Virus record (IMG/VR): IMGVR_UViG_3300025266_000044
Coordinates: 1 to 23,775 of that record
Source of the DNA: a virus
Length of the DNA stretch: 23,775 bases
Direction: 5' to 3' (one strand)
Of the stretch, positions 1 to 23,775 are shown one piece after another; the stretch's first letter is position 1, and every line of letters begins with the position of its first letter. Under the pieces are notes generated by a model, which was not told the origin of the DNA, ran no database searches, and saw nothing but the letters and a program-made list of their open reading frames with translations. Position numbers and translations under genes: made by a program.

Positions 1-2
1 GT

Positions 3-74
3 AAGTTTTACCTACAGCTTAACTCGGAGGAAGTAAAAAAATTGCGTAGAGAGTCAAATGTGGCAAATAATTAA
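3..74 (+). CDS. C-terminal end of an unknown protein (truncated by window edge)
   Basis: An open frame enters from the left edge and encodes 23 residues, ending in EEVKKLRRESNVANN before a TAA stop. The charged, helix-like composition is compatible with a real protein end. The following small ORF starts inside it (17-base overlap), and a GGAGG-type ribosome binding site at 26-30 lies within it, 27 bases before that start, too far to serve it well. No function can be given from so few residues. Confidence 0.4.
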   Translation, partial: KFYLQLNSEEVKKLRRESNVANN

Positions 75-222
75 ACAATGGTGTGCGCCTACAAACGTCA
101 ACAATGACGAGGATGATTACGCAAAGTTACTTGAGTTAGATTTATATGGGGAAAATTCAAGTACCCGCGCACGGGATCACGTAGTGTATCACACACAAAC
201 AAGTACTCACCACGAACAATAA
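58..222 (+). CDS. Small acidic protein of unknown function, 54 aa
   Basis: The frame opens at an ATG and encodes 54 residues (MWQIIKQWCAPTNVNNDEDD at the start, THHEQ at the end). It fills the space between the truncated gene on the left and the VRR-NUC gene, which begins 16 bases later. The composition is acidic in the middle (NNDEDD), and one cysteine is present. No domain is recognised. It overlaps the previous gene in a different frame, as is common for coupled phage genes. Support comes only from position, orientation and lack of any other gene there; no strong ribosome binding site sits directly before the start, so it remains a candidate. Confidence 0.45.
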   Translation: MWQIIKQWCAPTNVNNDEDDYAKLLELDLYGENSSTRARDHVVYHTQTSTHHEQ

Positions 223-238
223 AAGAAAGGAACTGCAC

Positions 239-571
239 ATGGCAATGACGCCAGAAGCAAAAGTAAAGAAGAAGATTGTAGACCGCCTCAAAAAACTAGG
301 GGCGTATTATTTTTATCCTGTGACAGGAGGTTATGGTAAGAGTGGCATACCCGATATCATAGGATGTTATGAAGGTGCATTCTTTGGCATCGAGTGTAAA
401 GCAGGGACAAACAAACCTACAGCATTACAAAATAAAAATCTAAAAGATATAACTAAAGCAGGGGGTATCAGTCTTGTTATCAATGAGGATAACCTAGACG
501 ACGTATTCACATATATTGGCAAGCCGAAAGAAGAAGACACACGCCAATTAGAATTTAACTTTGGTTATTAA
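239..571 (+). CDS. VRR-NUC domain nuclease
   Basis: This 110-aa protein is a stand-alone VRR-NUC nuclease of the PD-(D/E)XK superfamily, a family that cuts structured DNA such as Holliday junctions or flaps. The expected residues are visible: an early glutamate (E6), the GIPDIIG motif with D39, the IECKAG motif with E52 and K54, and Q64 in the following helix. At about 110 aa it is typical of the phage-type, single-domain version. An AGAAAGGAA ribosome binding site lies just upstream of the ATG. The nuclease heads the replication cluster, so a role in resolving replication or recombination intermediates, or in degrading host DNA, is inferred. Its substrate cannot be read from sequence. Confidence 0.88.
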   Translation: MAMTPEAKVKKKIVDRLKKLGAYYFYPVTGGYGKSGIPDIIGCYEGAFFGIECKAGTNKPTALQNKNLKDITKAGGISLVINEDNLDDVFTYIGKPKEEDTRQLEFNFGY

Positions 572-596
572 AATAACTGGTATCAAGGAGATACAC

Positions 597-797
597 ATGA
601 ACGAAGAAGAAACGTTAACACCAACTCAACTTGCCAAGAGATGGGGCATAAGCCGAGTATGGTTTTATAAATTATTGAAGAAAGGTTACGTACCTAAACA
701 CAGGAAAACAGGTATGGGTGTAAGACCTAGAATTGTTTTTCCTATGGCAGAAATATTAGTGTTTGAAGAGAAACGTGATCAACTTGTGGGGGAATAA
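597..797 (+). CDS. AlpA/MerR-like helix-turn-helix DNA-binding protein
   Basis: The 66-aa protein has a compact N-terminal helix-turn-helix of the AlpA/excisionase/MerR type: LTPTQLAKRWGISRVWFYKL at residues 7-26, followed by a KKGYVP turn and a basic segment. The ATG at 597 is chosen because AAGGAG lies six bases upstream. An in-frame TTG at 561 would add 12 residues that overlap the nuclease gene and has no comparable ribosome binding site. Such proteins bind specific operator or origin DNA as regulators or architectural factors. No integrase is visible nearby, so a purely excisionase role is not supported. It may regulate the replication cluster or mark an origin, which is inference. Confidence 0.7.
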   Translation: MNEEETLTPTQLAKRWGISRVWFYKLLKKGYVPKHRKTGMGVRPRIVFPMAEILVFEEKRDQLVGE

Positions 798-1037
798 ATG
801 TCTCTTAATAAAATGGAAACTGCCGTGTATAACTTAATACGGAAGTACACCGATAAGTTTGGATGGGGTTTAGAGATGTCAGAAATATTAGATGTTATCG
901 GGTTTAAAGATAAACACGTTAAGACAGCCATCTCTACCTTAATTAAAAAGAAAACTATAAACAAAAAACGATTAAAATTTAAATGGAGTACTAACTCACG
1001 AGTATTCTACAATGATGCAAAGAAGGAGCAAAAATAA
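798..1037 (+). CDS. Small winged-helix-like protein of unknown function
   Basis: The ATG follows the stop of the HTH gene without any gap, with GTGGGGG as a possible ribosome binding site, so it is probably translationally coupled. The 79-aa product is strongly basic. Its pattern looks like a winged helix: a first helix (METAVYNLIRKYTD), a second (EMSEILDVIG), a recognition-like helix (KHVKTAISTLIKKK), then a strand-turn-strand rich in Lys and Arg. Winged helices bind DNA in replication initiators and regulators. No specific family is recognised and the fold is inferred from sequence pattern alone. Confidence 0.6.
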   Translation: MSLNKMETAVYNLIRKYTDKFGWGLEMSEILDVIGFKDKHVKTAISTLIKKKTINKKRLKFKWSTNSRVFYNDAKKEQK

Positions 1038-1369
1038 TGTATAGTGTAAATTTTATTAGGATTACAGAAGAGGGAGTAACTTCTTTACATGATGAATTCC
1101 CTTTGGTTCAATCACATGATTCAGTATTAAAGTTTGAGCGTGCCTCTGATGGCAAACCAATGAACGTTCAGATAGTTCCAAACGGATCAAAGTTTAACGC
1201 AGAACCTGTGTTCACACTTAGATCTACAGATCCTATGGCTAGTTCGTATGTACGACATTGGGCTGAAATGGCAGATCTTATGGGACTAGAGCCAGAAAAA
1301 GTAGTGTCAGCAAGATCTACAGCACACGCTATGGAACTTTGGTTAGAAGCTACAAACGAAAAAAGATAA
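1037..1369 (+). CDS. Phage protein of unknown function, 110 aa
   Basis: The ATG overlaps the previous stop codon by one base (TAATG) and is preceded by AAGGAG, so coupled translation is likely. The protein begins with a strand-rich segment (YSVNFIRITEEG) and ends with a helical part containing SSYVRHWAEMADLMGL and AHAMELWLEAT. I do not recognise a named domain. It has no signal peptide, membrane segment or cysteine pattern. Its place between small DNA-binding proteins and the DUF3310/polymerase pair suggests an accessory role in replication or host takeover, but this is only context. Confidence 0.6.
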   Translation: MYSVNFIRITEEGVTSLHDEFPLVQSHDSVLKFERASDGKPMNVQIVPNGSKFNAEPVFTLRSTDPMASSYVRHWAEMADLMGLEPEKVVSARSTAHAMELWLEATNEKR

Positions 1370-1374
1370 ACCCA

Positions 1375-1390
1375 TTATCCAGTCGGATAA
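1375..1390 (+). promoter_or_regulatory. Leader hairpin upstream of the DUF3310 gene
   Basis: TTATCC and GGATAA form a perfect 6-bp stem around an AGTC loop, between the stop of the preceding gene and the ribosome binding site (AGAGAGAAG) of the next. There is no run of T after it, so it is not a typical intrinsic terminator. It resembles, in stem length and loop length, the hairpin at 6056-6071. A role in mRNA processing or stability is inferred; a protein operator is the alternative. Confidence 0.45.
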
Positions 1391-1408
1391 CAGAAAGAGA
1401 GAAGTAAG

Positions 1409-1705
1409 ATGAGTGATTTAGTACACGAACGAGATCTAGAAAAAAACGTAAGTGAGATGCTTGCGGAGGATATAGCAAAATTAAAGCGGTTTAGAACTGC
1501 AATGCAACGGCAAGAGGCAGGGGCGCATTACAAACACCTATCTATACAACCGATAGAGTTTTGCCAAAAGAACCAACTTAATTATTGTGAAAGCAATGTC
1601 ATTAAGTATGTGTGTCGTCATGAGAGTAAGAATGGCGCTGAGGATATACGCAAGGCAATCCACAATTTGGAACTCTTACTTGAGCTTGAATATGGAGAAA
1701 AGTAG
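1409..1705 (+). CDS. DUF3310 family protein
   Basis: The 98-aa product carries the DUF3310 signature in its second half: HYKHLSIQPIEFCQKNQLNY at about 40-59, then NVIKYVCRHESKNG and a final EDIRKAIHNLELLLELE helix. This small domain is frequent in phages; it also occurs in T7 gp1.7, a nucleotide kinase. Whether the domain alone has kinase activity here is unknown. The N-terminal 35 residues are charged and helical. Its stop overlaps the GTG start of DNA polymerase, so the two are co-translated, which fits a nucleotide-supply or polymerase-linked job. The start has an AGAGAGAAG-type ribosome binding site preceded by a hairpin. Confidence 0.78.
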   Translation: MSDLVHERDLEKNVSEMLAEDIAKLKRFRTAMQRQEAGAHYKHLSIQPIEFCQKNQLNYCESNVIKYVCRHESKNGAEDIRKAIHNLELLLELEYGEK

Positions 1706-3534
1706 TGGACTTAATAACGTTAGACTTTGAGACCTACTACGACAAAAACTACTCACTTAAAAAACAAACGACCGAAGAGTATATAAGAAGTCCCGAGTTT
1801 GAAATAGTAGGGGTAGGGATAAAGGTCAACAACTTAGCGACAGAATGGGCAAGTGGTACACATGAAGAACTTAAAGAATATTTTGATACGTTCGATTGGG
1901 AAAACTCTATGGTGCTTGCCCATAATACTATGTTTGATGGTGCTATCCTTACTTGGTGTTTCGATATTCATCCTCGTTTATATGCTGACACTTTGTGTAT
2001 GTCTCGTGCTTTACATGGTGTGGAAGTGGGGGGAAGTCTCAAAGCGTTATCAGAACACTACGAGATCGGTATCAAAGGCACAGAAATTGTTAACGCACTC
2101 GGAAAAAGAAGAGTAGACTTCAATACAGAAGAACTGGATAGGTACGGTGATTACTGTGTTAACGATGTAGAGTTAACGTATAAACTGTTTAACATATTCT
2201 TACAGGCAGGATTTCCTAAGCAGGAGTTGCGCGTAGTAGATTTAACATTACGTATGTTTACTGACCCTGTTTTAGAGTTGGATACTAAATTACTTGAAGA
2301 ACATAAAGAAGGTATCCGAGAATACAAAGACGCCTTACTTGAGAAATCGGGTATAGATAAAAAAGATCTTATGTCTAACCCTAAGTTTGCCGAGATAATA
2401 AAAAATCTAGGCGCAATCCCCCCCACAAAAATAAGTCCTACCACAGGTAAAGAAACTTGGGCGTTCGCTAAATCCGATGAAGGATTTAAGAAACTATTAG
2501 AACATGAGAACAAGCAAGTACGTAATGCAGTAGAGGCTAGACTAGGCACAAAAAGTACGCTCGAAGAAACACGTACACAGAGGTTTATAGATATTGCAGG
2601 GCGTGGCACGTTACCTGTGCCAGTACGGTATTATGCCGCTCATACTGGACGTTGGGGAGGCGACGACAAAATCAATATACAGAACTTACCTAGCCGTGGA
2701 GCAAATGGTAAGAAGTTAAAGAATAGTATATTAGCCCCCGAAGGATACAAACTTATTGATGCGGATAGTTCACAGATCGAGGCGAGAGTGTTGGCGTGGT
2801 TTGCAGGTCAGGACGAACTGGTATCAGCGTTTGCCAATGGTGAAGATGTGTACAAACACATGGCGTCTGCTATCTATGGTATAGATGTTAGTGAGATAAC
2901 CAAAGAGCAAAGGTTTGTTGGTAAGACTACAATTCTTGGGGCAGGGTATGGCATGGGGGCAGTTAAATTCCAAGCACAGATAAGTAACTTCGGTGTTGAT
3001 ATGGAGTTAGATGAAGCCCGACGAGTAGTAAATATTTACCGAGAAACGAATTGGAAGATAAACCAATTATGGCGTGAGTGTCAAAACATGATACGTTATA
3101 TGGCTAACGGTGATACGTATCCAGTAGGAGTAGAAGGAGTGCTACAAGTAATTGGAGCTGAGAGAGCCATACAATTACCCTCAAACTTGTTACTGAAATA
3201 CCATGACCTACGCGGAGAGCAAGGTGAAAAAGGTATTGAATACAACTACAAAACTCGTATAGGACGTACACGTATATATGGTGGTAAGGTAGTCGAGAAC
3301 CTTTGCCAAGCAATCGCACGTTGTATTATTGGCGAACAAATGCTACAAATTGATAAGAAGTATCAGATAGTTTTAACCGTACACGACTCTATTGTTATAT
3401 GTGTACGCGACGAAGAAGTACCAGAGGCGCAAAGGTACATTGAAGAATGTATGCGTCAAACACCTAGATGGGCGAAGGGACTACCCATTGACTGCGAAAG
3501 CGGTATAGGTAAATCATATGGAGAATGTGAATGA
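1705..3534 (+). CDS. polA: DNA polymerase I, family A, with 3'-5' exonuclease domain
   Basis: This 609-aa replicative polymerase extends primed DNA in the host cytoplasm. An N-terminal DnaQ-like proofreading domain shows D7/E9 (LDFET), N74/D78 (AHNTMFD) and Y150/D154. The polymerase domain shows HTGRW at 313-317, motif A with D354 and E359 (ADSSQIEAR), the O-helix with R403, K407, L411 and Y415, and motif C VHDS with H560 and D561. There is no separate 5'-3' exonuclease domain, as usual for phage members. The GTG start overlaps the previous TAG by one base and has GGAGAAAA upstream. Two points are notable: leucine at the position equivalent to E. coli F762, and serine where E. coli has catalytic E883. 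The downstream nuclease overlaps its stop by four bases. Confidence 0.95.
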   Translation: MDLITLDFETYYDKNYSLKKQTTEEYIRSPEFEIVGVGIKVNNLATEWASGTHEELKEYFDTFDWENSMVLAHNTMFDGAILTWCFDIHPRLYADTLCMSRALHGVEVGGSLKALSEHYEIGIKGTEIVNALGKRRVDFNTEELDRYGDYCVNDVELTYKLFNIFLQAGFPKQELRVVDLTLRMFTDPVLELDTKLLEEHKEGIREYKDALLEKSGIDKKDLMSNPKFAEIIKNLGAIPPTKISPTTGKETWAFAKSDEGFKKLLEHENKQVRNAVEARLGTKSTLEETRTQRFIDIAGRGTLPVPVRYYAAHTGRWGGDDKINIQNLPSRGANGKKLKNSILAPEGYKLIDADSSQIEARVLAWFAGQDELVSAFANGEDVYKHMASAIYGIDVSEITKEQRFVGKTTILGAGYGMGAVKFQAQISNFGVDMELDEARRVVNIYRETNWKINQLWRECQNMIRYMANGDTYPVGVEGVLQVIGAERAIQLPSNLLLKYHDLRGEQGEKGIEYNYKTRIGRTRIYGGKVVENLCQAIARCIIGEQMLQIDKKYQIVLTVHDSIVICVRDEEVPEAQRYIEECMRQTPRWAKGLPIDCESGIGKSYGECE

Positions 3535-4199
3535 CAAAAGTAGCTCCGTGGTCTTTCAGTAAGATCAAAGCATTTGAACAATGCCCTAAACAGTTTTACC
3601 ATGAGAAGATATTAAAAGAACATCCGTTTGTTGCAACCAACGCAACTCGATATGGAACTGAATTTCATACTGCAGCAGAAGTATTCGTGCGTGATAGTAC
3701 ACCACTAGATAAACGATTTATATTTGCGTTACCTATGTTAAAATCTTTACTGGCAAAACGTGGTGAGAAAATACCAGAACAAAAGATGGGATTAACTGAG
3801 AACCTACAACCGTGTGGCTTCTTCTCAAAAGATGTATGGTTTCGTGGCATTGCCGATTTAATAATACTGGACGACGACTTAGCATGGGTGATAGACTACA
3901 AGACTGGGAAAAACGCTCGTTATGCAGATAAAGGGCAACTTGAATTAATGGCGTTGACTTTGTTCGCTCATTACCCAAAAGTAAAAAAAATAAAAGCTGG
4001 ACTATTGTTTGTTGTTAGTAAAGAGCTTATAAAAGATAAGTACACTGAGTTTGATAAAGCCGAGCTATGGAAAAAATGGTTAGGTAAATACGAACGAATG
4101 TGTTCCGCTGCCGAAACAAACACTTGGAACGCTAAACCTAGCGGACTGTGCAAGCGTTACTGCCCTGTCACTGTCTGCGTTCATAATGGGAATCACTAA
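3531..4199 (+). CDS. Cas4/RecB-like PD-(D/E)XK nuclease with a predicted Fe-S cluster
   Basis: The 222-aa protein matches the RecB/Cas4 exonuclease fold (PDDEXK_1). Visible motifs are an N-terminal SFSKIKAFEQCPKQFYHE with C18, GTEFH with H46, GIADL with D109, WVIDYKTGK with D122 and K124, and QLELMAL with Q136. Three C-terminal cysteines (C207, C211, C216) together with C18 form the pattern that in Cas4 and AddB holds a 4Fe-4S cluster. Family members act on ssDNA ends, usually 5'-3'. Its ATG overlaps the polymerase stop (ATGA), so it is coupled to polA and probably works in end processing or recombination during replication. No cas1 or cas2 gene is present, so a CRISPR adaptation role is not supported. 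Confidence 0.88.
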   Translation: MTKVAPWSFSKIKAFEQCPKQFYHEKILKEHPFVATNATRYGTEFHTAAEVFVRDSTPLDKRFIFALPMLKSLLAKRGEKIPEQKMGLTENLQPCGFFSKDVWFRGIADLIILDDDLAWVIDYKTGKNARYADKGQLELMALTLFAHYPKVKKIKAGLLFVVSKELIKDKYTEFDKAELWKKWLGKYERMCSAAETNTWNAKPSGLCKRYCPVTVCVHNGNH

Positions 4200-4471
4200 T
4201 GAGAAAAAAACAATTTAACAAACCTGTTGGTAGTAAAGAGTTTAAAGCACGTATGGAAAGACAACGCCTTAGACGTAAAGTAGATAAGACAGGTAAAGAT
4301 GCTAACAACAATGGTGTAGCTGATAAACGTGAGGGTAAAGATCTAGCACATAACAAACCTTTGTCTAAAGGAGGATCTAACAAAGATGGGTACAAAATCC
4401 AAGACAAAGCAACAAACCGCCGAGGTGGGGGAAAGTTAAGTCGAGGAAAAAGAAAAACAAAGAAAGCGTAA
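4199..4471 (+). CDS. Tiny basic protein, candidate HNH-like nuclease
   Basis: This 90-aa protein is extremely rich in Lys and Arg at both ends. Its middle resembles a compact HNH (beta-beta-alpha-metal) core: DLAHNKPLSKGGSNKDGYKI followed by KATNRRGGGK, with candidate residues H51, N61 and N73. The HxxPxSxGG pattern with later Asn residues is typical of HNH nucleases, but the zinc-holding cysteines of larger members are absent. The start overlaps the previous stop by one base. Sitting between a Cas4-like nuclease and an SNF2 helicase, it could nick or cut DNA. A basic DNA-coating protein without catalysis is the alternative. The family call is moderate; the gene itself is well supported by position. 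Confidence 0.6.
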   Translation: MRKKQFNKPVGSKEFKARMERQRLRRKVDKTGKDANNNGVADKREGKDLAHNKPLSKGGSNKDGYKIQDKATNRRGGGKLSRGKRKTKKA

Positions 4472-4491
4472 ACAATAACACGGAGAACGAC

Positions 4492-6027
4492 GTGAAGATT
4501 TTAAATGAGAGGGAACTATTGTTACGTTTACGTAATCCTGAAAAGGTTACGACTGTAATCAATAATAGTAAAAAAGTATCTGAAGATGAAGTGATTGTTA
4601 ACTGGGGCGTTGATGAAGTACACGCACTAAAACAACTTAACATAAAAGCACCTTCACCGATTGAAGGTAAATACAAATGGACTGGTCAATACAAACCCTT
4701 TGACCATCAAAAGACAACCTCAGCATTCTTAACTATGAACAAGAGAGCTTTCTGTTTCAACGAGCAGGGCACTGGCAAAACAGCATCGGCTATCTGGGCA
4801 TCAGACTTCTTAATGAAACAAGGTAAGGTGAACAGAGTTTTAGTTATATGCCCTCTTTCTATTATGGATTCAGCGTGGCGAGAAGATCTATTTACGTTTG
4901 CTATGCACCGCACTGTAGATGTAGCTTATGGAGCAAAAGAGAAACGAAAGAAGATAATTAATCAAGGGGCTGACTATGTTATAATTAATTATGACGGGGT
5001 AGAGATTGTTTTTGATGAAATAATGAAAGGTGGTTTTGATTGTATAGTTATAGATGAAGCCACACATTATAAAAATGTACAAACCAAACGATGGAAAACT
5101 CTGAGAAAGTTGTTAACAGAAGACACTTGGCTTTGGTTGATGACAGGTACACCTGCGGCACAGTCACCTCTCGATGCTTATGGTATAGCTAAACTAGTAA
5201 ACCAAGACAACGTACCTAGATTTTTTGGCTCGTGGCGAGATCAAGTTATGCATAAAGTGACACAGTTCAAATGGATACAAAAACCCACTGCCACGGACAG
5301 TGTTTTCAGAGTACTCCAACCTGCTATTAGATTTACTAAAGAAGAATGTCTAGATCTACCACCAATGGTATATGTGAAACGTGAAGTGGAACTTACAGCA
5401 CAACAAAAGAAATATTACAAAATACTAAAAAGAGAGATGATAATGCAAGCGGCAGGGGAAGAAGTCACCTCTGTGAATGCTGCGATTAAAATGAGTAAAC
5501 TCTTACAAATATCTTCTGGAGCAGTATATACAGACGATGGTGAAAGTTTAGCGTTTGATATATCAAACAGATACAAAGTTTTACGTGAAGTTATTGATGA
5601 AAGCTCAAAGAAAGTACTTGTGTTCGTACCATTCAAACACACGATTGATATCTTAACAGATAAATTACGGGCAGATAAAATTACTACTGAAGTTATTAGG
5701 GGGGATGTCCCCGCACCAAAACGCACAGATATATTTAAACGATTCCAAACTACATCAGACCCACGAGTACTTGTTATTCAACCGCAAGCTGCTGCACACG
5801 GCGTCACATTAACTGCCGCTAACACAGTTGTATGGTGGGGACCGACGAGTTCCCTAGAGATTTACGCTCAAGCTAACGCTCGTGTCCATAGGTCAGGACA
5901 AGATCATAAATGCACTATTGTACAACTACAAGGTTCCCCTGTAGAAAAGCGTGTTTACTCGTTGTTAGACAACAGAATAGACGTACACACACAGATGATA
6001 GACCTTTATAAAGAAATAGTTGACTAA
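4492..6027 (+). CDS. SNF2-family DNA helicase/translocase
   Basis: The 511-aa protein has the two RecA-like lobes of an SNF2-type superfamily 2 ATPase, which moves on duplex DNA or remodels branched structures. Motifs in order: F70DHQKT (Q-like motif), Walker A NEQGTGKTAS at 90-99, VLVICP (Ia), IVIDEAT at 185-191 (DEAx box), LMTGTP (III), then in lobe 2 KVLVFVPF, the HGVTLTAANTVVWW motif, and QANARVHRSGQ (VI). A GTG start is chosen because GGAG lies six bases upstream. The short linker between lobes is typical of phage versions. Together with VRR-NUC and Cas4-like nucleases it probably acts on forks or recombination intermediates. The stop codon overlaps the -35 element of a promoter for the next gene. 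Confidence 0.93.
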   Translation: MKILNERELLLRLRNPEKVTTVINNSKKVSEDEVIVNWGVDEVHALKQLNIKAPSPIEGKYKWTGQYKPFDHQKTTSAFLTMNKRAFCFNEQGTGKTASAIWASDFLMKQGKVNRVLVICPLSIMDSAWREDLFTFAMHRTVDVAYGAKEKRKKIINQGADYVIINYDGVEIVFDEIMKGGFDCIVIDEATHYKNVQTKRWKTLRKLLTEDTWLWLMTGTPAAQSPLDAYGIAKLVNQDNVPRFFGSWRDQVMHKVTQFKWIQKPTATDSVFRVLQPAIRFTKEECLDLPPMVYVKREVELTAQQKKYYKILKREMIMQAAGEEVTSVNAAIKMSKLLQISSGAVYTDDGESLAFDISNRYKVLREVIDESSKKVLVFVPFKHTIDILTDKLRADKITTEVIRGDVPAPKRTDIFKRFQTTSDPRVLVIQPQAAAHGVTLTAANTVVWWGPTSSLEIYAQANARVHRSGQDHKCTIVQLQGSPVEKRVYSLLDNRIDVHTQMIDLYKEIVD

Positions 6028-6048
6028 TCAAAAAAACTATACTATAAG
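6020..6048 (+). promoter_or_regulatory. Predicted sigma70-type promoter
   Basis: TTGACT at 6020-6025 and TATAAG at 6043-6048 each match the bacterial sigma70 consensus at five of six bases and are separated by exactly 17 bases containing an A7 run. The -35 overlaps the end of the SNF2 gene. Transcription would start near 6055, directly before a hairpin, and would drive the block from 6093 onward. This is the best promoter-like sequence noticed in the plus cluster. Confidence 0.6.
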
Positions 6049-6055
6049 TAACATC

Positions 6056-6071
6056 CCAACAGCTTTGTTGG
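6056..6071 (+). promoter_or_regulatory. 5' leader hairpin after the promoter
   Basis: CCAACA and TGTTGG form a perfect 6-bp stem with a GCTT loop, eight bases after the -10 element, and are followed by AGGAGA and the ATG at 6093. If the promoter is real, the hairpin would lie at or next to the mRNA 5' end, a position where stems protect transcripts from 5'-dependent decay. No T run follows, so termination is unlikely. Confidence 0.5.
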
Positions 6072-6092
6072 TGCAAACTACAGGAGAACATA

Positions 6093-6491
6093 ATGAGTGA
6101 AAATGAAGGGCTCGCCAAAAAACTAACGCGCGTATATATAAAAATCCGTGATGAACGGGTTAAACTTGCGTCTGATTATAACAAACAACATGGAGATCTT
6201 ACTGAGCAATTAGATAAGATCAAACACGCACTACTTGAATACTGTAAAGAGCAGGGTATCGACAGTGTAAAAACATCTGAAGGATTATTCTATCGTTCAG
6301 TCAAACAACGTTATTGGACTAGTGACTGGGAATCCATGCACAAATTCATACTTGAACACGAAGTACCTGAGTTCATGGAAAAACGTCTAAATCAAACGAA
6401 CGTGAAAGCTTTCTTAGAAGAAAACCCCGATCTCGCGCCTCAAGGGCTAAACGTAAATTCAGAATATATAATATCAGTAAGGAAAAAATAA
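6093..6491 (+). CDS. Phage protein of unknown function, helical
   Basis: The 132-aa product begins with about 50 residues of charged helix (LTRVYIKIRDERVKLASDYN and on) likely to form a coiled coil. It is followed by GLFYRSVKQRYWTSDWESMH, a helical EHEVPEFMEKRLNQ part, a proline-containing turn (PDLAPQGLN) and a final strand (YIISVRKK). The layout recalls Gam-like phage proteins that bind DNA ends, but this similarity is of form only and I do not assign it. A strong AGGAGA site precedes the ATG. It is first in the block behind the predicted promoter and is coupled to the next HTH gene by a one-base overlap, so it probably acts with the replication proteins. Confidence 0.65.
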   Translation: MSENEGLAKKLTRVYIKIRDERVKLASDYNKQHGDLTEQLDKIKHALLEYCKEQGIDSVKTSEGLFYRSVKQRYWTSDWESMHKFILEHEVPEFMEKRLNQTNVKAFLEENPDLAPQGLNVNSEYIISVRKK

Positions 6492-6727
6492 TGGCTAAAC
6501 ATTACGTACCTGTTGAAGACCTAGCGGAACGTTTCTCTGTTTCCGTGCCCACTATCCGTTTATGGGTTAAAAAGGGAGCTATACCAAGTGATACCTATAT
6601 AAGAGTAGGTACGACCTATAGATTTTGTATGGATAGTGTAACTGCCGCATTGTTAACGGAAAAAAACGTAGCCATCAAAGACAGCACACACGATGTTGAA
6701 TTTGTTGATCTAGATGATGATTTTTGA
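6491..6727 (+). CDS. Second AlpA/MerR-like helix-turn-helix protein with acidic tail
   Basis: The 78-aa protein has an N-terminal HTH (YVPVEDLAERFSVSVPTIRL then WVKKGAIP) of the excisionase/MerR type, followed by a strand pair (YIRVGTTYRFCMDSV) and a strongly acidic C-terminus (FVDLDDDF). It shares the HTH-KKG-P pattern with the protein at 597-797 but is not closely similar elsewhere. The start overlaps the preceding stop by one base and AAGGAAAA is upstream. An acidic C-terminal tail is unusual for an excisionase and resembles SSB-type interaction tails. Regulation or origin binding is inferred from the HTH alone. Confidence 0.7.
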   Translation: MAKHYVPVEDLAERFSVSVPTIRLWVKKGAIPSDTYIRVGTTYRFCMDSVTAALLTEKNVAIKDSTHDVEFVDLDDDF

Positions 6728-7424
6728 AAACAAAGGAATTAATCGCCGCATAAGTTTAAGTGGTGGGGAGTTTCATAAATTTATAGATGGTGAGAAAGTA
6801 GGCACAAATAAAAAAGGTACCTTCAATGCAGTTATTATAAACGCTGCACCACTATCTCGTACATACTACTCAGGTACATACGACCCACAAGCCCCTACGT
6901 CGCCTAAATGTTGGTCTGCGGATACTACTACTCCTGCCCCAGAAGTACGGCAAGAAAATCGACAAGCTACTCGTTGTATAGATTGCCAACAAAATATTAA
7001 AGGTTCAGGGCAAGGGCAAGGGCGTGCGTGCCGATTCGCGCAACGTATTGCAGTGGTATTAGAAGGAAACTTAGATGAAGTTTATCAAATACAATTACCT
7101 GCTACGTCGTTGTTTGGTAGAACAACAGAAGGTAAGATGCCTATGCAAGCTTACGCACAATACTTAAATTCTCACAGTAGAATTGCTATATCTGTGATGA
7201 CTAAATTCACTTTTGATAAAAAAAGTGCAATGCCGAAACTATTTTTTAAGGCAGTACGCCCCCTTGAAGAAGGAGAATTGAAAAAAGTAGTTGAAATGAA
7301 AGATGATTCTGATACTTTAAAAGCCATATCACTATCAACGCCCATTAAGGGCACAATCTTTGCGGAAGTAGAGGGCTTTGTCTATGACTCCGCAAATGCA
7401 AACGAAGGAGACTTAAATGTCTGA
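6714..7424 (+). CDS. Four-cysteine (zinc-ribbon-like) phage protein, probable replication accessory
   Basis: The 236-aa product has four cysteines in a C66-X21-C88-X2-C91-X14-C106 arrangement around the segment RCIDCQQNIKGSGQGQGRAC, consistent with a bound zinc. Outside this it is rich in strands, with recognisable blocks VYQIQLPATSLFG, MPMQAYAQYLNSH and PKLFFKAVRPL. From memory this architecture recurs in marine phage replication clusters without a named function. It overlaps the HTH gene before it by 14 bases and the SSB-like gene after it by 8. The start is uncertain because no clear ribosome binding site precedes 6714; coupling to the upstream gene is likely. A ssDNA-binding or SSB-partner role is inferred from context. 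Confidence 0.65.
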   Translation: MMIFENKGINRRISLSGGEFHKFIDGEKVGTNKKGTFNAVIINAAPLSRTYYSGTYDPQAPTSPKCWSADTTTPAPEVRQENRQATRCIDCQQNIKGSGQGQGRACRFAQRIAVVLEGNLDEVYQIQLPATSLFGRTTEGKMPMQAYAQYLNSHSRIAISVMTKFTFDKKSAMPKLFFKAVRPLEEGELKKVVEMKDDSDTLKAISLSTPIKGTIFAEVEGFVYDSANANEGDLNV

Positions 7425-8082
7425 GCAATACCTAATTAAGCAAACCACCGCCTTGTATCCTAGAATAGATAAAACATACAGGTATGACAGCACGGAACAA
7501 CGTTCTGTTTCATGTGGACCACTAGATGATGGAGCGGAATACTCCTTATCATTTATTATGGATGCGGCAAACGCAAAAGAGTTGTGGACGTATATGAAAA
7601 CAACTTATAACAAAGAAAAGAAAAAGGGTTGGCCTGAGATAAAAAACCCATTTAAGAAAACAGAGGATGGGATGTTTACACATAAGGCTAATTTAAAAGG
7701 CGCATACAATGGTGACAAGACTAACAAACCTGCGCAGTATGATGCCAAGACCAATAAACTACCTGATGAATTTCAGCTTACTTCCAACAGCATTATAAAT
7801 GTTGCAGTAAAAGGCATTCCTTATAGTGGTTCTATGGGTGCAGGTTGTTCTCTTAGACTACAAGCGGTGCAGGTTTTAAAACTTGCAGAACGTAAACAAG
7901 CATCACCTTTCGGTTCGGAAGAAGGGTATAACTCAAAAGAAGATAACCCGTTTGCAGTAGTTGAAACTGATGAGGTTGTAGATGAGGTTGTTGAGGAGCC
8001 TAAAAAAGTTGTCAAGAAAACGACTCCTCCCCCGAAAGCAAGTGAAGACATAGCGTCAATCATTGATGACTGGGATGACTAG
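7417..8082 (+). CDS. ssDNA-binding protein-like, with acidic C-terminal tail
   Basis: The 221-aa protein looks like a phage ssDNA-binding protein of the T7 gp2.5 / DUF2815 kind. It has a strand-rich first 155 residues with basic and aromatic residues (YMKTTYNKEKKKGWPEIKNP; FQLTSNSIINVAVKGIPY), then a disordered linker with PFGSEEG, VEEPKKVVKKTTPPPK, and an acidic end IASIIDDWDD. Acidic tails in this functional class contact polymerase and helicase and are needed for coordination. The ATG at 7417 has a strong GAAGGAGA site and overlaps the preceding gene by eight bases, so both are made together. The exact family cannot be confirmed without a profile search. Confidence 0.75.
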   Translation: MSEQYLIKQTTALYPRIDKTYRYDSTEQRSVSCGPLDDGAEYSLSFIMDAANAKELWTYMKTTYNKEKKKGWPEIKNPFKKTEDGMFTHKANLKGAYNGDKTNKPAQYDAKTNKLPDEFQLTSNSIINVAVKGIPYSGSMGAGCSLRLQAVQVLKLAERKQASPFGSEEGYNSKEDNPFAVVETDEVVDEVVEEPKKVVKKTTPPPKASEDIASIIDDWDD

Positions 8083-8112
8083 CACTACTCGTTATTAAAT
8101 AATTTGAGGTTA

Positions 8113-8148
8113 CACCACGGCGCTGTATAGGAATGCGTCGCCGTGGTG
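8113..8148 (+). terminator. Strong intergenic hairpin between SSB-like and primase genes
   Basis: CACCACGGCG (8113-8122) and CGCCGTGGTG (8139-8148) form a perfect 10-bp, GC-rich stem around a 16-base loop, standing out in AT-rich DNA. It is followed by ATTTAATTAA rather than a clean T run, so it may act as a weak terminator or attenuator, a processing site, or a leader structure for the primase gene starting 24 bases later. The other strand has no T run either. Confidence 0.6.
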
Positions 8149-8172
8149 ATTTAATTAACGAGAAAGAAAGAA

Positions 8173-11022
8173 ATGGAACATAAATTTTTAAATAGGGCGT
8201 TAAGTAGTGAGGGACACTATTGCGTCGTGGGTATAAAACCTGATAGTAAGATAACACAAAAGTTTTACGAGAACTTTACTGACGTTATATCCTCTGCTTC
8301 TAAACTTGATAAAGATGGATACAATGTTTACTATGGATTAGCTACGTTTAAAGAAGCTGGATCTCGTAAAGTAGATAACATAAAAAGTTTACAGTCATTC
8401 TTTTTAGATCTTGATTGTGGTCCTACCAAAGATTTCGTTGATAAGTCAGCAGCAATCAAGGCGTTAAAACGTTTCTGTATGACGCACAAACTTCCAAGAC
8501 CTACTATGATTGATTCGGGGCGTGGTGTTCATGCGTATTGGTTTTTAAAAGAATCTATATGTTATGATGTTTGGTTGCCTGTAGCGGAACGATTAAAGCG
8601 GTTGTGTGCTGAGAGCAATTTCCCTGCCGACCCTGCGGTGACGGCTGATGGGGCGCGTATACTTAGAATACCTAACACACACAACTATAAGACAGACCCC
8701 CCTACACAAGTACAACTCTTTGGGGTAGATGAAAACTTTACTCCTATAGAGTTTGACTCTTTTTCAAATCGGCTTGGTAGTAATATTGTAGGGATACCAG
8801 TTACTACAAGGTACACACCACAAGAACTAAGCAACACTATGCAAAACCTTATGGGCAATCAGGAAAGTATATTTAAAGATATTCTTATTAAAACTCGTAG
8901 CGGATCTGGATGTGCCCAACTTGGATACATAATAAACAACCAAGACACTATGAGTGAACCTATGTGGAGAGCAGGGCTATCTATAGCAAAATTTTGCAGT
9001 GATAGTGAAAAAGCAATACACAAGATATCTCACAAACATCCTGACTATATATTACGTGATGCGGCACAAAAAACTGACTTGATCAAAGGCCCATATACAT
9101 GCGTTAAGTTTGATGAGTTTAGACCTGATGTATGTACACAATGCCCTAATTGGGGTAAGATTAAATCTCCTATAACTCTTGGTAGGAAGTTAAGAGAAGC
9201 TGAAATAGATGTAGAAGGCAACTATGTTGAGGAAGAAATAGTTGAAGCCGCCGCACTTACTTTACCGAATACACCACTAAGTAAATACACTATACCTAAA
9301 TATCCTAGCCCGTACGTAAGAGGGGCTAATGGTGGTGTGTATATTAAAACTCGTAATGACGATGGAGAACTCGAAGAAGAGTGCATATATCAAAACGATT
9401 TATATGTTGTCAAAAGAGTTAGAGACGCAGAATTAGGAGAGGCTGCTGTAATGAGGTTGCATTTACCGATGGACGGAGTGCGAGAATTTACCATCCCCGT
9501 GAGCGCGATTACGTCAAAAGAAGAATTTCGTAAAGCGTTATCGGTGGAAGGTGTAGCAGTAACAAAAATGGATAAACTTATGACATATACAACACACTGG
9601 GTTAACGAACTACAAACAGTGCAAAAAGCTGCCGAAGCTTATAGAAACTTTGGATGGACCAATGATAAACTGGAGGCTTTTATATTAGGCAACCAAAAAA
9701 TCACTGCTGACGCTATTGAATTTAATCCCCCCTCAAACGCAACGGTAGGCATGTTCCCCTCTTTTGAACCTAAAGGAACTATGGAGAAATGGCGAGAAAC
9801 TATAAATTTTTGGAATGGGGGTAAATTTGTAGTACAACAGTTTGCACTCGGTATGGGGTTTGGTACGGCACTGATGGAGCTTATGAATATAAATTGTGGT
9901 ACTGTATCGTTTTACCATAAAGAATCTGGTACTGGTAAAAGTGCGCTTCAATGGGCGCAGGTAGGTATATGGGGAGATCCCGAGTCATTAATATTAGGGG
10001 TTGACGACACACAGAACTTTAGAATGAATCGTTCTGAGGTGTATCATAGTTTACCTGTAGCTATTGATGAGGTAACAAATATGAGTCCTTATCACTTATC
10101 TGAGCTCGTGTATCAAAATACAAGTGGACAACAAAAGGGCCGTATGTCCTCAAGTTCTAATGTAGAAAGGAAACGTACTGGCAACAGGTGGAGTTTATTA
10201 TGCTCCATCACATCAAATACGAGTATAGTAGAACGTATAAGTATGGCTAAAGCTATGCCGAAAGCGGAGGCACAAAGAGTTTTAGAATGCCGAGTTGAAC
10301 GTATCTTTGATGAATTTAAAGACAAAGAAACCACTGACGCATTTGAAGCAGGGATAAAGGGGAACTACGGACATGCAGGACCAGCCTTTGTACAATATGT
10401 CATGAAAAATCTAGATGCCTGTCGTAAATTACTTGATGATGTACATAAACGAGTTGACACGCGTGGGGAATTAACTGCCGAAAATAGATTTTGGTCCGCT
10501 ACAATAGCCGCAACTATAACAGGATTAATTCTTTCTAAAAGAGCAGGGTTGCATGATTATGACGTGAGAAAAGTACTTGATTGGTCTATAGATGATTTGT
10601 TAGTACAAAACAAAAAATCGTCCGTAGATATGCACGGTAGTGTATTTGAAACCATGAACGATTTCTTTGCCGAACACATTAGTTACATATTACAGATAAA
10701 AAGTACTATGGATAATCGAGCGCAACAAGGTAACGGACTTGATCAGTTAGTAATTCCAGAGCAAATAGCACGTGGTAAGTTGGTAGCGCGTTACGAGACA
10801 GACACAAAGCTATTCTATCTAAAACCAAAACCTCTTAGACAGTGGTGTGGAGAATTACAAATTAACTATTCACATTTAGTTGGTGAGATAATGGAACATT
10901 GCGAGGGTAAATATAAAAAGGTACGTTTAACTAAAGGTACTAACTTACAGCTACCACCGTCAAATGTAATTGTGATGAAATTTGATATAAAAGCGGATGA
11001 GAATGACGAAGAACATACTTAA
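8173..11022 (+). CDS. Primase-helicase: AEP/PrimPol-like N-terminus plus P-loop ATPase C-terminus
   Basis: This 949-aa protein probably makes primers and unwinds DNA. The N-terminal part has archaeo-eukaryotic primase features: FFLDLD with D79 and D81, SGRGVHAYW with H120, and DGARILRIPNTHNYK around 159-173. A cysteine motif follows (C310, C321, C324 in CTQCPNWGK, then SPITLG), likely metal-binding. The C-terminal part carries a Walker A (ESGTGKS, K589), Walker B (VAIDEV, D632/E633) and a SITSNTS sensor-like segment, resembling DUF927-type phage helicases. The ATG follows GAGAAAGAAAGAA, a weak ribosome binding site, 24 bases after a strong hairpin. No separate DnaB- or DnaG-type gene is present in the window, so this is presumably the main replicative primase-helicase. 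Confidence 0.85.
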   Translation: MEHKFLNRALSSEGHYCVVGIKPDSKITQKFYENFTDVISSASKLDKDGYNVYYGLATFKEAGSRKVDNIKSLQSFFLDLDCGPTKDFVDKSAAIKALKRFCMTHKLPRPTMIDSGRGVHAYWFLKESICYDVWLPVAERLKRLCAESNFPADPAVTADGARILRIPNTHNYKTDPPTQVQLFGVDENFTPIEFDSFSNRLGSNIVGIPVTTRYTPQELSNTMQNLMGNQESIFKDILIKTRSGSGCAQLGYIINNQDTMSEPMWRAGLSIAKFCSDSEKAIHKISHKHPDYILRDAAQKTDLIKGPYTCVKFDEFRPDVCTQCPNWGKIKSPITLGRKLREAEIDVEGNYVEEEIVEAAALTLPNTPLSKYTIPKYPSPYVRGANGGVYIKTRNDDGELEEECIYQNDLYVVKRVRDAELGEAAVMRLHLPMDGVREFTIPVSAITSKEEFRKALSVEGVAVTKMDKLMTYTTHWVNELQTVQKAAEAYRNFGWTNDKLEAFILGNQKITADAIEFNPPSNATVGMFPSFEPKGTMEKWRETINFWNGGKFVVQQFALGMGFGTALMELMNINCGTVSFYHKESGTGKSALQWAQVGIWGDPESLILGVDDTQNFRMNRSEVYHSLPVAIDEVTNMSPYHLSELVYQNTSGQQKGRMSSSSNVERKRTGNRWSLLCSITSNTSIVERISMAKAMPKAEAQRVLECRVERIFDEFKDKETTDAFEAGIKGNYGHAGPAFVQYVMKNLDACRKLLDDVHKRVDTRGELTAENRFWSATIAATITGLILSKRAGLHDYDVRKVLDWSIDDLLVQNKKSSVDMHGSVFETMNDFFAEHISYILQIKSTMDNRAQQGNGLDQLVIPEQIARGKLVARYETDTKLFYLKPKPLRQWCGELQINYSHLVGEIMEHCEGKYKKVRLTKGTNLQLPPSNVIVMKFDIKADENDEEHT

Positions 11023-11230
11023 CACACAAGATTTAAACCCTGACGGCGTACATATCATAGTTAATTGGGATAAAATGGTGGTAGGAGCGTCTGTTTTTAT
11101 ACCGTGCATCAACACAGAAGAAGCTGTAAAGCAGTTAACACGTGTAGCATCAGATAAAAAATGGGAAATTAAACCTAAGATACAAATAGAAAATAATAAT
11201 TTAGGGCTTCGAGTTTGGAGAACCTTATGA
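10997..11230 (+). CDS. Small phage protein of unknown function, last gene of the plus cluster
   Basis: The 77-aa protein overlaps the end of the primase gene by 26 bases. An internal ATG two codons downstream (11003) is an equally possible start. It contains a strand-rich core (GVHIIVNWDKMVVGASVFIP), a helix (TEEAVKQLTRVASDK) and a final strand with LGLRVWRTL, an arrangement of a small alpha-beta domain. No named family is recognised, though similar small proteins occur next to phage primases in my recollection. Being last before the convergent terminator, it belongs to the replication transcript. Confidence 0.65.
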   Translation: MRMTKNILNTQDLNPDGVHIIVNWDKMVVGASVFIPCINTEEAVKQLTRVASDKKWEIKPKIQIENNNLGLRVWRTL

Positions 11231-11240
11231 TACAATGTTT

Positions 11241-11276
11241 GCGGTTGGTGTTTTTTCCCTCATTAACGTCAACCGT
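11241..11276 (+). terminator. Hairpin terminator candidate for the plus-strand cluster
   Basis: Eleven bases after the last plus-strand stop, GCGGTTGGTGTT (11241-11252) can pair with AACGTCAACCGT (11265-11276). As RNA this gives a 12-bp stem with three G-U pairs and a 12-base loop. On the minus strand the same region pairs less well. The T6 run lies inside the stem-loop rather than after it, so efficiency is uncertain. Confidence 0.45.
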
Positions 11277-11313
11277 TCTCCGTGCCCCCCTTCTGCGAGG
11301 TCTTTCTCTTTCT

Positions 11314-11342
11314 CCCTCAAAGTTGGGGGGACTTTTATCCCC
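11314..11342. terminator. Second hairpin region between convergent genes
   Basis: CCCTC (11314-11318) can pair with the G run at 11325-11329, and is followed by ACTTTTAT, a short T-rich tract that suits plus-strand termination. Alternatively GGGGA (11327-11331) pairs with TCCCC (11338-11342), a perfect 5-bp stem reaching the stop codon of the minus-strand giant gene. The two structures exclude each other. The region probably separates the two converging transcripts, but neither stem is strong. Confidence 0.4.
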
Positions 11343-14300
11343 TACTCATTTCTACCAAACATATTTATGGAACGGCGTTCTATTTCATCTGCAACCTGAC
11401 TGTTTATTAATATACCATTAACCATCTTTCTTCTTGTTTTTAATGAAGATGATTGAGAATCGTCTAATGTGTTTTGAGTAATTTCTGCAGGACCGGGATG
11501 ATCTTTATTAAACTCTAATATATCAGGCCATATTTCCGCTTGTAACCTTGTATCACCCATATAAATAGCCAAGTTCATTTTTGCAAGAATATCAGAACGT
11601 CTAGTAATTACGGCAGTCTCTACTCGTTTTTTATACATATTTTTCTCTTGTATAAGAGCATACTCTGCAGGGGCAAATCCCATAAACTGAGCAATATACT
11701 GATACGTACCTAGTTCAAGGTATATAGGGTCTTGTTTCCTTGTGCGCATACCACCGTCTTCTGCATAACGACCCCACGGAGAACCTTTAACCATATTTGC
11801 TAATCCAGCAGGTAATAGGTTTTCAACTCCTCGAACCATATCACCTTCAGATAAATATTCATAGCCCCTTATCAGCCGTTTCCCTGTGCTAAGTGCGGGA
11901 CCACCTGCATAAAAAGCTGCCAATTCTTCAGGAGTCTGATCAGCCTTAGCAAATCTGTTTTCCATAAATAACAATCCAGATAATCGAATACGGTCCGATA
12001 TGTTTAAACCTGTTAGCTCGTTTATCGCCCCTTTATAAAACCCTTCTCCTACGTATCTTCGTACTATGTCATCTGTTAGATCATCTTCTTCCTCTGCTCC
12101 AAGTAATGGAAGAAGCATTTTATCCACAAATACTTTTACTGCCCCATACAATGGTATACCACGTACTCCAGAGAAAAATAGAGCACTCATGTTTGTGCCT
12201 ATAACGCGTTTCAAAGCAATACTTTTTTGTTTTTTACCTTCAACAGTGTCAGGTAGGCTACTATCTATTAGCTGATACGCGTCCATAAGCATAGTGGTGT
12301 ACATAGTAAGACCATAACTTTTATACATACCTGCTACTCGACCTAAACCTTCTCGAAGTATAGGAGCTCCTGATTCTAGAGAAGTACCACCGTTAGTAAA
12401 TTGTGTGCGGGTATAAGCTTCCTCGACCGCAGAGCTTATTTGTGCATCAGTAAGTTTTTTACCCTTGTTATCTTTTTTCCTTTTTGCCACTGCTAATTTA
12501 TAAGAAGCAACAGTAATAACCTGACGATTAAATCGTTCTGACTGATTGAACATCATACCCGATAAAGCAGTTGCTATATCTAATCCTTTAGTTAGTATGC
12601 CCTTTTTTCTAGAACCTATTTCATTTAACCCTATAGAATCATACACTATGTTGTTATGAAGTTTAGCTCGTTTATAATTATCTTGTATAACGGGTATAAG
12701 TTCGGTCAATTCTGCTTTACGGTCGTCTGTTAAGTTTATATCGTCGCGGACAGTAAAATCACCATTTTCATCTATATTATAATAGGCAACATCTACACCA
12801 TAAGCTAAACTTGCTTTTTTCGCGAGATAAGATAACTGATTTGTAAGCCCTTTTTTTGTTTCTTCTTTATTCGCATATTTTCTAGAACCAACTACGAGTG
12901 CCATTGCCTCTGCAAGTGCAACAGCAGTGTCTTTATATCCGTATTCAGCTCCTAAATATTGACCCGCAAACAAAGGTATTTGAAATAGTTGAACTATTGC
13001 AGAAGAAACGTTAAACCCAATAGTATACATAAAGGCAATTTGATTTAATACGCGAATCTTCGTACCAAGACTTTTATATTTAGCACCACTCTTTGCGAAG
13101 TTAGCGCGGTCTTGAAAAGAATTTACAACTTGAGTTATATTTCCTACGGCGGTAGTGTCTGTATTTATTTTATTACCATCTTTATCTACCGCACTTAATT
13201 TTTCCTTGAGTTTAGTAAACCTGCGATCCAATTCTCTATCGAGAGCACCAAGTTCGCGAGTGTATTTAATTTTAATCCTTGCTTGTGCCAACTCAAAAGG
13301 TTTACTACGAAAAGAATCTATAAAACTTCCATCATATCCGGGAACACCTTTACGAGCTAAAAAAGATTTGGCAACAGTCATTTCGGGTGCGTGACTAACT
13401 ATTGTTTCTATGACTTGATTAATTACTTCTGTAGGTACTTTTCCAGCCCCCTCACCCGCATTTGCTCTAAGTAGATCTAAAACTCTCCCTGAATCTGTAT
13501 CTCCACGTAAACCATAACCATCTGCGTCAGCTCCTTTAGGATAACTTTTTACATCCTTAATTCCAGATATTTGTGATAAAGCCGCTACAAGTTTATCTTG
13601 TTCTCTTTTAGTTTCCCGACGTTCTACAACTCTTTTTTCTACACCTTGAGAGCCATCTTTTTTTGTAGGTGTATAATTATAGGCAACTACGAAATCACCA
13701 TGACGTTGTAAAGGGAAATACACTACATTATCCATGTCACCGTCAGGAAAAATTTTCTTTAAAAGATTGTTTTTTAATTCATTTGCTACTTTTGCATCTA
13801 ATCCATAACCATCGACTAGTTTAAATAACGTGCTTTTTAACTCTTTAAATTCATCCTTGTAAACGTCACGCTGCTTTTTGAATATACGAAGAAATTCTGC
13901 TCTCTTTCCCCCTAACTTTTTTAGCACAGCCTGTTGTTTATCCCATACCTCTGCTAAGTCATTACCACTTTCATCAAGTTTACCCTTACCATTTTTGTCT
14001 GTGTAATCAACTCTATCTTTAGTAGGGTCAACATTATACATTGTAGCGCCGTAATCTACATTATAAATAATATCGTCCATTACTTCAATTAGAGTAGAGT
14101 TCTTCTCAGCCCAAGCTTCCACTTCATCACGTATTATTTTAAGTCGATCCCTTGTACTTTCTTGTTCTCCTCGTTGCCTGTCTGTAAGAGTGTTGAGACT
14201 AAATCCTAATTCACCGAATCCAGCAGATCTTACAAGGGCAGAAAATTTTATACCATCGAGCGCATTTATTAATATTCCTTTACCTGCATCTGTAGCTCTT

Positions 14301-17300
14301 TCAACTAAACCAAATAGTGAATCACCCATAGCAGCAGTGTTAATTTTAGGTTTGCCAGAATGAGTTTCCTCCGCAATCTTACCTACATTAGCTTGCGCCA
14401 ATTCTGGTTGATTCAATGGACGTACGTTAAGAGAATTTGGAGCGGGGGCGAAAATAGCTTCTACCACTGAATCAAATTCAGTTAGAGCGGAAGTAATAGA
14501 TTTTGTTTTCCTACCGATAATTCTAGCTATTAAATTACTCAGTATATTATATAGACGATCTATAGCAGTTATTTTTTTCCCATCGGGATATACTGATCCT
14601 AAACTAGCTCTAAACGATTCGTTGCCGAGGGCCTCAGCTACAAACTCATAAATATTAGTTGCTCCGTACTCGGTACTAATTAAATGTTGTACATCAGAAA
14701 ATAGTTTATTGAGTTGCTTTGCGGATACAGAAGTACCTCTGTTTAGATCGGCAACAGTAATAGCGTGTCCCATTTCGTGTATTATAGTATGGGCGTTGAT
14801 ACCAGTTATAGAGTCAAGACTAATGGTATTTGTTTTAGGATCATACATACCCGCTAATTTAGTGCCTTCAGCATCGGTAAGATTATCTACTATTTTTACG
14901 TTTGTAGTTCCAGCAAAGTTCGAAAGTTTTTTTGCTATTGCAGCAACGTACGGACTAATGCTTGTATCTCCAAGAGCCAGTAGAGCTGCAGATATATCTC
15001 CATCTTGTAGAGCCGTTAACACACTATCATTTATTTCTTTGTTGAAGTCCACTACGGCATCAAAAGGTAAAGGTAAACCACCACCAAATATAGTTTTGAT
15101 TATCCTATCCGTTTGCCGATTAGTAAGAGCGGTTTCAAATTTCTCTTTTGACATACCAAATTTTTCAGCTAACCGTGTAGTCTCTCTATCTATCCTAGCA
15201 TCTTGTATTGCTTCAGATTCAGTTGATTTTTTTTCAATTCCTATAAGATCTATAAGTACATCTAATTCTTTTTCTAAATTAGCAAGATCTTTCTTATTAG
15301 CCGCGTTAGCCTTTTTTTCTGCGGCATTTACAATTTTTTTAGCTTCATTAGTAATTTGACGTTTGTCGGGATTTTTAATACCACGCTTTTTTAATGTGGA
15401 TTCAGCAGTCTTTCGTACATTAGCTCGACGTTTTGTTTCAACTTTTTTCTGTGCGGCCCTTCTTTCGGCAGTTAAAGCGTCTTTCTTCTCTTTTCTTTTT
15501 ACTCGTGCAGCTTTAGTTTTTTTGTTTCTCTTTTCGTCTATATCAGCTTGTGTTTCTATTTGAGACAAGGTTTCCTTTTTATCAGGTTTTCCTAACGATT
15601 TACTTTCTTTCTGTGCTTCAAGAGCGGACTCTACTTTTTGGACTTTTTTAACTTCTTCCGCAGTAGCAATGTTCTCTGATATCTCAGCTTCAGACTTCCC
15701 CGATATTACGGTGTTCGTAGTTATATTTTTTCTATCTTCGTTGTATTTTTTTGTACGCTCTTTTATTTTTGTGTTAGCGTCTTCAGACAAATTATTCTCA
15801 GCCCAAGCTAAAAACTCTTTGGCATTTTCTTGACCTGATTTTCTACCAGTACCTTCTATTGTTTTTTCTTGTGTTGCCGCAGCTTCGTCATTAGCTAATT
15901 TTGTCTGTTTATTTTTACTGAAGGTTTTAAACTCAGGGTCTTTTCTTTCTAATTTTTCTCTTGCAGCCTTCGTTTGAGACGCGTCTGCTTGATAGTCCGG
16001 TATCTTCAAGCCTACGTCTCCAGCAGCGGACTCAAACACATCAGAACGATTAGTATAACGACCCGCGTAATCTTTCGCATTCTTTATTGATTCTTGAGTG
16101 GCTAAAACTTTTTCAATTTTTATTTTTTCTTTTTTATTTTTTTTCGTGAATTCTTTTATCTCAGTTTTAACGAAGTCACTGTTAACATCTTTACCTATTA
16201 TTCTTTTGCGTATAGGAGCGGTATTTCTAATTCCCATATCAGTTAACATGTCATTAGTAACTAAAACAGGAGAGTCTATAAGGGCATCAACTTTTGCTTT
16301 GTCCTCGACTGAAATGCTCTCACTAAGTTCACCCGCTCTACTATCTACGTCAGCTATTACTGTAGTACTTTCTGCATCTGGATCAACTATTACTGCATTA
16401 CGCTCAGGGCTTGTTCTTCGTACAGCATCTCTAGATACTCCGCTAATAACATCCACTCCTCCTGCGTCAGGTGTTGTAACGTTTTCGGTATTATCGACGA
16501 GCTGTCCATCTTGTCCAGAATCTGAAACGTTAATTCCGTCTGTGCTTGTGTCAAGTGGCTTAACAACATTTGAATTCCTTTCAACGTCAGCGAGTCTATC
16601 TGCTTCTAATCCGTCTGGAGTATCTACTGTAGTATTCTCTACCTCTGTTTCAGGGTCAAGATTAAGATTTACAGGAGGCTGCACGCCTTCAAATAATTCA
16701 CCTTGGGCCCTTTGTTTTATTTCTGTTGTATTAGACGGAGTATCTTCATACGCGCTGACAGGAATTTCTATATTGACGCGAGCAAGCTGTTCTGCGTTTT
16801 CCACATCTTCTTTTGTTTTGGCTTCAGTAGCTACTGCAGCCGCCGTATCCGCTATTTCTTTATCCCTTTTAGCTTTTATAGTAGGACGTAATTCTGTTTT
16901 CTTAGCCGCAAGTAATGTTTCATAATCTGCGGTGCCGGGAAGTGCTTTTACATTTGGATCATTCTCAAGATCTACCTCAGCCGCTTTACCTAAGTACTCC
17001 GCTATTTCTACCTCGTCGTCAAGATTAGTTATAGTTTCTTCGTTTAAAATGTTTTCCCTTATAACATCATCTCTTTTATTTTGGGTTTCCTGTTCACCTA
17101 CTTCGTTCAAAAGTTCGGTTAAAGCAACAATAACTTTTTTATTTTGTTCGGACGGATTATTTTTTTCTGCTTCAGTAGCGGTTGTAAGAACTTCAATTAA
17201 TTGTTGTCTGTTTAGTCTACCTTTACTAAACTGCGCTTTAATATCTCTGACCTCAGTTGGAGGTCCTTTACCTACATTACCCACACCACCAAGAGCACTA

Positions 17301-18304
17301 CCAACCATACCGGCAGCTATAGCTACATCTAAGTATTCTGAAATAGCTTCGTCACTATCTAAAGACAACCCCGCTTGAGCGCGTTCTAATAATGATTGTC
17401 CAAGTTCTGTAGGCACTTCAGCTACAGTACCCTGCGCTCCACCTCTTGCAACACGAGTAAATACCCCACCATTCTTCATCATACCTTTGTTAAATAAAGG
17501 TATTTTACCTATAAATATTCTATCAACAACACTATCTAAAAGAGCTTGTGGTATCGCAGTTAAGAACGCAGCACCTTCGTTTATTTCAGTTTTTATACCT
17601 AGATCTACAGATTCTTTCTGCCGTTCTCGGTTTGATCCATAGAATAAAGGTAGTTGCGTTAGTGCAGCACCTGCAAGTCCAATAATTCCACCAGCAACAG
17701 TTCCCAACCCGGGAACTATAGAACCTGCGGCAGCGCCCGCAGCTAAACCACCGAGAAGACCGGCGCCTGTTTGAGGTAAAGTTTGACCTAAAGTTTCAGC
17801 AAAATAAGTTGCACCTGAACCAATATCATCGACGTCTTGGCGACGTGTAAGTTCTCCCGAAGCAGCTAGATCTGCTTCATTTTCGGCTACACCCTCAGCA
17901 CCATATTGTTGAAGAGTTTCTGAACCTAAAACATTACCTAACCCTTCTACTGCAGAACTTGCCGTAAGCTGCATATTATCTACACCCTTACCAAAAGCGT
18001 TAAAAAACCCACCTTGATCTGGATCAACATAAGTAGCCTCAGTGTATCTAGCAGTAGGATTATCAGTAGGCACAACAGGAATATCAGGAGAAATAACAGT
18101 AGGAGCAACAGTAGGAGCAACAGTAGGAGTAACAGTAGGAGTAACAGGAGCTGTTGAACGACCAAGAAGATGAGATATTATTTCTACATCTGAATAGTGT
18201 GCTCTTGCGTCATCTACATTAAAATTAGATTCACTAGCTAAATAGTTAGCGATTTCCAAATCTGAATAGTACGCTCTTGCTCCTGCAAGATCAAAATCGG
18301 ACAT
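11342..18304 (-). CDS. Giant polyvalent-type internal virion protein with zincin motif, 2320 aa
   Basis: This is probably a protein carried in the virion and ejected with DNA, like T7 gp16 in role though much longer (T7 gp16 is about 1318 aa). Residues 9-25 and 34-50 are two copies of an ARA-Y-SD-EI--L motif. A Thr-Pro-Val linker follows (55-70), then a Gly/Ala-rich hydrophobic stretch at about 179-222. Residues roughly 400-1100 are highly charged and helical with long Lys/Glu coils. H1176-EMG-H1180 is a zinc metallopeptidase HExxH, with E1220 or E1224 (YEFVAEAL) as a possible third ligand. Later come YFPLQRHGDF, hydrophobic segments near 1750-1785 and 2035-2070, and a charged end. AGGAAATAAT precedes the ATG. 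It is the last gene of its operon. Confidence 0.8.
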   Translation of the reverse strand: MSDFDLAGARAYYSDLEIANYLASESNFNVDDARAHYSDVEIISHLLGRSTAPVTPTVTPTVAPTVAPTVISPDIPVVPTDNPTARYTEATYVDPDQGGFFNAFGKGVDNMQLTASSAVEGLGNVLGSETLQQYGAEGVAENEADLAASGELTRRQDVDDIGSGATYFAETLGQTLPQTGAGLLGGLAAGAAAGSIVPGLGTVAGGIIGLAGAALTQLPLFYGSNRERQKESVDLGIKTEINEGAAFLTAIPQALLDSVVDRIFIGKIPLFNKGMMKNGGVFTRVARGGAQGTVAEVPTELGQSLLERAQAGLSLDSDEAISEYLDVAIAAGMVGSALGGVGNVGKGPPTEVRDIKAQFSKGRLNRQQLIEVLTTATEAEKNNPSEQNKKVIVALTELLNEVGEQETQNKRDDVIRENILNEETITNLDDEVEIAEYLGKAAEVDLENDPNVKALPGTADYETLLAAKKTELRPTIKAKRDKEIADTAAAVATEAKTKEDVENAEQLARVNIEIPVSAYEDTPSNTTEIKQRAQGELFEGVQPPVNLNLDPETEVENTTVDTPDGLEADRLADVERNSNVVKPLDTSTDGINVSDSGQDGQLVDNTENVTTPDAGGVDVISGVSRDAVRRTSPERNAVIVDPDAESTTVIADVDSRAGELSESISVEDKAKVDALIDSPVLVTNDMLTDMGIRNTAPIRKRIIGKDVNSDFVKTEIKEFTKKNKKEKIKIEKVLATQESIKNAKDYAGRYTNRSDVFESAAGDVGLKIPDYQADASQTKAAREKLERKDPEFKTFSKNKQTKLANDEAAATQEKTIEGTGRKSGQENAKEFLAWAENNLSEDANTKIKERTKKYNEDRKNITTNTVISGKSEAEISENIATAEEVKKVQKVESALEAQKESKSLGKPDKKETLSQIETQADIDEKRNKKTKAARVKRKEKKDALTAERRAAQKKVETKRRANVRKTAESTLKKRGIKNPDKRQITNEAKKIVNAAEKKANAANKKDLANLEKELDVLIDLIGIEKKSTESEAIQDARIDRETTRLAEKFGMSKEKFETALTNRQTDRIIKTIFGGGLPLPFDAVVDFNKEINDSVLTALQDGDISAALLALGDTSISPYVAAIAKKLSNFAGTTNVKIVDNLTDAEGTKLAGMYDPKTNTISLDSITGINAHTIIHEMGHAITVADLNRGTSVSAKQLNKLFSDVQHLISTEYGATNIYEFVAEALGNESFRASLGSVYPDGKKITAIDRLYNILSNLIARIIGRKTKSITSALTEFDSVVEAIFAPAPNSLNVRPLNQPELAQANVGKIAEETHSGKPKINTAAMGDSLFGLVERATDAGKGILINALDGIKFSALVRSAGFGELGFSLNTLTDRQRGEQESTRDRLKIIRDEVEAWAEKNSTLIEVMDDIIYNVDYGATMYNVDPTKDRVDYTDKNGKGKLDESGNDLAEVWDKQQAVLKKLGGKRAEFLRIFKKQRDVYKDEFKELKSTLFKLVDGYGLDAKVANELKNNLLKKIFPDGDMDNVVYFPLQRHGDFVVAYNYTPTKKDGSQGVEKRVVERRETKREQDKLVAALSQISGIKDVKSYPKGADADGYGLRGDTDSGRVLDLLRANAGEGAGKVPTEVINQVIETIVSHAPEMTVAKSFLARKGVPGYDGSFIDSFRSKPFELAQARIKIKYTRELGALDRELDRRFTKLKEKLSAVDKDGNKINTDTTAVGNITQVVNSFQDRANFAKSGAKYKSLGTKIRVLNQIAFMYTIGFNVSSAIVQLFQIPLFAGQYLGAEYGYKDTAVALAEAMALVVGSRKYANKEETKKGLTNQLSYLAKKASLAYGVDVAYYNIDENGDFTVRDDINLTDDRKAELTELIPVIQDNYKRAKLHNNIVYDSIGLNEIGSRKKGILTKGLDIATALSGMMFNQSERFNRQVITVASYKLAVAKRKKDNKGKKLTDAQISSAVEEAYTRTQFTNGGTSLESGAPILREGLGRVAGMYKSYGLTMYTTMLMDAYQLIDSSLPDTVEGKKQKSIALKRVIGTNMSALFFSGVRGIPLYGAVKVFVDKMLLPLLGAEEEDDLTDDIVRRYVGEGFYKGAINELTGLNISDRIRLSGLLFMENRFAKADQTPEELAAFYAGGPALSTGKRLIRGYEYLSEGDMVRGVENLLPAGLANMVKGSPWGRYAEDGGMRTRKQDPIYLELGTYQYIAQFMGFAPAEYALIQEKNMYKKRVETAVITRRSDILAKMNLAIYMGDTRLQAEIWPDILEFNKDHPGPAEITQNTLDDSQSSSLKTRRKMVNGILINSQVADEIERRSINMFGRNE
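18096..18143 (-). repeat. 12-bp tandem repeat, four copies, inside the giant gene
   Basis: The plus strand shows four consecutive 12-base units, two ACAGTAGGAGCA then two ACAGTAGGAGTA. On the coding strand they encode a Thr-Val-Thr/Ala-Pro linker between the duplicated N-terminal motif and the rest of the protein. A fifth partial unit follows. Confidence 0.85.
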
Positions 18305-18316
18305 ATTATTTCCTAT

Positions 18317-20041
18317 TTATGGGTTTACGGCTCTTACTTGTGCATAGGTAAGCCCGAAACTATTTGCTGCACGTTTTAGGTCTTCTAGTTTAGAGGAAAT
18401 ACCTGTTTCTACAAGCACGAGAGAAACTCTTGCCGCTAAGTCATTTTGTAGATCGTCCCTTATTTTTTTAGCCTCAGCTAATTTTTTAGGGGTTGTACCA
18501 CTTTGACCAAGTAAAGCATTATAATTACTTTGTGCCGCACTTAGACCTGTCGCTTGATCCGCTAATTCTGCATATATTTTTTCAGTTATATTTTTTATAG
18601 ATACGTCATACTCAGATAGAATTTTTAATTGTCTATCTGCACTTACATTTTGTATATTTAAGAATTCATTCTCACCTTTTATTTCATTAAACAAAGTAGC
18701 ATTATTATTCATTATACGAGTAGCGTCTGCTGCTGATTCACCTTTAAGTTTTGTAAGCTGTTTATCAGTCATAGCAGTTAATTTTTGTTCACCTTTTTCA
18801 CGAATAGTAAACTCTTTAGCAGTTAACGCAGCTTCTTTATCATCAAATTTTTCTTCTCCAGTTATTTGTTCTTCTAAGAATTCTTTCCGTTGTTTCTTTT
18901 GTTGATTTGTCAACGTAAATGTAGATCTAGCGAAAGCTCCCGGTCCACCTCCCATACTAGCCAAACCTTGTATTAGACGATCATCTTTAAAACTTGAATC
19001 ATCAAGACCTTCATTTTTAAATTTATCTAATAAGTCTCTTCGTTTTTTTAACTGTCCTTTTTTATCAAGTGTATCTAATTCCGATTGATAACCAGTGCCA
19101 AATATTTTTTCTTTGTCTGTAATCTTCTTTTTCATAAGTTCCTGTATTGCGGCTTCATCTAAAGGAGCTTGCTTTTTAAGATACTCAAAGGTTTGATCTC
19201 TATTAGCATTATTAATAACAGGAGGCTTAACAGTAGGATCAGTAGGTACACCAGCAAAAGAATTAAGGCCCGGTTTTTTTACATCAGTAGGAGCAACAGC
19301 ACCTTTTGGATCAACAGCAACAACACCTTTTGGAGCAACAGCACCTTTTGGATCAACAGCACCTTTTGGATCAACAGCACCTTTTGGAGCAACAGGAACA
19401 ACAGTAGAACGACTAGCTATTATTTCTTTTATTTCATTAGCATTAGTGTCTTTAGAATTAATTAAACCTAGTATTTCTTTGTTAAATTTAAAATCTGCGT
19501 CTGATTGCGGTGTATTCGAATCTGCAAGTAGTTTATATTCTTCTCTTAAAGCGCGTTTATCGGCTAAGTCAGTCGCAAACTTTATACGCTCTTCAAGTAG
19601 GTTTGCTTTCTCACGCCCCGCGGGAGAATTTTCAGGTGGATTATAAACTTCACTATTAGCGGATGCTCCAAAAGTACCTAGACCAGTTGAATAATTTCTA
19701 GCAACTTTTCCACCGTCGTCATAACCTTGAATCATACCACCTTCAGCAAATGCAGACATATCTCCAGCTATACCGCCGCTAGGGGGCATACCTATATTTT
19801 GCTGTTCGCCAATACCTTGACCAACTCCCATTTCGGCAGTGAGTTGCTCTTCTACAGTACCCGGCGTACCTTGAGCGGACAACTGTGCATTTACAGCCAT
19901 TTCCTCTCTTTCATTCTTTATATATTGTAGAGCTAGTAAATCCATAAGGTCATTACTTACACCATATCTTTCCTGCAACGCTTGAGGATTATCTCTAAAA
20001 GCATCAACACGTCCTTGTACATCTTGGTTTATATTTGGCAT
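18317..20041 (-). CDS. Virion-type protein of unknown function, 574 aa
   Basis: The product starts MPNINQDVQGRVDAFRDNPQ and continues with a helical region, then a Gly-rich part with AFAEGGMIQGYDDGGKV (about residues 97-113). In the middle is a low-complexity linker made of DPKGAV/APKGAV repeats. The second half is mostly charged helix, with AKEFTIREKGEQKLTAMTDK and DLQNDLAARVSLVLVETGIS. There is no signal peptide or enzyme motif. The gene lies 12 bases before the giant protein gene and 11 after the 614-aa gene, with AAGGAATAAT as ribosome binding site. Position and size suggest an internal or tail-associated structural protein, comparable to T7 gp15 in place only. The GG-x-GYDDGG segment recalls glycine motifs in other phage structural proteins. 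Confidence 0.72.
   Translation of the reverse strand: MPNINQDVQGRVDAFRDNPQALQERYGVSNDLMDLLALQYIKNEREEMAVNAQLSAQGTPGTVEEQLTAEMGVGQGIGEQQNIGMPPSGGIAGDMSAFAEGGMIQGYDDGGKVARNYSTGLGTFGASANSEVYNPPENSPAGREKANLLEERIKFATDLADKRALREEYKLLADSNTPQSDADFKFNKEILGLINSKDTNANEIKEIIASRSTVVPVAPKGAVDPKGAVDPKGAVAPKGVVAVDPKGAVAPTDVKKPGLNSFAGVPTDPTVKPPVINNANRDQTFEYLKKQAPLDEAAIQELMKKKITDKEKIFGTGYQSELDTLDKKGQLKKRRDLLDKFKNEGLDDSSFKDDRLIQGLASMGGGPGAFARSTFTLTNQQKKQRKEFLEEQITGEEKFDDKEAALTAKEFTIREKGEQKLTAMTDKQLTKLKGESAADATRIMNNNATLFNEIKGENEFLNIQNVSADRQLKILSEYDVSIKNITEKIYAELADQATGLSAAQSNYNALLGQSGTTPKKLAEAKKIRDDLQNDLAARVSLVLVETGISSKLEDLKRAANSFGLTYAQVRAVNP
19302..19397 (-). repeat. 18-bp tandem repeat coding for a PKGAV linker
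   Basis: CACCTTTTGGATCAACAG-like units recur on the plus strand, with the CCTTTTGG core at 19302, 19326, 19344, 19362 and 19380. Spacing is 18 bases except the first interval of 24, which adds two residues. The units encode alternating DPKGAV and APKGAV on the coding strand. Confidence 0.82.
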
Positions 20042-20052
20042 TTTATTATTCC

Positions 20053-21897
20053 TTACCCATACAACTCTTTAAGTATTGACATTATGTCGGAAGTATTACC
20101 TCCAACTTTACCTACAGTGCTCGGTTCAATGTACCCTGTAGATTTGTTACTCATTGGTAGACCAGTCATCAAACTTTGCATTTGCATAAGTTTTTTATAT
20201 GGGTCGTCACGTTCAAGATTAAACTGATCCATATCAGCAGTAATACCTTCTTTTTCAATTTCTCGTTGTTTATTACCCCCGATCATTTGAGCATTTAATG
20301 TATCCCTACCAAATTTATTAGTGTCTTCTTGCCCAGTACGGAACCTAGCTTCTTCACTTTCAAATAACCTACGTGCTTGGTCGTAAGCACTGTTATACCC
20401 TTTAGCTGTTACATCAGCTACATTCCGAAGCATATTACGTTGTCCTTCTGATTCCATAATAGCTTGACGTCCTCCGCCAAACGCACCAGCACGTGTTAAC
20501 CTGCCCGCATTAGCGTTACGTGATATATCAGCTTGCCTACGTGCTTCAGCAATTTGTGGTTCAAGAGAAGCTTGTAAGTATGGATTCATGTATTGTTGAG
20601 CAATATTTTGCTGTGGTTGTTGTGGCGTAGGCATCATACGTTGATCTTGCATAGGAGGGCGTTGTGGCCCACCACCCATAATTTTTCTAATTTGGTCTGT
20701 CATTTGTGGGTTATTAGGCATCATATTTTGCCTAGCTTCGGGTAACATCTGCCGCCTGTTTTGTGGTAACACTTGAGGTTGTTGTGGAGCTTGCGGTTGT
20801 GGTGGCCTACGACTTGTCATACCAGACTCATCAACAGGGCTAAAATCTTGAAGTTGTGAAGGGTCACCACCAGAAGGTTGTGCTACCTGTGCCATCATAT
20901 GGCTATCTATTATTCTGTCGGCCTCGATTTCCGCAGGAGTTCTGTTCGCATATTTTATACCTATCGCTCTGTCATCCATTTCTCTCTGCGCATTATTATA
21001 TATTCCTTCCCTATTGCTCCCTTGCATCATTTTGAAAGTTTCTAGTTGTGCATCTGAATATCCAGTTTCAGGCATAGAATATCCTGTCCCTGCGTTTGCT
21101 CTATTCTCATTATACCTGTCGTTAAAACCTCGATACTGCAATCCATCTATATTAGCACCGTCTTGGAAAGTACCCTTACCCCAATTACTTCTCAGTCTTT
21201 TCATCGCTTCAGCATGATCAGCTTCAGTAGGTTGGGGCATTTTCCCGTCTGCTGTGAGAGGACCTTGATAGCTAGTAGCACCTTGTGGAGGAGGTGCTTG
21301 GTATGCCGTAGGAGCAAAGGCAACTCCATCAGGGGCAGTAGGTTGATCTGAGTAGTAATAGTTATTGTGTTTTTGTGTACGTTCTTGCTGATTGTATGGC
21401 TTAGGAGTAGGAGCTTGATATGGACCTGATCGCATTAGGGATTGCATACCTTGTTGACCTACTTGTGGTGCAGCCATATCCATCATAGGATTCATAGGTT
21501 GACCCATCATAGGATTCATAGGTTGACCCATCATAGGATTCATAGGTTGACCCATCATAGGATTCATAGGTTGACCCATCATAGGATTCATAGGCTGTTG
21601 AGCACCGGGTATTTGCGGAGTTTGCCCTGTAAAAGATCTAGGTTGATATGCCCCCATTTGTCCTGTTGGCACAGTAAGGTTAGCCAACCCTTGGAAGGCT
21701 TGGTTTTGCAAGTCAGAGTATCCAGCAGATATTTGCCCTTTATAACCTTGATACGGTTGATTAGCTACCGCCGCACCTTTACCTAGCATAGTGGTAGCGT
21801 AGGGACCTATATAACTAGATAGTGTATTTTCTACTCCCGCAGGTTGTCCTACTACAGAGCTTGAGTTTAAAAATCCTTGATCTAATGGACCTGCCAT
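20053..21897 (-). CDS. Gln/Pro/Met-rich virion-type protein, 614 aa
   Basis: The first 90 residues contain a compact part (LSSYIGPYATTMLGKGAAVA; PYQGYKGQISAGYSDLQNQA). Residues about 101-140 are five tandem MNPMMGQP-type repeats. Residues about 140-435 are low-complexity, rich in Gln, Pro, Asn and Met. A C-terminal helical domain begins near 436 with YMNPYLQASLEPQIAEARRQ, continues with AGRLTRAGAFGGGRQAIMES and ends with DDPYKKLMQMQSLMTGLPMS. From memory this C-terminal block is recurrent in marine phage genomes next to virion genes; no biochemical function is known to me. AAGGAATTATT precedes the ATG. It lies between the 589-aa and 574-aa genes with gaps of about ten bases. A structural or ejection role is inferred from context. 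Confidence 0.72.
   Translation of the reverse strand: MAGPLDQGFLNSSSVVGQPAGVENTLSSYIGPYATTMLGKGAAVANQPYQGYKGQISAGYSDLQNQAFQGLANLTVPTGQMGAYQPRSFTGQTPQIPGAQQPMNPMMGQPMNPMMGQPMNPMMGQPMNPMMGQPMNPMMDMAAPQVGQQGMQSLMRSGPYQAPTPKPYNQQERTQKHNNYYYSDQPTAPDGVAFAPTAYQAPPPQGATSYQGPLTADGKMPQPTEADHAEAMKRLRSNWGKGTFQDGANIDGLQYRGFNDRYNENRANAGTGYSMPETGYSDAQLETFKMMQGSNREGIYNNAQREMDDRAIGIKYANRTPAEIEADRIIDSHMMAQVAQPSGGDPSQLQDFSPVDESGMTSRRPPQPQAPQQPQVLPQNRRQMLPEARQNMMPNNPQMTDQIRKIMGGGPQRPPMQDQRMMPTPQQPQQNIAQQYMNPYLQASLEPQIAEARRQADISRNANAGRLTRAGAFGGGRQAIMESEGQRNMLRNVADVTAKGYNSAYDQARRLFESEEARFRTGQEDTNKFGRDTLNAQMIGGNKQREIEKEGITADMDQFNLERDDPYKKLMQMQSLMTGLPMSNKSTGYIEPSTVGKVGGNTSDIMSILKELYG
21481..21600 (-). repeat. 24-bp tandem repeat, five copies, in the 614-aa protein gene
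   Basis: On the plus strand the 24-base unit beginning CATCATAGGATTCATAGGTT repeats five times without gaps; the first four are identical and the fifth diverges in its last bases. It encodes repeated PMNPMMGQ on the minus strand. The near-identity of copies points to recent expansion by slippage or recombination. Confidence 0.93.
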
Positions 21898-21906
21898 AAT
21901 AATTCC

Positions 21907-23676
21907 TTATCCTAATCTACTTATATATTTTTGCGGATTAATTTGTTTGCGTTGTTTTTTACTGCCTGTACTATCGTCCCGTATTTCAGCCATCATTTTT
22001 TCCAATAATTTAGCTCCAGCATTTGAGTTGCCGTTACCAAAATGACTAACTACATCGGCAGGGATTACGAATTCTCCGTCACTCAATGCGGCTGGTTGTT
22101 CACCGTTAATACTAGCAGGGATTTCGTCTGTCATACCGTCAGTTATACCCCCTAAGAAATATCCATTAGGGTTTGGATTGTTTCCTACTATACCACCAGC
22201 GTTCATAAAACGTGGTTTACCCATTATTCGTCCATAGTCATCTTTATTCATTACGTTAGTAATATATTCAGACATTGGATTTACGCCTGTTCTCATATCT
22301 CTACCGAAGATTGGCTGCTCATTGTAAGCGGCACTTGCACGTTGTAAGTCACCCATATCACTTTCAGGGAAAATTCTTTTACCTTCAGGAGTAAAAAACT
22401 TTGGGTTATCAGCATAATATTTAGCCATCTGAGCTTTGCCTTGGGGTGTTTGGAACATGTTAACAACTTGCTCCTCTTCATAGTCTCTATCACCTGCGTC
22501 GCCGATAGCAGCCATTTCTGCATCAAATGGTGAAGTAGGTGGGCGTTGTGACTCAATATAATCTTGGTATGTGGCATCTTTTATACCCATAGAATCAGTA
22601 GCCATATTTTTAAACTTGTTTAAGCCACTTTCTTTAGCAAATTTAGATAATTCTTTTCCTTTTTTAGTTTCTTCACTACCAAAACCAAATACACCACGAG
22701 CAATAGGTTTTATTATATGTTTACCAACTAACTCCGTACCGTACCGTGCCGCAAGAAAATAAGGGGTTAAGTACGCTACTTGAGCCGCTGTAGGAAGAGC
22801 ACCTATTTTTAAACCTACTTTTGAGGCTACTTCTGGCCCTATAGCGTCTATAGTTGCGTTAGTAATCGGTTTACTTGCCATATCAAAAGTTGCTGCTTCG
22901 ATTGCTGCGGGACTATTACCAACAATAGAACCATAACCAGTAGAAGCAGCTTTATCTGCTCCAAACGCAGCTATGTTACCCCCTAGATTAGCAGCGGTCT
23001 GACTAGCAGCATTAACACCTGCAATACCACTAGCAGCGTTAGCACCACCCACAGCCATATCAAAAGCTGCTGTTGGTATAGCACCAATAGGGTTAGCGGG
23101 TAGAAAATTAGCAATATTAGCACTAGCGTTTGGTATACCACTAGGAGCACCACCAATACCTAACGCATTAGCACCCGCCTTTAAACCTCCGCCTACGGCA
23201 TTTATGCCCTTACCTGCATAGTCAAACAAAGCTCCGTTTGTAAGTTCGTTAAGTGATAAAGCTGTTAAACCACCAGTTAAAAGATCACCACCAGAAATAC
23301 CCGTACCAAGTATACCATTACCACCACCACTAATAGAACCATAACCAGCAGGGGCAACATTTTGTGCGCCAAAGGCATCAGCATTGATAATACTTCCTTG
23401 ACCCTTAGCGGGGTTAAATTCACCACGAGTAAAATGATCCCGCCCAAAATTATCTTGTGTGTAATCTCTAGGAACTACCGGAAGTTGCTCTCTATTAAAA
23501 TCTAGGTTAGGAATTCCACCTTGATACCCTGATGTAGGTATATTAGGATCAGCTAAACCACTTTTATTCAAAAGGATACCACCACCAAGACTAGCCATTT
23601 TACCAAGTTTAGTTAGTTCTCCTCCATTATCTACTACGTAACTACCTACTTTTGCAAGTGTATCAGTCCAAGCCAT
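21907..23676 (-). CDS. Gly/Ala-rich virion-type protein with a C-terminal GEFVIPADVVS module, 589 aa
   Basis: The first half is low-complexity Gly/Ala/Asn sequence with short hydrophobic stretches (GGGILLNKSGL; SGGDLLTGGLTALSL; TAAQVAYLTPYFLAARYG). A charged helical part follows (ETKKGKELSKFAKESGL), then a PFDAEMAAIGDAGDRDYEEE segment. The C-terminus carries MNAGGIVGNN, GYFLGGITDGMTDEIPA, and LSDGEFVIPADVVSHFGNGN, then KLLEKMMAEIR. Related 'DxxPAxLxxGEFVxxxxxV' modules occur in many phage structural proteins, including tape measure proteins; their function is not known to me. GGAG nine bases before the ATG supports the start. The gene is the first large one of the minus-strand operon here. 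A tail or internal virion role is inferred. Confidence 0.72.
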   Translation of the reverse strand: MAWTDTLAKVGSYVVDNGGELTKLGKMASLGGGILLNKSGLADPNIPTSGYQGGIPNLDFNREQLPVVPRDYTQDNFGRDHFTRGEFNPAKGQGSIINADAFGAQNVAPAGYGSISGGGNGILGTGISGGDLLTGGLTALSLNELTNGALFDYAGKGINAVGGGLKAGANALGIGGAPSGIPNASANIANFLPANPIGAIPTAAFDMAVGGANAASGIAGVNAASQTAANLGGNIAAFGADKAASTGYGSIVGNSPAAIEAATFDMASKPITNATIDAIGPEVASKVGLKIGALPTAAQVAYLTPYFLAARYGTELVGKHIIKPIARGVFGFGSEETKKGKELSKFAKESGLNKFKNMATDSMGIKDATYQDYIESQRPPTSPFDAEMAAIGDAGDRDYEEEQVVNMFQTPQGKAQMAKYYADNPKFFTPEGKRIFPESDMGDLQRASAAYNEQPIFGRDMRTGVNPMSEYITNVMNKDDYGRIMGKPRFMNAGGIVGNNPNPNGYFLGGITDGMTDEIPASINGEQPAALSDGEFVIPADVVSHFGNGNSNAGAKLLEKMMAEIRDDSTGSKKQRKQINPQKYISRLG

Positions 23677-23755
23677 ATTTTAAATCTCCAATCAACCGTG
23701 ATATACTATCATTTATATCTGTAAGTTGTCTATTTATATTATTATCTAACGACAC
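23663..23755 (-). CDS. Possible 30-aa ORF coupled to the 589-aa gene
   Basis: A GTG start at 23755 is preceded by GGAG nine bases upstream and encodes 30 residues (begins MSLDNNINRQLTDINDSISR, ends GLD), stopping 14 bases inside the next gene. The heptad-like spacing of hydrophobic residues suggests a short helix. An in-frame TAG lies directly before the GTG. No function is recognised, and the region could instead be only a leader of the operon. Confidence 0.35.
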   Translation of the reverse strand: MSLDNNINRQLTDINDSISRLIGDLKYGLD

Positions 23756-23775
23756 CTAAGTAATCTCCAGTATAC

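Follow-up and report, generated by a model that had tools for sequence, protein, structure and literature searches.

Large proteins without cysteine have been described from the virions of several phages. The virion RNA polymerases of N4-like phages lack cysteine, which was proposed to ease passage through the tail and the periplasm (PMC2784036, PMC3715699), and the N-terminal domain of the N4 polymerase inserts into nanodiscs (PMC12633501). Giant cysteine-free proteins of the Zobellviridae have likewise been taken as virion polymerases (PMC10747016), and a giant cysteine-free DarB-like protein is present in the virion of Burkholderia phage JC1 (PMC9144972). Phage polyvalent proteins may carry an MPTase domain, for which a core of three strands, an HExxH helix and a later helix has been described (PMC5512222). 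The structure paper on the ejection proteins of Pectobacterium phage phiM1 names no metalloprotease (PMC11440229), and a full-text search found, among the papers it covered, none joining internal virion protein, zincin or metallopeptidase, and ejection.

The window analyzed here is the complete IMG/VR record IMGVR_UViG_3300025266_000044 (23,775 bases) of an uncultured virus and is probably a fragment. Its plus strand carries a replication module, comprising an endonuclease, a DNA polymerase, an exonuclease, a helicase, a Gp2.5-like single-strand binding protein and a primase/helicase, and four large genes on the minus strand point toward this module. The last of the four, convergent with the replication genes, is the ORF 11342-18304, which starts with ATG and encodes 2320 amino acids with zero internal stops; the long reading frame reported in an earlier note on this DNA is real. 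The features of the locus are as follows, all on the minus strand and with the supporting evidence, where given, in parentheses.

11342..18304, minus strand: predicted giant cysteine-free ejection-type polyvalent protein, 2320 aa (ORF and translation)
18155..18304, minus strand: duplicated helical-hairpin motif, residues 1-50 (46-nt repeat, AlphaFold2 helices, tag counts)
17270..18022, minus strand: conserved helical Gly/Ala-rich domain, residues 95-345 (phrog_6958, UFV-P2 match, alignment)
17642..17731, minus strand: hydrophobic Gly/Ala stretch, residues 192-221 (Kyte-Doolittle maximum 1.68)
17279..17473, minus strand: segment like the N-terminal domain of N4-type virion RNA polymerase, residues 278-342 against N4 378-443 (hhalign)
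14993..17257, minus strand: charged, poorly conserved linker, residues 350-1104
16145..16264, minus strand: linker island 1, residues 681-720, 'LD..GippqsPirkrL.GKD.nDP' (conservation)
15755..15844, minus strand: linker island 2, residues 821-850, 'AkavldWa.eNLS' (conservation)
14435..14992, minus strand: zincin metallopeptidase domain, residues 1105-1290 (AlphaFold2, 46-sequence alignment, profile matches to 8vb2, 9sfn and N4 C1)
14765..14779, minus strand: HEMGH active-site motif with H1176, E1177 and H1180 (invariant, 46/46)
14633..14668, minus strand: YGxxxxxEFVAE motif with Y1213, G1214, E1220, F1221 and E1224 (46-sequence alignment)
13757..14284, minus strand: LPD39-like region, residues ~1341-1516 (PF18858 in relatives)
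11393..13723, minus strand: PLxRFG/tail-700 C-terminal helical domain, residues 1528-2304 (NCBIfam NF032893, E=1.2e-68)
18317..20041, minus strand: upstream late gene, 574 aa, 0 Cys, in the place of the ~620-aa gene of relatives
20053..21897, minus strand: late gene, 614 aa, 0 Cys
21907..23676, minus strand: late gene, 589 aa, 0 Cys

When the single sequence was searched, one near-identical fragment was returned, and the zincin region alone as query gave two collinear relatives, L019 and L020, with ~30% identity over residues 1078-2308. With the alignment of these three sequences as query, a relative was found to be encoded on 269 viral contigs, 80 of which were fetched for analysis; contigs from bacterial and archaeal genomes, scanned once, gave zero relatives. 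Complete members of the family measure 1760-2516 amino acids, and HExxH is present in every member reaching that site. The nearest isolated relative seen, the 2328-amino acid protein of Rhizobium phage RHph_TM29 (L017), is of near-equal length, is free of cysteine and has zincin and tail-700 at almost identical positions, but its identity is just ~24-31% in the BLAST-alignable parts. The 2320-aa protein belongs to a widespread, barely studied family, the kind as such, polyvalent or ejection proteins bearing a zincin, being already known.

The common gene order in complete relatives is ~1000, ~260, ~290 and ~620 aa, followed by the giant gene of 2000-2450 aa, which faces a primase/helicase of ~940 aa. 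The order in the window, with 589, 614 and 574 aa before the giant gene, is similar to that of relative L096 (202, 572, 559, 2093). None of the three minus-strand neighbours found a family match in PHROGs. An upstream gene of ~270-280 aa matches phrog_4287, DNA ejection protein, in relatives L020 and L021, and a terminase match above the family cut-off was obtained in seven of nine longer relatives. The gene thus has the late location typical of polyvalent proteins, being last of the minus-strand block with an ejection-protein gene upstream in relatives.

An HExxH metallopeptidase centre had been proposed for the middle of the chain. HEMGH at residues 1176-1180 is the sole HExxH of the 2320 amino acids, and in an alignment of residues 1105-2304 with 45 non-redundant viral relatives the motif is kept in 46/46 sequences (H1176, E1177 and H1180 invariant), which had, except for the 2320-aa protein itself, been fetched by similarity to that protein. 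Further downstream, G1214, F1221 and E1224 are found in all 46 sequences and Y1213 and E1220 in 45 of the 46 each. The AlphaFold2 model of residues 1105-2304 (pLDDT 77.4, pTM 0.69) contains a zincin core with strands at 1135-1139, 1152-1155 and 1160-1164, the HEMGH helix at 1171-1189 and a helix at 1218-1227 that carries E1220. Alignment and model together show the elements of a zincin-like fold, namely HExxH, a candidate acidic ligand in a later helix and a three-strand core, and the 46/46 conservation, which exceeds what chance would give, together with the core modelled around H1176 confirms the proposed centre. While phmmer with the single sequence gave zero matches in the PDB, the 46-sequence profile found PDB entries 8vb2 (phiM1 gp48; E=4.6e-5) and 9sfn (an internal virion protein; E=3.3e-4) as well as, at a weak E=0.044, the zincin of lethal factor. 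E1220 aligns on what we take to be the third zinc ligand of lethal factor and was for this reason chosen as the probable third ligand here; E1224, although invariant in the 46-sequence set, is absent at that place in N4, phiM1 and the phiKMV-type protein. Judged by homology, the domain would bind zinc, and it is likely to be catalytically active. Foldseek of the 1200-residue model gave zero matches at E<=0.001 in the PDB; among viral models, strong matches (E=2e-45) were to models titled 'large polyvalent protein-associated domain-containing protein', and internal virion proteins matched less strongly.

The region equivalent to residues ~1341-1516 is matched by PF18858 (LPD39) in 8/8 relatives scanned (E 0.0017 to 2e-13), in five of these eight aligned relatives above the Pfam cut-off of 27 bits (42, 35, 33, 47 and 51 bits). 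In the 2320-aa protein itself PF18858 is unmatched, and a Pfam search of the full chain and of pieces gave nothing significant. The C-terminal domain scores 232 bits against NF032893, for which the cut-off is 100 bits; PADLOC gave zero matches with the protein. By its zincin, its tail-700 domain and, through aligned relatives, LPD39, the chain is classified at the sequence level as a phage polyvalent protein. It resembles the phage-type polyvalent proteins of Iyer et al. 2017 (PMC5512222) in the order of MPTase, LPD39 (in relatives) and tail-700, in the late-gene location and in its very large size, but differs from them in having no recognisable nucleic-acid effector domain and in its pre-zincin region, which is made up of an N4-like helical domain and a fast-evolving linker. 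A lytic transglycosylase domain, as in T7 gp16-type internal protein D, was unmatched in Pfam, PHROGs and NCBIfam. The PLxRFG/tail-700 domain and the absence of cysteine had both been missed in the earlier note.

The duplicated N-terminal motif that had been noticed before corresponds to a 46-nt direct repeat at 18180-18225 and 18252-18297 (76% identical, spacing 72 nt or 24 residues), and each copy is modelled by AlphaFold2 as a pair of short helices. A tblastn search with this N-terminal motif gave zero matches, and alternative starts occur among 38 relatives, 'YxVxxPDG..GPEGA' in 24 and 'ADAAGDxxAAR' in 8; probably, the motif is an exchangeable N-terminal tag. An apparent lysozyme-like start in relative L033 found no confirmation. 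Residues 95-345 match phrog_6958, virion structural protein (E=2e-18), and the N-terminal domain finds, by tblastn, a structural protein of Pseudomonas phage UFV-P2. AlphaFold2 modelled the N-terminal part with low confidence (pLDDT 62), and Foldseek returned zero fold matches for this model. As for the ~700 residues of charged coil claimed to follow, residues ~400-1100 are indeed strongly charged, but "coil" stands for composition alone, and the two conserved islands lie inside. The linker evolves fast, the mean frequency of the top residue being 0.24 over residues ~400-1100 versus 0.45 for residues 95-345.

A distant relationship links the protein with the giant RNA polymerase that N4 injects. 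Against a profile built from gathered N4 virion RNA polymerase relatives, residues 278-342 align with the N4-type N-terminal domain (hhalign 90.5%, E=1.4e-6, versus 0.25 for the N4 polymerase domain and 0.92 for the C-terminal domain), and the zincin aligns with the C1 domain (96%, E=5e-9). Five of 39 family N-termini are matched by phrog_2206 'virion RNA polymerase'. With N4 gp50 the protein shares this N-terminal segment, the zincin, the giant size, the absence of cysteine and the position of the gene, which closes the late block and faces opposite-strand genes; unlike gp50, it has no RNA polymerase domain, and profile comparison of its C-terminal helical domain with C2 detected no homology. 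The zincin is also homologous to a region of the phiKMV-type internal core protein Ab05 ORF42 (hhalign 92%, E=6e-7; reversed sequence 0.057), and the internal virion protein of PDB entry 9sfn aligns at the same residues, and with the same length, as this protein. Ab05 ORF42 is the last of three cysteine-free core proteins, but it has 1337 amino acids, and tail-700 is unmatched at the sequence level. In phiM1 the tetrameric ejection protein gp48 carries the homologous HExxH domain within a solved ejectosome (PMC11440229); it differs in its length of 1263 amino acids and in that the zincin-like region was called endolysin/exotransglycosidase-like by its authors. Finally, gp076 of the crAss-like phage phi14:2, annotated as 'structural protein' from MS/MS, matches the zincin by tblastn (E=1e-6). 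Burkholderia phage JC1 gp69 was dropped as mass-spectrometry proof for the family, since a short C-terminal segment alone matched (E=1.8e-5) and its zincins did not.

Cysteine is excluded from the whole late block. The four late genes encode 0 Cys in 4097 residues, while the plus-strand genes carry 52 in 3522, so that ~60 would be expected (Poisson P ~5e-27). In the family, 5 Cys were counted in 157,549 residues, against 10.4 per 1000 in other ORFs of the same loci, a conservative background because cysteine-free neighbours are counted in. Relatives, too, retain a run of genes devoid of cysteine, one of them with the match to a DNA ejection family; the gene directly upstream in 37 relatives has 0 Cys in 21,587 residues, and the convergent primase has 11-17 each. 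A comparable distribution is seen in N4, where gp50, gp51 and gp52 each have 0 Cys and gp53, gp54 and the portal 2-4, and in phiKMV-type phages, the three core proteins of which are cysteine-free, unlike portal and tail tube. The N4 major coat protein also has 0 Cys, so that a protein may lack cysteine without being ejected. As far as could be found, new here is the extension of cysteine exclusion to a non-polymerase family and to a whole late block. Such a block may offer an easy way to flag ejected proteins computationally, as their rapid evolution defeats homology searches.

The homology to virion proteins, the gene context, the cysteine exclusion and the N4-like N-terminal segment make it highly probable that the 2320-aa protein is an ejected virion protein, and the earlier description of it as packaged and ejected is well supported. 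Size, absence of cysteine, N4-like N-terminal segment and N4-like zincin would also suit an N4-like virion RNA polymerase, as was inferred for other giant cysteine-free phage proteins (PMC10747016), but profile comparisons with the N4 polymerase domain gave E values of 0.15-0.73 and the best hmmsearch match among family members an iE of 0.14; with no RNA polymerase domain found by either method, this reading is largely refuted and its chance is minimal. Caution is advisable here, as large size together with lack of cysteine does not make a virion RNA polymerase. A DarB-like antirestriction factor protecting the incoming DNA might be considered from distant tail-700 relatives annotated as DarB-like antirestriction, DNA methylase or Snf2 family helicase; it is very improbable, since methylase, SNF2 or other nucleic-acid domains were not found in the 2320-aa protein by Pfam, NCBIfam, PHROGs and PADLOC.

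The best explanation as a whole, which we hold to be reasonably probable, is a giant ejection (pilot) protein with an active zincin acting on ejected phage proteins. That these are the main substrate is in itself a guess of somewhat less than even chance, favoured because the zincin is retained in phages whose hosts differ widely and because the evidenced members are internal or ejected proteins with differing other parts. The earlier note had the protein cut a host or envelope protein; on this view the zincin would be a delivered effector with one specific target of that sort. This would agree with the ART-PolyVal match in one of 39 family N-termini (E=5e-6), with the weak likeness to the lethal-factor zincin and with the host-directed domains borne by polyvalent proteins elsewhere (PMC5512222), the latter having been counted against action on ejected proteins. 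However, the zincin is common to phages of E. coli, Pseudomonas, Pectobacterium, Rhizobium and Cellulophaga and to uncultured phages, so that a host substrate would need to be nearly universal; a phage-derived or universal envelope substrate fits better than one particular host protein, and the effector reading is considered unlikely.

Somewhat less likely still, and to an equal degree, are two further roles. A peptidoglycan peptidase opening the wall for the ejectosome is suggested by residues 268-528 of phiM1 gp48, which overlap the zincin match at 351-539 and were labelled endolysin/exotransglycosidase-like (PMC11440229), and by lytic-tail/endolysin domains in the gene directly upstream of the giant gene in L020; yet, where visible, a different gene within the block is credited with wall hydrolysis (Ab05 ORF41 lysozyme; L020, L039), and the 2320-aa protein has zero peptidoglycan-peptidase family matches in Pfam, PHROGs and NCBIfam. 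An assembly or maturation protease would process the 2320-aa protein, or else its partners, either ahead of packaging or in its course, for which P1 DdrB, bearing an MPTase domain and processed before packaging, is the precedent (PMC5512222). The N4 virion RNA polymerase, with its homologous zincin, is reported to be packaged unprocessed (PMC5512222), which speaks against this role and is also a point against the favoured action on ejected proteins.

For the giant ejection protein favoured here, the following course of events is envisaged. The virus, probably a short-tailed phage, would make the protein late and pack it inside the capsid with its cysteine-free neighbours. It would leave through the tail unfolded or loosely folded, either before the DNA or together with it. 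Being free of cysteine, it would probably escape capture by disulphide formation in the oxidising periplasm. Docking of the protein, first within the virion and later to the ejectosome or the inner membrane, is probably the task of the N-terminal tag and the Gly/Ala-rich helical domain. The zincin would work after packaging, most likely on ejected proteins, i.e., its own linker or operon partners, and cleavage would either free the C-terminal domain or dismantle a transient channel; a search for a cleavage site in the 2320-aa protein found none.

These considerations bear on how a protein of 2000-3500 residues passes a tail of ~3 nm and works beyond it, and on what the HExxH domain does in polyvalent proteins and in the N4 virion RNA polymerase. 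A useful addition, besides the cysteine-free block, is the sequence bridge from the N4 polymerase and the phiKMV-type and phiM1 core proteins to the present family. As the family links the N4 polymerase, phiKMV-type, phiM1, crAss-like and polyvalent lines by sequence, a single catalytic mutant, made in a model phage, would be informative for each of these lines. It is conceivable, albeit doubtful, that one zincin lineage, comprising the 2320-aa family and the N4-like, phiKMV-like, phiM1 and crAss-like proteins, is a general ejectosome part that cuts ejected phage proteins, releasing domains or closing the channel, and that ejected phage proteins can in general be predicted from a near-total exclusion of cysteine.

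A membrane path made by the 2320-aa protein is plausible by analogy, because the N4 N-terminal domain enters nanodiscs; the alignable segment N4 378-443 lies outside the predicted membrane helices of N4 at 224-278. Within the 2320-aa chain, the Gly/Ala-rich hydrophobic stretch described earlier is present at residues 192-221 and is a possible membrane-inserting segment. Of two later hydrophobic regions that had been claimed, the one at 1756-1774 is barely at the threshold (1.51, Kyte-Doolittle) and sits within the modelled helical domain, while the second falls short of it; a hydrophobic segment nearer the C-terminus than in the 2320-aa protein is frequent among relatives.

The published structure of the ejectosome protein gp48 of Pectobacterium phage phiM1 (PDB 8vb2) contains, at residues 351-539, an HExxH domain which matches the profile of the zincin family, that is, of the relatives of the giant ejection protein predicted in the window. 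In the publication (PMC11440229), residues 268-528 are labelled 'endolysin/exotransglycosidase-like', a region that overlaps the zincin-profile match, and a metalloprotease is not mentioned there. Giant DarB-like proteins with two HExxH sites each are found in Parlo and JC1; the upstream site of the Parlo protein (1195) matches the family profile (E = 2.8e-14), and in JC1 neither site does so.

The giant cysteine-free proteins of Zobellviridae and StenR_269 were regarded as putative virion RNA polymerases on the grounds of size, helicity, and absence of cysteine (PMC10747016). The zincin family shares these very traits, yet a polymerase domain was not detected in it.

At the N-terminus, a match to the ADP-ribosyltransferase ART-PolyVal is found in one of the 39 family regions aligned (alignment A4; E = 5.4e-6). 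By eye, the start of the relative encoded on viral contig L033 (5689-6348) resembles a lysozyme (EGFSD..Y.DG...TTGVGQT), for which neither Pfam nor phmmer gave confirmation.

The neighbouring genes of the late block encode the following proteins.

18317-20041, minus strand: 574 amino acids, short tandem DPKGAV-type repeats, zero His, Cys, and Trp
20053-21897, minus strand: 614 amino acids, tandem QPMNPMMG repeats, 48 methionines
21907-23676, minus strand: 589 amino acids, of which the final ~80 match a Synechococcus and Planktothrix phage protein (38.6%, E = 2e-8)

On contig L092, the late block, otherwise without cysteine, is broken by an ORF of 186 amino acids with six cysteines (3923-4483), which is possibly an inserted non-virion gene.

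On the plus strand, two small proteins have, by eye only, the look of helix-turn-helix DNA-binding proteins. The two convergent modules are separated by terminator-like hairpins, of which four overlapping candidates were observed versus 0.4 expected.

561-797, plus strand: small protein LAKRWGISRVWFYKLLKKG
6491-6727, plus strand: small protein LAERFSVSVPTIRLWVKKG
11310-11344, plus strand: terminator-like hairpins
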